DNA from: Thermotoga profunda AZM34c06
GTDB lineage: Bacteria; Thermotogota; Thermotogae; Thermotogales; DSM-5069
Reading direction: 5' to 3'
Length of the DNA stretch: 64,000 nt
Assembly: GCF_000828675.1 (NCBI RefSeq)
Contig: NZ_AP014510.1
Location: 1,817,413 to 1,881,412 of the forward strand
The notes below the pieces were generated by a model. That model did no database searches, was not told the DNA's origin, and was given only the letters and a program-made list of their open reading frames with translations. The stretch's first letter is position 1; each line of letters opens with the position of its first letter. The position numbers were made by a program, and so were the translations under genes. Below, piece after piece: positions 1 to 64,000 of this stretch.

Positions 1-551
1 TTTGCACCTTTGCTGACTTTGTAGATTTCATACATCGCTTCGATATCTTCTTTTAAATTCTCTCCTACCTTTATCTTAATAGTTCTAAAACCTGCATCGA
101 ATATCTTTTTTGCATCCTTTACTCTGTTTTCCAGTGTATCAATACCAACGGTCTTGTCCGTCTCTATTTGTTTTGTTGCTCCACCCAACAGCTGATAAAC
201 CTCTAATCCCGTCTCTTCACTGAGCGCATCCAAAACGGCAAATTGAATTGCTGCTTTTAAACTTGGTGTTGCAAAAAGTTTATCTGTAGCTTGAAAGATC
301 CTTTTGTATTCTTTGACATCCATTTCCAAGAGCATTTCCTTTACAAAATCCTCAAGTGCCATGATCATCTCTGGTTTTTCGCCATTCACTCTGAAAGAAG
401 GCGATGCCTCTCCGTAACCTTGTATGCCATTTTCCAGTGTTATTTTCACCTCAATATTTGTTGCACAAGATGCAATACTTCCTGTTATATGAAAAGGTTT
501 TTCATACTCATATGTTTTCAAAGAAAATTCTATATTCTTTATCTTACTCAC
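1..551 (-). CDS. Dipeptide epimerase (enolase superfamily), 3' end beyond window
   Basis: Probable L-Ala-D/L-Glu-type dipeptide epimerase, which interconverts stereoisomers of dipeptides such as those released from peptidoglycan. Only the first ~183 residues lie in the window. The frame reads from a GTG at 549-551 preceded by a GGAGGG ribosome site with 8-base spacing. The N-terminal capping domain (residues ~1-130) has the family GYGEASPS stretch, and the barrel begins with DKTVGID and the KIKVGE segment, which carries the KxK catalytic lysine motif. It starts 15 bases after the transglutaminase-like gene, so the two are very likely cotranscribed, and both could act in murein-peptide recycling (inference). 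The second half of the active site (metal-binding Asp/Glu, second lysine) is outside the window. Confidence 0.88.
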   Translation of the reverse strand, partial: MSKIKNIEFSLKTYEYEKPFHITGSIASCATNIEVKITLENGIQGYGEASPSFRVNGEKPEMIMALEDFVKEMLLEMDVKEYKRIFQATDKLFATPSLKAAIQFAVLDALSEETGLEVYQLLGGATKQIETDKTVGIDTLENRVKDAKKIFDAGFRTIKIKVGENLKEDIEAMYEIYKVSKGA

Positions 552-566
552 TTGTATTTCCCTCCT

Positions 567-1880
567 TTATAATTGCTGAAATGAAATTACCTCGATCTTT
601 GTTTGCAATTTGACTTTCTTGCCCTCTGACTCGGCTTCTCCTGTTTGATTGTCCGTTGGATCTTCTCTGTAAAACACGGTCTTTGGTTCAAAATCCTTCA
701 TAAAATCTGAATTAGCGACCATTCTAAAACCATCGAGATTGCCAAAATAAAATCTTCGGTATGGCTCATTATCTCTTCTTGCACCACCAAAAGAAGGATC
801 GACTGGAAGCCAACCGTATGGTTTTACATAAAACAGTGCCCAGTCATGTGAAGAAGCAAATACGGGATTTGCGTACCAACCAGATTGCCATCTTGCAGGT
901 ATACCAGCTATTCTACACATGGTTATAAACAAGATTGCTTGAAATCCACAATCACCCTTCAGATTTTCTGATACGTATTTTGATATATTCTCAAAGGTTG
1001 CATAAGGTCTGACATAAGAATACCTGACATGATTTGTGATCCAGTCATAGATTTTCATTGCTTTGAGATAATCATTTGATTCACCTTGTAATATCTCATT
1101 TGTCAATCTTTTCAAATATGGACTGAAGACTATATGCGGTGGATCTTCATTCAAATGTTCATCGATATCTGGTCTTTCAACTTTGCTGGGGTCTACTTTA
1201 TTGATCCATTCGCTCACCGTGTATTCAAACTCGATGAAGTACTCTTTGTCTTTTGATTCGAAATATATCGTTCTTTGTGGCGTATCATTCGGTGCGATGA
1301 AGTAGTTCTCATGACTTGCGGATATCAACTTCACATCTCTGACTTGAAGTTCTTCTTTTGGAAATGGAAGCCAAACACGGAATGATTTACCATCTCCTTT
1401 TATCTTTGCATTCATCTTTATGCGAACCTTGTACTCTCTTGGTAAATTGCCACTTAAAAGCTCATCTAATCTTTTGTGTAAAAGCTCTTTTGCCCTTTCT
1501 GAATCTTTATCTTTCTGCATTCTTTCTTTGTATTTTGGTAAAGCAAAACCAATGTTGGGGATGAATCTTTCCTGAAATTTTCTCTTACCATCTACGAGTA
1601 TGTAATCGATATATCCATTTTCAAGAAGTTCATAAAACTCGTCGTAGGTAAAATCTGTGATCTTTTCCTTGGCTTTTTTTAATGCTTCTTCTTCATCAAA
1701 TGGATAATTCTCTAAAAGCATGTTGATTCTTTCTCTCTCGTATAAAAGTCTCTGTCTTTGAATCTGTGTGATTCTTTCATCTTTGAGCCATTTGTCAATC
1801 AATCTGAATGCCAAGGTGAAGTTACCGATCTTTTCCTCTCGTTGCACATCCTCAGGAAGATCACACATCAAAAATTCCAC
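567..1880 (-). CDS. Transglutaminase-like (papain-fold) protein
   Basis: A 437-residue protein with a C-terminal transglutaminase-like domain. The Cys-His-Asp triad is visible: Cys in GDCGFQ (about residue 311), His in SSHDWA (~345) and Asp in PVDPSF (~359). Bacterial members are usually cysteine peptidases or amidases rather than cross-linkers. The N-terminal ~150 residues are charged and helical with no recognised domain, followed by a beta-rich segment (~150-230) typical of domains preceding this fold. No signal peptide is visible, so it is probably cytoplasmic. The GTG start at 1878-1880 follows a GGGGTGAT ribosome site. It lies directly upstream of the dipeptide epimerase, so a joint role in peptide turnover is plausible but unproven. 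Confidence 0.82.
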   Translation of the reverse strand: MEFLMCDLPEDVQREEKIGNFTLAFRLIDKWLKDERITQIQRQRLLYERERINMLLENYPFDEEEALKKAKEKITDFTYDEFYELLENGYIDYILVDGKRKFQERFIPNIGFALPKYKERMQKDKDSERAKELLHKRLDELLSGNLPREYKVRIKMNAKIKGDGKSFRVWLPFPKEELQVRDVKLISASHENYFIAPNDTPQRTIYFESKDKEYFIEFEYTVSEWINKVDPSKVERPDIDEHLNEDPPHIVFSPYLKRLTNEILQGESNDYLKAMKIYDWITNHVRYSYVRPYATFENISKYVSENLKGDCGFQAILFITMCRIAGIPARWQSGWYANPVFASSHDWALFYVKPYGWLPVDPSFGGARRDNEPYRRFYFGNLDGFRMVANSDFMKDFEPKTVFYREDPTDNQTGEAESEGKKVKLQTKIEVISFQQL

Positions 1881-1902
1881 TTTATCACCCCTTTTCAGAT
1901 CT

Positions 1903-1911
1903 ATTGTATCA
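1903..1911 (-). promoter_or_regulatory. Extended -10 promoter for the transglutaminase/epimerase pair
   Basis: On the minus strand TGA-TACAAT forms an extended -10 element, 22 bases upstream of the GTG start at 1880. No convincing -35 hexamer sits 16-18 bases upstream, which fits an extended -10 promoter. Confidence 0.5.
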
Positions 1912-1992
1912 ACTGTTGGATTGGTTTTGTTTTTTCAATATAAGAAAAAATGAATTTTTAAAGAATGACATAACAATAGGACCATTTGCTTG

Positions 1993-2018
1993 AAAAATCT
2001 CTTGAGTCATCGAAGAGA
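1993..2018 (-). terminator. Rho-independent terminator after adenine deaminase
   Basis: On the minus strand TCTCTT and AAGAGA form a 6-bp stem around a 9-base loop, followed by TTTTT. It lies ~80 bases past the adenine deaminase stop and would end the transporter/salvage operon. Confidence 0.6.
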
Positions 2019-2097
2019 GAAAATATATCAAGTATCAATTTGTGAATGAATAATTATAAACCCTTTTTTGGTCGATTTCTCAAATTCTGGTATCAAT

Positions 2098-3753
2098 TCA
2101 AGAAGAATAATTTGCAAGAACTTTCGCTCTTTCTGTATCAACTATGCCAAGATCGGAGAATTTATAGAGTGGACTGACTGTCAAAGCCAGAACAGAGAGA
2201 AAGATCACAGGATTTTTGTGCCTAACACCAGCTTCCCTGAGTGCATTTTCTATTTTCTCGAGCCTTCGAGCGACTGTTTCAACCTTTTGTGTGCTTATTA
2301 TCCCACCTATCTCAAGTGGTAAACTCACAGAATCTGAACAGTCATGATACACCATACCACCACCAATATTCAAGAGCTCCTCAACAGCCATTTTCATGCA
2401 TCTTGAACACTTTCCCACCACAACAATATTGTGCGAATCGTGTGAGAAACTTGAAGCAAAGGCTCCTTTATGCATTCCAAAACCTTTCAACAATCCGACG
2501 TGTCCTTTCAAAGACTTTCTGTGAAACACAGCTACATTGACATAATCACCAATCGCAAAACCGTTTTTGATACTAATCGATTCTTGGATTAGTTCCGTGA
2601 AACTGTTTCGATCGTTACATATAACTACATTCAATTTTTTAATACCATCGCCGACATTCGACAAGTGAAATTCTCTTTCACTAAAAGTTTTTTTATCAAA
2701 TCTCAAGGTCAATCTTCCCTCAAATTTCTGTGGTAGAAGTCTTTCATATTCAACACCTTTGCAAAAAGTATTGATAGGTTCTAATTCTTCAAGATTCTCA
2801 GTAACAAAGAAGTTCGCATATTTCGCTGGAGCTATCGCTCCAAGATTTGGTAACTTCAAATATCTTGCAGGCTTGATAGTTGCAGATGCGATTGCATCAA
2901 GAAGGTCCCATCCCTTTTTCGCTGCCAGGGACACAACTTTGTTCAGATGACCTTTTAGCAATTTTGTGGTTGGTGTGTCATCGGTAACAAGGAGTATCTG
3001 AGACTTATCTTTCAATTTTGAAATTGCCTGGATATTTTCCTCGGTAAGGGATTTTTCTTGAATCATCACGCACATACCTTTTGAAAGTTGTTCTGAAAGT
3101 TTCTGTGGGTTTGTTAAGGTATGGTCTGAACCAATACCAGTTGATATGTATTTCGATAGATCTTTCCCTTTCAAGGTAGGACAGTGCCCTTCGATCAACA
3201 AATTGTGCTTTTTTGCTATTTCGATAATTTCAAGGAGTTTTTCGTTGTCATTCAATACTCCTATGTAATCCATAACCTCTCCAAGTGCTATCACATTCTC
3301 TATCTTTGCAAGTTTTTCTACATCTTCAGGTTCGATAGATGCATTTGGTGTTTCCAGATTCTTATTGGTTGTTGGAACACAACTTGGAATAGCGGTATAA
3401 AACTTCAAAGGTTGATCTTTTCCATTTTCAATCATGAACCTTACTCCATCTATTCCAAAGACATTGGCCATCTCATGGGGGTCTTGTAACACTGCGATCG
3501 TCCCATGTTTTAAGGCAACTTCTGCAAATCCACTACATGTGACAAGAGAACTTTCAACATGCATATGAGCATCTATCAGTCCTGGTACTACATACATGTT
3601 TTTTAGATCGACAATTTCAACTGGTTCGTTTTCCGTGATTTCTCCTTCTTCGACAAATTCGAAAACACCATCTTTTACCAAAAACCATCCTTGAAAGATA
3701 CGTTGTCTGAAAACATCTACGATCTTTGCATTTTTAAAAAGTCTTCTCTCCAG
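2098..3753 (-). CDS. ade: Adenine deaminase, with an apparent non-standard start
   Basis: Adenine deaminase converts adenine to hypoxanthine and ammonia. The amidohydrolase metal site is clear (DAHMHVESS), as are QDPHEMANV, GHCP and the late SHDSHN motif typical of Ade. The first ATG/GTG/TTG in frame is a TTG at 3681, but the frame stays open upstream and encodes the N terminus I would expect of the family (LFKNAKIVDVF, then QRIFQGWFLVKDG). That upstream part contains no ATG, GTG or TTG. The coordinates used here start at a CTG (3751-3753) placed 6 bases after GAGAGGG; an ATC at 3759 is an alternative. The start lies inside the 3' end of the phosphorylase gene, implying translational coupling. 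The product with the preceding phosphorylase would salvage adenosine via adenine. Confidence 0.88.
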   Translation of the reverse strand: MERRLFKNAKIVDVFRQRIFQGWFLVKDGVFEFVEEGEITENEPVEIVDLKNMYVVPGLIDAHMHVESSLVTCSGFAEVALKHGTIAVLQDPHEMANVFGIDGVRFMIENGKDQPLKFYTAIPSCVPTTNKNLETPNASIEPEDVEKLAKIENVIALGEVMDYIGVLNDNEKLLEIIEIAKKHNLLIEGHCPTLKGKDLSKYISTGIGSDHTLTNPQKLSEQLSKGMCVMIQEKSLTEENIQAISKLKDKSQILLVTDDTPTTKLLKGHLNKVVSLAAKKGWDLLDAIASATIKPARYLKLPNLGAIAPAKYANFFVTENLEELEPINTFCKGVEYERLLPQKFEGRLTLRFDKKTFSEREFHLSNVGDGIKKLNVVICNDRNSFTELIQESISIKNGFAIGDYVNVAVFHRKSLKGHVGLLKGFGMHKGAFASSFSHDSHNIVVVGKCSRCMKMAVEELLNIGGGMVYHDCSDSVSLPLEIGGIISTQKVETVARRLEKIENALREAGVRHKNPVIFLSVLALTVSPLYKFSDLGIVDTERAKVLANYSS

Positions 3754-4483
3754 AACGATCCCTCTCTATCAATATTTCGACTGCTCTTATGGCAACATCT
3801 ATCATCTTCTTTTCGGCTTCATAGAATAGTCTCTCTTTTTCTTCCAAAGTTGGTTGTGGATTAAGCCAGATATTTGAATCCGTTGCGAGTATAGCGCCTA
3901 CAGAAAGATGTCTCAAAGATCCAAGAACAAAGGCAATCGAACACTCTTGTTCAGCTGCCACAACACCACAGTCGGTCAGAAATTTATTTAAATGCTCATC
4001 TTGAACGTAATATGCATCTCTTGTAAACACAATACCATGGTAATATTGGTAATTCAATTCTTCTGCAGCTTTCATCAAGGCAAGTGTGACTTTTAGATCG
4101 GCAACTGCGGGAAATGGAGCAGGAGCATAGGCGTGTGAAGTGCCTTCACCCCTATACGCCGCTGTGGCTATTACCAAACTACCAATTGGCATATTTGGTT
4201 GTCTACCTCCGGCTGAACCAACTCTTATCAATGTTTTTGCTCCAACTCTTGCCAATTCTTCAATTGCTATCGAAGCCGATGGACCACCGATACCAGTTGA
4301 GCAAACGCTGACAGTCTCACCGAGCAATTTTCCAGTATAAACATGATATGCCCTATTCATTGAGATCTGACTTACACTCTCAAGCCGCTTGGCTATTTTA
4401 GCTGCCCTTGCTTCATCACCCGGTATGAACACATATCTTCCCACATCTCCCTCTTTGCACCTGATATGTTTTTGAACACTCAT
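3734..4483 (-). CDS. Uridine-phosphorylase-like nucleoside phosphorylase
   Basis: A 249-residue PNP/UDP-family enzyme that splits a nucleoside with phosphate into base plus ribose-1-phosphate. The N-terminal phosphate loop GDEAR, the GIGGPS and GSAGG motifs and the EGTSHAYAPAPFPAVAD stretch resemble uridine phosphorylases more than DeoD. The ribose-binding segment reads AAEQECS, where classical uridine phosphorylases have E-M-E, so the Met is replaced by Gln and substrate preference cannot be assigned from sequence. ATG overlaps the stop of the ATPase gene (ATGA), and its own 3' end overlaps the adenine deaminase start. Its position between a transporter and adenine deaminase suggests it could release adenine from an imported purine nucleoside (inference). 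Confidence 0.85.
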   Translation of the reverse strand: MSVQKHIRCKEGDVGRYVFIPGDEARAAKIAKRLESVSQISMNRAYHVYTGKLLGETVSVCSTGIGGPSASIAIEELARVGAKTLIRVGSAGGRQPNMPIGSLVIATAAYRGEGTSHAYAPAPFPAVADLKVTLALMKAAEELNYQYYHGIVFTRDAYYVQDEHLNKFLTDCGVVAAEQECSIAFVLGSLRHLSVGAILATDSNIWLNPQPTLEEKERLFYEAEKKMIDVAIRAVEILIERDRSGEKTF

Positions 4484-5553
4484 TCTTCTTCCTCCTTAAT
4501 TGCCAAAAGATGCTCTGCAGGTATGTGTAAAAACACTCTGTCACCTTCGGTGATATTTTCCAACTGAGATAATTCCGTTTCGACACCTACAAGATTGCCA
4601 TCTGACATCTTCAAAATCAGAGAGACGCTCTCACCTTGAAAAATCTTCGATGCAACCAGAGATGATAGTTTATTCTCACCGTCATGAACGTCGACCATCA
4701 TCCTTCTTGCTCTGGCGCAAAGTACAACCTTTTCATTTTCTTTCATGCTGGTGGTTGTACGGGCTTTGAGCGATTTTTCTACAGTCTTTATGGTTGCAAA
4801 ATCACCTTCTACTTTTTCCACAACACCCTTGGCGATTTCTTGAAAACCCATGAAATTTGCTACAAACCTTGTTTTTGGGTTTGAAAACACTTCTTTTGGA
4901 GTGTCAAGTTGCACGATCTTACCATTGTTCATGACGGCAATTTGGTCTGACAATGCCACGGCTTCAGATTGGTCATGTGTGACATAGATAGTAGTTATTC
5001 CCAATTTTTGTTGAATTCTTCTTATTTCATTTCTCATTTCAATTCTCAAATTTGCATCCAAATTTGACAATGGCTCGTCCATGAGAAGAACATCTGGCTC
5101 TATTACGATAGCCCTCGCAATCCCAACTCTTTGCTGCTGTCCTCCCGAAAGTTGAGATGGCAGTCTATATTCAAGTCCTGAAAGCCCAACTAAATCTATC
5201 GCTCTTTTAACTCTCTGATCTATCTCTGATTTATTCAATTTTCTCATTTTCAACCCAAACGCGATATTTTCAAAGACATTCAGATGTGGAAATAAGGCAT
5301 AGCTTTGAAATACAATCCCCATATTTCTCTTATGTGGTGGCACTCTCGTATAATCTTTACCATTCACAATGATCTTCCCATTCATTGGTGATATAAAACC
5401 AGCCAAAGTTCTCAGTGTCGTAGTTTTTCCACATCCCGACGGGCCAAGCAGTGACAAAAACGAGCCTTTTTCAACACTTAAACTGAGATTTTTCAACACA
5501 ACAACATTATTTTGGTAAGCAACGGATACATCCACAATTTCAAGAAAGGCCAT
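4480..5553 (-). CDS. ABC transporter ATP-binding protein (PotA-type)
   Basis: ATPase of an importer, about 357 residues. Walker A GPSGCGKTT, the Q-loop region VFQSYALFPH, the signature LSGGQQQRVGIARA, Walker B VLLMDEPLSNLD and the switch His in YVTHDQSEA are all present. The C-terminal ~110 residues form a TOBE-like regulatory domain. Of two ATGs, the second (5551-5553) is 6 bases after GAGGG and is preferred. It belongs to the spermidine/putrescine-iron-thiamine-type family (PotA/FbpC group), where the ATPase does not reveal the substrate. It overlaps the phosphorylase by 4 bases. Confidence 0.92.
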   Translation of the reverse strand: MAFLEIVDVSVAYQNNVVVLKNLSLSVEKGSFLSLLGPSGCGKTTTLRTLAGFISPMNGKIIVNGKDYTRVPPHKRNMGIVFQSYALFPHLNVFENIAFGLKMRKLNKSEIDQRVKRAIDLVGLSGLEYRLPSQLSGGQQQRVGIARAIVIEPDVLLMDEPLSNLDANLRIEMRNEIRRIQQKLGITTIYVTHDQSEAVALSDQIAVMNNGKIVQLDTPKEVFSNPKTRFVANFMGFQEIAKGVVEKVEGDFATIKTVEKSLKARTTTSMKENEKVVLCARARRMMVDVHDGENKLSSLVASKIFQGESVSLILKMSDGNLVGVETELSQLENITEGDRVFLHIPAEHLLAIKEEEE

Positions 5554-5562
5554 TTTCATCCC

Positions 5563-6342
5563 TCACAAAAGTTTGGATATACCAAAGATTTTCTGAACCA
5601 ACAAAACAACTACCAGTGTCGCACCTATCAACAACGTCGAAAGGGCTGCAATGCTTGGATTATAGTAATACTCCATATATGTCATCATCACTATTGGCAA
5701 GGTACTCACACCAGGACCGGTGAGAAAAAGAGAGATCGGTACATTGTTAAAAGATGTGATGAATGTCATTATGAAAGCTGAGATTATGCCAACTCTGATG
5801 TTTGGAAGAACAACTAAGAAAAAACTTTTCAATGGATGTGCCCCAAGGCTCTGCGCTGCTTCTTCAATTGAAAAAGGTAAATTCACCAGACTTGCCAGAG
5901 TGGATCTGACCACGTAAGGCAAAACAATAGCTGTATGGCCAATTAACAAAGTTGCCTGAACTGAAAAAATATTCAACAAGACAAAAAATCTGAGCAAAGC
6001 GAGCCCAGCGACCATCCCAGGTATTATCACAGGCAGAGTTGTGACAAGTTCTATCAGGCGCTTGCCTTTGAAATTATATCTCGCTGTGATATAAGCCACA
6101 GGTACACCCAGCAATAAAGAGAGAAAAGATGAATACAAAGCTAACTGCAAGCTGAAGATAAAACTCTTTTGAAACATGGGCATTGCGATAACTTTCTTGA
6201 ACCATGATAACGTGAACCCCGTTGGTGGAAATCTCAGTGTAGAAGATGGTTCAAAAGAAGCAAAGAAGATCACCAAAAATGGACCGAGTAATATAGCAAA
6301 TACAATTATTAAGCAAAAAACAAGCCATCTATTGATCTTCAT
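5563..6342 (-). CDS. ABC transporter permease (PotC-type)
   Basis: A 259-residue integral membrane permease with about six transmembrane segments. The cytoplasmic coupling (EAA) loop reads AAQSLGAHPLKSFFLVVLP, which contacts the ATPase. It overlaps the first permease gene by 4 bases (ATGA) and ends 9 bases before the ATPase start. PotC-type permeases pair with a PotB-type partner, which is the adjacent gene. Confidence 0.92.
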   Translation of the reverse strand: MKINRWLVFCLIIVFAILLGPFLVIFFASFEPSSTLRFPPTGFTLSWFKKVIAMPMFQKSFIFSLQLALYSSFLSLLLGVPVAYITARYNFKGKRLIELVTTLPVIIPGMVAGLALLRFFVLLNIFSVQATLLIGHTAIVLPYVVRSTLASLVNLPFSIEEAAQSLGAHPLKSFFLVVLPNIRVGIISAFIMTFITSFNNVPISLFLTGPGVSTLPIVMMTYMEYYYNPSIAALSTLLIGATLVVVLLVQKIFGISKLL

Positions 6343-7160
6343 TGCTTACTCACTCCCAAGCTACTGATCTTTCTGGAAAGGTAATTCACAGCAAGGGTCG
6401 TTACGAACATCACCACAGCGATTACAGTCGCCATGCTCCAATCTAAGGTCACCGATGTCTTTTGATAAAGCAAAGTACTCAACATCAAGACGCGACTTCC
6501 ACCGAGTACCGCTGGTGTGACATACGCAGTTATGCAACCAGTGAAAACCAGTGTGGATCCTGCAACAATACCTTCGACTGTGAGTGGAATATAAATCTTT
6601 GTAAAAAGATTAAGAGCGTTTGCACCAAGACTTTTTGCTGCCAAGGGTACTTCCTTTGGAAGGTTTTCAAGGGCACTCACAAGGGAAATAACCATCAAAG
6701 GGAGAAACAACTGCAAAAGTCCAAAAAAGACAGCCCCAGGTGTGTAAAGAAGTCTTTTAGGGCTGTCTATGAGTTTAAGCGAGATCAATAGATTGTTGAT
6801 CAAACCCTCTCGACCAAGTACGGCAAGCCACGAAAAGGTCCTCGCCACAGAATTTGTCATCAATGGAAATACCACTAAGGTCATTAACAAACTCTTTAGC
6901 GAATCATTTGCTATATTCACGATGGCTAAGGCAGATGGATATCCAATTGCCAGTGAAACAACAGTCACAAGAAGACTTATCGTAAGACTTCTTGTATAAG
7001 CCACACGCGAAACTCTTTGAGTGAAGAACTGGACATATTTATTAATCACCCATCCTTTTTGAGGTTGATAGACACTTTCAACCATTATCAAAAAGATGGG
7101 TAGAAGAAAAAACACGAGCAAAAACAGCAATGTTGGCAAGATTATGACGTACTTTTTCAT
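6339..7160 (-). CDS. ABC transporter permease (PotB-type)
   Basis: A 273-residue permease with about six transmembrane segments. Its EAA loop reads AAKSLGANALNLFTKIYIP. The ATG begins 1 base after the TAA of the binding-protein gene, so the two are translationally coupled. Together with the neighbouring permease it should form the membrane channel of the importer. Confidence 0.92.
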   Translation of the reverse strand: MKKYVIILPTLLFLLVFFLLPIFLIMVESVYQPQKGWVINKYVQFFTQRVSRVAYTRSLTISLLVTVVSLAIGYPSALAIVNIANDSLKSLLMTLVVFPLMTNSVARTFSWLAVLGREGLINNLLISLKLIDSPKRLLYTPGAVFFGLLQLFLPLMVISLVSALENLPKEVPLAAKSLGANALNLFTKIYIPLTVEGIVAGSTLVFTGCITAYVTPAVLGGSRVLMLSTLLYQKTSVTLDWSMATVIAVVMFVTTLAVNYLSRKISSLGVSKQ

Positions 7161-7161
7161 C

Positions 7162-8187
7162 TTATTGTGCTATCAACTCGTTCCATTTGTTGATCCATTT
7201 ATCGTAATTTTCTACGATGAAATCTGTTTTGTAGAAAATGAGAGATTTTATATGATCAACACCATAAGTCAATTTCTCTGCTATATCTTGGGGAACTGTG
7301 ACATTGACATTCACTGGCGAATCCACAAGATCCATTGCTTCTGCATACTGCACTTCTTGACTTATCATGAAATCTATGTACTTGTAGGCTTCCTCGAGAT
7401 TCTTTGCGCCTTTCACTATACTGATTACATTCAGAAAACCTGGCATACCTTCCTTAGGTGTTACCCACGCAAGGGGTAAACCAGTATCAAGAAATTGACC
7501 CCATGAAAACCTCTGAACTGGAGCCATCCAGACTTCACCCATCTTGAAGAGATTGATGAGTTCCGATGAAGTCTTATAAAAAGTGACGACATTTTTCTTG
7601 AGTTGGTTGAGCTTTTCAAATGCCGCTTTCAATTCAGGATCATAAGCATTTCCACCATAGATTTCATTAAAAAGCATCATCAATGCCGGTCCTTGTGTCG
7701 TCGTTATATCTGGTAGACTTATATGTCCGGCTACTTCCTTATTCCAAAAATCTTTCCATGAAGTGATTGGTCCTTTGATCTTATCCGTTCGATACACGAT
7801 ACCCATGCTATAAACTGTATAGCCAATGCCGTAATTTCCTCCAATTGGATCCTTGGCAAAATCATAGATTTCTGTGTAATTTTTCAATTTACTCACGTCA
7901 ATGGGTTGCAAAAGACCTTCTTTAACAGCAAGCATGGCATAATAATCAACAAAATGAACTACATCGATTACAGGATTACTTTTTTGAGAGATTAACTTGG
8001 TCAACCTTACAGAATTATTTCCAACTTCTCTGACAATTTCAACGCCATATTTTTCCAAAAACGGTTTAGAGATGTTCTTATCCAGAAGATCAAGGTTAAA
8101 ACCCCATGTTGAAACATTCAACTTTGCGGCACAGAAGGCTGTTACAGCAATCAAAGACATGATAATGCCAAGAAAAATCTTTTTCAT
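7162..8187 (-). CDS. ABC transporter substrate-binding protein (PotD-type)
   Basis: First gene of the operon, 341 residues. It has a Sec signal peptide (MKKIFLGIIMSLIAVTAFCA) without a lipobox cysteine at a normal position. The mature part has the bacterial solute-binding fold of the PotD/AfuA class (NVSTWGFN start, GIGYTVYSMGIVYR, WKDFWN). The ligand is unknown. I did not identify a clear acidic polyamine pocket, and the downstream phosphorylase and adenine deaminase make a nucleoside or related ligand possible. The ribosome site GGGAGGG lies 7 bases before the ATG. Confidence 0.9.
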   Translation of the reverse strand: MKKIFLGIIMSLIAVTAFCAAKLNVSTWGFNLDLLDKNISKPFLEKYGVEIVREVGNNSVRLTKLISQKSNPVIDVVHFVDYYAMLAVKEGLLQPIDVSKLKNYTEIYDFAKDPIGGNYGIGYTVYSMGIVYRTDKIKGPITSWKDFWNKEVAGHISLPDITTTQGPALMMLFNEIYGGNAYDPELKAAFEKLNQLKKNVVTFYKTSSELINLFKMGEVWMAPVQRFSWGQFLDTGLPLAWVTPKEGMPGFLNVISIVKGAKNLEEAYKYIDFMISQEVQYAEAMDLVDSPVNVNVTVPQDIAEKLTYGVDHIKSLIFYKTDFIVENYDKWINKWNELIAQ

Positions 8188-8226
8188 CTTTGATCCCTCC
8201 CATGGGAATTTAGCTTCACTACAAAT

Positions 8227-8255
8227 ATTGTAGCAAAAGTGAATAAAACAGGCAA
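8227..8255 (-). promoter_or_regulatory. Sigma70-type promoter of the transporter/salvage operon
   Basis: On the minus strand TTGCCT (8250-8255), a 17-base spacer and TACAAT (8227-8232). The likely start of transcription is ~8220, giving a leader of ~33 bases with no room for a riboswitch. Confidence 0.75.
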
Positions 8256-8282
8256 GATCTCAAAAATTCGAAACTTTTTAAG

Positions 8283-8624
8283 GTGAGTATATCCAAAACC
8301 AAATTGACTGTTTTATGTGATGATAAACTCACATCACCACTTTTTACCGAACACGGCTTTTCAGTTTTCATAGAGAAAGATGATCAATCACCAATTCTTT
8401 TTGATATTGGTAACAGTGATGTTTTCATGAAAAATGCCAGTATCCTGAGAAAAGATTCGACAAAAGTTGAAAAGATAATAAGCCATGGTCATTACAAAAG
8501 CGTGGTTTGAAATACCTTTGAAAGAAGAACAAAAAAGAGTAACAGACGCCTTGAAAAAACTTGGTGTGAAAAAATCATACCCTATTATTGCACAGGAGAC
8601 CAGGCAAAAGAGATTATCAAATAA
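8283..8624 (+). pseudogene. Decayed metallo-beta-lactamase-fold gene
   Basis: The frame from 8283 to 8510 encodes 75 residues that read like the start of the MBL family related to the methanopterin-type RFAP-synthase group: LTVLCDDK, LFTEHGFSVFIEKD, ILFDIGNSDVFMKNA, ISHGHYKS. The metal motif HGHYDH is changed to HGHYKS and a TGA follows. Further on, another frame encodes a typical C-terminal tail: residues like LKKLGVKKS up to ~8580, then after a one-base frameshift PYYCTGDQAKEIIK ending at TAA 8622-8624. The middle (normally ~150 residues) is missing. The gene is therefore an internally deleted, frameshifted remnant. Confidence 0.75.
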
Positions 8625-8636
8625 GGCATGAAATCA

Positions 8637-9392
8637 TTAATTATCTTTATAATAACTTTGATTTTCTAAGAGTTGTTCCTGTGGAACGTCTTTCAATTCT
8701 CTTGCTGGGATTCCAGCATACACTTTTTTAGGAGGCACATTTCTTGTTACAACAGCACCTGCAGCGATAAGGGCATCTTCACCAATTTCTATACCAGGTA
8801 AAATAGTTGCATTCGCTCCTATTCTTGCACCTTTTCGAATTGTTGGACCTTTGAAATATTTCTTTCTTTCTTCTGTTCGTCCAAGAAAGTTGTCGTTTGT
8901 AAAAGTGACCTCAGGGGCTATGAAACAGTAATCTTCGATTGTTGACATGGCAGTGATATATGCTTCTGTTTCTATCTTTACATATCTTCCTATCGTTGTT
9001 TTATTTTCAACGGCTACTCCTCTACCTATTACTGTATATTCTCCAATCACCACATCTTCTCGAATGCTGGCAAGATCTCCAACGAAAACATAGTCCTTCA
9101 AAGATGCGCCTCGATAGATAACACAATTTGCACCTATCGTCACATATTTTCCTATGATTAAAGCTGGAAGAGTTTTCTTTTCAGTAGTTGCTGATATAGT
9201 AGCTTTGAAGGGTTCCTTGCCCAAGATGGTATTATCTCCAATTATACAGCCTTCACCAACCACGGTATCTTTTTTGATCACCACGTTGTGTCCAACGGTC
9301 ACATTGCTATTTATAACTACACCATCTTCAATTACCACATTGTGTCCAAGGATTACATTTTCACCGATTTTCGCATTTGATGAAATATACAC
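8637..9392 (-). CDS. Left-handed beta-helix acyltransferase (WlbB/WbpD-like)
   Basis: About 251 residues made largely of hexapeptide repeats (IGENVILGHNVVIEDGV and so on), the hallmark of trimeric LpxA-like N- or O-acetyltransferases. NDNFLGRTEERKKYFKGP followed by IGANATILPGIEIGEDALIAAGAVVT is characteristic of amino-sugar N-acetyltransferases used in surface polysaccharide synthesis. The exact sugar substrate cannot be read. A TTG at 9410 opens the frame, but the best start is GTG 9390-9392, 8 bases after AGGAG (9401-9405). It stands alone on the minus strand, next to a pseudogene. Confidence 0.82.
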   Translation of the reverse strand: MYISSNAKIGENVILGHNVVIEDGVVINSNVTVGHNVVIKKDTVVGEGCIIGDNTILGKEPFKATISATTEKKTLPALIIGKYVTIGANCVIYRGASLKDYVFVGDLASIREDVVIGEYTVIGRGVAVENKTTIGRYVKIETEAYITAMSTIEDYCFIAPEVTFTNDNFLGRTEERKKYFKGPTIRKGARIGANATILPGIEIGEDALIAAGAVVTRNVPPKKVYAGIPARELKDVPQEQLLENQSYYKDN

Positions 9393-9577
9393 GCACATCA
9401 CTCCTGACAAGATGATAGCATAGATTGCATTGAAACGTTATGATTAACTCAACGTAACAATATTCGATAAACAAGCGAAAGACTCATATGGACCTAAAAA
9501 GATGACGATAAACATCAAAAAAATCATTAATGATGAGGAATTTTTTTAATTTTTGGGGTATGTAACTTCGTATATTA

Positions 9578-9583
9578 TATAAT
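9578..9583 (+). promoter_or_regulatory. -10 element upstream of the orphan transcript
   Basis: A perfect TATAAT at 9578-9583. The nearest -35-like hexamer is TTGGGG at 9553-9558, 19 bases away. A start near 9590 would open the candidate RNA described next. Confidence 0.5.
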
Positions 9584-9589
9584 GGAGAG

Positions 9590-9896
9590 TAATGCCTGGG
9601 CAGCTGTGTGCACACGGTAAAGTGTACATCGGGATAGGTCTAAGCTGTTGGAGATTTGTTGGTCAATTCAAGACAAAGAAAACTTTCCACAAAACAATAC
9701 CATTGGAAAAAATAAAAAACACTCAGATGATTATGAAAACTTGTATCAAATTATGTATTTAGAAAAGAGTTCAAAAAAATCTACAGGAAAAACCTTTTTG
9801 ATCGATGATGCGAGAAAAATATGTTTTAAAATCAACTCAATGAGAGTATCTAAAAAGAATAACTATAAAAGCGGTCCTTGAGTGACCGCTTTTTTG
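9590..9896 (+). ncRNA. Candidate orphan non-coding RNA
   Basis: A roughly 300-base unit between a TATAAT box and a strong terminator, with no convincing gene. The first ~80 bases are relatively G+C-rich and fold locally: GTGCACAC pairs with GTGTACAT across a GGTAAA loop with one mismatch, flanked by CAGCT (9601-9605) and AGCTG (9643-9647) which can pair. The remaining ~200 bases are A-rich. An open frame from TTG 9648 (77 residues, Lys/Asn-rich) stops inside the terminator loop at 9881 and resembles nothing I recognise. It is not tmRNA, SRP RNA or RNase P RNA by their hallmark motifs. It could be a regulatory RNA, an unusual riboswitch leader, or a decayed gene. Confidence 0.4.
9869..9896. 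terminator. Bidirectional Rho-independent terminator
   Basis: AAGCGGTC and GACCGCTT form an 8-bp stem with a 7-base loop, followed by a T run on the plus strand. Read on the minus strand the same stem is followed by TTTTA, so it can also end the deaminase transcript that stops at 9924. Confidence 0.85.
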
Positions 9897-9923
9897 TTGC
9901 TCAAAAGATTTTGAAAATTCATA

Positions 9924-10532
9924 TCAACAGTAATTTTTGTGAACCACTTCTATGAACTCATTTACATCAATTATTGAATTTACGAGCAAAGTGAAGATAC
10001 CTTCTAAAAGTAATTTTCTTGCCGTTAGATATTCCTTTTCATAATATTTTAAGTACATTTCCCAAAAACCACCCCTGTGTATATATTCTTTGTCCTCAAG
10101 AAAACCTATCAACACCGCTTGAACAATTTGAAGATCTTGATTATGTTGTATCTTCATTTTCTTTCGGCTGTAGTATTCCGTTGATCCATAAAGATTGAGC
10201 CCACCTGCCAAATAATCTTTCATCCCATAGACGATATTTCTAATACCAGACATGTATATGGCGCCGGCACACATCACGCATGGTTCCATGGAACAATAAA
10301 TTGTGTATTTGTTTATATGTTCTCCGTCGAGCTTTGCAAGTGCATTCAGTTCAGCATGAGCGATCGCATTGCCGTAGATTTCCCTGTGTCTACCAGAATC
10401 CTCGTTGATCATATTCCTGCCCCGAGAGATTATCTTTCCCATCTCATCAACTACGATTGAGCCTATCGGCAAACACCCTTTTCTCAAAGATTCCACACAC
10501 ATTTCCACAACGGATAACTCCAAATCGTTCAT
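9924..10532 (-). CDS. Zinc nucleoside/nucleobase deaminase (cytidine-deaminase fold)
   Basis: A 202-residue protein of the TadA/guanine-deaminase family. The zinc site is intact: HAE (about residue 59) and EPCVMCAG (~86-90). TadA proteins are usually ~150-160 residues, so this one has a C-terminal extension of ~45 residues (KYYEKEYLTARKLLLEG...). TadA makes inosine-34 in tRNA-Arg, but members of this fold also deaminate guanine or other bases, so the substrate is uncertain. The ATG follows AAGGAGTG with 5-base spacing. It is a single gene with its own promoter. Confidence 0.8.
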   Translation of the reverse strand: MNDLELSVVEMCVESLRKGCLPIGSIVVDEMGKIISRGRNMINEDSGRHREIYGNAIAHAELNALAKLDGEHINKYTIYCSMEPCVMCAGAIYMSGIRNIVYGMKDYLAGGLNLYGSTEYYSRKKMKIQHNQDLQIVQAVLIGFLEDKEYIHRGGFWEMYLKYYEKEYLTARKLLLEGIFTLLVNSIIDVNEFIEVVHKNYC

Positions 10533-10558
10533 CTGAGCACTCCTTTCTGCACTATGAT

Positions 10559-10567
10559 TTTATACCA
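10559..10567 (-). promoter_or_regulatory. Extended -10 promoter of the deaminase gene
   Basis: On the minus strand TGG-TATAAA forms an extended -10, 27 bases before the ATG at 10532. It is divergent from the riboswitch promoter. Confidence 0.45.
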
Positions 10568-10608
10568 TTGTGTCCATAGAGACATCTTAATAGATTTCAC
10601 GGTCGTGG

Positions 10609-10614
10609 TACAAT
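10609..10614 (+). promoter_or_regulatory. -10 box of the cobalamin riboswitch transcript
   Basis: TACAAT at 10609-10614, with a weak TTAATA 16 bases upstream. The transcript would begin near 10621, about 20 bases before the riboswitch P1 stem. Confidence 0.5.
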
Positions 10615-10641
10615 GAAAAAAGTAAAAAGTAAATAGATAAA

Positions 10642-10787
10642 TGCTGAAAGCTAAGGGAACACCGGTGAAAGTCCGGGGCTGTCCAGCAACCGTGAGTGGG
10701 GACGAAAGCCACACAATTGCCACTGGTTGAAGCTGGGAAGGCGTGGCGAGTAGATTGATCCACAAGCCGGGAGACCTGCTTTGAGCA
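10642..10787 (+). promoter_or_regulatory. Cobalamin (adenosylcobalamin) riboswitch
   Basis: All core elements of the B12 riboswitch are readable in order: GGGAACACCGGTGAAAGTCC, GGGGCTGTCCAGCAACCGT, GTGGGGACGAAAGCCAC, GCCACTGG, GGGAAGGCG, AGTAGATTGATCCACAAGCC and the B12 box AGCCGGGAGACCTGC (10765-10779). P1 is formed by TGCTGAAAGC (10642-10651) and GCTTTGAGCA (10778-10787) with one mismatch. It sits directly upstream of cobO and a terminator, so cofactor binding should shut off corrinoid adenosylation gene expression. Confidence 0.96.
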
Positions 10788-10792
10788 GATTG

Positions 10793-10830
10793 TTTTTCCC
10801 GAAAACTTGGGATTTTTCGGGAAAAATTTT
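10793..10830 (+). terminator. Riboswitch-controlled terminator
   Basis: TTTTTCCCGAAAA and TTTTTCGGGAAAAA form a long perfect stem with a 7-base loop, followed by TTTTG. It lies 6 bases after P1 of the cobalamin riboswitch and 58 bases before cobO, which points to control by transcription termination. Confidence 0.85.
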
Positions 10831-10888
10831 GTTTAGTGTAAACTATCTGAGAGTGTCATTCACAAGATTTGTAAAGGGAGTGATCTCA

Positions 10889-11398
10889 ATGGGCTATGTT
10901 CATGTCTACACAGGTAATGGCAAGGGGAAAACAACGGCGGCATTTGGCCTTGCACTCAGGGCGGCATGTGCGGGTAAGAGTGTTTATATAGGTCAATTCA
11001 TAAAGGGGATGAAATACAGTGAACTTGATGTACCAAAATACATACCAAATATCATCGTTGAACAATTTGGTAGAGGTTGTTTCATCAAAGGCGCTCCTGC
11101 TCAGGAAGACATTGATGCCGCTAAGAATGGGTTTGAGAAGGTTTCAAAGTATATCTTAGATGGTACTTTCGATCTCATTATACTGGACGAAATCAATATC
11201 GCGGTATATCTTAAACTTCTCACAACAGATGAAGTGCTTCAAGTGTTGAAAAACAGAAGCGAACGATCCGAAATAGTTCTCACGGGTCGATATGCACCAA
11301 GAGAGTTTATCGATTATGCAGATCTGGTTTCAGAGATAGTAGAAGTGAAACACTATTACCAAAAAGGTGTACAGGCAAGAAAGGGAATAGAGTTTTAA
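10889..11398 (+). CDS. cobO: Cob(I)yrinic acid a,c-diamide adenosyltransferase
   Basis: A 169-residue CobA/CobO/BtuR-type ATP:corrinoid adenosyltransferase, which attaches the adenosyl group to reduced corrinoids. The P-loop GNGKGKTTAAFG opens the protein (residues ~8-20), with LIILDEIN as Walker B and LTGRYAPREFIDYADLVSE near the end. Homologs are usually ~170-200 residues. The frame is open to 10781 but that part is the riboswitch terminator; ATG 10889 is preceded by AAAGGGAG and is the right start. Control by the upstream B12 riboswitch supports the assignment. No other cobalamin gene is adjacent, so it may serve corrinoid salvage. Confidence 0.95.
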   Translation: MGYVHVYTGNGKGKTTAAFGLALRAACAGKSVYIGQFIKGMKYSELDVPKYIPNIIVEQFGRGCFIKGAPAQEDIDAAKNGFEKVSKYILDGTFDLIILDEINIAVYLKLLTTDEVLQVLKNRSERSEIVLTGRYAPREFIDYADLVSEIVEVKHYYQKGVQARKGIEF

Positions 11399-11461
11399 GG
11401 ATACATATTTGTTGAAATGTGATAAGATTTGGCTATTATCAGTAAAATTGAGAACCAAATT

Positions 11462-11508
11462 AAAAAATCATTCTCGATTATCTCCCACCAGATGATTTTT
11501 TTGATTTA
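11462..11508 (+). terminator. Probable terminator after cobO
   Basis: AAAAAATCAT (11462-11471) and ATGATTTTTT (11492-11501) form a 10-bp A+T-rich stem with a 20-base loop, ending in a T run. The rest of 11399-11560 shows no gene. Confidence 0.55.
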
Positions 11509-11560
11509 TTAATTTATTTTTTTATCTTGTGAACGTTCTTTGATTAAACCTATCTTTCAT

Positions 11561-11589
11561 TTGACTTGGATAAGAGTGGGTGATATACT
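11561..11589 (+). promoter_or_regulatory. Sigma70 promoter of the lipoprotein/subtilase pair
   Basis: TTGACT (11561-11566), a 17-base spacer and TATACT (11584-11589). The ~100-base leader before the ATG at 11697 contains AATTTATA and two TATAAATT copies (about 11602-11634) that could form a hairpin or an operator. Confidence 0.8.
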
Positions 11590-11696
11590 CATAGCGATAA
11601 TTAAATTTATATAATCGTATAAATTTATTATAAATTTCTGGAATTTATCATAACTAAAACACCGATTTCTCACAACTTCATAAAGGGGGTGTATTA

Positions 11697-13550
11697 ATGA
11701 GTAAAAAGTGGTTATTACTGATTGCCGTTGTTGTTTTGGCATTGTATGGATGCCTTGGACCTGCTAATCGTAATCCGCAAGTTTCTCTGATCTATCCAGA
11801 AGATGGTGCACAAGTTGCAGTCCTTGCTTCAACGAAGGCTGTGACGCTCAAATCCACTGCTTCAGATCCCGAAGGACTCTCTCTAACCTTTGATGTTTAT
11901 TTGGGAACGAGTGCTTCAAATCTTTCAAAGATCGCAACTGTTGATGAACCTGAGTACACTGTTAGTGACTTAACGCCAGGACAGACTTACTACTGGAAAG
12001 TCGTCGTTTCAGACGGAACAAATTCCGTACCAAGTCCTGTGTGGAGTTTCACAGTTGGTGGGAATCACTCGTTGATTAAAGTGGCTGATTTTACCACCGG
12101 TCCTGCGACGGTAGGTGCAAAGGTGGAGATCCTTCAAAATGACTCTGTTGTGATTTCTGATCTCACCAACAGCGAAGGCCATGCGGAATTTTACCTACCA
12201 GATGGCAGATATGATATCAAAATCACAGGTGAAGGAAAAGCCACAAGCATGATCTACAATTACGATCCACAGATTGTCGAAAAAATTGAAACACTCTCAA
12301 GAAGACAGATGACTGATAACGATCAAATACCCAATTTAGAAGTAGAAATACTCGATCAGAATAACAATGTCATACCAGATCCAGAGGCAACGACCATCAC
12401 ATTTGATTACATCAAAGTGCATGTGACAAGTGATGTAGTTATCGGCGTATTATACATTGGGCTTGATTATACTCCAAGTGCGGTAGCTCGTGATAGTAGA
12501 GCACTCAATACTTATGAATTCACCACAGGTCTACTCGATATAAGACGTTTTCAAGATGTGACGATTCCAGTTCACGTAGTTGCATATACACCAAATGATA
12601 CACGTGTTGATAAATTGATTTATTTAACAATCAACAGAACCGTTCCAGAAGTTACCGAAAGAATTGCTCCAACAGGTTTATGGTATTATGGATGGACAAG
12701 TGATGTTGATCTTGAATATTATAGCTTGCCAAAGCCTTTTAGAGAATTTCTATCCAAAAATATGCCAAAAGAGATGCAAAAGGAGCTTGAAAATTACAAA
12801 CCAGAACACAACATAACAAATTCGAACATTTTAGTACAACTTGCCTGGACACATGCGCCAAGTACGAACAGAGCTGGTTATAATGTCTATAGATCAACAG
12901 ATCAAGAAAACTGGGAAAAGATCGCCTTTACAACCACTTATTACACTTTTGATAAGGCTGTTGATTTAGTACCAGGTCAAAGATATTATTATACCGTCAG
13001 AACAGTCTACAGAGATGGTTCTGAATCTGGAAATAGTAATATAATAGAAGTCATACCACTTGATCTTTTCAAGGTAAAATTGATCTCACCTGCCGATAAC
13101 CAAACCAATGTTTCAAGAACTCCGACGTTCATATGGGAACCTGTTGACTGGAGAGATAACACTTCAACACCACACATCGGTGGAGATCTCATAGACGATG
13201 AAAATATAATTTTTGTATACTACGGTCCATGGATCTATGACCAAGCGGTGAGTGATCAGCATATCTATTATGGACCCCTAACTGGAACAAACGGACCCAG
13301 CCAAATAAGTATTCCATTTGATCCAACTAGTGGATATTGGATCAGAATATATCCTAATGGTGAAGAAGACTATCAAACTGAACCCCTTGAGAAATTCAAG
13401 ACCTATGAATGGGGGCTTGATGCAGCGTCAGCTTATTATGAAACAGATGACGGACTTTGGATTTCAACAACGATAGACTATGGATATGGTTTTGACAGAT
13501 GGACTAACGAAGCTGACTACTTCAACAGATTCACCACAGGCGAAGAGTGA
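11697..13550 (+). CDS. Surface lipoprotein with Ig/fibronectin-III-like domains
   Basis: A 617-residue predicted lipoprotein. The signal peptide ends in the lipobox LYGC (Cys19). Residues ~27-120 form an Ig/FnIII-like domain (LTFDVYLGTSASNLSKIA, LTPGQTYYWKVVVSDG). Residues ~125-185 resemble a carboxypeptidase-regulatory-like beta sandwich. A second FnIII-like domain lies at ~375-455 (RAGYNVYRSTDQENWEKIA, LVPGQRYYYTVRTVYRDGS), and a final Ig-like part starts SPADNQTNVSRTPTFIWEP. No catalytic domain is visible. The strong GGGGGTG ribosome site precedes ATG 11697. Its stop is 17 bases before the lipoprotein subtilase, so the two probably work together at the cell surface, for example as a binding scaffold and a protease (inference). 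Confidence 0.8.
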   Translation: MSKKWLLLIAVVVLALYGCLGPANRNPQVSLIYPEDGAQVAVLASTKAVTLKSTASDPEGLSLTFDVYLGTSASNLSKIATVDEPEYTVSDLTPGQTYYWKVVVSDGTNSVPSPVWSFTVGGNHSLIKVADFTTGPATVGAKVEILQNDSVVISDLTNSEGHAEFYLPDGRYDIKITGEGKATSMIYNYDPQIVEKIETLSRRQMTDNDQIPNLEVEILDQNNNVIPDPEATTITFDYIKVHVTSDVVIGVLYIGLDYTPSAVARDSRALNTYEFTTGLLDIRRFQDVTIPVHVVAYTPNDTRVDKLIYLTINRTVPEVTERIAPTGLWYYGWTSDVDLEYYSLPKPFREFLSKNMPKEMQKELENYKPEHNITNSNILVQLAWTHAPSTNRAGYNVYRSTDQENWEKIAFTTTYYTFDKAVDLVPGQRYYYTVRTVYRDGSESGNSNIIEVIPLDLFKVKLISPADNQTNVSRTPTFIWEPVDWRDNTSTPHIGGDLIDDENIIFVYYGPWIYDQAVSDQHIYYGPLTGTNGPSQISIPFDPTSGYWIRIYPNGEEDYQTEPLEKFKTYEWGLDAASAYYETDDGLWISTTIDYGYGFDRWTNEADYFNRFTTGEE

Positions 13551-13567
13551 AAAGGGGGTGAGCGAAG

Positions 13568-15271
13568 ATGAAAAAAATCATCGTTTTTCTCAGTTTAATT
13601 TTGGTTTTATTGCTTGCTGGCTGTATGACCAATAGCAAAAGCTCCAATACAGTTGATAATATTGAAAATATCGTTGTTGCCATAGATAAAGATGCGGAAA
13701 TCATGGAAGGAATAATCATAATTGGATATAAAGAAAACAAACAAGATGCAATAGATCTTATAAAATCGATTGATGAGAATGCAGAGATCAGAGCAGATCT
13801 TGAAAAGATCAATGCAATAAGTTTTAAAACATCTGTTTCTTATAAAGAAATGAGAGAAAAGATCATGCAAGAGTTGAAAAACAACATCAGCCTCAGAGAA
13901 AAGATCAAATATGTTGAGCCAAGTTACAAAAGATATTTGATCGAACCTGTCAAGAACGACAACGCAAAAGATTTGCTTGAAAGGACAGTTGCCAAGACGA
14001 AGCAATTTGAACCCGAAGAAGAAGAATATTGGGAATGGCTCTGGGGTATAAGAAAGGTCAAAGCACCTGAAGCGTGGGAACTTGGTCACACCGGTGAAGG
14101 AATAATCGTTGCTGTGATTGATACAGGCGTCGATGGCACCCATCCCGATCTACAAGGTCAACTTGTTGAAGGTTATAGACCTTTGACAGATGAGATTTTA
14201 CCAGCAGCTTCAGATAGTTCTTTTGGTGGCGCACACGGAACTCATGTTGCAGGTACCATTGCCGCAAAGATGGATGGTACAGGCGTTGTTGGGGTTGCAC
14301 CTAATGCAAAAATCATGCCGATAGTGATATTTGATACAGGTGATCCTGAGCCAGGTGGAGATGGAGATTATATAGGTGATGATCTTGTCGCTGTAGGTTT
14401 TATCTGGGCACTTCATAATGGTGCAAGGATCTTTTCAAACAGCTGGGGTGGAAAAGGTTATTCAATTACACTTGCCAATGTTATAAGTGCAGTGATTGAG
14501 AGCGGTGGGGTTGTCGTAGCATCTGCTGGAAATAGTCACACAGATGAGATTCACTATCCTTCATGTTATCCTGGTGTGATAAATGTTGCTGCGAGTACTG
14601 CTGTAGATGGAATAACTAATTTTTCAACTCGTGGTAGATGGATAACAATTGCCGCTCCTGGTGACTTTACGATACTATCTTCCGTGCCACTCTGGGATAC
14701 TACTGAATTTTTCGACTCAGAAAATCCATATGCACTTTATGGTGGTACAAGCATGGCAACGCCACATGTCAGTGGTGTAATAGCCTTGTTATTGCAAAAA
14801 CTCGATGAAGAAAATTCTGATTATACGGTATATCAGATTAGAAAACACATTGCGTCGACAGCGGATGACATAATGGCTATAGGATTTGACCATGACAGCG
14901 GATGGGGACGAGTAAATGCGTACAAAGCACTTACACACCCATTAGATGATGAAAAAGGAGCAAATGTAATTTTCAGTTTCTATTTGCAGGATCAGGAAGG
15001 TGGAATCTATTACGCACCAGAAGTTTATGTAACCATGTATCCACAAAACGATACTGTACCAGTGTATTATGGAAAATCTGACATATACGGCTTTTTACAA
15101 ATGAGCGGTATTGAGCCAGGTGTCTATGATGTTTACATGGCCTTTGGAGATGCTGCCTATTTAGGTTTACCTGTATCCATGCAAATTCCAAGGTACAGAA
15201 AGATCACCGTTATGGATGGATATAATGAATTTATTGAGATGTTCGAATTTCCTGGATTGATTGGTGGTTGA
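13568..15271 (+). CDS. Lipoprotein subtilisin-like serine protease (S8 family)
   Basis: A 567-residue secreted serine peptidase. The lipobox LLAGC places the lipid anchor at Cys19. A propeptide-like region (~30-145) precedes the catalytic domain, which carries Asp185 (AVIDTGVDGTHPDL), His223 (GGAHGTHVAGT), the oxyanion Asn322 (ASAGNSHT) and Ser395 (GGTSMATPHVSG). The last ~100 residues form a beta-rich domain (DQEGGIYYAPEVYVTMYP), probably a cell-surface or substrate-binding module. The architecture is like the fervidolysin group of Thermotogae. It follows the FnIII-like lipoprotein in one operon and is closed by a terminator. It probably degrades extracellular protein for amino-acid supply. 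Confidence 0.93.
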   Translation: MKKIIVFLSLILVLLLAGCMTNSKSSNTVDNIENIVVAIDKDAEIMEGIIIIGYKENKQDAIDLIKSIDENAEIRADLEKINAISFKTSVSYKEMREKIMQELKNNISLREKIKYVEPSYKRYLIEPVKNDNAKDLLERTVAKTKQFEPEEEEYWEWLWGIRKVKAPEAWELGHTGEGIIVAVIDTGVDGTHPDLQGQLVEGYRPLTDEILPAASDSSFGGAHGTHVAGTIAAKMDGTGVVGVAPNAKIMPIVIFDTGDPEPGGDGDYIGDDLVAVGFIWALHNGARIFSNSWGGKGYSITLANVISAVIESGGVVVASAGNSHTDEIHYPSCYPGVINVAASTAVDGITNFSTRGRWITIAAPGDFTILSSVPLWDTTEFFDSENPYALYGGTSMATPHVSGVIALLLQKLDEENSDYTVYQIRKHIASTADDIMAIGFDHDSGWGRVNAYKALTHPLDDEKGANVIFSFYLQDQEGGIYYAPEVYVTMYPQNDTVPVYYGKSDIYGFLQMSGIEPGVYDVYMAFGDAAYLGLPVSMQIPRYRKITVMDGYNEFIEMFEFPGLIGG

Positions 15272-15301
15272 TATCGCTCCTTATAAAACATTAATTACTC
15301 C

Positions 15302-15327
15302 AAAGAGGGGCTCAAGCCCCTCTTTTT
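15302..15327. terminator. Bidirectional terminator
   Basis: AAAGAGGGGC and GCCCCTCTTT form a 10-bp stem with a TCAA loop and T runs on both sides. It separates the subtilase from the convergent chemoreceptor gene. Confidence 0.92.
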
Positions 15328-15340
15328 ATTAACTGTGTTC

Positions 15341-17077
15341 TCAACTCAATCTAAACTTTCTAACCTGTTCAACAAGAGTTTCAGCGATAGAAGATAACTC
15401 TTCAGAAGCACTTGAAACACTTTGACTTGAATCAGCTTGTTGTTTTACTGCTTGAGTCATCTCTTCTATCTGTTGTGCTATGGATGTTATTGACTTTGTT
15501 GCACTGTCCATTGCACTACTCATCTCTTGTGCTGCTGCACTCTGTTCCTGTGCACTCGCTGCTAAACTCTCTATCTGACTACTTATCGTCTCTACTTGTT
15601 TTAGAATATTCATTAACCTTTCTCTTACTACCTCAGATTGTTCTGTTGCCTTCTCTACTACCTTCACCGTCTCAGTTGTAACTATACTCGCTTGTTGTGC
15701 TCCTTGTTGGATCTGATTCAATATCTGTCCTATCTTGTCTGTCGCTTTCTTACTCTCTTCTGCAAGTTTTCTTATCTCATCTGCTACTACTGCAAATCCC
15801 CTACCTGCTTCTCCTGCCCTCGCTGCTTCTATCGCTGCATTCAATGCCAATAAGTTTGTCTGTTCTGCTATTGAGTTTATTGTTTGTACTATCTCTTGTA
15901 TGTTCTTTGCCCTTTCACTTAATTCATTCACTGCCTTCTCTGTTTGTGTTGATTTCTCTTTGGTCTGGTTTATTATCTGTACTATACTCTGTACTGCTTT
16001 CTCTCCTTCTTTGGCTGCATTGTTCACCTCTGATGCTTTTTCTGTTAATCCTTGAGCTGATTTAGATACGTTCTGTGCACTGGCTGCTACTTCTTCTATA
16101 CCACTTGTCACTTCTTGTATCGATGCACTTGCATTCTGTGCTGATTTATTTACTTCTTCCATCTGTGAGGATAATTCTTCACTGGTTGCGCCAAGTTCTT
16201 GAGAAGTCGATGCCAAAACTTGACTTGAAGATGAGATTTTCTGTGAACTGTGGGAGATATCTGATACCATTGTGGATAAATCTTTTTGCATCTTTGCAAG
16301 TGCTCTTGAAAGCCCCTCGAATTCTTTACTTCGAAATTTTGAAGAAATTTTGTAAGTAAGATCTCCTTGAGCTATATTGGCAATGGCAGTTGATATGACA
16401 GAGAATGGTTTTATCAAAATAGCATTGACGAAAAACATTCCAATGATTATTGCTACAACAACGAGTATTGCGGTAAGGATAATATTGTTTTTGACAAAAT
16501 CGCTCTTTGCCTTGTTGATGATCTTGTTTATCTGTTCTTGAGGTACACCAACAAAGAGAATGCCTATGACGTTTCCGCTTTCATCTAATATTGGATCATA
16601 ACCTGTTGCATAATCTTTAGATAGAATCTTGGCTTGTCCAATATATCTTTGTTTTTGAACGATTGGCCTGTATGCCGCACTGTCTTTGCCAAGAAAGGTT
16701 CCAACTGCTCTTGTACTGTCGTCTTTTCTAATAGAAGTGGCAACTCTCAAGAAATCGTCGTCTTTGGCTTGAAAGATCGTGGCAACGATGTTCATCTGCT
16801 TGCTGATTTTGTCTACGACTTCAAACCTATTTTTGATAGCTATTCCGTCTTTATCGACAAGTTCTGAATTCTGTAATCTCAATGTACCATATTCGTCTCT
16901 CACATATTCTCTGAGAACTTCAAGTGCACCGTTTAGCATATTTCTGTACATCTGATTTGAGAGATCAGATGTGACTTTCTGATTTTGACCTGTCGATAAT
17001 ACAATAAATGGAACTAAACTAACGGCAAGGATCACCAGAACAAGTACTATGCCGTAGAATTTCAAAGATAGTTTCAC
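15341..17077 (-). CDS. Methyl-accepting chemotaxis protein with Cache sensor
   Basis: A 578-residue chemoreceptor. A transmembrane segment (~8-30) is followed by a periplasmic Cache-type sensor (~35-190, with [21 protein letters not shown] and [21 protein letters not shown]), a second membrane span (~200-222), a HAMP domain (~222-275) and a long helical signalling domain. The hairpin tip is the standard [35 protein letters not shown]. The GTG start follows AAGGAGGT. No CheR-binding pentapeptide is visible at the C terminus ([11 protein letters not shown]). It is a single gene; its signal is unknown. Confidence 0.95.
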
Positions 17078-17117
17078 AACAATACCTCCTTGTTGCTTTA
17101 TGAGAAATCAAAAATAT

Positions 17118-17146
17118 ATCATAAGCACGAACAGTTGTTTTGTCAA
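17118..17146 (-). promoter_or_regulatory. Sigma70 promoter of the chemoreceptor gene
   Basis: On the minus strand TTGACA (17141-17146), a 17-base spacer and TATGAT (17118-17123), 41 bases before the GTG at 17077. Confidence 0.85.
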
Positions 17147-17243
17147 TGTGTCGAAGGTGAGTCATTTCTCTGTAATGATTTGTATTAGAATACACTCAGA
17201 AACATCCAAGGGGTTTTCATGTTGGTTGTAAGGAGGGGTCGGT

Positions 17244-20200
17244 ATGAATAAAAAGCAAATTTCAGCAAGATGCTTGATTTTCTTGTTGATTTTTCTTATG
17301 ACACCTGTGTTGACATTTGGTAATTCTTTTGAATCCTTCACACATCTTCAGGTTAGTCTGGGTTCATTGCTGGATTTAGTGGTTTCTAACAGTACGTTGG
17401 TACTACTTTTTCATTCAGAACAAGATTATATTCTTCAAGTTATCAAGGAGCCCGAAGGAACTTTGTTGTGGCAAAAATCCTATAGTGAGATATACACAAA
17501 TATTCAGCCAGTAAGAATTATTGGACAATGGCTGGTTTTTTATGGGAAAGAGAAGTCATCAGATTTTGAGCGAACCTATGTACTTGATCTATATACTGGT
17601 GAAGATCCTTATTCAAATTACAATCAAGACTTCTTGAGGCGTATGGAACCTGTCGTGGGATATTTTGATAATCGACTTGTCTTGAAAGGCGCAGCCGATT
17701 TCTATGTTCTTGATCTAAATACGAAAAACTGGTTCAAAGATGATCTGATAAGAGGAAAATCCTTTGTAGCTTTAGTTGGCGAGAAAATAGTTTTCGTAGA
17801 TAAGAAAAACAAAAAGCCCTTACTTTTTTCATTGAAAGATGGTTCAATTGAATGGACAAACCAAAGGTTTTCTCAAGAAGTAATTGATTTTCTTTCAAAT
17901 GAGCCTTTGTACCAAGATAACATCTCTTTGAAAGCCTTTCCAATTTTATTGGCTTCGAAAAAAGGTCTTAAAACCACACCTACACGCTTTCTCTTACTCA
18001 AAGAAGACGGAACGTGTAAAATCTTTGAAACTCAGAATTTGATGTTGACAAGAGAAAAGTGGAGGATAATTTTCCAAGATGCCATTGGATCTGGGAGAAA
18101 CTCCATTCTTGTAGTTGGACTTCGTCCAGATACACCATCGATCGCTGATAGAATGATGCTTTTAAGTTTTGATTCAAATGGCAATCTTTTGGCATACAGG
18201 GATTTTGGGTACGTGAATCTTCATTACATAGGATTAGATCAATCGAATAGACTGACCATGGTATATGGTGATTATCAAGATGATTTTCGTGTTAAAAGTT
18301 TTGATGCCACTTTGAATTTGATTTTTGAAAAAGACTACAGTTCTTCTTTGGTCGCAAATGATATCAGTGTACAAAAGGATAGAGATCTATACATGTGGAC
18401 TTTTTGCAAAATGGGTGAAGGTGAAAAAGGTGCGAATACAGTTGTTGGAATCGATAGATACAATGGACAGATAACTGCTTTTTATCCTTTCTCAGAAGAA
18501 TTGGGATATTTTAGAAATGGCGGTATAAATTCTTCGCATTTATTTGTTTCATTCGAATCACAGGAGAAGGTGACGGTCTTTCGCATACCATTAGAAAACA
18601 AAGGCTGGTGGAATGCCACGTTGAAGGTTTCTGAACCAATCTACCCCGATTCGACCGTTGAAGTGATTTATTCACCGACTTTGGCAACTCTTTCCGCAAA
18701 TGCTGGTATAATCTCACAGAATAACCTCTGGACGACACCGCATGATCCAGGAACATATATTCTCACATTGACAATGGGACAATTGAAACAAGATTTCGTA
18801 GTAAAGGTTTCGGAGTATGACTTTACTCTAAACATTCCAGAGTTTGTGTACACCGACAGTACCATCGAAATTTCATGTACTCCAGATATAGCTCAATTAA
18901 CAGCAAACGCAGGCACAATCGTTGGAAAAAATACCTGGAAGACACCTTTTGAACCAGGGGTCTATGTTCTGACCTTGAAAACTGAAAGAACAAGCCGTGA
19001 ATTCACAGTGAATGTATTGCCAAAGGACACAGATGGTGATGGTATAAACGACTGGGTGGAATATCTTCAAGGTACAGATATCAACAATTCAAATACAGAT
19101 TGGGATATTCTGTCTGATGCAGATGATCTTTCACCGAGTATTGATCCATCAGAACCAGTGCTTAAAGAACTCCAGGAGCCAGGCATGGTTCGTGTTGAAC
19201 AGCCTGTTGTTTTTTATGGATTACACGGTTGGGTGGATATTTATACCATGGATCTATCTTCTATGGATTTAGTCTACCTAAGGCGATCTGAATCAGATGG
19301 TGTCAGGCACAGCAAGATGAATGAAGATAGTTATAGAAAAAATTTAGATCATCTCTTTGAGTCGGAGAATTTCACAGTATACGATTTAAAAAAGAGCAAT
19401 ATATTTCAACTATCATGGTCTTCCAAACCAGATTACAGATCTGAATTTCAGTATTTCTACCTTGCCGATATTCTTCATCACAACGAGTACAGGTTTTATT
19501 ACGATTTTCTGCAAGATTTTAGAATTGTATGCATGAAAAACAACAAAGAAATTAGATATCCAGATCCATATCAGTTCTATCGCTATATACTCTATCCCAT
19601 CAGGTTAGTCCCAGGTTATAGGGCAAAACTCTCTGTCCAGTTCGCAGATTTCTCGATGTACAGTGATTTGAATTATCTTGATGATTCTCACTACAAAATA
19701 CCAGGGTTTCTCTATTCATTCTATGCTTCGAACAATTTCGATGATGATAAAAATCTGCCTTATCACCAAGGTCTGACTATAGCATTGATTGAGAAACCTG
19801 GGATCTTTCATTTTGTCATAGAGATTCCAGCTGACAAAGCCGTGCATGGCTTTAGTTATTTGAAAATCACGCCTATCTGGGTGGAAAAAAATGGAAGTTC
19901 GGTTTCATACATCCCCATGTTTCCAAAATGGAATATAACTGGTATTGTCCGTGAAACGATCTATTTGCAGGACAGTTTTGGTAATAGCAGGGTAATGCGT
20001 GAGGAATTTGATAGTTTCGAAGCGCTTGCCAGCGGAATTATGTCTCAGCGGGACTTTGCAGCTTCAGGTGATGTCAAGACGAGTTCTGAATGGTTTGGAA
20101 TCTTGCAAAAAGATCCCAGTTCTGAAAAAAACAGTATCACCGCTATGGAAGTGTTTCAGACGGTTGGAATGATTACAACAAAATCCGCTGAATTTGGTAA

Positions 20201-20954
20201 GAAGGTCTGTTCTTTGACTGAAGCAAGTGTTAAGTCAGTTTATAAAATCGATGATCTTGATAAATTACCAGGCGATCATTGGGCGAAATCCAATAAATTT
20301 TCGAACATAAAATCAGGGCTCGAGGTCGTGACCGGTGCTGTCTCTATTGTGACAAATGGTTATCAAGCATGGGTTGCATTCAAAGAGGGTGATTATGTAA
20401 AAGTCGGATATTATGCACTCAAGTCAGTGTCTTCAGCAGTTGGAGCAGCGCCCGAATTGGTCAACCTTGCCAAATCAAATCTTGGTTACGCTGGTAAGGC
20501 AACAAAACTCGGTGTAATCGCTACAAAGAAAGGCCAAGTCGCACTTGCCATTGCAACTGGTGCAATCGAAGTTGGTTATGATATTTACAATTTCTCAACT
20601 ACCGATGATCCAATCATGAAAACCGCTTATGGTGAAAGGATAGCCGCCGATACCATTGACACGGCGATATCGGTATTTGCAGAGTTATATCCGCCTTTGA
20701 AGGCCGCACAAATAGTCTGGTCTGTTGAGATAGAAATATATTCGTGGTTTTTCGGAGAAGACCTTGCATACAAGGTTGCCAAGTCTCCTGGCACGGCTTT
20801 GGTGTTCATGTGGGAGTATTTTGTGACTGCTGTACCTTCGCAATTTGCTGAAGAGGCTTATGAAGCAGCGAAAGGTTCATTGATGGAGTTAATTCAAAGG
20901 CACAATGAAGCCAAGGTGGGTAGTATAGCGATCTTCGTTGATCCGCAATTGTGA
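17244..20954 (+). CDS. Very large secreted multidomain protein, function unknown
   Basis: A 1236-residue protein with a signal peptide (about residues 1-26, hydrophobic core LIFLLIFLMTPVLTF). Residues ~30-450 are beta-rich with recurring short strands of the kind seen in PQQ-like propellers. Residues ~455-593 hold two tandem Ig-like repeats of about 75 residues that resemble each other (STVEVIYSPTLATLSANAG and STIEISCTPDIAQLTANAG). Next comes a calcium-binding thrombospondin-type-3-like stretch (DTDGDGINDWVEYLQGTD, ~595-630). Residues ~640-960 are a beta-rich region without a name. The last ~230 residues switch to Ala/Gly/Val-rich helices. I recognise no catalytic site. GTAAGGAGGGG precedes the ATG. 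The IS605 remnant begins almost at its stop codon. Adhesion, toxin-like or structural roles are all possible. Confidence 0.75.
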   Translation: MNKKQISARCLIFLLIFLMTPVLTFGNSFESFTHLQVSLGSLLDLVVSNSTLVLLFHSEQDYILQVIKEPEGTLLWQKSYSEIYTNIQPVRIIGQWLVFYGKEKSSDFERTYVLDLYTGEDPYSNYNQDFLRRMEPVVGYFDNRLVLKGAADFYVLDLNTKNWFKDDLIRGKSFVALVGEKIVFVDKKNKKPLLFSLKDGSIEWTNQRFSQEVIDFLSNEPLYQDNISLKAFPILLASKKGLKTTPTRFLLLKEDGTCKIFETQNLMLTREKWRIIFQDAIGSGRNSILVVGLRPDTPSIADRMMLLSFDSNGNLLAYRDFGYVNLHYIGLDQSNRLTMVYGDYQDDFRVKSFDATLNLIFEKDYSSSLVANDISVQKDRDLYMWTFCKMGEGEKGANTVVGIDRYNGQITAFYPFSEELGYFRNGGINSSHLFVSFESQEKVTVFRIPLENKGWWNATLKVSEPIYPDSTVEVIYSPTLATLSANAGIISQNNLWTTPHDPGTYILTLTMGQLKQDFVVKVSEYDFTLNIPEFVYTDSTIEISCTPDIAQLTANAGTIVGKNTWKTPFEPGVYVLTLKTERTSREFTVNVLPKDTDGDGINDWVEYLQGTDINNSNTDWDILSDADDLSPSIDPSEPVLKELQEPGMVRVEQPVVFYGLHGWVDIYTMDLSSMDLVYLRRSESDGVRHSKMNEDSYRKNLDHLFESENFTVYDLKKSNIFQLSWSSKPDYRSEFQYFYLADILHHNEYRFYYDFLQDFRIVCMKNNKEIRYPDPYQFYRYILYPIRLVPGYRAKLSVQFADFSMYSDLNYLDDSHYKIPGFLYSFYASNNFDDDKNLPYHQGLTIALIEKPGIFHFVIEIPADKAVHGFSYLKITPIWVEKNGSSVSYIPMFPKWNITGIVRETIYLQDSFGNSRVMREEFDSFEALASGIMSQRDFAASGDVKTSSEWFGILQKDPSSEKNSITAMEVFQTVGMITTKSAEFGKKVCSLTEASVKSVYKIDDLDKLPGDHWAKSNKFSNIKSGLEVVTGAVSIVTNGYQAWVAFKEGDYVKVGYYALKSVSSAVGAAPELVNLAKSNLGYAGKATKLGVIATKKGQVALAIATGAIEVGYDIYNFSTTDDPIMKTAYGERIAADTIDTAISVFAELYPPLKAAQIVWSVEIEIYSWFFGEDLAYKVAKSPGTALVFMWEYFVTAVPSQFAEEAYEAAKGSLMELIQRHNEAKVGSIAIFVDPQL

Positions 20955-21068
20955 GATAATTTACAGAAACAAGCCAGAAAGCACATCACATTCATAGGAT
21001 TGTGATGAATGGCTGTAAGAAATTTAAAACACAAGCTGTGGTATAAAGTACTATAAGGAGCTGGTTAT

Positions 21069-21475
21069 GTGACAAAAGCCGAAAAAATCAGGCAATCGAG
21101 ACTTGAAACCATCAAGAAGATGCCATGAAGCAATGGCATCAAGGCAAGTTCTCAAAGTCTGTCCAGTACAGTGGTATTGGGTCAATCAAAAGGAGATTGG
21201 GCTACAATCTTCGAACCCAAGTCCACGTACTGGACAGATTTCAGCCAACAACCAAGACATGTAGTAACTGTGGGACAAAAATCGATATTGCACTCAGCGA
21301 AAGAACGTTTAATTGTCCAAACTGTAGATTAAGTATTGATCGTGATTTAAACTCAGCCTATAACATGTTGAGATTCGTAGGGCTGGACCGGCCCGAAGTA
21401 ACGCCTGTGGAGAAGGAGACCACTGTCAGGATATTTGGAGAAAATCCAAATGTCCTGATAAGTTTCCTTCGATGA
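21069..21475 (+). pseudogene. tnpB: Truncated tnpB (OrfB), internal deletion and frameshift
   Basis: GTG 21069 begins a 19-residue reading MTKAEKIRQSRLETIKKMP that looks like a TnpB N terminus and ends at TGA 21126-21128. The overlapping ATG at 21125 (other frame) opens 116 residues equal to a TnpB C terminus: FQPTTKTCSNCGTK, FNCPNCRLSIDRDLNSAYNML, with both zinc-ribbon CxxC pairs and the final catalytic Asp region (DRDLNSA). The RuvC-I and RuvC-II regions are missing, so it cannot act as a nuclease. Typical TnpB is ~400 residues. Confidence 0.85.
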
Positions 21476-21516
21476 AGCAGGAAGCCCATCTCCTTCAGAG
21501 GATGGGAGGAGGTCAC
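21400..21516 (+). ncRNA. Candidate omega-RNA (reRNA) scaffold at the IS605 right end
   Basis: In intact elements the omega-RNA covers the 3' end of tnpB and the right end, with the guide just outside. Here the scaffold-like hairpin CCCATC (21485-21490) with GATGGG (21501-21506) and the tail AGGAGGTCAC (21507-21516) are retained. The would-be guide starts at 21517 (GGTGGAGTTAGCTCGA). The 5' boundary is approximate. Without a TnpB in cis it would only work with a TnpB from elsewhere in the genome. Confidence 0.4.
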
Positions 21517-21536
21517 GGTGGAGTTAGCTCGAAGTT

Positions 21537-21565
21537 TTGAATAAATTGGACACAAATGGTACAAT
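21537..21565 (+). promoter_or_regulatory. Sigma70 promoter of dihydrolipoamide dehydrogenase
   Basis: TTGAAT (21537-21542), a 17-base spacer and TACAAT (21560-21565), about 28 bases before the start codon. The promoter lies just outside the IS605 right end. Confidence 0.78.
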
Positions 21566-21592
21566 TTCTTTGTCATGTCATAGGAGGTGATT

Positions 21593-22951
21593 GTGTTGTA
21601 CGATGCAGTTATTATTGGTGCTGGACCAGGTGGTTATGTCGCCGCGATAAAACTTTCGCAGAAAGGTAAAAAGGTCGCCTTGGTGGAAAAATCCTTTGTC
21701 GGTGGTACATGTACAAATTGGGGATGTATACCGACAAAAGCGCTTTTGAGCAGCACTCATCTTTATCTGGAAATCACAGAAAAATCAAAACAATTGGGTG
21801 TGAATGTAGAAAATGTGCAATACGATTTTTCCACGATGAAAAACCACATGAACAAGGTCGTCACGATGTCCAGAAAAGGCATCGAGTATCTATTGAAAAA
21901 ATACAATGTGGAATTGATAAATGGCGAAGCGACGATCGAATCTCCTAATCTTGTTAAGGTAGCAGATACAAAACTTGAAGCAAAAAATATTGTTATCGCG
22001 ACGGGTTCTTATCCGGCACTTATACCGCCTTTTGATAAAGTGCCGAATATCTGGACGAGTGATGATGTTTTCAAAATGGAAAAATTACCAGAGAGTATTT
22101 TAATAGTCGGTGGAGGGGTGATAGGTGTTGAGTTTGCAACCTTTTTCTCCACCCTGAAAGTACCAGTTACCATCGTTGAACTCATGGAACACATACTTCC
22201 AACAGAAGATAAAGATGTAGCGGAGATCATCGCCAAATCACTTAGAAAAAAGGAAGTTCAGATATATGAATCTTCGAAGGTTATTGATGTTCAAGCAACA
22301 GATGAAGGTTTTAAATGTTTGATAGAGACCAAGGAAGGGACCATAGAAAAGACTGTGCAGAAAGTCCTTGTCTCTGTTGGAAGAAGACCAAAGATTGGTG
22401 AAGATGTGAAGAAACTTGGTATTGAGATACAAAGGGGCATTAAAACAAACCAAAAGATGCAAACTAATATTCCGAATATCTATGCAATCGGTGATGTGAG
22501 AGGTCAAATAATGCTGGCTCATGTCGCGATGTATGAGGGTGTCGTTGCCGCGAAAAATATCTGCGGTGAAGAGGCATATATGGATTATTCTGCCGTACCG
22601 AGCGTTATATTCTCAAATCCGGAGGTCGCAAGCGTAGGAATCCGTGAGAAAGATGCAGATCCTTCAAAGGTCAAAATCTTTTCATTCCCGTTGAGTGCAA
22701 ATGGTAGGGCAAGAACGATACTTGAAAGAGAAGGATTTGTCAAAGTCATAGCAGAAAAAGAGACGAAAAAGATTTTGGGTATGACAATCGTGGGACCATC
22801 CGCGACTGATATGATAATGGAAGGTGTGATAGCCATCAAAAATGGACTGAATGCAAAAGAATTAGAGGAATCTATCCACCCACATCCAACTTTGACGGAG
22901 ACGATTCTCGGTGCCATGGAAGGTATCGTTGAGATGCCAATACATCTATAA
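21593..22951 (+). CDS. lpdA: Dihydrolipoamide dehydrogenase
   Basis: FAD flavoprotein of ~452 residues that reoxidises dihydrolipoamide with NAD+, as the E3 or L component of 2-oxoacid dehydrogenase or glycine-cleavage complexes. The FAD motif GAGPGGYVAA, the redox-active disulfide GGTCTNWGCIPTK, the NAD-binding GGGVIGVEFA, the second FAD motif YAIGDV and the C-terminal active-site HPHPTLTE are intact. AGGAGG (21582-21587) is 5 bases from GTG 21593; TTG 21596 is an equally good start. No other complex component is adjacent. A terminator follows, but the next oxidoreductase genes have no obvious promoter of their own. Confidence 0.93.
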   Translation: MLYDAVIIGAGPGGYVAAIKLSQKGKKVALVEKSFVGGTCTNWGCIPTKALLSSTHLYLEITEKSKQLGVNVENVQYDFSTMKNHMNKVVTMSRKGIEYLLKKYNVELINGEATIESPNLVKVADTKLEAKNIVIATGSYPALIPPFDKVPNIWTSDDVFKMEKLPESILIVGGGVIGVEFATFFSTLKVPVTIVELMEHILPTEDKDVAEIIAKSLRKKEVQIYESSKVIDVQATDEGFKCLIETKEGTIEKTVQKVLVSVGRRPKIGEDVKKLGIEIQRGIKTNQKMQTNIPNIYAIGDVRGQIMLAHVAMYEGVVAAKNICGEEAYMDYSAVPSVIFSNPEVASVGIREKDADPSKVKIFSFPLSANGRARTILEREGFVKVIAEKETKKILGMTIVGPSATDMIMEGVIAIKNGLNAKELEESIHPHPTLTETILGAMEGIVEMPIHL

Positions 22952-22954
22952 TAA

Positions 22955-22975
22955 AAAGGGGGCTATGCCCCCTTT
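22955..22975 (+). terminator. Terminator or attenuator hairpin after lpdA
   Basis: AAAGGGGGC and GCCCCCTTT form a 9-bp stem with a TAT loop. The T run is short (TTTAT), so partial read-through to the genes at 22999 onward is possible. Confidence 0.75.
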
Positions 22976-22998
22976 ATACATCTATGGAGGTGGTGATT

Positions 22999-23307
22999 TT
23001 GCGCAGAATATTGGCTCATCCAATCTTGGATGTCGAAAAGCCAAAGGTTGTGAAGTTTTTCTTTGAAGGCAAGGAGCTTGAAGCTTTTGAAGGCGAAACG
23101 ATAGCTGCAGCACTTGTCGCAAATGGTGTAGATGTCTTTGGACGGACGGAACATTCAAGACCAAGAGGATTCTACTGTGCCATAGGTAAATGTTCATCAT
23201 GCTTGATGATTGTCGACGGTGTATCCAATGTGAGGAGTTGTATCACGCTTGTGAAGGAAGGCATGCAGGTGAAACGGCAGATTGGTAGAGGTGAAATAAC
23301 ATGGTGA
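22999..23307 (+). CDS. [2Fe-2S] subunit of an amine/amino-acid dehydrogenase (SoxA/HcnA-like)
   Basis: A ~102-residue ferredoxin-like protein with a plant-type [2Fe-2S] site: FYCAIGKCSSC and a later RSC (C-x4-C-x2-C...C). It matches the small subunit or N-terminal part of heteromeric sarcosine oxidase, HcnA and octopine/proline dehydrogenases. An ATG at 22984 is part of the ribosome site (GGAGG 22986-22990); TTG 22999, 8 bases downstream, is the likely start. It overlaps the next gene by 7 bases, so it forms a complex with the two flavoproteins that follow. Confidence 0.87.
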   Translation: MRRILAHPILDVEKPKVVKFFFEGKELEAFEGETIAAALVANGVDVFGRTEHSRPRGFYCAIGKCSSCLMIVDGVSNVRSCITLVKEGMQVKRQIGRGEITW

Positions 23308-25100
23308 AAACAGATTTCTTGATAATTGGAGGTGGACCTGCTGGTTTAAGTGCTGCAATTGAAACAGGTAAAAGAAATATAAAGACACTGGTTATTGATG
23401 AAGGTGTAGAACTCGGTGGGCAGTTGGTTAAACAGACACATAAATTTTTTGGACACGAGGGATTCTATGCATCAGTTAGAGGTTTTGAAATAGCAAAAAA
23501 ACTGGTTTCACAGCTGAATGAAAATGTTGTGATTATGAAACAAACAACTGTAACTGGTATATATGAAGATGTCATTACCGCCTACGATAGAGAGAAAGAT
23601 AGTGTTATTGAAATAGAACCAAAGTATATTCTCATCTCTGTTGGTGCAAGTGAACGTTTCATTCCATTTGAAAATAACCATCTTCCTGGTGTGTACGGCG
23701 CTGGAGCGGTACAGACACTGATGAATCAGTTCAGAGTCCTACCTGGCAAGAGAATCTTAATGATCGGTTCTGGAAATATCGGTTTGATCGTTTCATATCA
23801 ACTTCTACAAGCAGGTGCACAGGTTAAGGCGATTGTCGAGATAGCAGACAAAGTTGGAGGTTATCAAGTTCATGCGGCAAAGGTGAAAAGATTTGGTGTT
23901 CCTATACTGCTCAGGCACACGATCAAAAAAGCAATCGGAGAAGAAAAAGTCGAAGGTGCCGTGATAGGACAAGTCGATGACAGGTTCAACATAATCCCTG
24001 GTACTGAGAGAGAATTCGCCGTCGATGTGATATGTGTGGCAGTAGGACTTGTACCGTCAGTTGAACTTGCTCAAATGGCTGGTGTGAAGATCGAATACAT
24101 TCCAGAGCTTGGAGGATATGTACCCTATAGGGATAGAGAAATGAGGACTAATATTAAAAACATCTTTGTTGCAGGAGATCTTGCGGGAATCGAAGAGGCA
24201 ACAACTGCCATGATAGAAGGTAGAATAGCAGGACTTGTTGTTGCAAGAGAATTGACAGGTACAGATCAGCCAGATCTTGAAAGGATGCAACAAGAGCTGA
24301 TTGAATTTAGATCTGGACCATTTTCAGATAAAGTTCGAAAGGGATTGGAAAGATTTTTCTCACAACAAATAGTGAGTTATTCTAAAGATGGACAAAAAGA
24401 TTTGGGACCAACTGGAAAACTAAGACCCATAATAGAGTGTTATGAAAATATACCGTGTAACCCATGCCAAACATCTTGTCCTTCTGGTGCAATTGATGTA
24501 CCTGGCAATATAAACAGTTTGCCAATCGTTGATTATTCAAAATGTACTGGTTGTGGAATATGCGTGATGAAATGCCCAGGCCTTGCCATCTTTATGGTTC
24601 AGGAAAATTTCCAACCTGGTAAAGACTTGGTTGTCTTACCTTACGAATTCTTACCTTTACCGGAGAAAGGTCAAAAGGTCATCGCACTCGATCGAGATGG
24701 GAAAGATGTTGCACAGGCAGAGGTTTTAAAGGTTATCAAATCAGCCAACAAAACTAATTTAATTCATATTGTGGTGCCAGCTGGTTTAGCGCAGAAAGTC
24801 AGAAGTTTTCGCATCCCACAAAAAGCTGATTCACTTGTTTGTAGATGCGAAGAGATAACTGTTGAAGAAATTGAAAAGGCAATAGATGAAGGTTACACAG
24901 ACTATGAAGAACTCAAAAGATACCTGAGGATCGGAATGGGACCATGCGGTGGGAGAACTTGTAGAACAATCACGCTCGGAATACTTTCAAAAAAGACAGG
25001 AAAGAGCTTAAAGGAGATAAGTTGCGGCACATTCAGACCACCTTCGATGCCGGTGAAATTTGATTCGATCATCAAGGGAGAGATTGAACATGAAAAATGA
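23301..25100 (+). CDS. FAD/NAD-binding Fe-S oxidoreductase, alpha-like subunit
   Basis: A 599-residue flavoprotein. Residues 1-330 form an FAD/NAD(P) disulfide-reductase-like fold (GGGPAGLSAA; second Rossmann MIGSGNIGLI; FVAGDLAGI). Residues ~385-430 form a ferredoxin-like insertion with CNPCQTSCP and CTGCGICVMKCP. Residues ~513-555 form a BFD-like [2Fe-2S] domain (VCRCEE ... GPCGGRTCR). This order resembles HcnB or the alpha subunit of archaeal proline dehydrogenase PDH1, extended by the ferredoxin module. The first ferredoxin motif lacks its leading cysteine (NIPCNPC). It probably passes electrons from the DAO-type subunit to an acceptor. Confidence 0.88.
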   Translation: MVKTDFLIIGGGPAGLSAAIETGKRNIKTLVIDEGVELGGQLVKQTHKFFGHEGFYASVRGFEIAKKLVSQLNENVVIMKQTTVTGIYEDVITAYDREKDSVIEIEPKYILISVGASERFIPFENNHLPGVYGAGAVQTLMNQFRVLPGKRILMIGSGNIGLIVSYQLLQAGAQVKAIVEIADKVGGYQVHAAKVKRFGVPILLRHTIKKAIGEEKVEGAVIGQVDDRFNIIPGTEREFAVDVICVAVGLVPSVELAQMAGVKIEYIPELGGYVPYRDREMRTNIKNIFVAGDLAGIEEATTAMIEGRIAGLVVARELTGTDQPDLERMQQELIEFRSGPFSDKVRKGLERFFSQQIVSYSKDGQKDLGPTGKLRPIIECYENIPCNPCQTSCPSGAIDVPGNINSLPIVDYSKCTGCGICVMKCPGLAIFMVQENFQPGKDLVVLPYEFLPLPEKGQKVIALDRDGKDVAQAEVLKVIKSANKTNLIHIVVPAGLAQKVRSFRIPQKADSLVCRCEEITVEEIEKAIDEGYTDYEELKRYLRIGMGPCGGRTCRTITLGILSKKTGKSLKEISCGTFRPPSMPVKFDSIIKGEIEHEK

Positions 25101-26229
25101 ATATAAAGTAGCTATCATAGGTGGAGGAATAGTTGGTTGTTCGATAGCTTACCACCTTGCAAAATTCGGTGAGAGTGATGTAGTGGTCTTTGAAAAAAGT
25201 TATTTAAGTTCAGGTTCAACGGGACGATGTGCAGGTGGGATAAGGCAACAATGGAGCTCACCAAATAACGTGATATTAGCCATGAGAAGTGTTTCACTCT
25301 TCGAAAAACTCTCACAAGAGACAGGTGTTGATATAGAGTACGAGCAAGGAGGATATTTAGTTCTTTCCTACGATGATCAAGAAGCCGCACAATTTGAGAA
25401 AAACGTTGAAATGCAAAGGGGACTCGGATTAGATGTTCAAATTCTCACACCAAAGCAAGTCAAAGAGAGATACCCATATATCGATGTCGATGGAGTTAGA
25501 TTGGCAACCTTCTGTCAGAAAGATGGTCATGCAAATCCACATCTTGCAAACTTCGCATATGCAAAAGCCGCACGAAGACTGGGTGTAGATATTTTGACAC
25601 ATACTGAAGTCATCGCAGTTGAGGTGCTCAAAGATGGGTTTGAATTGTTCACAAACAAAGGTATAGTAAGATCTCAAATATTGATAAATGCAGCTGGGCC
25701 TTATTCGAGAGAGATTGGAAAAATGGTTGGTGTGGATCTTCCAACAGAGAGTTATAGACATCAAATAATGGTTACAGAGGCTGTGAAGAATTTCTTTGAT
25801 CCCATGGCTATAAGTTTTTCTGGTAATTTTTATATGAGACAAACAAAACATGGGCAGTTCATCATGGGCCAAGGTGATATAGATGAAAAACCCGGTATAA
25901 ACAACGATGTCACCTATAAATTTGAGAAAGAGATGGCAAAAAAAATGAGCAAAATTTTTCCTTTCTTATCAAAGTTGAGAATAGTGCGTCACTGGTCTGG
26001 TCACTATAACATGTCACCCGATGCTCAACCGATCATAGGAGAGTCCCCAAAGGTTCCCAATTTCTATTACGCAGTGGGTTTCAGTGGTCATGGTTTCATG
26101 CTCGCACCAGCAGTTGGTGAAGCACTGGCACAGATGATATTGTATGGCAAAACATTGCACGTAGATATAAGCGAGTTGAATCTCGATAGATTTGAAAAAG
26201 GCGTGGTACGTGAGAAAAATGTAGTTTAG
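25090..26229 (+). CDS. DAO-type FAD oxidoreductase, catalytic beta-like subunit
   Basis: A 379-residue D-amino-acid-oxidase/sarcosine-oxidase-fold flavoprotein, the probable catalytic subunit of the three-gene complex. The dinucleotide motif AIIGGGIVGCSIAYHLA opens it. SSGSTGRCAGGIRQQW carries the conserved flavin-contacting region, and GHYNMSPDAQPIIG plus YYAVGFSGHGFMLAPAVGE close it. ATG 25090 overlaps the end of the alpha-like gene by 11 bases. Candidate substrates known for relatives are L-proline, sarcosine, glycine betaine derivatives, opines and glycerol-3-phosphate; the sequence alone does not choose. Confidence 0.87.
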   Translation: MKNEYKVAIIGGGIVGCSIAYHLAKFGESDVVVFEKSYLSSGSTGRCAGGIRQQWSSPNNVILAMRSVSLFEKLSQETGVDIEYEQGGYLVLSYDDQEAAQFEKNVEMQRGLGLDVQILTPKQVKERYPYIDVDGVRLATFCQKDGHANPHLANFAYAKAARRLGVDILTHTEVIAVEVLKDGFELFTNKGIVRSQILINAAGPYSREIGKMVGVDLPTESYRHQIMVTEAVKNFFDPMAISFSGNFYMRQTKHGQFIMGQGDIDEKPGINNDVTYKFEKEMAKKMSKIFPFLSKLRIVRHWSGHYNMSPDAQPIIGESPKVPNFYYAVGFSGHGFMLAPAVGEALAQMILYGKTLHVDISELNLDRFEKGVVREKNVV

Positions 26230-26240
26230 GAGGAAATAAT

Positions 26241-26741
26241 TTGATCAAAAAAATAACGTTTCTCTTACTTTGGATATCTCTGACAGTGGCTGTGTTGTAC
26301 TTTTTGCAATTGAATAATTCACAAGCGCTTACGAGAGTCTTTTTACCAGTGAATTTCATATCGATTGTTGTTGCTCTTATTCATGGTACATTGATTGCAA
26401 CGTTGGTTGGATTCTTTGCTCCTTTGGCGGGCTTTCTTGCTACTGGTTTCCCACAGATAGACTTTCTCGTGCTGATGATTCTTGAGCCAGTGATAATTGG
26501 TCTGTTGACGTGCTTTTTATACGCAAAGGTGAAAAAATTGTATCTAACAATAGCAATTGATTTCGTTTTAGCGAAAATGGTCGTAGCAGTAACTGCATAT
26601 TTGTTCAGAGTAGATATGAAGATACAAACCGACATTCTATTAGGACTGGTTGGTTTGAGTTTACAGATGATTTTTATTCCGATGATTCAAAAAATTCTGG
26701 TAAAATCATTTAAGATCGAAAAACAAAAAGGAGGTATTTAA
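26241..26741 (+). CDS. ECF-transporter substrate-binding (S) component
   Basis: A 166-residue membrane protein with five or six hydrophobic segments. The stretch LPVNFISIVVALIHGTLIATLVGFFAPLAGFLATGFPQ is typical of S components of energy-coupling-factor vitamin transporters, where a gated hydrophobic core and a TGxP loop recur. The T and A components are not nearby, as usual for group-II ECF systems. The TTG start follows AGGAGG by 8 bases. It sits between the dehydrogenase genes and yajC. The vitamin is unknown. Confidence 0.7.
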   Translation: MIKKITFLLLWISLTVAVLYFLQLNNSQALTRVFLPVNFISIVVALIHGTLIATLVGFFAPLAGFLATGFPQIDFLVLMILEPVIIGLLTCFLYAKVKKLYLTIAIDFVLAKMVVAVTAYLFRVDMKIQTDILLGLVGLSLQMIFIPMIQKILVKSFKIEKQKGGI

Positions 26742-26742
26742 G

Positions 26743-27123
26743 GTGGAAATAATCTACAGTGCGGCGCCGGGAGCGACAAGCAGCGCTCCAAGTACAACTG
26801 CTACAGGATCAGGTTTCAGTTTCATCTTTCTTTTGATTATACTCTTTGCGATGTTTTATTTTCTCATGATTTTGCCACAGAGAAGAAGAGAGAAACAGTT
26901 CCGCGATATGATTTCAAATATGAAGCGTGGCGATACGGTTGTGACTGTTGGCGGAATCGTGGGGAAAGTCATAGACATCAAGAAAGATACAATCAAAATC
27001 AAGACAGCCATGACGACAGAACTTGAAGTTACAAAAAGGGCAATAGCAACTGTTTTAAAGGAAGAAGTCAAAGAGAAAGAGGAAACAAAGGAACAGGAGG
27101 AAAAAGACAAGGAACAAAATTGA
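26743..27123 (+). CDS. yajC: Preprotein translocase subunit YajC
   Basis: A 126-residue single-span inner-membrane protein. The membrane segment FIFLLIILFAMFYFLMILP is followed by PQRRREKQ and KRGDTVVTVGGIVGKV, the family signature. The C terminus is a run of Glu and Lys. GTG 26743 begins 2 bases after the ECF gene. YajC associates with SecDF, whose genes follow. Confidence 0.96.
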   Translation: MEIIYSAAPGATSSAPSTTATGSGFSFIFLLIILFAMFYFLMILPQRRREKQFRDMISNMKRGDTVVTVGGIVGKVIDIKKDTIKIKTAMTTELEVTKRAIATVLKEEVKEKEETKEQEEKDKEQN

Positions 27124-27132
27124 GGAGGGAAC

Positions 27133-28566
27133 ATGACCATGAGAGCAAACAGAGTGAGGCTCATAGTTGTAATTGCTGTCATCTTTGCTGCCTTCCTTGC
27201 TTTGTTGTGGCCCAGTAAGGGTCAAAGTTATAAAGGCCTGGCAGCGATCTTTCAGCGCATACCTTTGGGACTCGATATCAAAGGCGGAGCGCGTCTGGAA
27301 TACAGGGTAGATGTAGAGGCGGGAGTTGAGAATCCAAGCGAAGTTGTTGACAATGTCTGGACAGTTTTGAGAAATAGGCTCGATGCAGCGGGATATACCG
27401 AGGCAACGGTGAGGAAAGCCTTTAGAGAAAATAATTCTTTCATAGTAATAGAAATTCCCGCGGCAACAGACACGACGAAGGCTGAAAAGTTACTCGGCTC
27501 TACTGGTGTGATGTATTTTGGACAGGTCTTGGAAGAAAGCCAAATTGATCCCCAAACAGACCCAAGACTCAGAGATCTGGCTAAGATAAAAAGAGCCGAA
27601 TGGTTACCTGCAAGAGATCAAAAGATTTGGTATCTCGTAAGACAGGAAATAATGCTTGTGAAAGATTTGAAATTGGTTTCACCTCAAATAGTTTCAGCCA
27701 GCCCAGTGCCCGAGACCCGTGCGGGAAGATTTGGGTACAAAGTGACCTTTGAATTAGCCAGCAAAGATGCAGAGATGTTCAAGAAGATTACACAACAATT
27801 GGTTGTGCCGGAAGCTTCTATTGGCAGTGCCACGGCAAAGGAAAAACGCCTTGCCATTGTTTTGGACAACGTGGTACAATTCGCTGGTTATGTCATCTCT
27901 GTTATTCCAGATGGAAAGGCTGAGATAACTGGCAATTTCTCCATCGAAGAAGCAAAGCAACTTGCAGCGATACTCAGAAGTGGAGCTCTGCCGGCAAGAC
28001 TTGAAAAAGTCTCTGCGGGATGGGTAGCTCCACTGCTCGGTTCGGATATCGTGAGAACATCTCTTTGGGCAGGAATAGTGGGATTGATAATAGTATTTAT
28101 TTACATGATTTTAGTCTATGGAATACAAGGAATCATAGCTGACATAGCGTTAATTTACAACACCATATTGTTGCTCGGTGTGCTCGCCGCGACTGGTTCG
28201 ATACTGACACTCCCAGGTATCGCCGGTATAATCTTCACAATTGGAACAACCGTTGATGGAAACATCATCATTGCCGAGAGAATTAAAGAGGAGTTGAGAG
28301 CTGGAAAATCGATAAAAGCGGCAATAAACTCTGGTTTTGGCAGATGCTTTATCACATTGTTTGATGCCAATCTCACTACCATTATCGCTGGTTTGGCACT
28401 GTATTATTTTGGTACTGGAACAGTCAAGGGATTTGCTATAACACTGATCATAGGTGTGCTTGGAAGTTTCTTTGTGAACATAGTCCTTTCACGACTCCTG
28501 ACTGAGGCTTTTAGCTCTCTAATTCGTAAACCAGCAGTCGTTGAAGAAGGGGGAGCTCAGTCATGA
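27133..28566 (+). CDS. secD: Protein translocase subunit SecD
   Basis: A 477-residue RND-type membrane protein that uses the proton gradient to aid late export. The LGLDIKGGARLEY segment near residue 45, a large periplasmic P1 region and six membrane spans are visible. FTIGTTVDGNIIIAERIKEELRAGKS is the conserved transmembrane-4 to loop region with the functional Asp. Several C-terminal spans follow (to ~460). ATG 27133 follows GAGGAGGG. It overlaps secF by 4 bases. Confidence 0.97.
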   Translation: MTMRANRVRLIVVIAVIFAAFLALLWPSKGQSYKGLAAIFQRIPLGLDIKGGARLEYRVDVEAGVENPSEVVDNVWTVLRNRLDAAGYTEATVRKAFRENNSFIVIEIPAATDTTKAEKLLGSTGVMYFGQVLEESQIDPQTDPRLRDLAKIKRAEWLPARDQKIWYLVRQEIMLVKDLKLVSPQIVSASPVPETRAGRFGYKVTFELASKDAEMFKKITQQLVVPEASIGSATAKEKRLAIVLDNVVQFAGYVISVIPDGKAEITGNFSIEEAKQLAAILRSGALPARLEKVSAGWVAPLLGSDIVRTSLWAGIVGLIIVFIYMILVYGIQGIIADIALIYNTILLLGVLAATGSILTLPGIAGIIFTIGTTVDGNIIIAERIKEELRAGKSIKAAINSGFGRCFITLFDANLTTIIAGLALYYFGTGTVKGFAITLIIGVLGSFFVNIVLSRLLTEAFSSLIRKPAVVEEGGAQS

Positions 28567-29459
28567 AACACTTTGATTTTGTAGGTAAAAGAAGAATTTT
28601 CATATCAATCTCTGTTATATTGGTAGCATTGAGTTTGGTTTTCATTTTCACAAAGGGTTTTAATTTCGGCGTGGAATTCTTGGGCGGCTCAGAGTTGATA
28701 TTGAGAGTTGAATCTTCCAATTTCACAGAAGCTGATGTGAGAAAGATTTTAAGCGATATATCAACTGAATTTTCATCGGCACGTGTAACAAGAGTGAGAT
28801 CTGTCGGAGATCCAGAGGATATAGTTAAGTTCTCAATAACTTTGACAAAAACCTTTAGCGCAGAGGAAAAGGCAGATCTTCAAGCAAAAATAGAATCAAA
28901 GGTATCTGAGAGAAATATAAAGGGTCAAGTGGTTTCATTTAATGAAACAGGTGGTTCTGCCGCAGAAGAAGTCAGAAGACTCACATGGCGTGCGGTAATA
29001 ATAACACTTGTTGCGATACTCGTTTATATCACATTGAGATTCAACTTCGTCTTCGGTGTTGGTGCAACCCTTGCTCTGGTACATGATGTTGTTGTGACGA
29101 TGGGGTTCTTCTCGATTTTCAGTTATGAGTTGAATGTTCCGGCTGTAGCAGCGTTTTTGACATTAATCGGTTATTCATTGAACAACACAATAATCGTATA
29201 CGACAGAATAAGGGAAAACATGAAGAAATTCAAAGGTAAGGAAATATCATTTGTTGTGAATGACAGTATAAACCAAGTTTTTAGAAGAACCATAAACACT
29301 TCCTTGACTACATTTTTTGTGGTCTTTGTTCTTTTACTCTTTGCCGGTAATGCCATTAAACCTTTTGCATTTGGTATGACAATCGGTACAGTTGTTGGAA
29401 CATATTCATCGATTTACATCGCAAGTCCATTGGTGATACGTTGGGTCAAAAATAGGTGA
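28563..29459 (+). CDS. secF: Protein translocase subunit SecF
   Basis: A 298-residue partner of SecD. The N-terminal span is followed by the FNFGVEFLGGSELILRV signature (SecF GxxF-GG motif), a periplasmic domain and five further spans. SLNNTIIVYDRIRENM is the conserved central motif. The start ATGA overlaps the SecD stop. A strong terminator follows at once, ending the operon. Confidence 0.97.
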   Translation: MKHFDFVGKRRIFISISVILVALSLVFIFTKGFNFGVEFLGGSELILRVESSNFTEADVRKILSDISTEFSSARVTRVRSVGDPEDIVKFSITLTKTFSAEEKADLQAKIESKVSERNIKGQVVSFNETGGSAAEEVRRLTWRAVIITLVAILVYITLRFNFVFGVGATLALVHDVVVTMGFFSIFSYELNVPAVAAFLTLIGYSLNNTIIVYDRIRENMKKFKGKEISFVVNDSINQVFRRTINTSLTTFFVVFVLLLFAGNAIKPFAFGMTIGTVVGTYSSIYIASPLVIRWVKNR

Positions 29460-29461
29460 TC

Positions 29462-29488
29462 AAAGCCCCCTGTAAAGGGGGCTTTTTT
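29462..29488. terminator. Bidirectional terminator between secF and rmlA
   Basis: AAAGCCCCC and GGGGGCTTT form a 9-bp stem with a TGTAAA loop and TTTTTT after it on the plus strand. It also lies immediately downstream of the rmlA stop on the minus strand. Confidence 0.9.
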
Positions 29489-30555
29489 CAAAGTTGAATC
29501 GAGCTTAGATCTCCCACAACTAATCGAGCTGCCTTTGGAATCCCACCATTTTGGAAAACTCTGGCACCTTTACCGAGTATAGAAGAATCAATACGAGTTG
29601 TGACATTTGTGATGCTACTTTGATCCATGAGAATAGAATTTTCTATCTCACAATTTTCTAAAGATACATTGTTACCAACAGCTGTGTATGGTCCAATATA
29701 GCTGTTTATGATTTTGCAATTTCCCCCTATGATGACAGGTCCGCGAATGAGTGAACCTACTATAATAGAGCCGTTTCCAACACATACCCTACCCTGAATT
29801 GTACTGGTCTCGTCCAACTTACCTAAAAGATATTCTTTTTTCACATTGTCTAAGATCTTTCTGTTTGCTTCGAGTAAATCTTCGGGTTTTCCCGTGTCTT
29901 TCCACCAGCCTGTTATTACATGCGCTTTTACAGAATGTCCATTCTTTACAAGATAATCAATAGCATCTGTTATTTCAAGTTCACCCCTCCAAGATGGTTT
30001 GATGTTTTCTATTGCAGTGAAGACATTCTCTCGAAACATATACACACCAACTATTGCAAGATCACTGGGTGGTTCCTTTGGCTTTTCAACAACGTATTTT
30101 ATTCTCTCATTTTCCAGAACAGCCACTCCATAAGCCCTTGGATCTTGAACGTGTGCGAGCAAAACAATGGCGTCGGTCTCAGTTTTCATGAAATTCTCAA
30201 TAACGGGACTTATATCTTCAAAAATCAGATTATCTCCAAGAACCATTAAGAATGGGTCGTCTTTTATGAAATCTTTCGCCTGATATACCGCATGAGCGAT
30301 TCCTCTTGGTTGTTCCTGAACAACATACTCGATTGAAAGTCCAAATTCATGACCATCTTTCAGAACATTCACAAACAGATCTCTATTCTCTGGACTCACG
30401 ACTATTGCTATTTGTGTGACGCCGGCATTTTTCATAAAATCGAGCGTGTACTGAATAACAGGTCTGTTCGCCACGGGTATCAAGTGCTTTGCCGTGGTAT
30501 AGGTCAAGGGTCTGAGTCTGGTACCCTTTCCAGCACACAATACAAGTCCCTTCAC
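29488..30555 (-). CDS. rmlA: Glucose-1-phosphate thymidylyltransferase (long RmlA type)
   Basis: A 355-residue nucleotidyltransferase that makes dTDP-glucose from glucose-1-phosphate and dTTP. The pyrophosphorylase motif CAGKGTRLRPLTYTTAKHLIPV is followed by QEQPRGIAHAV, LGDN (metal-binding Asp) and VEKPKEPPS. The last ~110 residues are a left-handed beta-helix (hexapeptide) domain, so this is the long bacterial/archaeal form. The GTG start is preceded by GAGGAGGTG. It is the last gene of a five-gene minus-strand run; no rmlBCD follows. Confidence 0.92.
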   Translation of the reverse strand: MKGLVLCAGKGTRLRPLTYTTAKHLIPVANRPVIQYTLDFMKNAGVTQIAIVVSPENRDLFVNVLKDGHEFGLSIEYVVQEQPRGIAHAVYQAKDFIKDDPFLMVLGDNLIFEDISPVIENFMKTETDAIVLLAHVQDPRAYGVAVLENERIKYVVEKPKEPPSDLAIVGVYMFRENVFTAIENIKPSWRGELEITDAIDYLVKNGHSVKAHVITGWWKDTGKPEDLLEANRKILDNVKKEYLLGKLDETSTIQGRVCVGNGSIIVGSLIRGPVIIGGNCKIINSYIGPYTAVGNNVSLENCEIENSILMDQSSITNVTTRIDSSILGKGARVFQNGGIPKAARLVVGDLSSIQL

Positions 30556-30567
30556 TGAATCACCTCC

Positions 30568-31818
30568 TCATTGATTTATCAGAAAGACAGAAGAAAGATC
30601 AAAACCGATAAAGGGTTTTTCACTTTCAAAACCAAATCTCAAGCCAGCCGTCAATTCTTCAAACTGTGGTAGAAGGTTCTCGAAGGTATAAGCAACTCTG
30701 GCAGCAAGCGAATACTGCGATTTCACATCACCGATGAGCCAGTGAGTACCTGAGGGTATCGTTCCACCATGCCAAGGTTTATCCGGCGTTCTTGTACCAT
30801 ATATCAACCCTTCGTAAATTGCGCTGATCGACCATCCTTCATTCGAATATTCCAGAGAAATAGAACAAGCTATGTTGTTTTCACCGTGTTTATAACCGAT
30901 CATATTCTCTTCGATGGGAAGATTTGAGCCTTCGAAATAGACATATTCGTATGGTCTACTGGAAGTCGTTCTTTGAAAAGTAAATGCAGTGGCACCTGCT
31001 ACTTCGAATGTCAACCTGTATGGTCCACTTTTTCCGGAAAAGCCAAACAGGAAAGCCATCTTATCTGGATTTTGGAAGCCTTGTGGATTGAGAAATCTGT
31101 TCATGTTGATGTCATCTATGAGAATTTCTGAATAAACAGAATAATTTTTACCAGTATACCTTACCCAGCCACCAATCATTGAATTGTCGTCTAATTCAGA
31201 TGTGGGATATTCCCAAGGTGCGTTTAAATGCCAGAATTCCTGTATACCAGGCGCTGGAATTGGAATGAAAAAATAATATGGATCGAAAAATCTTTTTAAA
31301 TATAGAACGCTCTCTTCATAGGCTATTTCAAGGCCATCTAAAGGCGAGTAAATGATGGATCTGTAATTAAAACCCTTGATTGGCTTGCTATCGTTTTCCA
31401 CAAATCTAAGACCGCCCCACAGGGTTTCAACTCTGAACTTCCCAAAAGATCCGTAGTAGATCGATGGATATGAAAAATCACTTTCATCGACAAAGAGTTT
31501 GTAAATATTCCCAGGTCCTATTGAATGTCCTTTTACACCTACTTGGATCAAAAAGATATCGTTTTTCCATTCAAAAAAGCCTTCATCCCAATACCAATAA
31601 TTGCACCAAAGATCATCTGCGTACGGTGGAATTACCTGATTGTCCCTTTTGAAACCACCGCTCGCTGTAAAGGAAGTTCCCATGAAAGGTACTATCACAG
31701 AGAATTTGGTAAGGTCAGTTGGCTGATCAAAATCGTATTCGATCCATCCATCAAATTTAAAGGTAAAACCAAAATAAAAAACACCAAGAATGGTCAAGAT
31801 AAAAACCAGATTTTTCAT
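30568..31818 (-). CDS. Predicted outer-envelope beta-barrel protein
   Basis: A ~416-residue protein with a signal peptide (MKNLVFILTILGVFYFG). The rest alternates short amphipathic strands rich in Tyr, Trp, Phe and Gly with polar turns, and ends in a final strand (FIGFDLSSVFLIN) without an insertion tail, as in outer-membrane barrels. It recalls Wzi/capsule-assembly-type or porin-like barrels, but no specific family was certain. ATG 31818 is 8 bases after GGGGTGG. It lies between a glycerophosphodiesterase and rmlA, which suggests an envelope role in the toga. Confidence 0.6.
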   Translation of the reverse strand: MKNLVFILTILGVFYFGFTFKFDGWIEYDFDQPTDLTKFSVIVPFMGTSFTASGGFKRDNQVIPPYADDLWCNYWYWDEGFFEWKNDIFLIQVGVKGHSIGPGNIYKLFVDESDFSYPSIYYGSFGKFRVETLWGGLRFVENDSKPIKGFNYRSIIYSPLDGLEIAYEESVLYLKRFFDPYYFFIPIPAPGIQEFWHLNAPWEYPTSELDDNSMIGGWVRYTGKNYSVYSEILIDDINMNRFLNPQGFQNPDKMAFLFGFSGKSGPYRLTFEVAGATAFTFQRTTSSRPYEYVYFEGSNLPIEENMIGYKHGENNIACSISLEYSNEGWSISAIYEGLIYGTRTPDKPWHGGTIPSGTHWLIGDVKSQYSLAARVAYTFENLLPQFEELTAGLRFGFESEKPFIGFDLSSVFLINQ

Positions 31819-31851
31819 GTGATAAACCACCCCACGAGTGATTTGATCAAA

Positions 31852-32559
31852 TCAATTTTTCGCTCTCAAATACTTCACAAAACTATCGACATCGTTTGTT
31901 ATGACACCATCTATACTGTTCTTGACCTTTTCATATTTTTGTAAATCATCCAATGTCCATATAAAGATCTTCACGTTGTGCTTTTTGATCAGATTGCATA
32001 TAATATTGAAATAATCAGGATAATCAATCAATTGATGAGGCAGATGCATCGAATATGGTTTATGCTCGAGCAAACTTTCTACAAGTTTAATTGGGTCATC
32101 TTTCAATTCTTCACCAACCAAAAAACCAAATTTCATCTGCGGGTATTTCTTTATCAAATCAGCTATGAGATCATGATGAAATGATGAGATAACGCTGTTT
32201 TCGACCAACGAATATTTTCTGATCAACTCTATGGCATTCTCGGCTACCCTGTGTTCTTTGAATTCGGCGTTCAACAACTTTTCTTTTGGAATGATCGAAA
32301 GTACCTCTTCAAAAGTTGGAATGGATTCACCATCCCGATTGTATTTTTTAAGCTCATTCAAAGTCAATTCGGCGACTTTAAGCTGGACACCGAAGAGTCT
32401 TTGCAGATCTTCATCGTGAATTACCACGATCTTTCCATCTGCCGTCATTCTCAAATCCAATTCAAGACCATCTGCACCGTATTCAAAACCTTTTTTGAAA
32501 GCCTTTAAAGTATTCTCGGGGAACTTTGCAGAATATCCTCTGTGTGCAAAAATCACCAT
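31852..32559 (-). CDS. Glycerophosphodiester phosphodiesterase
   Basis: A 235-residue cytoplasmic GDPD that hydrolyses deacylated phospholipid head groups to glycerol-3-phosphate and an alcohol. The motifs FAHRGYSAKFPENTLKAF, ADGLELDLRMTADGKIVVIHDE (both catalytic His and the metal-binding Glu/Asp) and WTLDD near the end are intact. ATG 32559 follows AGGAGG and overlaps the lipoprotein gene by 7 bases. Confidence 0.95.
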   Translation of the reverse strand: MVIFAHRGYSAKFPENTLKAFKKGFEYGADGLELDLRMTADGKIVVIHDEDLQRLFGVQLKVAELTLNELKKYNRDGESIPTFEEVLSIIPKEKLLNAEFKEHRVAENAIELIRKYSLVENSVISSFHHDLIADLIKKYPQMKFGFLVGEELKDDPIKLVESLLEHKPYSMHLPHQLIDYPDYFNIICNLIKKHNVKIFIWTLDDLQKYEKVKNSIDGVITNDVDSFVKYLRAKN

Positions 32560-33029
32560 CTTCTTAATCCTCCTATTCGAGCAAAATTGTCCATCACGTA
32601 ATTTGCAAAGACTTCAGCATTTGAAGAAGATTCAACGACAAATAGCCAAGTGTCTTTCCACCACGCAACGATGTACTTCCCATCTTTCTTTGTACTGTAC
32701 AAACCACTGGTCGGGAAGTCCAAATACGTCCTCGAACTCCAAATACCGAAATTCTTAACTATCTCTTTCCAACCATCTTTTGCAGATCCATTGTAGAATT
32801 TGAAGCCATAGAAAAGATAGTTTGCCCCGTCTTTCAAATAACTCGCCACAGCACCTTTTTGTTTGACAGTTCCATATCCATCTATTTCTTCAGAAAAGAT
32901 CAATGTATATCCATCTTGAACGGATCTGAGAGCCGAAGTGAGAGAATACGCATTTGGAGGAACATAAACAGGTCTTAACATGCAACCAGTTAAAAGTAAG
33001 GCAAAGAAAGTAACAATTATTTTTTTCAT
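32553..33029 (-). CDS. Small predicted lipoprotein, unknown function
   Basis: A 158-residue protein with lipobox LLTGC (Cys16). The mature part is beta-rich with repeated aromatic residues (GYTLIFSEEIDGYGTVKQKG, YLFYGFKFYNG, YIVAWWKDTWLFVVE). It looks like a single-domain anchored protein. No family was recognised. The start overlaps the metallo-hydrolase stop (ATGA) and the end overlaps the glycerophosphodiesterase gene. Confidence 0.7.
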   Translation of the reverse strand: MKKIIVTFFALLLTGCMLRPVYVPPNAYSLTSALRSVQDGYTLIFSEEIDGYGTVKQKGAVASYLKDGANYLFYGFKFYNGSAKDGWKEIVKNFGIWSSRTYLDFPTSGLYSTKKDGKYIVAWWKDTWLFVVESSSNAEVFANYVMDNFARIGGLRRW

Positions 33030-33640
33030 CTTAAAGCCTCCCTGAGAAAAAGATTCTTCTCAAGTACATCTGCAACAGTACCATATTCCATATGCCCTGG
33101 TAATATCAAAGAATTTGGATCGGTTTTTTTGAAAATGATCGATAGTTTTTTCAGACTTTCCAACATAGAATTTTCATCGGATTCAGGAAAATCAGTCCTA
33201 CCTATACTGTCAATAAAGATTGTATCACCTGTGAAGAATACCTTGTCTGTCACGAAAACAACAGAACCTGGTGTGTGACCTGGCGTTTCAATTATCTGAA
33301 AGTGCCAATCTCCTATCTTCAGCTCGTTAGCGAATATTTCGCATTGATTCATGTAACGATAACTGGTACCGAAAAAATGAGACTTGTTCAGCATTGCATC
33401 TGAAAGACCTTTCAGATCAGATTTTGAAATATACACCTTCAATGGCTTGAGTTCGGTCAAACCACAGATATGGTCAAAATGCATGTGTGTCAAAAGAACA
33501 ATACACTCTTGATCAACGATCTTTCCCACACCGTATCCTGGGTCTATCACTATTGGTGGATTATTTTCCAGAACGTAGGTATTTGTACCTATTGGTCCTG
33601 TTAAAGTGTGTGTTATGTGAGCATTGATTTTTGATGTCAT
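33026..33640 (-). CDS. Metallo-beta-lactamase-fold hydrolase (glyoxalase-II-like)
   Basis: A ~204-residue MBL-fold hydrolase. The metal ligands are visible: THMHFDH, GHTPGS, GDTIF and GHMEYG near the end. Glyoxalase II and related thioesterases or persulfide dioxygenases share this outline, so the substrate is open. ATG 33640 is 8 bases after AGGAG. It is the first gene of the minus-strand run and is divergent from the phospholipase-D-like gene, with only 27 bases between starts. Confidence 0.88.
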   Translation of the reverse strand: MTSKINAHITHTLTGPIGTNTYVLENNPPIVIDPGYGVGKIVDQECIVLLTHMHFDHICGLTELKPLKVYISKSDLKGLSDAMLNKSHFFGTSYRYMNQCEIFANELKIGDWHFQIIETPGHTPGSVVFVTDKVFFTGDTIFIDSIGRTDFPESDENSMLESLKKLSIIFKKTDPNSLILPGHMEYGTVADVLEKNLFLREALR

Positions 33641-33660
33641 AGATACCACTCCTGTATAAT
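33631..33660 (+). promoter_or_regulatory. Promoter of the phospholipase-D-like gene, giving a near-leaderless mRNA
   Basis: TTGATG (33631-33636), an 18-base spacer and TATAAT (33655-33660). The ATG is at 33668, so the expected transcription start falls on or just before the start codon. No ribosome site is present. Confidence 0.65.
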
Positions 33661-33667
33661 CATTTTG

Positions 33668-34549
33668 ATGAGATACACAGTTCTGTTCTTAATAATATCA
33701 TGTACAGTCTTGGCACAACAGGTTTTATTTACTCCGTTGAATTCTTCTGCTATAATTGCAGGTTTAATCGATTGTGCTGAATTTGAAGTATCGATATGTA
33801 CCTTTTCTATAGATGAACCAAAGATAGTTCTTGCACTCGAGAATGCCGTCAAAAGAGGTGTAAAGGTTAGAGTGATCTCTGAAACACCATTCACGAGTTG
33901 CTGTATCCCTACGAAAATAGATGCCGAGAATTCTCTTTTTCACATGAAAGTGATGATAGTCGATTCAAAAGTGCTGATCATCGGTTCTGCAAATTTCACC
34001 ACTCATAGTCTGTTTAATTCATACAACGATATTCTTGTCATCGAAGATATGAGTGTAGCAACTGTATTTGAGCAATTTTTCGACGATCTGTGGGAAGGTT
34101 ACGAAAAAAGAATCGAAGCAAAAACACCAAAGATCTACTTTAAGAATTTTCATATAGAACAGACGATACTCGAACAGCTGAGTAAAGCAACCAAAACACT
34201 TGATGTGGCTATGTACGCATTCACACACCCGCAAGTATGGGCACTGGTTAAGATACTTTCAAGCAGAGGAGTCCGAGTGAGAATTTTACTGGATGAATGG
34301 TTTTTCAAGAATTCGAATCTGTCAAAACTACCCTTTGGAGGTATCGAATTAAGGGTAATACGCGACTTTACTTTGCACAGTAAGTTGTTTATAATCGATG
34401 GACGAACAGTTATAACTGGATCTGCAAATGCGACTAAGAGTGGATATGTGAGCAACGCAGAGATGATTGTCATTTTACAAGATAGACAGTTGTGTCAGAG
34501 ATATGTAAAGTACTTTGAAGATATCTGGATGGAAGGAGAGATACCTTGA
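33668..34549 (+). CDS. Secreted phospholipase-D-superfamily protein
   Basis: A 293-residue protein with a signal peptide (MRYTVLFLIISCTVLA) and two phosphodiesterase (HKD-type) motifs. The first is FHMKVMIVDSKVLIIGSANFT, the second LHSKLFIIDGRTVITGSANATKSG; each has the His and Lys. The compact two-motif form resembles the Nuc endonuclease/cardiolipin-synthase-like group, which may cut nucleic acid or phospholipid diesters outside the cytoplasm. It is followed by the HAD gene with a 4-base overlap. Confidence 0.85.
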   Translation: MRYTVLFLIISCTVLAQQVLFTPLNSSAIIAGLIDCAEFEVSICTFSIDEPKIVLALENAVKRGVKVRVISETPFTSCCIPTKIDAENSLFHMKVMIVDSKVLIIGSANFTTHSLFNSYNDILVIEDMSVATVFEQFFDDLWEGYEKRIEAKTPKIYFKNFHIEQTILEQLSKATKTLDVAMYAFTHPQVWALVKILSSRGVRVRILLDEWFFKNSNLSKLPFGGIELRVIRDFTLHSKLFIIDGRTVITGSANATKSGYVSNAEMIVILQDRQLCQRYVKYFEDIWMEGEIP

Positions 34550-35349
34550 AGATATTTGTCTTTGATTTAGATGGGACGATCTTACAAGATACTCATGATA
34601 TTCATCCAAAGAATCTTGAAGCCATTGAAAAACTCATAGAACTTGAAAAAGAAATTGTTTTTGCAAGTGGTCGGATGTTGCCGTCTATGGTAAAGTTACT
34701 CAAAAGGTACTTTTCGCAACAATTTCCATTGATAGCATACAATGGTTCTGTTGCCTGGCTGCCTGAAGTTGGAAAGATTTTGGATGTCAAAATAGATCCT
34801 CAGACAGCGGTAAAAGTAATAGAAATTCTCAGAGAGATGAAGATTCACAGGCAGGCTTATGTCGAAGACAAGCTCGTTGTCGAAGAAGAAAACGATCATG
34901 CAAAGGCATACAGCGATCATTCGCAGATAGAATTAACAGTTGTACCAGATCTGGTTCAAGTTGTCAGAGAGAAGGGCGCGACAAAACTGCTCGCAATAGA
35001 CGAACCACAAAAACTCGATTCTGTGATAATTCACTTGAGAAAGATTTTTCCAAACCTTGCTATTTTCAAATCTTTTATCAATTACCTGGATTTTGTCCCT
35101 GCTCAAGTTGATAAAGGTCGAGCACTTCAGTTGATCGCAAACTACAAAAAATGGGACTTGAAAGATGCCGTTGCATTTGGAGACAACGATAACGATATCG
35201 CATTACTCAGAGCAGTTGGTTTGAAAATCGCAGTCAAGAACGGTACCAAGGCGTTGAAGGAGGTCGCAGATGTCGTTGTTGAGGAGAATACAGAGGGTGG
35301 CCCTGGTATTTTCATTCTTGATATGCTCCAGCGTGGTCTTATCAATTGA
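34546..35349 (+). CDS. HAD-superfamily (Cof-type) phosphatase
   Basis: A 267-residue haloacid-dehalogenase-family phosphatase. Motif I is FDLDGTIL (nucleophile Asp8 and acid Asp10), motif II FASGR, and motif IV GDNDNDIALL. The size and the C2-type cap between motifs II and III are those of Cof/YidA-like sugar-phosphate phosphatases. TTG 34546 overlaps the stop of the previous gene. The last 80 bases also encode the start of the next gene in another frame. Confidence 0.92.
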   Translation: MKIFVFDLDGTILQDTHDIHPKNLEAIEKLIELEKEIVFASGRMLPSMVKLLKRYFSQQFPLIAYNGSVAWLPEVGKILDVKIDPQTAVKVIEILREMKIHRQAYVEDKLVVEEENDHAKAYSDHSQIELTVVPDLVQVVREKGATKLLAIDEPQKLDSVIIHLRKIFPNLAIFKSFINYLDFVPAQVDKGRALQLIANYKKWDLKDAVAFGDNDNDIALLRAVGLKIAVKNGTKALKEVADVVVEENTEGGPGIFILDMLQRGLIN

Positions 35350-36052
35350 AGTTTCCTTTGAACTGAAGAGCGTGACTGAGGAATCGATCTTGGTGGTACC
35401 AATTCAAAGAATCGTAAAAGACGTCAGTTTACTCTCGCTTGGATGTAATCAAAACCTTGAAATTGCGCGAGAAGTGGGTTTTGCAGCAGGCATGGTTGCA
35501 CGTTCTTATGGCTTTGAGTATGTCGTCTTTGGAACACTTGATACACTTGATGAATTTGATTCAAATCCACTCGATAGAATTTCTCGTTCTGCATTCATCA
35601 CGGCACAGGTACTCACTTATCTGGGTGAAGGTTTGTTCAACAGTGGTGTCACACCGATTTTGAATGGTTTAGATAAAATAGATCCCAATGTGGTAAGAGC
35701 TTTGATAAATAGAAAAGTGATATATCCTGTTTTCGTGGAGAATGAAGCAAAGATAGACAGACTTAGACAGCTCGGGTATGATGCGGTGTGTGTTTTCATG
35801 GATGGCACAGCGAGTGGTAAATTACCAAAAAATAAAGTAGATTTGAGTGTAGATCTTTCAATAGTTGAAAATGTTCGTAGACAGGTACTCGAAGGTGCTA
35901 TAGTGGTACTCAATAGATCAGAAAAGATCATCAATGTAAATGAACCCTTTGCCAAGACAGGTGTCTTGATCTTTTCCAACGAAGAATGGTTACTCACCCT
36001 GGCAAAGCAGGTTCTCGATGGAGACAGACCTTCAACTGGCAGAACTCCTTGA
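35270..36052 (+). CDS. Short secreted GH3-like protein
   Basis: A 260-residue protein whose ATG follows AAGGAGG with 6-base spacing, inside the HAD gene. The first ~25 residues form a signal peptide (RRIQRVALVFSFLICSSVVLS) encoded in the overlap. Residues ~60-160 resemble the N-terminal barrel of NagZ-type glycoside hydrolase family 3 (EVGFAAGMVARSYGFEYVVFG, NPLDRISRSAFITAQ, GLFNSGVTPILNG). The KHFPGHG motif and the catalytic Asp/His of family 3 are not recognisable, so activity is doubtful. The 3' end overlaps the convergent ispF by 21 bases. Function unknown. Confidence 0.65.
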   Translation: MSLLRRIQRVALVFSFLICSSVVLSIEVSFELKSVTEESILVVPIQRIVKDVSLLSLGCNQNLEIAREVGFAAGMVARSYGFEYVVFGTLDTLDEFDSNPLDRISRSAFITAQVLTYLGEGLFNSGVTPILNGLDKIDPNVVRALINRKVIYPVFVENEAKIDRLRQLGYDAVCVFMDGTASGKLPKNKVDLSVDLSIVENVRRQVLEGAIVVLNRSEKIINVNEPFAKTGVLIFSNEEWLLTLAKQVLDGDRPSTGRTP

Positions 36053-36514
36053 GATCAGACATACTGCTATTGCTGAAACTCCTTCATTCGATTCAAAACC
36101 AAGATGATTCGAACTCTTGAATTTGATCGAAACACATTCTTTTGGTATTTGCATGGCTTTCGATAGATTGGCAATCATTTGATCTCTGTATTCTGAAAGT
36201 CTAACAGCACCACAAACTACAGTTGTATCGAGATTGACTATCTGCCAATTTTCTTTTCTCAACAATTCAGTAATTTTCACAAGCATTTGTAGGCTTGATG
36301 CGTTCTTCCATTCGTCTATTTCTGGAAAATGTACTCCTATATCTTGTAAAGATGCTGCACCGAGCAGAGAATCGATCACTGCATGGCACAGCACATCTGC
36401 ATCTGAATGACCATCAAGACCAAGTGGAAAATCTATTTGAACGCCACCCAGAATGAATTTTCTATCCTTTTTGAAAGGATGCCTGTCAGTTCCTAATCCG
36501 ACTCTCAGATTCAT
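36032..36514 (-). CDS. ispF: 2-C-methyl-D-erythritol 2,4-cyclodiphosphate synthase
   Basis: A 160-residue trimeric enzyme of the MEP isoprenoid pathway. The metal ligands Asp and His appear in GTDRHPF, and the third ligand in GLDGHSDADVL. SLLGAASLQDIGVHFP and FKSSNHLGFESNEG are family motifs. The start ATG overlaps the stop of dnaB by 4 bases, so translation is coupled to the helicase gene. Confidence 0.96.
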   Translation of the reverse strand: MNLRVGLGTDRHPFKKDRKFILGGVQIDFPLGLDGHSDADVLCHAVIDSLLGAASLQDIGVHFPEIDEWKNASSLQMLVKITELLRKENWQIVNLDTTVVCGAVRLSEYRDQMIANLSKAMQIPKECVSIKFKSSNHLGFESNEGVSAIAVCLISRSSAS

Positions 36515-37866
36515 TCTCTTTCCACCTGTTCTACTTCGTAAAAGGAAGCGGTTTTAGGTTCGAACATCAATATCACCGTACCGATTGGTCCATTTCTCTG
36601 CTTGCCTATGATTATTTCAGCTTCATGTGGTTCGTGGATGCGGTCGCTCTTCTTGTAATATTCGTCTCTGTATATGAAAAGGACGGTATCTGCATCTTGT
36701 TCAATCGCGCCAGATTCTCTCAGGTCACTCAAGCGAGGTCTTTTGTCCTCTCGAGCTTCAACGGCACGAGAAAGTTGCGAAAGTGCCACGACAACTATGT
36801 TTAATTCCCTGGATAGAAGTTTTAGAGATCTTGATATCTCCGAAATCTCTTGTTGACGGCTTTCAGAAAAACCACCACGTACGTGCATTAGTTGTAGATA
36901 ATCGATGAAAATAGCGTCTATATTGTACTCTCTCTTCATTCTTCGAGCTTTTGCACGCAATGTCCTTGGATCTAATGAAGGTTCATCGTCAACGATTAAA
37001 TTCGCTTTGTAAAGTACTGATGCACCCACAGTCAATCTTTCCCATTCTTCGTTGGACAAAAAACCCGTTCGAAGTTTGTGCAAATCAACCCTTGACTCTG
37101 TACAGAGTAATCTCTGGGCGAGTTGTTCTTTTGACATCTCCAGACTGAAAAGACCAACAGAAAGATTGAATTTAACAGCCATATTTCGTGCTATTGTCAG
37201 TGCGAAGGCGGTTTTTCCAACTGAAGGGCGAGCTGCAACGATTACAAGATCGGATTTGTGAAAGCCTGTCGTTTGCCTATCAAGGGATTTTAGACCTGTC
37301 GGTAAACCACTTACAACTGCCCCCGGCTCCAAAACATTTGAACTCCTTGCCCTTAATTCTTCAAGGTTTTCAAACACCTGATGCATAATCACGCCAATAT
37401 GTTCATAAGTCTTTGTGGTTCGAGACTCTGCGATATCAAAAACAACTCTTTCGGCTTCATCAAGGATATCATCGACTTCTTTTTCTCCATAAGCTGACTC
37501 GACGATATTTCTCCCTGCTTCTATGAGACTTCGTAAGATAGATTTATCTCTGACTATCTTCGCATAGTGCATCACATGAGCCGAAGTGGGTACAGCCTCT
37601 GCCAGTTTTGCCACGTCCAAATCACTACCTACAAACTTCATCTGCCCGTTTTTTTTCAACTCTTCGCAGACAGAGAGTATGTCGATAGGATCTCCTTTTT
37701 CATAGAGTCTTTCCATCACTGAAAAAATGGCTTGATGTTTTTTTGAATAGAAATCCCCATTTCTGAGTATTTCCATCACATCGTTGACAACACTTGGATC
37801 TATCAAAATACTTCCCAGTACCGCTTCTTCCGCTTCAAGGTTATTAGGTGGGATCATCTGGGTCAT
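36511..37866 (-). CDS. dnaB: Replicative DNA helicase
   Basis: A 451-residue hexameric 5'-3' helicase. The N-terminal domain (~1-150, MIPPNNLEAEEAVLGSIL) is followed by a linker and a RecA-like domain with Walker A ARPSVGKTAFA, the H1a region LFSLEMSKEQLAQRLL, Walker B AIFIDYLQLM and VVALSQLSRAVEAREDKRPRLSDLRESGAIEQDAD near the end. No intein is present. ATG is preceded by GGGAGTGATTAC. It is the first gene of a dnaB-ispF pair. Confidence 0.97.
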   Translation of the reverse strand: MTQMIPPNNLEAEEAVLGSILIDPSVVNDVMEILRNGDFYSKKHQAIFSVMERLYEKGDPIDILSVCEELKKNGQMKFVGSDLDVAKLAEAVPTSAHVMHYAKIVRDKSILRSLIEAGRNIVESAYGEKEVDDILDEAERVVFDIAESRTTKTYEHIGVIMHQVFENLEELRARSSNVLEPGAVVSGLPTGLKSLDRQTTGFHKSDLVIVAARPSVGKTAFALTIARNMAVKFNLSVGLFSLEMSKEQLAQRLLCTESRVDLHKLRTGFLSNEEWERLTVGASVLYKANLIVDDEPSLDPRTLRAKARRMKREYNIDAIFIDYLQLMHVRGGFSESRQQEISEISRSLKLLSRELNIVVVALSQLSRAVEAREDKRPRLSDLRESGAIEQDADTVLFIYRDEYYKKSDRIHEPHEAEIIIGKQRNGPIGTVILMFEPKTASFYEVEQVERE

Positions 37867-37894
37867 GTAATCACTCCCAATAGAAAATTTAACA

Positions 37895-37921
37895 CAAAAA
37901 ACGGAGCCAAAGAAGCTCCGT
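37895..37921 (-). terminator. Terminator of the tRNA-Ala transcript
   Basis: On the minus strand ACGGAGC and GCTCCGT pair around a 7-base loop and are followed by TTTTTT. It begins 3 bases after the encoded CCA of tRNA-Ala. Confidence 0.88.
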
Positions 37922-37923
37922 CC

Positions 37924-37999
37924 TGGTGGAGCCGATGGGACTCGAACCCACGGCTTCTACCTTGCGAAGGTAGCGCTCTCCCAGCTGAGCTACGGCCCC
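37924..37999 (-). tRNA. tRNA-Ala (anticodon CGC)
   Basis: A 76-base tRNA with encoded CCA. The acceptor stem GGGGCCG/CGGCTCC contains the G3-U70 pair that marks alanine tRNAs. The anticodon loop is TTCGCAA, anticodon CGC, reading GCG. The D arm (GCTCAGCTGGGAGAGC) and T arm (GTGGGTTCGAGTCCCAT) are standard. Confidence 0.97.
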
Positions 38000-38008
38000 G
38001 ACACACAA

Positions 38009-38037
38009 ATTATAATCTCATCTTTTGAAACTTTCAA
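38009..38037 (-). promoter_or_regulatory. Promoter of tRNA-Ala
   Basis: On the minus strand TTGAAA (38032-38037), a 17-base spacer and TATAAT (38009-38014), ten bases before the tRNA 5' end. The -35 overlaps the last bases of the TetR gene. Confidence 0.88.
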
Positions 38038-38591
38038 CTTTCTTTCATCAAACCACGCAGGATTAGAGTTTGTATGGCTTCAGTCGCAGAAGATCCACTC
38101 ATGACCTGAGCAATTAACTTCGCAGCGGCTTTTGGATCTACATCTGGATGAACAATTTGATTTTCTTTGCCTTCTTCGATGAGTTTTGCAACTCTGTCAA
38201 CAAAAACATCATATCGTTCTTTCAGTCGCGACCAGGTTGCTTCAGGATTGTCGATGTTGCTGCTGAGAACAGCTGGTCTTTCTCTTTCTATGACTCTGGA
38301 CAAGACCTTTCTGCTTGTGACGAAATCTATGTAAGCCTTCAAGAATCGCTTGATCTTTTTCACATAATAATTTTCATTTTCTATTTCTTTGAAGATGTGT
38401 TTTTCGAGTTCTTCAAGTGCATTATTCCAGATCTCTTCAAAAAGAATTTCTTTGCTGGGAAAGTAATAGTATATTAACGCTTTACGCACACCAGCGCGTT
38501 GTGCTATTTCCTCAACACTCACACCATCAAAACCTTTTTCAGAGAAAGCAGTTCTCGCAGCCTCAAGAATCCTTTCACGTGTATCTGACAT
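38034..38591 (-). CDS. TetR-family transcriptional repressor
   Basis: A 185-residue TetR-type regulator. The N-terminal helix-turn-helix is clear (ERILEAARTAFSEKGFDGVSVEEIA, then RKALIYYYFPSKEILF). The rest is a helical ligand-binding and dimer domain. It starts 42 bases after the radical SAM gene on the same strand, so the two probably share an operon. A palindrome over the operon promoter (40100-40113) is a good candidate for its operator. The inducer is unknown. Confidence 0.9.
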   Translation of the reverse strand: MSDTRERILEAARTAFSEKGFDGVSVEEIAQRAGVRKALIYYYFPSKEILFEEIWNNALEELEKHIFKEIENENYYVKKIKRFLKAYIDFVTSRKVLSRVIERERPAVLSSNIDNPEATWSRLKERYDVFVDRVAKLIEEGKENQIVHPDVDPKAAAKLIAQVMSGSSATEAIQTLILRGLMKES

Positions 38592-38633
38592 TTTTTCACT
38601 CCTTGCCAGTACAAGGAAGTGAGGGAATCTCCC

Positions 38634-40082
38634 TCACTTCAATTTCTTATCTACGGCAAGAGCTTCCTCCTTGTTCATGTATCGTTTCATGCGAGTTTCG
38701 TAGTTGTATATTCCTCTGTTGACGGGATATCTATCAACATATCCATGTTCATACCATAACTTGTCGGCATAGGTCTTCCATTCTTCAGCTAATTTGTCGA
38801 GTTCCTCTGCCAGATCTTCTACAACCCTTTCTGAACCTTCGTGTTGTGGTATCGCATTGAAATGTTTAACCATGGCTCTGTAGACTTTTGGATTGTCGAT
38901 AATAGGACATGGTCTGAACAAGTTATTTGAATACGGTACCATTCGTTTATAGGACTCAAAGAATGGTGATTTGAGTATTTCCAAAACTGATTTTTCTCTG
39001 ATACTGTCAACTGCAAACTGCTGGAAGACACAGGGTTCAACGTATCCCTTAGCGTTGACGTGGAAGTATTTCGCACCGGCTGCGAGACAACCATGGGTCA
39101 AAAAGCCATGATTCCAGAAGTCTGCCACAAATGCAAACTTTCCTCCAAGCCTGACTTCGTCTGTTTTGAAGAATCTCTCGTATCTTTGCTGAGCTGTTGG
39201 GACAAGGTCCATCGACGCGTTAATTCCCACAGGCATGTACTGGAAGACCCAGGCATAGACAACCTGTTGTTCTTCGAGAAATTTCCAAAATTCGTCTTTC
39301 ATCAACGTGTCGTGATTCATTCTGGTTGCAGTTATTGAAGCTCCAAAAGGCACACCATATTTTCTGAGTCTTTCCCAAGTTTCCATAATGCTCTTGAAAA
39401 CGCCTCTACCACGTCTCCAGTCTGTATCGAGTTCAAAGCCTTCAACGGATATCGCCGGGGTTGCGTTCCCGAGTTTCGAAAGTTTCTCAGCAACTTCATC
39501 GGTTATCAACGTACCGTTTGTGTAAATGAGGAAATAATTGTCATCGAATTCTTCAAATATTTCCAATAGATGAGGCCAATAGAATGGTTCTCCACCAGTG
39601 ATAACCCAGAAGTAGATTCCCAATTCGTTGGCTTCTCTTATAACTTTTTCAACCTCTTCTTTTGTGAGCTCATACTTTCGACCATACATTCCCGCATAAC
39701 AACCCACGCAGTTCAAATTGCAAGCATAAGTTGGACTTATAACACCGAGTTTTGGCAGAACAACTTTGTGTTCATGCATTTTCTGCTGTCTTAATGGTTC
39801 ACCAATTGCAAATTCGTTGATGATGAGGTTGTTTATTATTTTCTCCACACACTTTGGACTCGATCTTCTAAAAACATTCACCCAGCTTGTTATCATCGGG
39901 TGCTTTTCCTTTGCCATGATCGCCAATTTCTTCAAAGCGCTCTTTGATGGTTCCCTTGTGAACGCGCTGAGTGTCGAAAAAAGTCTGTAAAGACCATCTT
40001 CATCGGTGTGATGAAGAACTGCTGAGACAAGCTTTCCCGCTTGCCTGTAAATCGCACCTTTAATTCCTCCCACCACAGGCAT
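38634..40082 (-). CDS. Radical SAM enzyme with SPASM-like C terminus
   Basis: A ~482-residue radical S-adenosylmethionine enzyme. The cluster motif is CNLNCVGC (about residues 120-127), with TGGEPFYWP as the SAM-binding GGE motif. The C-terminal part HGCLAAGAKYFHVNAKGYVEPCVFQ and FRPCP resembles a partial SPASM/twitch region that may hold an extra cluster. The first ~110 residues are helical and hydrophobic in places. The second of two ATGs (40080-40082) has proper spacing from AGGAGG. A TetR gene follows. The reaction is unknown; membrane-lipid modification is one possibility (see findings). Confidence 0.88.
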   Translation of the reverse strand: MPVVGGIKGAIYRQAGKLVSAVLHHTDEDGLYRLFSTLSAFTREPSKSALKKLAIMAKEKHPMITSWVNVFRRSSPKCVEKIINNLIINEFAIGEPLRQQKMHEHKVVLPKLGVISPTYACNLNCVGCYAGMYGRKYELTKEEVEKVIREANELGIYFWVITGGEPFYWPHLLEIFEEFDDNYFLIYTNGTLITDEVAEKLSKLGNATPAISVEGFELDTDWRRGRGVFKSIMETWERLRKYGVPFGASITATRMNHDTLMKDEFWKFLEEQQVVYAWVFQYMPVGINASMDLVPTAQQRYERFFKTDEVRLGGKFAFVADFWNHGFLTHGCLAAGAKYFHVNAKGYVEPCVFQQFAVDSIREKSVLEILKSPFFESYKRMVPYSNNLFRPCPIIDNPKVYRAMVKHFNAIPQHEGSERVVEDLAEELDKLAEEWKTYADKLWYEHGYVDRYPVNRGIYNYETRMKRYMNKEEALAVDKKLK

Positions 40083-40099
40083 AATCATACCTCCTTTAC

Positions 40100-40113
40100 T
40101 GACTGGTCGGTCA
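40100..40113. promoter_or_regulatory. Candidate TetR operator over the radical SAM promoter
   Basis: TGACTGGTCGGTCA is a 14-base imperfect palindrome (TGAC...GTCA) of the type bound by many TetR regulators. It lies just downstream of a -10-like CATAAT (40115-40120 on the minus strand) and before the ribosome site, so binding would block initiation. Confidence 0.6.
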
Positions 40114-40157
40114 AATTATGAAGGATGTAAATGACTTTTGAATTAACATAAGGTAAC

Positions 40158-41390
40158 TTAATTGTTGCGCAGCAGATTCAACCTCTCCCACACCACTTTT
40201 GCGGCGCGGGTATCGTCTTCATTGTAGTCCAAGACCGTTTTCAAATAGAGTTCATCGTGTGTGTTCAACCAGAGTTGGAAATATCTACTTGCCCTTAAAC
40301 CATCGAGGTTCGTTCTCCAATGAAAGCCATACAAACGGGCCACACTCTTCAGAGAATAGGTGAAAAGTGGGAGAGCAACGTGTTTAGAGAGAATCTGGTA
40401 AATATCAGCGAATCTTTTTTTGATTTTTGAGAATACAGGTTTCAGGTCTGACCATCTTTCTGATAGGCTGGAAAATCTCGATGGTTCATAAGCACAATAA
40501 TGATAAATCGGACCATCGGTTTGATCAAGAAAATCGATGGTATCTGCAAAAACTCTGTATTCTTGTTCTTCGTTCTCGCACAAGAATGGAATATATTTAT
40601 CATTCACAAGTACACCAAATAGATAATCAAAATTTCTGCTGGTGTGTGACTCAATGTCAAGAAAAATGCCATCTGGGAGCTCTTGATATTGGGAGAGGAC
40701 TACTTCCTTTTTTTCGATAAGAGCTAATGCTTTTTTCTTGAGTTTTTCAAGGCTTTCTTTGGAAATATCCTTCAGTTCTTGAATTTGAATGATCGCCGAT
40801 AAATTATTGACGCCTTCTTCAATCAATTTGATTCTTGTTTTATCACTCAACCCATGAATTGCCAACAAGTCTTGTTTTTCTACTAAAACACCAGTACAGT
40901 CTAAAACATGGGGACAAGTTTTACACTGTGAGACAGGTTTAGGTTCTGGTAAATCTTGCATTCTCAACTCTGCGAGATTTTCGATCAAGGCAAACAAGCG
41001 TGTCAAACCATCTCTCCAATCGATTCGTTTTGTGAAATATGGTGAAACTATAATCACCTCTGAGACGATGTATCCTACGCTTGAAAAAATATAACCATGG
41101 AAAGCGGCTTCTGTTATGTATTTATTCTTAAAAGTTTTGGCGCTTTTGTTGAGTATTATCTTCCATTTATCGCCATCTGGAACAACTGCTTGTGGATCAG
41201 ATACAAGATTCAATCCAAACAATTCTGTACTCAAAATAGGTTTTTCAACTGAAAAACCGAGTTTCATCATTTCTCTGGTTTCCTGTTCAGAAATAATACC
41301 CCGCTTGTTTTTATACTCTTTTTCTAAACAATATCTTCTTGGACATATCAAAAATTGTTCTACATCCTCGAACCAGATTTCTTCATCCAT
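40158..41390 (-). CDS. TM0106-type nuclease: Cas4-like plus RNase-H-like exonuclease
   Basis: A ~410-residue fusion. The N-terminal half (~1-190) is RecB/Cas4-like with the Fe-S cysteines kept: one in LICPRRYC and three in CKTCPHVLDC. The RecB catalytic motif is not convincing; where (D/E)xK is expected the sequence reads KIILNKSA. A helix-hairpin-helix-like stretch (LLAIHGLSDKTRIKLIEEGVNNLSAI) follows. The C-terminal part (~240-410) is a DEDD exonuclease: FLDIESH, HYCAYEPSRF, DIYQIL and YNEDDTRA. ATG 41390 is 7 bases after GGTGG and overlaps the hutH stop. It is probably involved in DNA repair or processing. Confidence 0.8.
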   Translation of the reverse strand: MDEEIWFEDVEQFLICPRRYCLEKEYKNKRGIISEQETREMMKLGFSVEKPILSTELFGLNLVSDPQAVVPDGDKWKIILNKSAKTFKNKYITEAAFHGYIFSSVGYIVSEVIIVSPYFTKRIDWRDGLTRLFALIENLAELRMQDLPEPKPVSQCKTCPHVLDCTGVLVEKQDLLAIHGLSDKTRIKLIEEGVNNLSAIIQIQELKDISKESLEKLKKKALALIEKKEVVLSQYQELPDGIFLDIESHTSRNFDYLFGVLVNDKYIPFLCENEEQEYRVFADTIDFLDQTDGPIYHYCAYEPSRFSSLSERWSDLKPVFSKIKKRFADIYQILSKHVALPLFTYSLKSVARLYGFHWRTNLDGLRASRYFQLWLNTHDELYLKTVLDYNEDDTRAAKVVWERLNLLRNN

Positions 41391-42897
41391 ACTCATTCCA
41401 CCAATCATGTGCGACCAGTTTGACTTTTTCCTTAACGAAGGAATGAACTCTGAGAAATTGATCATTGAGAAAGGTATCATCAAGATTGTTTTCTAAAAGT
41501 GGTCTGACTTGGTCAGCCAATGACTCGTTTTGAATCGAAGATTTCATTGGACGGCGAAATTCAAGGGCTTTCACAGCACACATTAATTCGATGGAAGCTA
41601 ACGCAACGATGTTTTCTAAAATCTTTAAAACTTTGAGACATGCATTCATTCCCATACTCACATGATCTTCTTGATAGGCACTTGTTGGAATCGAATCGAC
41701 TGATGCCGGATGTGACAAAATCTTGTTCTCATTGCACAGAGCAGCGGCTGTGTACTGCCAGATCATATAACCGGAGTTGAGACCGCCTCTTTGTGCTAAG
41801 AAAGGCGGTAGACCCTCATTCACCTTTGGATTTAAAAGTCTATCGATTCTTCTTTCAATCATATTTCCAAGATCTGCAAGTGCTATTGAAAGAAAGTCCG
41901 CGGCAAATGCCAGAGGTTCTCCATGGAAATTACCCTGGGATATAACTTGGTCATCAAAGACTAAGGGGTTATCTGTTGCGGAATTGATCTCTGTTTGCAC
42001 GATATTTTTGACATAATTTATCGTATCTAAAACTGCTCCATAGACCTGTGGCACACATCTCAATGAATAGGCATCTTGTACTCGAGAACAATTTCTATGG
42101 GATTCTCTTATCTGACTATTCTCAAGGAGTTTTTTCATCAACTTTGCAATTATTTTCTGACCTTCATGCGGCCTTGCAAGCCAAACAACATCTTCATAAG
42201 CATCAGGAGAGGCAAAAAGAACATCAGCCGACAAGGAAGCAATTTGAGTTGCAAGATGTATTAAATTTAAAGCATCATTAATTGCTATGCATAAATTTGC
42301 CGACATCGCTTGTGTGCCGTTCACAAGACTCAGTCCTTCTTTTTCGGCTAAACGTATAGGCTCTACATGTTTTTCTTTTAAAACTTTATCTGATGGCACC
42401 TTTTTGCCATTCTCCAACACATAGCCTTCACCAATGATCACCAAAGCCATGTGCGCAAGTGGAGATAGATCGCCGCTGGCACCCACAGATCCCTTTGCCG
42501 GGACAAAGGGAGTGATTCCTTTGTTGAGGAGTTCACAAATCTTTTCAACCACAATGGGTCTAACCCCAGAAAAACCAAGAGCCAAAGAGTTTGCCCTTAT
42601 TAGCATCATTGCTCGAACGACTTCTTCGTTGAATGGTTCACCAATCCCACAAGCATGTGAAAGTAGAATATTGTGCTGAATCTTGATTAAATCATCATTT
42701 GAGATCTTTGTTGTTGCAAGAGCACCAAAACCTGTGTTAACACCATAAACGGTTTTTTCGCTTTGGAGGATCTGTTCTACAACTTGCCTACTTTTTTGCA
42801 TTTTTTCGATCGATTTTGGTGAAAGCGAGACCTGCTCAAAATACCTGGCAACCTTGACAACATCTTGTATCGTCATAAACTCACCAATTACAACCAC
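41383..42897 (-). CDS. hutH: Histidine ammonia-lyase
   Basis: A 504-residue aromatic amino-acid ammonia-lyase that converts histidine to urocanate. The MIO-forming tripeptide is in GSVGASGDLSPLAHMA (about residue 145). Other family segments are YGVNTGFGAL, NGTQAM, SATDNPLVF and QEDHVSMGMNA. The GTG at 42897 follows GGGGG by 7 bases and gives the family N terminus VVVIGEFMTIQDVVKVAR. No hutU or hutI gene is in the window, so the rest of the pathway must be elsewhere or absent. Confidence 0.93.
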   Translation of the reverse strand: MVVIGEFMTIQDVVKVARYFEQVSLSPKSIEKMQKSRQVVEQILQSEKTVYGVNTGFGALATTKISNDDLIKIQHNILLSHACGIGEPFNEEVVRAMMLIRANSLALGFSGVRPIVVEKICELLNKGITPFVPAKGSVGASGDLSPLAHMALVIIGEGYVLENGKKVPSDKVLKEKHVEPIRLAEKEGLSLVNGTQAMSANLCIAINDALNLIHLATQIASLSADVLFASPDAYEDVVWLARPHEGQKIIAKLMKKLLENSQIRESHRNCSRVQDAYSLRCVPQVYGAVLDTINYVKNIVQTEINSATDNPLVFDDQVISQGNFHGEPLAFAADFLSIALADLGNMIERRIDRLLNPKVNEGLPPFLAQRGGLNSGYMIWQYTAAALCNENKILSHPASVDSIPTSAYQEDHVSMGMNACLKVLKILENIVALASIELMCAVKALEFRRPMKSSIQNESLADQVRPLLENNLDDTFLNDQFLRVHSFVKEKVKLVAHDWWNEYG

Positions 42898-42957
42898 TCG
42901 ATCGCCCCCAAACTATGTTTACCATTCATAGTATAGCGAAAAAACATGATTTAATTG

Positions 42958-42966
42958 TGATATACT
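42958..42966 (+). promoter_or_regulatory. Extended -10 promoter of the zap-mur-rap-lys operon
   Basis: TGA-TATACT is an extended -10 element, 23 bases before the TTG start at 42989. No clear -35 is seen. It should drive the long plus-strand operon. Confidence 0.6.
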
Positions 42967-42988
42967 TTATTTCCAAGGGGTGAAAACG

Positions 42989-43243
42989 TTGGACAAACTC
43001 AACGAACTTGAGGTTCTCGTTGATAGAGTTTTACAAGATTACAAAAGATTAAAAGAGGAGAATGAACAACTTTGGAATCAGATGAACGAAGCATTGAGTA
43101 GAATTGAAAGACTGGATAAGGAAAAAAGAGAACTCGAGACACTTGTAGAAAATTATCGCAATTCTTTGACGTCACTGGTCGAAAGATTGCAGAAAATAAT
43201 AGGAGTTACGGAGAATGCATATGAGGAAAAGTATCACAATTAG
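42989..43243 (+). CDS. Short coiled-coil protein, ZapB-like
   Basis: An 84-residue protein that is almost entirely heptad coiled coil (LDKLNELEVLVDRVLQDYKRL, KRELETLVENYRNSL). ZapB and similar division-site proteins have this size and form. A GTG at 42980 is in the ribosome site; TTG 42989 is 8 bases after AAGGGG. It overlaps zapA. The pair probably acts at the FtsZ ring (inference). Confidence 0.65.
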   Translation: MDKLNELEVLVDRVLQDYKRLKEENEQLWNQMNEALSRIERLDKEKRELETLVENYRNSLTSLVERLQKIIGVTENAYEEKYHN

Positions 43244-43490
43244 ACTCGGTGAGAGAACGTATGATCTCATGACTGATGCAAATGAGGAAGAACTTATAAA
43301 TATTCTGAATCGTCTTCAGACTCAGTATTCTCAACTCAAAAATAGTGTACAAGACGCCGAAATAGATGAAATTCTACTCGTAATGCTTGCGAATGCTTTA
43401 TTGGATCAAGTGAGATATGAAAAGACTATCTCACAATTGGTTACAAAACTCAGTCAGTTTGTTGATAGGAAAGAGGGGAAGACAAGTTGA
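43221..43490 (+). CDS. zapA: Cell-division protein ZapA-like
   Basis: An 89-residue ZapA-type protein that binds and bundles FtsZ. The N-terminal beta part (KSITIRLGERTYDLMTDANEEEL) followed by a long helix (MLANALLDQVRYEKTISQLV) is the family form. ATG 43221 follows GGAG by 7 bases. It overlaps murI by 4 bases. Confidence 0.75.
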   Translation: MRKSITIRLGERTYDLMTDANEEELINILNRLQTQYSQLKNSVQDAEIDEILLVMLANALLDQVRYEKTISQLVTKLSQFVDRKEGKTS

Positions 43491-44257
43491 GAATAGGACT
43501 TTTCGACTCAGGTATCGGAGGCTTGACTGTTTTAGCTCAACTTGGAAGATATATTCCGGATGCCGAGTATTTTTACGTTGCAGATACCTTGAATGCCCCT
43601 TTTGGAACCAAGACACAGGATCAAATACTGAAAATATCGGTTAGAATTATCAATTTTCTCCAAAAAAATGGCGTTGATTGTGTGGTAACGGCGTGTAATA
43701 CAGCTGACGCATCGATTAGATTTTCAAAAATAGAGTTTCAGATACCGTATTTTGGAATACTCGATTTCGAGATTCCTGAAAATCTTGAAAAGGTGGCTGT
43801 GATTGCTACGAAGTTCACCGCTGAAAGTAAGATTTACTCAAAGATCTTGAAATCTAAAGGTGTTAAGGAAGTGCTTGAGATACCGTGCCAAGGTTTTGTA
43901 AAGATAGTTGAAGATGATTTAATAGATTCGCCGGTGGCTGATCAGGAGATTGAAAGCTGTTTGAGTATACTCAGAAACACCGATATTTCCACTTTAATAT
44001 TAGGTTGTACTCACTTTCCATTTTTATCCGATCGCATAAAGTCACATTTTCCGCAGATCAATATTTTTGATCCTGCACAAACAGTTGCAGAAAAAGTTTC
44101 GCAAAAATTTCCAAAGACCAGCAACAGCCAAGGGAAAGTGAATTTTTTTACCACGAGTGATCTTTCAAATTTCTCCAAGAAAATATTGAGAAATCAGCGG
44201 TTTTTCTCATTGCCTTTCACTATCCAAAAAATTGATTTGGGGGATTCAGAAAGGTGA
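43487..44257 (+). CDS. murI: Glutamate racemase
   Basis: A 256-residue enzyme that makes D-glutamate for peptidoglycan. The N-terminal FDSGIGGLTVL, the first catalytic cysteine in VTACNTADA and the second in LGCTHFPFL are intact; PFGTK is the substrate loop. TTG 43487 overlaps zapA. It also ties this operon to wall synthesis and division. Confidence 0.95.
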   Translation: MRIGLFDSGIGGLTVLAQLGRYIPDAEYFYVADTLNAPFGTKTQDQILKISVRIINFLQKNGVDCVVTACNTADASIRFSKIEFQIPYFGILDFEIPENLEKVAVIATKFTAESKIYSKILKSKGVKEVLEIPCQGFVKIVEDDLIDSPVADQEIESCLSILRNTDISTLILGCTHFPFLSDRIKSHFPQINIFDPAQTVAEKVSQKFPKTSNSQGKVNFFTTSDLSNFSKKILRNQRFFSLPFTIQKIDLGDSER

Positions 44258-45090
44258 AAAGAGTCTTAATTGTCTCAGGATTATCTGGTGCCGGTAAGAG
44301 CACGGCGATTAAAGTTCTCGAAGACATAGGTTTTTTCTGTATAGACAATCTCCCGCCTGTTTTGCTTAACGATTTCATGGCACTTTTAGCCAGTTCTTCT
44401 GTTGAAAAAGTTGCACTGGTTATAGATGTGAGAAGCGCTCAGTTAGGAGATGCTGTCCAAGCAGTCAATAAACTGATTGAAAGCTACAATGGCATAGTCA
44501 CTGTGATCTTTCTTGAAGCCTCCGTTGAGGAACTGCTCAGAAGATTTGCAACAACACGTAGACGTCATCCTTTAGAAGGAGTTTTGAACCTTGAACAGGC
44601 TATTTTGAAAGAGAAAGAAATGCTCAGAGAAATGAGAGAAATTTCAATAGTAATAGATACAACGGATCTTGATATACATTCACTGCGCGAGAAGATAGGT
44701 TCTTTGTTGAGAGAAGAAGAGCGTTTTATGATCAGAATCAGAAGTTTTGGATTCAAATATGGTATACCGCTTGATACAGATTTTGTAATAGACACTCGTT
44801 TTTTACCAAATCCTTTTTATGAAAGAGAACTGGCGGCGCTTGATGGTAGAAACGAGAGAGTAAGGGAATTTTTCAAAAGGCATGATGTTGTAGAACAATT
44901 TATAGAATACACTGCAAAGATGATAACTCTGGCGGCACACGGATACGTAAAAGAAGGAAGAGCGGTCATGACTGTTTCCATAGGATGTACTGGTGGAAGG
45001 CATAGATCTGTTTACATAGTCGAAAGACTTTTCGAGACGCTCAAAGACAGTTTTGTTGTCCATGTAGAACACAGGGATGTGGATAAATGA
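44254..45090 (+). CDS. rapZ: RapZ-family nucleotide-binding protein
   Basis: A 278-residue RapZ/YvcJ protein. Walker A is SGLSGAGKSTAIKVL, and the C-terminal domain carries the conserved SIGCTGGRHRSVYIVERL. In E. coli RapZ is an RNase E adaptor controlling glucosamine-6-phosphate synthase; in other bacteria it binds nucleotides with unclear role. It forms the usual rapZ-yvcK-whiA trio with 4-base overlaps. Confidence 0.95.
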   Translation: MKRVLIVSGLSGAGKSTAIKVLEDIGFFCIDNLPPVLLNDFMALLASSSVEKVALVIDVRSAQLGDAVQAVNKLIESYNGIVTVIFLEASVEELLRRFATTRRRHPLEGVLNLEQAILKEKEMLREMREISIVIDTTDLDIHSLREKIGSLLREEERFMIRIRSFGFKYGIPLDTDFVIDTRFLPNPFYERELAALDGRNERVREFFKRHDVVEQFIEYTAKMITLAAHGYVKEGRAVMTVSIGCTGGRHRSVYIVERLFETLKDSFVVHVEHRDVDK

Positions 45091-46040
45091 AGGTTGTTGC
45101 TATTGGTGGAGGAACAGGTCTCTCGGTGTTGTTGAGAGGTTTGAAAAATTATGATTTAGATCTAACCGCGATTGTGGCAGTGACGGATGAAGGAGGAAGT
45201 TCAGGTAAGATCAGGCAAGAATTGGAGATTCCTCCTCCTGGTGATGTTAGGAACAATATCATAGCGCTCGCACAAGATGAGAGTTTAATGAGCCGTATTT
45301 TCTCTTACAGATTTCAGAGCAATGGTACGCTTTCAAACCACAGTGTGGGAAACATCATCTTAGCTGCGCTCACAAGAATGACGGGTAGTTTCAATATGGC
45401 TGTCAAGTTGGCTTCGAATATTCTTGCTATCAAAGGAAAGGTACTACCTGTATGTGAGCAGTTGATAAGACTTGTTGCCCATTATGATGACGGCGCAACG
45501 GTGATTGGCGAAACTCAGATCATTCAAAAACGCGCGAGAATAATCTCTGTGGAACTCGACAAACCAGCCAAGGCACTTGATGAAGTTATCGAGACTTTAG
45601 AGACATCAGACGTGATACTCATTGGTCCTGGAAGTCTCTATACAAGTGTGATAACAAATTTCCTTGTTGATGGCGTTTCACAGGCAATAAATCACAACAA
45701 AAAAGCCATAAAGATTTACATTGCAAACATAATGACTCAACCAGGTGAAACATTGAATATGAACCTACAAGATCACGTCAGCGAGGTAGAAAAGTATTTA
45801 CAAAGCTCTGTGGATTTCATTATCGCTAACAGTTCGAATTTTCCAAAAGAGATCATTGATTCGTACTCACTTCAGGGAGCCGAACCCGTGATTCCTAAGG
45901 GTGCGATTGACGATAGGTATATTTTGAAACCCTTGCTCAAAACAGTTTATGAACCAAGTGATCCTCGACTCAAAGCAAGGCATGATAGTGACTTGCTCGC
46001 TAAAACCGTTCTTGAAATTTGCTGGAGAGGAACAAAATGA
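45087..46040 (+). CDS. yvcK: YvcK/CofD-like gluconeogenesis-morphogenesis factor
   Basis: A 317-residue CofD-fold protein. AIGGGTGLSVLLRGLKNYDLDLTAIVAVTDEGGSSGKIR is the phosphate/UDP-sugar binding start; PPGDVRNNI and GPGSLYTSVI are further family motifs. In Bacillus the homolog binds UDP-GlcNAc and supports cell-wall growth on gluconeogenic carbon. It overlaps rapZ and whiA by 4 bases each. Confidence 0.95.
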   Translation: MKVVAIGGGTGLSVLLRGLKNYDLDLTAIVAVTDEGGSSGKIRQELEIPPPGDVRNNIIALAQDESLMSRIFSYRFQSNGTLSNHSVGNIILAALTRMTGSFNMAVKLASNILAIKGKVLPVCEQLIRLVAHYDDGATVIGETQIIQKRARIISVELDKPAKALDEVIETLETSDVILIGPGSLYTSVITNFLVDGVSQAINHNKKAIKIYIANIMTQPGETLNMNLQDHVSEVEKYLQSSVDFIIANSSNFPKEIIDSYSLQGAEPVIPKGAIDDRYILKPLLKTVYEPSDPRLKARHDSDLLAKTVLEICWRGTK

Positions 46041-46966
46041 GAAAGACGAGTTTTTCTGAGAAAGTGAGATACGAATTGTGTTCGATGGAAATTTCAAATC
46101 TTGCAGAAGCCGAAGCTGAATTGATGGGCTTTATAAAAGCCAAAGGTGTTCTGAGATTGTCAAAAGACGATAAGACTATTTCTGTGACATTACCGAATAT
46201 ACAAACTGCAAGAAGGTTTTTGAAACTCATGGATCAATTGTCGATTGCAGAACACGAAACGGTGGTTATACAAACCAGGCAATTGTGGAAACAAAAAGGA
46301 GTTCAGTTCAATCTACCCGTTTTATTCCTGGAAAATCTTCAGCAAGAACTTTTCAGCGAAAAGATTCCAAAAAAGATATCAGATGATGCGGCGCTTTTTG
46401 GGGATTTTTTAAGGGGTCTTTACTTGGCATCGGGTTCGATAATTGATCCTATTGTTTCATACCATTTGGAAATTGCCAGTGGTTCTCAAGAATTTCTGGA
46501 ACAGATTCGTATCTCTTTAAAGGACAAATTTGGTATAGAATCGAGAGTCTGGCAATCACGTCACAATTACAAACTTTCTATCAGAAGAGCGAATGATTTG
46601 ATTGAGACTCTCAACTTGATTGGAGCCATAGAATCTGCTACATTGGTTGAGCAGATAGTACAAAGGCGTTCTGTGGCATCTGATGTTAACAGAAGTATGA
46701 ACTTTTTGTCTGCAAATGCTGATAGAATAGGAATTAGTACCGTAAAGCAGGTACGAGCTATTGAGATAATTGACCAGAGCATTGGAATAGATTCATTGGA
46801 AGACGATCTGAAAAAACTGGCTAAATTACGGATCGAAAACGAAGATCTTAGCCTGAGAGAACTTGGAGAGATGATGGAGCCAAAGATGAGTAAATCGATG
46901 ATTTACTCGAGAATGAGAAAAATCATGCAACTTGCAGATAAAATAGAAAGAGGGCAGATCAAATGA
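46037..46966 (+). CDS. whiA: WhiA-type DNA-binding protein
   Basis: A ~309-residue protein. The N-terminal half has the degenerate LAGLIDADG homing-endonuclease fold ([19 protein letters not shown]), and the C-terminal part has a helix-turn-helix ([23 protein letters not shown]). The catalytic acids of active homing enzymes are lacking, as in all WhiA. ATG 46037 follows GGAGAGG. Homologs influence cell division or chromosome organisation. Confidence 0.95.
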
Positions 46967-47430
46967 AATGCCCCTTTTGCGGTTTTCCGGATAGTAGGGT
47001 CTTGGATTCAAGGCCCACACTCGATGGAACGGCTATCAGAAGAAGGAGAGAATGCCCTGAATGTGGTGCGAGATTTACAACATATGAAAGATACGAACTA
47101 TTGCCTTTGATAGTGGTAAAAAAAGATGGTCGAAGAGAGGTATTCGATCGCTCAAAGCTTTTGAATGGAGTCTTAAAGGCTTGTGAGAAAAGACCAATCT
47201 CTTACGAAACTCTCGAGAGACTCGTCGAGGAAGTTGAATTGACTCTGCAAAGGCAGGGTACCACTGAGATACCATCAAAGCTCATAGGTGAATTAGTCAT
47301 GACAAAGCTTAGACAGATAGACCAAGTTGCTTATGTGAGATTTGCATCTGTTTATAAAGATTTTCGTGAAATAGACCAATTTCTTGAAATAGTGAAAGAA
47401 CTGAAAAAAGATCAGGAGGTGGAAAAATGA
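46963..47430 (+). CDS. nrdR: Transcriptional repressor NrdR
   Basis: A 155-residue repressor of ribonucleotide reductase genes. A zinc ribbon ([18 protein letters not shown], then [15 protein letters not shown]) is followed by an ATP-cone ([26 protein letters not shown]). Overlaps whiA by 4 bases and greA by 4 bases. Confidence 0.97.
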
Positions 47431-47918
47431 ACAAGAAAAATGTGATTCAATTAACAAAGGAAGGGTATGAAGAACTCAAGCAAGAACTGGACTCACTCAA
47501 GCAAAAGCTCATGTATGAGATTTCACAGAGGATAAAGGAAGCACGTGAACTGGGCGATCTTTCTGAGAACGCCGAATATGATGAAGCCAAGAACGAACAA
47601 GGAAGGATAGGAAGCAGAATAGCAGAACTCGAACAAATTTTGAACAACTCCGAGATCATTGAAAATATGGACTCAAGTCAGATTTCCGTAGGTTCATGGG
47701 TTTTGATAAAGAATCTGAACACAGGTGAAGAACGTTCAGTGAGACTTGTCAGCCCACAGGAGGCCGATGTTTTCTCAAATAAAATCAGTGTCGATTCACC
47801 TGTGGGAAGGGCACTTGTGGGAAGAAAAGTTGGTGAAATTGTGAAGTTGAAGGCACCTTCAGGTTCAGTCAGGTATGAAATAGTTGGTATAAGTACAAGA
47901 TCCATGGAACAAGAATGA
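47427..47918 (+). CDS. greA: Transcription elongation factor GreA
   Basis: A 163-residue transcript-cleavage factor. The N-terminal coiled coil ([37 protein letters not shown]) carries the tip acidic residues (D and E of [12 protein letters not shown]), and the C-terminal FKBP-like domain ends in [21 protein letters not shown] follows GGAGGTGG. Confidence 0.96.
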
Positions 47919-47927
47919 GGTGATCAT

Positions 47928-49427
47928 GTGATAGAAGAAATTCGCAAACAACGTGCGAAAGAAATTGAGGAACTTAGATCTCTTGGAATTAACCCATATC
48001 CATACAAATTTGAAAAAAAGCACACTACGAAGATTATTCACCAATCTTATGATTTTTTGCAGCCAGGACAGGTACTGGAAAATGAAAAAATCATAACTGC
48101 TGGTCGTGTTATGACGATCAGACTTCATGGCAAATCGTGTTTTTTCACATTGCGCGATTTTGATGGGAAAATACAGGCTTACATCAGGCAAGAAGAGGTT
48201 TCGGAGCAAAAATACGACCTGTTCAAGAAATATGTTGCACCAGGTGATTTTGTAGGAATAATTGGTTTTCCATTCAAAAGCAAGACAGGGGAATTGACTA
48301 TATATGTCAAAGAATACCAATTGTTGAGCAAATCGAGAAGACCATTGCCAGAAAAATGGCATGGTTTGAAGGATAAAGAAGTAGCATACCGACAGCGATA
48401 TGTCGATATGATAGCCAACGATTCGACTTTAGAGAGATTCAAAATTCGTTACAAAGCCATATCCTTTATAAGAGAGTTTTTGATCAAAAGAGGCTTTGTC
48501 GAAGTCGAAACCCCAATACTGAATTTCATACCTGGTGGTGGTGCAGCAAAGCCTTTTGTCACGAAGCTCGAGGCGCTTGATTGTGAAATGTATTTGAGAA
48601 TAGCACCGGAACTTCATTTGAAAAGGTATATCGTTGGTGGGTTTGAAAGGGTGTTCGAGCTTGGTAAGAATTTTAGAAATGAAGGCATATCGTATAAACA
48701 TAGTCCAGAATTCACATCGATAGAGATTTATCAAGCTTATGCGGATTATCACGATATGATGGAATTGACTGAAACACTTATCTCAAGCCTTGTTTTCCAC
48801 TTATACGGTTCTTACAAAGTAAATTATCAAGGCACCGAGCTTGACTTCACTCCCCCTTGGAGGAGACTCAAAATGAGAGAGTTTATAAAAGATAAACTCG
48901 GTGTTGATATACTCGGAGACGACGAAAGACTACTTGAAAAGGTTTTGAAAGATCGAGGTGTTGAACTCGATACAAACACAAGAGCCAGAATGATAGAGAA
49001 ACTTTGGGATTTGGTTGAAGATCAGGTCGTTCAGCCAACTTTCTTGATGGACCATCCGGTGGAAATCTCTCCCTTAGCTAAGAGACACAGAGAAGATCCA
49101 AGATTGACTGAACGATTTGAACCCATTATTTTTGGAATGGAACTGGGCAATGCATTCAGTGAGTTGAACGATCCAGACGATCAGTTTGAGAGGTTCAAAT
49201 CTCAGTTGAAACTCAGAGACGCCGGTGATGAGGAAGCACACAGGATGGATTTAGATTTCATAAGAGCTCTGGAATATGGATTACCACCAACGGGAGGTCT
49301 TGGTATAGGTATTGACAGATTGATGATGCTTTTGACAGATTCACCATCTATTAGAGATGTCATAGCTTTTCCACTTGTCACTCAAAGTGATGATGAGGAC
49401 GTGTTCGAAGGGAGTGCGGCAGAATGA
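47928..49427 (+). CDS. lysS: Lysyl-tRNA synthetase (class II)
   Basis: A 499-residue class II enzyme. An OB-fold anticodon-binding domain (~50-150) is followed by the catalytic core: motif 1 around [10 protein letters not shown], motif 2 [24 protein letters not shown], and motif 3 [26 protein letters not shown]. The GTG start is preceded by AGGTGATCAT. It overlaps the next gene by 4 bases. Confidence 0.97.
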
Positions 49428-51025
49428 GAGAATGGTTCAAGAAATGGCAAAAGGTCATAGTCTGGATTATAGCGGCTTCTTTCATTGCAGGAATCGCTTG
49501 GTGGTCAGTTGCCAGTTATCTTTCCACAAGGACTTCAAGTGGAAGTTCTTCTATCGACCAAGCAGTAGGTTATATCAAAATCAACGGCTCATCAATTTCA
49601 GATTCTGCAACGTGGGTTTTGCCAGCAGAACTCGACAGCGAGTACAGTAACCTTCTAAGCAGATACGGCATCAATTCGCTTGATCCATTGTTCCAAGAGC
49701 CACAACAAAAAGCCAATTTACTCGCACAGTTGTTGAGAGAAAAAGTAATAATTCATTACGCCAAACAGAATAAATTGACTGTCACTAAAAAAGAGATAGA
49801 GGCAAAACTGAACGAATACAAAAAGCAAATAGAGAAGGATCAATCCTTATCCCAATATTTCAAACAACAATATGGGAGTGTAGATGTCTACTTAACAAAG
49901 GTTTTAAAACCTTCTATTGAAAAATCTTTGACCCAAGAAAAGGTAATGAATAGCGTTGCCAAAGTAGATACCGATGAGATGAAAAAACACTTTGAAGAGA
50001 ATCTTGATCAGATAAAGAAAAATTACGACAAAGTCGATGCTAAGTTGGTATCTTTCTCTGATGAAAATCAAGCAAAAACATTCATGAAAAAACTTTTGGA
50101 ACTCGACTTTGATTCTGCCGCGAGTGAGATGAATCTGAGCGTGATGGATTATCCCGGTTTGACCAGGGGTATCTTCGATGAAAAATACGAGAATGACATA
50201 TTCTCTGGTGCAACGGGGACAGTCGTCGGACCAATTGCATTGGGTAATTCTTGGTATATCTTAGAAGTAGAAGATGCTACAGTAGTCAAAGATTTCAATT
50301 CCTTTACCCTCTCGGATGCCTATGAAACGGAGAAAAATTCACTGCAGTCGCAAAAAATGCAAGAATGGTATGATAGCTATGTCAAACAGAACAATGTAGA
50401 GTTAGTTTTTGCAAACGAGATCTACGATTCTTGGAGAAAGATAAGCGAGACTTCAACATCTACTGAACTTGAACAGATTCAGCAGGATCTAAAGAAAAAG
50501 ATCTTTTCTGAAGATGGTACGATCTTGCCCGATGCACCCGATACATTAAAGAGTGCCTATGTGGTCTTGATTGAAAAGATTCAAGATTCTTTGAGTTCAG
50601 ATACCACCGAAACCAAAGAAAAATGGCAGCAACTCCAGAATGAGAAAACATTACTCGTGAAAAATTTGTACGAGCAGTATCCCAGTTCATTAGAAGTAGC
50701 CAGGAGAATGTATGACATCGATAATCAGAATTTGGACGTGAAGTACAATTACTTTTCATTACTATACTCAGAGATAAAGCCTTATCTATACCCTGAGTAT
50801 CTTCAGTATCTGCTCCAGAGTATTATAGAAATCGAGTCAGGCTTTTCGAGTATAGCATTGGATACAAAGGCTTCAACAGAGATGCGTGCCAGTTCTTATT
50901 ACAATCTGTACGACCTGAGCAAATCACTCGAAGATGCGACAAGTGCCAGGTTTTATTTAGAGGAGCTCAAGAAAATCGACCCAAGTTATATCGATTTTGA
51001 AGCAGCCCTGAACGAACTCAAGTGA
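49424..51025 (+). CDS. Membrane-anchored SurA/PpiC-like folding factor
   Basis: A 533-residue protein with one N-terminal membrane span ([19 protein letters not shown]) and a large extracytoplasmic part. Residues ~55-190 are SurA-N-like helices ([39 protein letters not shown]), followed by a divergent PpiC-like region (~200-290, [17 protein letters not shown] ... [16 protein letters not shown]). The last ~200 residues are helical and TPR-like. Probable periplasmic chaperone or peptidyl-prolyl isomerase; isomerase activity is uncertain. Ends the operon before a terminator. Confidence 0.78.
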
Positions 51026-51040
51026 AGTCGTCAAAAAACA

Positions 51041-51063
51041 AAAGCGGGCAAAAGCCCGCTTTT
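51041..51063. terminator. Bidirectional terminator
   Basis: AAAGCGGGC and GCCCGCTTT form a 9-bp stem with an AAAA loop. T-rich tracts lie on both sides, so it ends both the plus-strand operon and the antisense tRNA-Gln. Confidence 0.9.
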
Positions 51064-51066
51064 ATT

Positions 51067-51142
51067 TGGCTGGGGCGGGAGGATTCGAACCTCCGAATGT
51101 CGGATCCAAAGTCCGATGCCTTACCAGCTTGGCGACGCCCCA
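51067..51142 (-). tRNA. tRNA-Gln (anticodon TTG)
   Basis: A 76-base tRNA with encoded CCA. The acceptor stem TGGGGCG/CGCCCCA begins with the U1-A72 pair that favours glutamine identity. The anticodon loop is CTTTGGA, anticodon TTG, reading CAA. The T arm GGAGGTTCGAATCCTCC is perfect. Confidence 0.97.
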
Positions 51143-51145
51143 CCG

Positions 51146-51181
51146 TGATATAATTTTACCATTGTCAGGGAACAACGTCAA
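51146..51181. promoter_or_regulatory. Overlapping divergent promoters of tRNA-Gln and the kinase operon
   Basis: On the minus strand TTGACG (51176-51181), a 17-base spacer and TAAAAT (51153-51158) drive tRNA-Gln. On the plus strand an extended -10 TGA-TATAAT (51146-51154) precedes the TTG start at 51204. The two -10 elements share bases 51153-51154. Confidence 0.75.
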
Positions 51182-51203
51182 CATTTCAAAAGAGGTGATA
51201 TTT

Positions 51204-52877
51204 TTGGAGAAGCTCAAACTCAAGATCAACGATACTAAAGAAGAATTAATGATCGATCAAGGCGAAAGATTGATAGATTATGTTTCAAAGTACAGTAAAT
51301 ACCATTCAACACCAATTGTTGCAGCAAGAATTGACAATGCGATAGTAGAACTGAATAAACCACTTGATAGGGGTGGAACAGTTGATTTCATAGATCTTTC
51401 CACGTTAGATGGTTTGAGGATCTATCAGAGAGGTGTGTTGTTCTTATTACACATGGTTTTGAAAGAATTGTACAAAGACTATCAGTTGTGGGTATTGCAT
51501 TCCATTGGAAATGCGTTGTATTGCGAGTTGAGAAGAAACGGCGAGAGAAAAAATTTCACCAATGAAGATATATCAAGGATCAAAGATAGAATGCAGCAAC
51601 TAATCCAGCAAGACATAAAATTTGAAAAACATGAATTTTACAAAAATGAAGCCTTCGAGATTTTTTCAAATCAAGGTGATGCAGACAGAATCAGACTATT
51701 CAAATTCAGAAAAAAGAAGACGGTGAAATTGTATAAATGTCTGGATTACTATGACTATTATTACGGTTATATGCCACCAAGTACGGGTTATCTGAAGTAT
51801 TTTGACATTGATAAGCAAAACGACGGTCTTTTGTTGATTTTGCCGAATCAATCTGATCCTAAGAATGTCAAAAAACCAAACCCATTGCCGAAGTTGTCGT
51901 CGGTTTTCCTGGAATATGCTCGCTGGCTTGATGTCATAGGAATAAACACTGTGGCTGATCTGAACGAACTCATAGCCAGTGGTGAACGCGCAGTGATTGA
52001 TTTGATGCTTCTCAGCGAGGCATTGCATGAGAAAAGAATCGCCCAAATCGCTGAGCAATTCGCCAATAGCGGTGCTCGCGTGATTCTCATAGCTGGCCCA
52101 TCGTCTTCTGGTAAAACTACCTTCGCAAAACGTTTATTGATTCAGTTGAAGGTTTTTGGTTTCAAGCCTTTGAGCATCTCTCTTGACGACTATTTTGTAG
52201 ACAGAGAAAAGACGCCGCGTGATGAATCGGGAAACTTCGATTTCGAGTCGATTGAAGCGATAGATTTAGAACTATTCAATCAAAATTTGATAGATCTACT
52301 TGAAGGAAAAGAAGTACGACTACCTCGTTTTGATTTCAAAGTTGGTAAAAGAATCTGGACAGATAAGCCTGTTAAGTTGGATAAAAATCAGCCAATTGTC
52401 GTTGAAGGTATCCATGGTTTAAACGAGAGATTGACATCTTCGATCGACAGATCGTATAAATTCAAAATATATGTAAGTGCTTTGACTCAACTCAATCTCG
52501 ATGCACACAATCGGATAACGACGACCGATACCAGGTTGTTGAGAAGAATTGTACGGGATTACAAATTCAGAGGTCATTCTGCACTCACCACACTCAGAAT
52601 GTGGCCGAATGTCAGAAGAGGAGAAGAGAGAAATATCTTCCCATTTCAAGAAGAGGCAGATGTCATGTTCAATTCGGCTATTGTATATGAACTCGCAGTA
52701 CTCAAGATCTTTGCAGAACAGCTTTTAGTCCAGATTTCTCCAGATGAACCGGAATATTCAGAGGCATTGAGATTGACAAAGCTTTTAGATTATTTCTTAC
52801 CAATCACGAACATCGAAGATATCCCAAGAAGTTCTATTCTCAGAGAATTTGTTGGAAGGAGTGTTTTCAAATATTGA
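51204..52877 (+). CDS. TGS/ThrRS-like domain plus uridine-kinase-like fusion
   Basis: A ~557-residue protein. The N-terminal ~60 residues form a TGS-like domain (KLKLKINDTKEELMIDQGERL), residues ~60-190 resemble the ThrRS second additional domain, and the C-terminal half is a uridine kinase/phosphoribulokinase domain with P-loop AGPSSSGKTTFAKRL (~297-311), LDDYFVDREKTPRDE and VVEGIHGLNERL. This family is known as uridine-kinase-like nucleoside kinase in Thermotogae and other anaerobes. TTG 51204 follows AGAGGTG; the open frame upstream runs antisense through the tRNA and is spurious. Confidence 0.9.
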   Translation: MEKLKLKINDTKEELMIDQGERLIDYVSKYSKYHSTPIVAARIDNAIVELNKPLDRGGTVDFIDLSTLDGLRIYQRGVLFLLHMVLKELYKDYQLWVLHSIGNALYCELRRNGERKNFTNEDISRIKDRMQQLIQQDIKFEKHEFYKNEAFEIFSNQGDADRIRLFKFRKKKTVKLYKCLDYYDYYYGYMPPSTGYLKYFDIDKQNDGLLLILPNQSDPKNVKKPNPLPKLSSVFLEYARWLDVIGINTVADLNELIASGERAVIDLMLLSEALHEKRIAQIAEQFANSGARVILIAGPSSSGKTTFAKRLLIQLKVFGFKPLSISLDDYFVDREKTPRDESGNFDFESIEAIDLELFNQNLIDLLEGKEVRLPRFDFKVGKRIWTDKPVKLDKNQPIVVEGIHGLNERLTSSIDRSYKFKIYVSALTQLNLDAHNRITTTDTRLLRRIVRDYKFRGHSALTTLRMWPNVRRGEERNIFPFQEEADVMFNSAIVYELAVLKIFAEQLLVQISPDEPEYSEALRLTKLLDYFLPITNIEDIPRSSILREFVGRSVFKY

Positions 52878-53797
52878 AAAGAGTGGTATTTTTCGTTGTA
52901 GTTGCTATCGCTCTGAGTTGTTTTTCATTTGATCTATACATCGGTAAAAAACTCATGTATTCATCGGCGGATCTTGAGAATACCATGAATTGGGCTTCTT
53001 TTGTTTCTTTTATGGAAAACTATGCAAGAATGATCGGTATTGATAGTCTATCTATCGGAGAGATCGGGGATTTTCAATATCTTGTGTGGAATGGACACAC
53101 GGTGGGATTTGCCGCTGGTTCTAATGTCTTTGTGGTAGATGGAATTACAGTCAAGAGTAAGGCAGTCCCTATGGATAGCATTTTGACAGCCTTTCAATTG
53201 CCATTCATTAAAGAAGAATCTGGGATTGTATTAGCCGATATGATAATAAACAAGATAATCCAAACAGATGACATAATCGATATAACATATAGCGGTTCAA
53301 ATAGACTTGTGTTCACACAGAGACAAAATCAAATAGATATTGTTAGTGATGGATTCGTCGCGATCAATGGTCAAATTTATAAACCAGGTCAATTGATAAA
53401 GACTGTGCGGACTGACAAAAAGATCGAGCAAAAGATTGAAATGCCGGGGCTCATTCGTATCATTCTCATGAAAGAAACTTTTTCAACTGGCGAGATCGTT
53501 CTCTTGAATTTCGATCAAGCTTCTGAAATCCCCGAAGATGGCGTTCTTCTTTTTTATTCAAATGGCGATGACAGAATAATTATCAGACCTTATTCACCAG
53601 ATTTTGAAGGTTCCGATTGGCCGATTTACGCACAGAACAGAAAAATAGCTCAACAAATAGCAACACGTTTTAATCTCAAATTAGAAATATGTCCACTGTA
53701 CAGCTTGCCCGTTGGAAGAATATCCATGGTTTTATTGCTTTCGGATGATACCAAGATATCTCAAATAGAAGATTATATAAAGGAGTTGCTTCAATAA
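52874..53797 (+). CDS. Secreted protein with copper-amine-oxidase-N-like region, unknown function
   Basis: A 307-residue protein with a signal peptide (MKRVVFFVVVAIALSCFSF). The first ~100 residues (GFAAGSNVFVVDGITVKSKAVP) recall the beta-domain often called copper amine oxidase N-terminal, found in many envelope proteins. The remainder is beta-rich; the last ~70 residues (YSPDFEGSDWPIYAQNRKIAQQIATR) faintly recall an amidase-type fold without a visible zinc site. TTG overlaps the kinase stop by 4 bases. It precedes the GerMN protein, so a periplasmic wall role is likely. Confidence 0.6.
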   Translation: MKRVVFFVVVAIALSCFSFDLYIGKKLMYSSADLENTMNWASFVSFMENYARMIGIDSLSIGEIGDFQYLVWNGHTVGFAAGSNVFVVDGITVKSKAVPMDSILTAFQLPFIKEESGIVLADMIINKIIQTDDIIDITYSGSNRLVFTQRQNQIDIVSDGFVAINGQIYKPGQLIKTVRTDKKIEQKIEMPGLIRIILMKETFSTGEIVLLNFDQASEIPEDGVLLFYSNGDDRIIIRPYSPDFEGSDWPIYAQNRKIAQQIATRFNLKLEICPLYSLPVGRISMVLLLSDDTKISQIEDYIKELLQ

Positions 53798-54256
53798 ATG
53801 AGAAAGCAATTTTTGATTTTTCTTGTCTTATTGCCGGTAGTTATTCTATGCAGAAATTATACTCTGTTTTATCTGAATGAAAATTTGTTGCCAATGAGTG
53901 TGAATGTGAGTTATGATAAGGATGATGTATTGAATTTCTTGTTTGATAAACTCGCAGAGCCTGTGTCAGGTATGACGAGTTTTGTTCCAAAAAATATTCT
54001 AAGGGCATATTTTTTTGTCGAGAAATCCTTAGTCATTGATTTCAGATCGGCTGTCCTTTTGGGCATTGATTTCCAACAAGAGCGGTATCTGATTCATCAG
54101 ATCTTGAGGACTATTTTTGAAAATTTCAAAGCAATAGATTCTGTCTATATTACAATCGACGGTAAAAGAGCCGATAAACTTGTCAATTACGTCGACATAC
54201 GTTATGGATTTCCAAGGCAGATATGGTCTACTTGGCCAGTTGAGGGAGGATCATGA
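53798..54256 (+). CDS. GerMN-domain envelope protein
   Basis: A 152-residue protein with a signal peptide or anchor (MRKQFLIFLVLLPVVILC). The mature part follows the GerMN pattern: LNFLFDKLAEPVSGMTSFVP, VEKSLVIDFRSAVL, ERYLIHQILRTIFENFKAIDSVYITIDGK. GerMN domains occur in sporulation and cell-wall associated proteins, although this organism is not expected to sporulate. It directly abuts the preceding gene and overlaps trmI by 4 bases. Confidence 0.65.
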   Translation: MRKQFLIFLVLLPVVILCRNYTLFYLNENLLPMSVNVSYDKDDVLNFLFDKLAEPVSGMTSFVPKNILRAYFFVEKSLVIDFRSAVLLGIDFQQERYLIHQILRTIFENFKAIDSVYITIDGKRADKLVNYVDIRYGFPRQIWSTWPVEGGS

Positions 54257-55026
54257 GAGAGAATCTTGTGAAGCCAGATGATAGAGTAATCCTTGAGTTT
54301 GAAGATGGTTCGAGTTTTATTGTACAAGTTCAAGATACAACTCTTGGAACTCACAAAGGTGTTATTGATTTGGGGAATCTAATTGGCAAGCCATATGGCA
54401 GTAAATGTGAGTCGAGAAATGGAAATCATTTCAGGATAATGCGTCCCAGATTTGTCGATGAAATCTTCAAAATGAATAGGAGAACACAAATTGTTTACCC
54501 AAAGGACATAGGTTATATATTACTGATGTTGGATATTAAAGAGGGTGATCTCGTAATAGACGCTGGGATTGGTAGTGGTGCAATGTGTGCAGCACTTGCA
54601 AGATGCGTTGGACCTTCTGGAAAAGTTTTTGCATATGAAAAGAGAGAGGATTTTAAAAACCTTGCACAGTCCAATCTATCGAAATGGGGTCTATTGGAAA
54701 GGGTTGTTATCAAACTCAAGGATATAAAAGAAGGTTTTGACGAAATCGTGGATGCTATTTTCTTGGATGTGCCTGATCCTTGGAATTACATTCAAAATTG
54801 CTATAATGCGTTGATTGGATCGGGAAATATAGGTATCGTTTGTCCGACAACCAACCAAGTACAAATGGTTCTTGCCGAACTTGAAAAATACGGTTTTGTC
54901 GGTGTAGAAGTGTGGGAAAGTTTATTCAGACAATACAAGCCCGTTCATGAAAGGCTTAGACCATTTGATAGAATGGTTGCTCACACGGCTTTCATGATAT
55001 TTGCCAGGAAAGTCAGTGAATTTTGA
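54253..55026 (+). CDS. trmI: tRNA (adenine-58-N1)-methyltransferase
   Basis: A 257-residue SAM-dependent methyltransferase that makes m1A58 in the T loop of tRNA and stabilises it at high temperature. The N-terminal beta-barrel (VILEFEDGSSFIVQVQDT, HKGVIDLGNLIG) is followed by RRTQIVYPKDIGYILLMLDI, the SAM motif VIDAGIGSGAMCAALA, VFAYEKRE and FLDVPDPW. This matches bacterial/archaeal TrmI. ATG overlaps the GerMN gene. Confidence 0.95.
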   Translation: MRENLVKPDDRVILEFEDGSSFIVQVQDTTLGTHKGVIDLGNLIGKPYGSKCESRNGNHFRIMRPRFVDEIFKMNRRTQIVYPKDIGYILLMLDIKEGDLVIDAGIGSGAMCAALARCVGPSGKVFAYEKREDFKNLAQSNLSKWGLLERVVIKLKDIKEGFDEIVDAIFLDVPDPWNYIQNCYNALIGSGNIGIVCPTTNQVQMVLAELEKYGFVGVEVWESLFRQYKPVHERLRPFDRMVAHTAFMIFARKVSEF

Positions 55027-55038
55027 GGAGGGATGAAA

Positions 55039-56250
55039 ATGAAAAGAAATTCTCTGCTGTTTGTCATTATTCTCTCAGTCTCTGTGGTACTCGCAAGTTG
55101 GATTCTTTCAGCAGCTGTTACACCAAAAGATGTGAACAAAGCGCTTGAACCTTTCTATCAGACCCTGTCTTATATATTGAACGCATATTATCAGAAAGAT
55201 GAAATTAACTTGAATAAACTGATGGACTCGGCAATAGATGGTTTAGTCAAAGGACTGGGTGATGATTTCTCTTACTATGAAAACCCAGAAGAGATGGAAG
55301 AAAAACAAATAGAACTCGAAGGAGAATATGGTGGTCTTGGTATTGAGGTTACATATGACAGTGAGTACAAAGCCGTGAAGGTTGTCTCACCCATGTATGG
55401 TACACCTGCGTGGAGAGCCGGTCTGAAGGCTGGTGACAGGATAGTCACCATAGATGATCAACCCGTTAGCGAAATGGAATACATGGAAGCAGTCAGAAGG
55501 CTACGTGGTCAACCGGGATCGACAGTTAGGATAAAAATCCTAAGAGAAGGTGTCGATTCATTGTTGACTTTTGAACTCGTGAGAGAGAAGATACAGATAA
55601 TTCCAGTGAAGCATACATTCGTCGAGACATCCAAAGGGCGTATTGGGTACACACTCATAACGAGATTTGGCGCAAAGACATCTGAAGAAATGGCAGAGGC
55701 ACTGAATGAGATCTTTCAAAAGGGTGTTAAGGGTTTGATCATAGACTTGAGAGACAATCCAGGAGGTTATTTGAATAGTGCTATAGAGGTCGCCAGCTAC
55801 TTCATAGACAAAGGCGTTGTTGTCAAAACGAAGAATGGTTACGGAATAGAGGAGGTATATGAATCGAAGGGCAATAACTATCCAAATGTACCTATCGTTG
55901 TCTTGGTTAATAAAGGTTCTGCCTCAGCGTCTGAGATATTGACTGGAGCATTAAAAGATTACCAGATTGCAAAAGTCGTCGGACAGAAAACCTTTGGAAA
56001 AGGATCGGTACAAACAGGATTTCCATTGAGTAATGGCGGTACACTCTATTTGACCACGGCACATTACATGACTCCATCTGGAAAGGATATTCACAAAATA
56101 GGAATCGATCCGGATGTTTTTGTTGAAGAAGCGACGAGTACCGCACGTCAATCAGCTGCAGTTGATTATACGAAAAAAATAATCGAGCTTGACATGAACG
56201 ATCCTTATATAATCAAAGGTCTGGAGGTTCTTCTGGAGATGGTCAAATGA
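55039..56250 (+). CDS. ctpA: Carboxyl-terminal processing protease (S41)
   Basis: A ~403-residue periplasmic protease. After a signal/anchor segment (SLLFVIILSVSVVLASWIL), residues ~80-180 form a PDZ domain (EYGGLGIEV, AGLKAGDRIVTIDDQPV) and ~180-365 the S41 core. The catalytic Ser lies in NKGSASASEILTGAL and the Lys in VGQKTFGKGSVQ. The second ATG (55039) has the better spacing from GAGGAGGG. It overlaps the next gene by 4 bases. Confidence 0.95.
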   Translation: MKRNSLLFVIILSVSVVLASWILSAAVTPKDVNKALEPFYQTLSYILNAYYQKDEINLNKLMDSAIDGLVKGLGDDFSYYENPEEMEEKQIELEGEYGGLGIEVTYDSEYKAVKVVSPMYGTPAWRAGLKAGDRIVTIDDQPVSEMEYMEAVRRLRGQPGSTVRIKILREGVDSLLTFELVREKIQIIPVKHTFVETSKGRIGYTLITRFGAKTSEEMAEALNEIFQKGVKGLIIDLRDNPGGYLNSAIEVASYFIDKGVVVKTKNGYGIEEVYESKGNNYPNVPIVVLVNKGSASASEILTGALKDYQIAKVVGQKTFGKGSVQTGFPLSNGGTLYLTTAHYMTPSGKDIHKIGIDPDVFVEEATSTARQSAAVDYTKKIIELDMNDPYIIKGLEVLLEMVK

Positions 56251-56843
56251 CATCAGTGGGAATGGCTGTGGTGGTTTTCCTGGTTTGTTTCGTCGTTTTC
56301 ACGATCATTTATTTTCCGGTGAACAAACAGGGAGAATCTTTCACCATAAACCCATTCCCACGTGTTGTAATGTCTTCACCTTTTATCTCTTTGTTCAGTA
56401 GATTGAAAACCGTTGCGGAACAGATTTTTTTTTACAAAAAGGCTCTTTCAATGGGACAAAAGATAACTTTGAATTTATCATTTAGAAATTCAGTTGTTCG
56501 GGCGAGATCGTTTTCTGCTTATCAAGAGATGATAAATGAAGTCGAAAAAAAAGCTGGAATGAAGCCTGTAGAAAAGAAAATCATCTTGAAAATTCAAAAT
56601 TATGAATATCTGATTTATTCATCATTTGTATTCAAAGATGTGCAGTTTATTTATAAACCGAGGGTGACTTTAACCAACGATGGATATGTCCTAAGCGATC
56701 ATATTGATGTGGCAAAGGTGATTTTGATGGCTTTGAATGGTGAAGGACCAGATGTCGATTTGCAAAAAAGTCAAGATCAATTAATCGGATCTCTTGTATC
56801 GATGTCTTACAAATACGGTATAGAGGTGGTTAAAGCCCAATGA
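56247..56843 (+). CDS. Membrane-anchored protein of unknown function
   Basis: A 198-residue protein with one N-terminal span (MAVVVFLVCFVVFTIIYFP) and a mixed alpha/beta outer part. I do not recognise the family. The RxxxARSFSAYQEMINEVEKK helix and LIYSSFVFKDVQFIYKPRVTL strands are its most distinct parts. It overlaps ctpA and the next membrane gene, so it likely works with them at the envelope. Confidence 0.6.
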   Translation: MTSVGMAVVVFLVCFVVFTIIYFPVNKQGESFTINPFPRVVMSSPFISLFSRLKTVAEQIFFYKKALSMGQKITLNLSFRNSVVRARSFSAYQEMINEVEKKAGMKPVEKKIILKIQNYEYLIYSSFVFKDVQFIYKPRVTLTNDGYVLSDHIDVAKVILMALNGEGPDVDLQKSQDQLIGSLVSMSYKYGIEVVKAQ

Positions 56844-57307
56844 ATTGTCTGGAGCTTTTGTATTCACCAAAGAAGATCATGAAAGTTGCTGGTTATTGGA
56901 CATTGTTGATACCTTTTATACTCGTCAACACACTGTGGTTTTCATTGTCAGATAAAATACGATATGTGCTTTTAAACACGAATTATTTTTCCTATTACAT
57001 TGAGTTTAATCTGATCGTCTTCATTTATATTGCTATTCTCTGTGGGGTTGTTGCACTACTTGAAAGAAATTTCAAAAAAATCTTCTCTCTGCCCTTATTT
57101 TTCATTCCGTATTTTTTTGTTCCCATATATCTCAGAATCCTTGAAATTCTTGATTTACCACCTATATTTTCTATCTCTATAGGTTTTGTTCATTCATTGC
57201 TGTTTTCCTTCAATTGCTATAGATTGTCGGTTCATATAATTCGAACGGTGGTCTGCATACTGGTTATATTGGTGGTGAGACGTTGGTTTTCGGTAACTTT
57301 GTTGTGA
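56840..57307 (+). CDS. Small polytopic membrane protein, unknown
   Basis: A 155-residue protein with about five hydrophobic segments (LLIPFILVNTLWF, LIVFIYIAILCGVVALL, PLFFIPYFFVPIYLRIL, IGFVHSLLFSF, TVVCILVILVV). The N-terminal LELLYSPKKIMK recalls the Yip1 family start, but this is not certain. It overlaps the RND-type gene by 25 bases. Confidence 0.6.
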   Translation: MNCLELLYSPKKIMKVAGYWTLLIPFILVNTLWFSLSDKIRYVLLNTNYFSYYIEFNLIVFIYIAILCGVVALLERNFKKIFSLPLFFIPYFFVPIYLRILEILDLPPIFSISIGFVHSLLFSFNCYRLSVHIIRTVVCILVILVVRRWFSVTLL

Positions 57308-59613
57308 AATATCGATTGTTGATCTTAATAGTCTTTATCGTTCTTTCGGTGGTACTTGGTTATTATGGAATCGCAAACCTTACTATCAATTCTGACTTAG
57401 CCAGTCTTGCACCAAAGGGTGCAGACTTTTATGTCGATCAGATTGATTTCTTAGCTGAAAAACTCTCATCAAATACCCTTACCATAATTGCCTATACAAA
57501 TGGCGATGTGGAAAAAACCAAGATGGCTTTAGAAAAGCTGAAAGAAAAGTTTGAGCAGACCGATTATATTGTCGAGACAATGAAACTCGATAATCCAGAA
57601 GTCTTTGTTAAGTACGGATTTTTAGCGATAGACTCCAATACTCTCAAAGGTATGGGTAGTTCTTTTAGTTTAAATACCAATAACTTGCTGGATTTTTCAG
57701 AGTACAGAAAACTTGCACAGTCATTCATCACCGTTGAGCAATTGTTGGAAGAATATGAAAAAAGAAAAGGAATAGAACAATACACAATGGTTTCGCCAGA
57801 TCAACGTGTTGTCATAATCAATTTTGTCTTGAAAGACAACATCATAGATGTCAATCGTGTGAGTCGAGCAATAATGGATCTAAAAAAGATCGCTCAGCAG
57901 ATCACGAAAGAAACCAATGTGAGATTTCTCTTTACAGGGACTGCAGTTGGAATCTTTGAGTCAAATGAACAAGTGAGAAAAGATTTTCTCTTGACAACGG
58001 CCATATCTTTTACAGGTATCTGTCTTGTGATCTACCTTGGTTATGGGAGTATTTCCACCTTAGGGCTTTTACTGATCTCGATGATTGTAGCCATGTGTAT
58101 GACACTTGGCATCACGAAATTCTTCTTAGGTGAGATAAACATAGTAACTTCTTTTGTCAATGCAATGGTTCTTGGACTTGGTATCGATTATGGGATCCAT
58201 ATGATCACAAAGGTGACTTCTCACGCAAAGGAAGGAAGAGTGGAATCTGATGCTGTATCGATTAGCATCTCTGAATTTGTTCGTCCAGCTTGTGCTGCAC
58301 TTTTAACAACGATCGGTGCTTTTTCTTCAATGTTTTTTGGACTCTCAAAGCCTTTTGTGCAAATGGGTTTATTTGCCATCATCGGTGTATCCGTGTTTTT
58401 CATCACAATGTTTTTATTTCTCCCATCACTTTTGCTGGTATTCAAGCCGAGAATAAAAGAAAGCAGGAGAAAACAAGATTTCTCGTTTTTCTTCAAAGGA
58501 AAAACAAAGAAATTGATTAGAATCATGACCATAGCGATTGTAGTCATCTTTACACCCTTAGGAATAATGAATCTCAAGAATTATTGGTACACCCCTTCGG
58601 GATTAGTTTCAGAAAAGGCAGAATCTTCAATAGCTTTTGAAGAAGTGAAAAGGAGTTTTCAAAAGGTTGGTTTTGGAGAAATTTGTGTTCTGGCTGACGA
58701 TCTTGAAGATCTCAAAAGAATAGATTCGATCATAAAAAATTCTGGCATTTTGATTCCTCCTCTATCTGTTTTGAACATCTTGGAATACGCGTCTGATGAC
58801 GTCGTAAAAACATTACCGAATATGTATTCTGAACTTTTCCAGGTGGTGAATAACCCCGTATTGGTTGCCGTTTTCAAAAGAGTTGGTATGTATGGTCAGA
58901 TCCTTGAAATGCTCTCAATGGTGCGAAACTCGAAAAATATGCAGGATATACTGAATGAACTGAAAAAAGATGTTCCAATGTTGTTCTATGAAAAAGATGG
59001 AAAAACGAAATTCGTATTGTACACGGACACCGCTCAAGATCTTTACAAACAAAACAGAATAAAAGAAGTCTACAACTTTTTCCAGAAAAACAATGTCAAA
59101 TCCTATGGCTACCCAGCGATACTTTATAACGTGATGAATGATATGAAAGGTACGATTTATTGGCTTTCCCTTTTTGTTTCTTTGGGTGTTTTTGTCATGT
59201 TGTTGATAGACACAAGATCATTGAGAGCAAGTTTGCTGATACTTGCTTCGGTGATGATTTCAATAGTAATTGCCTTTGGTATTGGTTCAATCATGGGGAT
59301 TCATGCTACTTTCATGACTTTACTTTTGATACCAATATTGGTGGGAACAGGTGTCGATGGTTTGATTCATATGCGACATGCCTCAAAAATCGGAGATTTG
59401 GATGGACTTGTTAGAACGTTGAAATCAGTCACCTTTTGCACTTTCACAACCGTCGTTGCTTTTGGCAGTTTCTCACTGGCTGAAGGAAAACTTTTGAAAG
59501 AGTTTGGGATTTTGATGGGTATAGGTCTTTCGGTAACTTGGTTGGTAACGATCTTTGTAACGGAATATTTTTTCAAAGGTGGTGATGTTGTTGAAAATCG
59601 CGATGTTCACTGA
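57283..59613 (+). CDS. RND/MMPL-type membrane exporter
   Basis: A 776-residue protein with two repeated halves, each with one span, a large outer domain and a bundle of five spans, as in MMPL and hopanoid/lipid-linked RND exporters. The first half has GLGIDYGIHMITKV and the second VGTGVDGLIHMRHASK, which are the membrane motifs with the proton-relay Asp. The TTG start lies in the previous gene after GGTGG. Likely cargo is a lipid or envelope molecule, since a lipid-type glycosyltransferase follows. Confidence 0.85.
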   Translation: MVFGNFVVKYRLLILIVFIVLSVVLGYYGIANLTINSDLASLAPKGADFYVDQIDFLAEKLSSNTLTIIAYTNGDVEKTKMALEKLKEKFEQTDYIVETMKLDNPEVFVKYGFLAIDSNTLKGMGSSFSLNTNNLLDFSEYRKLAQSFITVEQLLEEYEKRKGIEQYTMVSPDQRVVIINFVLKDNIIDVNRVSRAIMDLKKIAQQITKETNVRFLFTGTAVGIFESNEQVRKDFLLTTAISFTGICLVIYLGYGSISTLGLLLISMIVAMCMTLGITKFFLGEINIVTSFVNAMVLGLGIDYGIHMITKVTSHAKEGRVESDAVSISISEFVRPACAALLTTIGAFSSMFFGLSKPFVQMGLFAIIGVSVFFITMFLFLPSLLLVFKPRIKESRRKQDFSFFFKGKTKKLIRIMTIAIVVIFTPLGIMNLKNYWYTPSGLVSEKAESSIAFEEVKRSFQKVGFGEICVLADDLEDLKRIDSIIKNSGILIPPLSVLNILEYASDDVVKTLPNMYSELFQVVNNPVLVAVFKRVGMYGQILEMLSMVRNSKNMQDILNELKKDVPMLFYEKDGKTKFVLYTDTAQDLYKQNRIKEVYNFFQKNNVKSYGYPAILYNVMNDMKGTIYWLSLFVSLGVFVMLLIDTRSLRASLLILASVMISIVIAFGIGSIMGIHATFMTLLLIPILVGTGVDGLIHMRHASKIGDLDGLVRTLKSVTFCTFTTVVAFGSFSLAEGKLLKEFGILMGIGLSVTWLVTIFVTEYFFKGGDVVENRDVH

Positions 59614-60877
59614 TACATACATGCCGCAAGTCAATGGGGTTGCGACATCTGTTAGTCTCTACAAACGAGCCCTTGAGAAGCTTGGACATGAGGTTTATGT
59701 AGTAGCTCCTATAGGACCTGAGGATGATAGAGTCTTTGCCATAGGTGGAATTCAATTCAAATGGGAAAAGAATCATGTGATACCCAACAGTGGAAGATTG
59801 TTGCCTCTACTGAATTTCGTCAAACAGAAGAAAATAGAAGTAATTCACAGCCATGCTCCTTTCGCACTTGGTTTTAGGGCTTTGACAGTTCAGAGACGTT
59901 TACAAATACCGCATGTTCACACTTATCACACTTTGCTGGTGGAATACAGACATTACATTCCAAAACCACTTACTCCTTCGGCAAAGAGTGTAGAAGAATT
60001 TTCTGCGTGGTTTTGCAACATGGTAAATCGGGTAATTGCACCTACTGAGAAGATAAGAAGTGAGTTACTCAGATACGGCGTGATCAAACCTGTAGATGTC
60101 ATTCCAACAGGGATCGATGTAGAACTGTTTGACAACGTAAACGAGTTCAACATAAGAAAAATTCACAACATCGATGATAGATCAAAAATTCTTCTCTTTG
60201 TTGGCAGGCTTGCGAAGGAGAAAAATGTAGTCTTTGTAATTCAGACCTTGAAAGAACTACTCCGGAAAAACTACGACACTCATTTGATAATCGTCGGCGA
60301 TGGTCCTGAAAGGGCTTCTTTCGAGAGATTGACTGTGGAACTCAATGTACAATCGCACGTGACATTCACCGGTTATATGCCAAGAAAAGCACTTGCCAAT
60401 TACTACAGACAGGCTGATCTGTTTATCTTCGCATCTGAGAGCGAAACTCAGGGTTTAGTGGTACTCGAATCTCTCGCGGCGGGCACACCTGTAGTGGCAG
60501 TGGCAAAGATGGGCGTGGCTGATGTGTTGGTAGATGGACAAGGTGCACTTTTAGTTAAAGAACCCGTTCTTTCTGAGTTTGTTGAAAAGGTCGAACAGTT
60601 GCTCTGTAACGAGAATCTCCATGAACAAATGAGTAAAATAGGGAAAGAGTATGTTGTCAAAAATTGGTCCATAGATGCCAAAGCACTTTTGTTAGAGAGC
60701 TCTTATTCAAAAGCTATCGAGGAAGGCGCGTGTCAACATGATTTTCGTGATAATGTTTGGATCGAGATCATGGTAGAAAAGATGAAAAATATTCCCACGA
60801 AAATCTTTGAGACCATAAACAGCGGAGGTGTGAAACGTGTTACCACTAAATATCTTACTCGGTCACGTCGTAGCTGA
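59591..60877 (+). CDS. GT4-family glycosyltransferase (glycolipid type)
   Basis: A ~428-residue retaining glycosyltransferase. The start KIAMFTDTYMPQVNGVATS is shared with diacylglycerol glucosyltransferases and phosphatidylinositol mannosyltransferases. VIPTGID, LLFVGRLAKEKN and the EX7E motif in ESETQGLVVLESLAAGTPVVA confirm family GT4. The frame is open to 59579; TTG 59591 gives the canonical N terminus and is 8 bases after GGTGG. It probably glycosylates diacylglycerol in the membrane (inference). Confidence 0.88.
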   Translation: MKIAMFTDTYMPQVNGVATSVSLYKRALEKLGHEVYVVAPIGPEDDRVFAIGGIQFKWEKNHVIPNSGRLLPLLNFVKQKKIEVIHSHAPFALGFRALTVQRRLQIPHVHTYHTLLVEYRHYIPKPLTPSAKSVEEFSAWFCNMVNRVIAPTEKIRSELLRYGVIKPVDVIPTGIDVELFDNVNEFNIRKIHNIDDRSKILLFVGRLAKEKNVVFVIQTLKELLRKNYDTHLIIVGDGPERASFERLTVELNVQSHVTFTGYMPRKALANYYRQADLFIFASESETQGLVVLESLAAGTPVVAVAKMGVADVLVDGQGALLVKEPVLSEFVEKVEQLLCNENLHEQMSKIGKEYVVKNWSIDAKALLLESSYSKAIEEGACQHDFRDNVWIEIMVEKMKNIPTKIFETINSGGVKRVTTKYLTRSRRS

Positions 60878-61466
60878 CCATGCTTTTACTAACAATGCAA
60901 AGATCAGAACTTATTCAGGAAGTAAATTAGTTGGCCATATCGCCTGGTCAATACTGGCAATCTTGGCATTTACATTTGATACACTCTTAAAATCTACCAT
61001 AGGGATTGCGATAATCTTGATTTTTTCACTTGTTCATGCCGTTCTCGATGTTTTACGTGTGAAATGGTATCGAAAAAACAAAAGAATCGTCGATATCATT
61101 GAATTAACTGGAATCGCTGTGGCATTAGTAGTTAACCTGATCTTTGCCCCATTGCTTCGAAATTCCTACTTATCACCAGAATTCGTGTTATATCTCATGG
61201 GGATGAGTGTTGTTTCAGTAGCCATAACCTATATCTTTCGTAACTATTATCCAGCAGATGAATTTTTACCCGACGTGGATGGCATATCTGAGAGATTGGC
61301 CATCTTTGTCTTTATCCTGGCTTCAAAACCGTTACTTGCCATCGCAAGTATAGGTATTGGACTACTCTACAGACTCTTATTTGTCAAAAAGGTGAATCAC
61401 ACTTGGTGGATCAGCCCTGTAAGTGGAGTCATTTTGAGTTTTATATGGAAGTGGATCATTTATTGA
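60837..61466 (+). CDS. DUF3307-type integral membrane protein
   Basis: A 209-residue protein with about six spans. The start LPLNILLGHVVADHAFTNNAKI ... GHIAWSIL resembles DUF3307 (L-x-x-HxxxDF...K...HxxxH). It begins inside the glycosyltransferase gene after GGAGGTG (GTG 60837). Its end overlaps birA at TGATG. Function unknown. Confidence 0.7.
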   Translation: MLPLNILLGHVVADHAFTNNAKIRTYSGSKLVGHIAWSILAILAFTFDTLLKSTIGIAIILIFSLVHAVLDVLRVKWYRKNKRIVDIIELTGIAVALVVNLIFAPLLRNSYLSPEFVLYLMGMSVVSVAITYIFRNYYPADEFLPDVDGISERLAIFVFILASKPLLAIASIGIGLLYRLLFVKKVNHTWWISPVSGVILSFIWKWIIY

Positions 61467-62179
61467 TGATTGGTGAAAAAATCATTTGGGTTGCGACCTT
61501 ACCATCTACAAATGATTTTCTAAAAGAAAATTGGCACAGACTACCCCACGGTACAATCGTGGTTGCTGAGTCTCAAACATCTGGCAGAGGTAGGTACAAC
61601 AGATACTGGTATTCACCAGAAGGAGGTCTGTGGTTTTCAATTCTTTTCAAGCCAAGAAAACAGATTAAACCGACATTTTTCACCAAAATTTGTTGTGTTG
61701 CAATAGTCAAAGCCCTATCTTTTTTTGAGATAGACACAAAGATCAAATGGCCAAATGATGTCTACTACAAAGATAAAAAATTGGCTGGTATTTTAAGTGA
61801 ATCTGTCTTTGAAGAAAGTACGTTGAAAGTAGTCGTTGTGGGTATCGGCTTGAATGTGAACAACGATATTCCAAAAGAGCTGAAAGACAAAGCCACGAGC
61901 CTTCGTGAAATCTCTACCAAAGACTATGATCTCAAGACAACTCTCAAAATTATTCTCAAATATATCAATCAACTATTGAGGCGATATTTGAATAAACCCG
62001 AGGCTCTGACAAGAGTTTGGAAAGGTTTGTTGATTCAAAAGGAAGGTCAACAAATAACTTTTAAGTTGGGGGATGATATTAAAACAGGAAAGATTTTCAA
62101 AATAGAAGATGAAAAGATGATTCTGACCGTTGATGATCAACAAATACAGGTGAGTTCATTGGAGATCCTGGAGCCTTGA
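61466..62179 (+). CDS. birA: Biotin-protein ligase without a DNA-binding domain
   Basis: A ~237-residue class I ligase that biotinylates carrier proteins. The motifs GRGRYNRYWYS (biotinyl-AMP loop), KWPNDVYYKDKKLAGIL and VVVGIGLNVN are present; the last ~50 residues form the SH3-like C-terminal domain. The loop reads GRGRYNR where GRGRxGR is usual (Gly to Asn). No HTH is present. ATG 61466 overlaps the stop of the preceding gene; no strong ribosome site is seen, so coupling is likely. It is convergent with and overlaps the S4 gene by 24 bases. Confidence 0.92.
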   Translation: MIGEKIIWVATLPSTNDFLKENWHRLPHGTIVVAESQTSGRGRYNRYWYSPEGGLWFSILFKPRKQIKPTFFTKICCVAIVKALSFFEIDTKIKWPNDVYYKDKKLAGILSESVFEESTLKVVVVGIGLNVNNDIPKELKDKATSLREISTKDYDLKTTLKIILKYINQLLRRYLNKPEALTRVWKGLLIQKEGQQITFKLGDDIKTGKIFKIEDEKMILTVDDQQIQVSSLEILEP

Positions 62180-62392
62180 TTGACTTATGATTTCATATTC
62201 TGTTTCTGAAACCACGCGGACAACTACTTCCTTGAAAGGGTGAATGATCTTCAAAATATCTTCAGACTTGATCTCATAAGATGGTTTAACCACCCTGTTG
62301 TTCACCAGAACCTTTCCATGTAAGAGCATCTGTTGAGCAACCGTTCTTCTTTTTATCAATCCAGTCAACTTCAAGTATTTATCTATCCTCAA
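62156..62392 (-). CDS. S4-domain RNA-binding protein (RqcP/Hsp15-like)
   Basis: A ~78-residue protein consisting mainly of an S4 domain (RIDKYLKLTGLIKRRTVAQQML, GKVLVNNRVVKPSYEIKSEDIL). RqcP-type proteins stabilise stalled 50S subunits during ribosome quality control. The frame is open to 62455, but TTG 62392, 7 bases after GGGGGG, gives the family N terminus. It has its own promoter and converges on birA. Confidence 0.82.
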   Translation of the reverse strand: MRIDKYLKLTGLIKRRTVAQQMLLHGKVLVNNRVVKPSYEIKSEDILKIIHPFKEVVVRVVSETEYEIISQSRLQDLQ

Positions 62393-62411
62393 TATCGTGC
62401 CCCCCATTTTT

Positions 62412-62417
62412 ATTATA
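62412..62417 (-). promoter_or_regulatory. -10 box of the S4-domain gene
   Basis: TATAAT on the minus strand, 19 bases before the TTG start. A start ~7 bases downstream leaves a leader of only ~13 bases, just enough for the GGGGGG ribosome site. No good -35. Confidence 0.5.
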
Positions 62418-62471
62418 ATGCAATCATTTGAAATATAGACTCTTATCATCAACACAATTGCTTAATGAAGC

Positions 62472-62480
62472 ATGTTATAA
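62472..62480 (+). promoter_or_regulatory. Extended -10 promoter of the sensor gene
   Basis: TGT-TATAAT is an extended -10, 30 bases before ATG 62511. No convincing -35 hexamer was found. Confidence 0.5.
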
Positions 62481-62510
62481 TTTTAACAACGTCTGTGGGG
62501 GTAAGGAACA

Positions 62511-64000
62511 ATGAAGTGGCTGGTTTTTTTATGTACTACGTTGATCTGTCTTTGCTTTTCAACTTCATTAAAAGTGGGAGTCTATCATAACCCGCCACTG
62601 ATCGAGTTCTCAGAAGGAAGGGCATCTGGTCTGTATGCTGAAATACTCGAGCAATTAGCATCGACAAACAACTGGGATATCGAGTACGTTTTTGATGAAT
62701 TCAGCACACTACTTGATAAACTTCGAAATGGGCAGATCGATCTCATGACGGCGATCGCATATACACCACAACGTTCTGAAATGTTCGATTTCAACAATCA
62801 AGCGGTTATACTCAACTGGGGAGTAATTTGTGTAAAGGGGACACTCAGCAGCTTACTGGATCTTCAAGATAAAATCATAGCGATTGTCAATAACGACGTC
62901 TATGCAGAATACCTGAAAAAGCAAATCGACGATTTTAAAATGAAAGTGAGATATTTCTATGTTCAGGATTATGAAAAAGCCCTCGAAGCCGTCAAAAAGG
63001 GATTGGCAGATGCATGTATCGTCAGCCGAATCTTTGCCCAAAATAATGTACAGCGATATTCACTCAACATAAGTGGAATAGTCTTCTCACCAATTGAACT
63101 CAGATTTGCCTTGCCTAAGAATACACAGAAGAATCAGATAGTAATTCAAGCTATAGATGATTTTTTGTACAAGATCAAATCAAACCAGGAGAGTTACAAT
63201 CAATTACTCAGCCGCTATCTTGGTACTTACATGGAAAAGCGTGTGATCCCAAAGTGGGTTGAAACAGCCTTGGTTTTGGCGATAGTAGTGGCGGGATTGT
63301 TCGTTCTGTGGACAAATTCGTTGAAAAGGGTTGTGGCAACTCGTACAGATGAATTGAACAAGGCTTTGCGAGAACTCATCCACAAAAACGAAGAATTAAT
63401 CGCAGCAAACGAGGAAATCAGAGCACAGAGTGAGGAATTAGAAACCCTGAATGAGGAACTCGAAAAAACTCTTAAGGATTTAGAAAATGCTATTCAAAGA
63501 TTTACCCAATCATTGAATCTATTTGGTCAACTTGCAACTTTTTCAAAAGATGAAGAATTCTGCTGGGAATTTTTAAAAATGGTGAGATCTGTGGCTCCAA
63601 ATTGCTCGGCTGCCCTTTCATATATGAATCTATGCTATCTTCAAACGAAAGATGGAGTTCAAGTTGTTTCATCTATAGATAGTTATAATTTACCTGAAGG
63701 GCGATTCGAAGGCTTACCCCTTCAACTTCCATATACTTTTGATCAACATCAAAAAGTTTATGAAGCGATTAGTATTAGATCAAATGATCTATATCTGATT
63801 CTTTTGAACCATTCAGAGAAGAAAATTTCAAGTGAAATTGAGATGGCCAAAAGTCTTTTAAATATAGTAAGGGTCTTTTTGAGAATAAAATCTTATGAAG
63901 AGAATGAAAAACAGTTTTACAGAAGGATCAACGATGTTTTGATAACGATTTTGAACTATCATGAACCTTATACGGCTGTACATTCAACTCGGTCGAGTGA
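62511..64000 (+). CDS. Periplasmic-binding/HD-GYP sensor protein, 3' end beyond window
   Basis: At least 496 residues. A signal peptide or anchor (LVFLCTTLICLCFS) is followed by a family-3 solute-binding sensor (~20-240: VGVYHNPPLIEFSEGRASGLYAEIL, LRNGQIDLMTAIAYTPQRSEMFDFN). A membrane span lies at ~250-268 and a coiled coil at ~275-330. A divergent GAF-like part (~340-460) follows. The last residues (ILNYHEPYTAVHSTRS) match the start of an HD-GYP c-di-GMP phosphodiesterase. It probably turns an amino-acid-like extracellular signal into a change in cyclic di-GMP. GTAAGGA lies before the ATG. Confidence 0.82.
   Translation, partial: MKWLVFLCTTLICLCFSTSLKVGVYHNPPLIEFSEGRASGLYAEILEQLASTNNWDIEYVFDEFSTLLDKLRNGQIDLMTAIAYTPQRSEMFDFNNQAVILNWGVICVKGTLSSLLDLQDKIIAIVNNDVYAEYLKKQIDDFKMKVRYFYVQDYEKALEAVKKGLADACIVSRIFAQNNVQRYSLNISGIVFSPIELRFALPKNTQKNQIVIQAIDDFLYKIKSNQESYNQLLSRYLGTYMEKRVIPKWVETALVLAIVVAGLFVLWTNSLKRVVATRTDELNKALRELIHKNEELIAANEEIRAQSEELETLNEELEKTLKDLENAIQRFTQSLNLFGQLATFSKDEEFCWEFLKMVRSVAPNCSAALSYMNLCYLQTKDGVQVVSSIDSYNLPEGRFEGLPLQLPYTFDQHQKVYEAISIRSNDLYLILLNHSEKKISSEIEMAKSLLNIVRVFLRIKSYEENEKQFYRRINDVLITILNYHEPYTAVHSTRSS

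Follow-up and report, generated by a model that had tools for sequence, protein, structure and literature searches.

A dispersed family of putative noncoding transcription units in Thermotoga profunda has a promoter in common with a sigma-like operon

The unit studied here occupies positions 9569-9896 (plus strand) of the window, i.e. the whole 64,000-nucleotide stretch of Thermotoga profunda DNA that was analysed, and lies between a divergent hexapeptide acyltransferase gene (8637-9410) and a convergent tadA-like deaminase gene (9924-10532). It opens with the promoter block CGTATATTATATAAT (9569-9583), which is near-invariant across all copies of the family described below and also precedes a sigma-like operon. 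The probable -10 hexamer is TATATT (9571-9576), with the TATAAT box at 9578-9583, already noticed in the first-pass annotation, as the alternative; this second hexamer could instead be used by the housekeeping sigma factor. From the -10 spacing, transcripts of the family are predicted to start at a GGA/GGG located at +16, which corresponds to a start near G9584 in the window unit. Downstream of it we found a first palindrome position, GCCTGGGC (9594-9601), imperfect in the window copy and identical in sequence in two relatives (G007 and G010), a second palindrome, CTGTGTGCACACGG (9604-9617), whose G007 version CCGTGTGCACACGG is a perfect 14-bp palindrome, and a conserved 3' motif, GTGTACATCGGGATAGGTCTAAGC (9622-9645), with ATAGGTCTA ranking among the best-conserved stretches of the noncoding copies. 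The part that belongs to the dispersed family is 9569-9645; it is followed by an A-rich body that is not conserved (9646-9866) and by an intrinsic terminator (9867-9896) consisting of a stem at 9867-9893 (10 pairs, 5 G-C) and a T run. The strong terminator, the G+C-rich 5' part and the A-rich body pointed out in the first-pass annotation were thus all present. Farther downstream there is a cobalamin riboswitch (10631-10797, plus strand; Rfam RF00174, 90.7 bits) with a downstream frame (10781-11398) whose sequence suggests a cob(I)alamin adenosyltransferase.

A covariance search of 9400-9950 returned no Rfam family at its gathering score, in agreement with the earlier view that the unit lies outside the known RNA families, and a permissive Rfam scan gave sub-threshold matches only, the best of which (AbsR25, 26.4 bits versus 47) rested on the terminator. 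The structured G+C-rich 5' end had also been taken as the signature of an RNA gene in a thermophile. This argument did not hold as one of stability, because the predicted folding was no stabler than that of shuffles, neither for 9585-9662 (MFE, z = -0.16) nor for the whole unit (z = -0.76). As far as sequence comparison goes, the true signal in the 5' part is its palindromy and conservation.

The unit was not the orphan it had been thought to be, since about 20 further noncoding copies were found in the same genome. The comparison covered the genome carrying the window (G000) and its relatives (G001-G010 and others), 103 Thermotogota genomes in all. A DNA search with 9550-9900 matched three relatives and a second G000 copy at query positions 20-94 only, this core being conserved in G007 and G010, and several more copies matched in the promoter part. 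A pattern search in which nothing but the promoter block and the 3' motif was specified detected 16 copies in G000 (8 per strand) and 6 more in four relatives, against zero in the reversed control. A sequence-only model built from 27 copies recovered 21 noncoding copies in G000 at E values below 2e-8 and approximately 4-12 copies in each of G001, G002, G003, G007, G008, G009 and G010; no convincing full-length match was obtained in the other 92 of the 103 genomes. These matches establish a dispersed family with a common layout, in which the promoter, CGTATAnTATATAATGG, hardly varies, the predicted transcript start carries one or two palindromes, and the 3' motif, CGTACATTGGnATAGGTCTAATC, is conserved. 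When the C of CGTATA (window 9569) is taken as +1, positions +1 to +15 are CGTATAnTATATAAT, and the palindromes are centred near +22/23 (the first, in most copies) and near +33/34 (the second, in many). In genus g3 the first promoter hexamer is better kept than the second one. All copies are intergenic, in every orientation and with no common neighbour, and a literature search found no description of such a dispersed family.

Most copies of the genus also bear a far dyad, e.g. CTTAG-N6-CTAAGTTC, starting at about -110, at a distance that is fixed even where the intervening sequence is unrelated. It was found at this fixed distance upstream of the noncoding copies and of the operon alike, with no occurrence in the reversed control. 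The window copy lacks it, as do L060 (G007), L003 (G010) and L053 and L059 (both in G003), and all five carry GTGTGCACAC, or an extended version of this palindrome. Mosaic stretches upstream and downstream (reaching, for example, -183 or +236) are common to the elements L044, L048, L049 and L093, suggesting recombination or gene conversion between them.

The palindromes differ from copy to copy (GGCGCC, CAGCGCTG, GGGTACCC, CAAGCTTG, GGAGCGCTCC, AGACGTCT, CACCCGGGTG and others), with 28 different longest palindromes in total, and at the first position most of the other copies have a perfect zero-loop palindrome of a different sequence. Counted over copies that are related and hence do not represent independent events, a perfect palindrome of at least 8 bp was present in 49 of the 56 distinct 22-nt starts (mean of shuffles 3.4, maximum 11), and in the set used for compensatory changes, those in the second palindrome included (13 in-register copies, the window copy not among them) 83.9% of the cells were paired and 8 of 11 pairs had changed on both sides, with a covariation score that was reached in 0 of 500 shuffles and a signal that vanished on a one-column slide. 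RNAalifold gave no structure on the mixed alignment because MAFFT had misregistered the palindromes; the in-register set then gave the signal. First palindromes were mostly perfect to the centre, and some second ones had G-U pairs or unpaired loops of 3-4 nt. At 70 C the folds of monomer RNA were weak and cofolding favoured dimers over monomers, in a run made without shuffled control and with sequences that, being palindromes, favour dimers by construction. The aligned copies show that the palindromes were kept self-complementary through changes on both sides.

Terminators within 420 nt downstream were predicted on the sense strand of 18 of the 41 copies and on the antisense strand of 4 (shuffles, 0.2 on average), while 23 of the 41 had none within this distance. 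The excess of sense over antisense terminators speaks for short transcripts, with predicted lengths of roughly 200-460 nt. L048 and L096, which belong to two different genomes, are followed by the same two strong terminator-like hairpins, GGTGGTACTGCCCC... and GGGGCTCTC....

The operon that has this promoter in common with the noncoding copies encodes a DUF1659 protein, a DUF2922 protein, a holin-like protein and a sigma-region-2 protein. A model built from noncoding copies only (R1) also matched, more weakly, the promoter of this operon at two sites in G000 and in G001, G002, G006 and G008, other genera being among the genomes with a match, and it matched directly upstream of DUF2922, by coordinates, in G013, G029, G031, G033 and G035; the latter matches were weak by score, and such weak operon-promoter matches outside the family (E 0.008-0.17) rest on position. 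DUF2922 was detected in 82 of the 103 Thermotogota genomes, and also in the T. maritima control. In Firmicutes, yvrJ is found in the same kind of operon as DUF1659/DUF2922. Our literature search met the two domains in one paper only, in passing. In G000 the operon (L263; 813186-814218 of the genome, minus strand) lies among surface-polysaccharide genes, and a second copy, near 830.7 kb, breaks off after DUF1659.

Sigma region 2 was found in 12 of 13 orthologues of the operon protein, and the sigma-like profile matched solved sigma factors at up to 3.5e-7, establishing the similarity; the holin match was weak (E 0.013-0.015, below the cut-off). In two loci of family f8 (L297 and L312) the sigma-like protein carries an additional helix-turn-helix at its C terminus, similar to region 4, so that proteins with region 2 only may be the derived form. 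Thermotoga-like genomes have a glucosaminidase gene (PF01832) after the holin-like and sigma-like genes (L313, L316, L318), and in L318 no sigma-like frame was seen between the holin-like gene and the glucosaminidase. The operon promoters, too, carry palindromes at the presumed start, with sequences of their own (TGGGAGCGCTCCCA, GACAGCGCTGTC, GGCTGCGCAGCC and TGAGTCGACTCA versus TGAGCCGGCTCA and TTGAAGCGCGCTTCAA). Taken alone, 17 of 28 of them had a palindrome of at least 10 bp (expected 4.8, maximum 11), a modest excess in a count that includes palindromes, some of the longest among them, not located at the transcript start. The 3' motif was not seen in the operon promoters read, and its complementarity to the operon mRNA was no better than that of shuffled motifs.

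These data together make it probable that 9569-9896 is a noncoding unit of about 310 nt, a member of the dispersed family, within an alternative-sigma regulon that includes the sigma-like operon. The promoter type of the noncoding members would also drive the DUF1659-DUF2922-holin-like-sigma-region-2 operon, and the sigma-region-2 protein, acting by itself or, as in SigO-RsoA of Bacillus, together with a region-4 partner, would direct RNA polymerase to these promoters, its own operon's included. Transcripts of the noncoding members would be self-complementary at the 5' end and would contact a target RNA or protein through a conserved single-stranded motif, CGUACAUUGGnAUAGGUCUAAUC. Against this reading, the window copy is of the subfamily that lacks the far dyad, has an imperfect first palindrome and is patchy in its position among relatives; the unremarkable stability of the 5' fold, the copies with no terminator and the weak operon-promoter matches count against it as well. 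The earlier proposal of an RNA gene outside the known families is partly supported, given the lack of an Rfam match, the conserved noncoding core, the compensatory changes, the terminators and the lack of a conserved protein; the isolation of the unit and its main argument, the stability of a G+C island, do not hold.

Alternatively, the family could represent mobile DNA resembling MITEs or REP elements, which carries a promoter by chance and copies itself into intergenic sites, the palindromes being part of its ends or of its folding, an explanation that we consider unlikely. Many G000 copies are near-identical, with up to ~190 bp in common and mosaic flanks, and these common flanks show, at the DNA level, that the element spread recently in this genome. 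The intergenic scatter in all orientations and an imperfect inverted similarity, seen by eye, between left and right ends point the same way, as does the patchy position: the window copy adjoins the same acyltransferase in G007 and G010, and G001-G006, G008 and G009 showed no element within 620 bp upstream of that gene (coordinates approximate for minus-strand and cut loci), a pattern for which locus loss and transfer are both possible. At the ruvC locus G001-G003 have no element, but the neighbouring gene differs there too, and no target-site duplication was recognised. However, three positions are common to different species or genera, with the core conserved in surroundings that are not; the palindromes change on both sides instead of decaying; the same promoter and palindrome precede a widespread operon; and some copies have unrelated sequences from -90 to -5 with the spacing still fixed. 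Both readings may hold together, in a functional unit that also spreads.

That the palindromes act as double-stranded or cruciform DNA, as operators or supercoiling sensors with an idle transcript, appears to us about as improbable as the mobile element. It would account for first palindromes that are mostly perfect and loopless right through the centre, a feature not required for an RNA hairpin, and for the weak monomer folds at 70 C, but the longest palindromes are too diverse for one DNA-binding protein, and the G-U pairs and unpaired loops of some second palindromes, the 3' motif kept ~30 nt further downstream and the bias of the terminators to the sense strand all argue against it. There is still less reason to regard the unit as an ordinary promoter or leader of the downstream region with no gene of its own: several copies do face a gene 200-700 bp downstream, but the next gene in the window, the tadA-like one, is convergent and has a terminator before it, other copies end near convergent genes and no downstream gene is common to them. 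A small protein is hardly credible. The 77-codon frame that had been proposed as the only coding option does exist (9648-9881, mostly in the A-rich body), but it has a TTG start, ends inside the terminator, has no Pfam match and is not conserved beyond the core, the part to which the DNA matches in relatives are confined; lacking a conserved frame, it was rejected as a gene.

The regulon reading can be extended, tentatively and with more doubt than belief, to an undescribed alternative-sigma system of Thermotogota, whose promoters would be distinguished by a transcript start that is free in sequence but self-complementary, this self-complementarity (e.g. as an RNA homodimer at growth temperature) being in itself the functional signal, and which would have expanded to some 4-21 noncoding RNA genes per genome in Pseudothermotoga-like genomes. 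If the regulon reading were right, a deep-branching thermophile phylum described with few sigma factors and few ncRNAs would have an unrecognised sigma-like regulator and its regulon. The question posed is why transcript starts stay palindromic through complete changes of sequence.

Multicopy sibling sRNAs under one regulator are known, such as the CiaR-controlled csRNAs of streptococci and LhrC of Listeria. The family resembles them in its several intergenic copies with the same promoter, a common motif and no protein, and differs in its ~21 copies, its self-complementary palindromes of changing sequence and the recent spread of some copies. Group V sigma factors and holins form modules such as TcdR-TcdE and UviA-UviB (for the holin side, PMC3369941, PMC6200909). 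A divergent sigma-like gene beside a holin-like gene is likewise found here, with a glucosaminidase beside the pair in Thermotoga-type genomes; in contrast, no toxin or bacteriocin gene was seen, the sigma-like protein has region 2 only in most members and the holin match is weak, below the cut-off. REP repeats with GTAG or CGTC tags, the latter reported in Thermotogae among other phyla (PMC3733652), and MITEs are also short, dispersed, intergenic and palindromic, whereas here a promoter block is shared with an operon, the architecture of ~190 bp is fixed and the palindromes vary in sequence; instead of a GTAG/CGTC tag with one constant imperfect palindrome of 20-40 bp, the alignments show a CGTAT promoter block. 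In the same phylum, the transcriptome of Thermotoga maritima, with mapped start sites and RNAs, comprises four sigma factors (RpoD, RpoE, SigH and FliA) and few putative ncRNAs, given as 12 in its abstract and 13 in its results, and the operon, the promoter and the palindromes are unmentioned in the accessible sections of that report (PMC3636130).

By analogy, and with no claim of membership, the nearest mechanistic relative seems to be SigO-RsoA of Bacillus subtilis, a split sigma factor with region 2 in RsoA, for which the accessible parts of the source describe no dispersed noncoding units or start-site palindromes (PMC8103513). The f8 orthologue with its C-terminal helix-turn-helix is a further difference. 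According to the same parts, SigO-RsoA drives its own operon, which its regulon includes (PMC8103513), and the sigma-like protein described here resembles it in having sigma region 2 without region 4, in a short separate protein.
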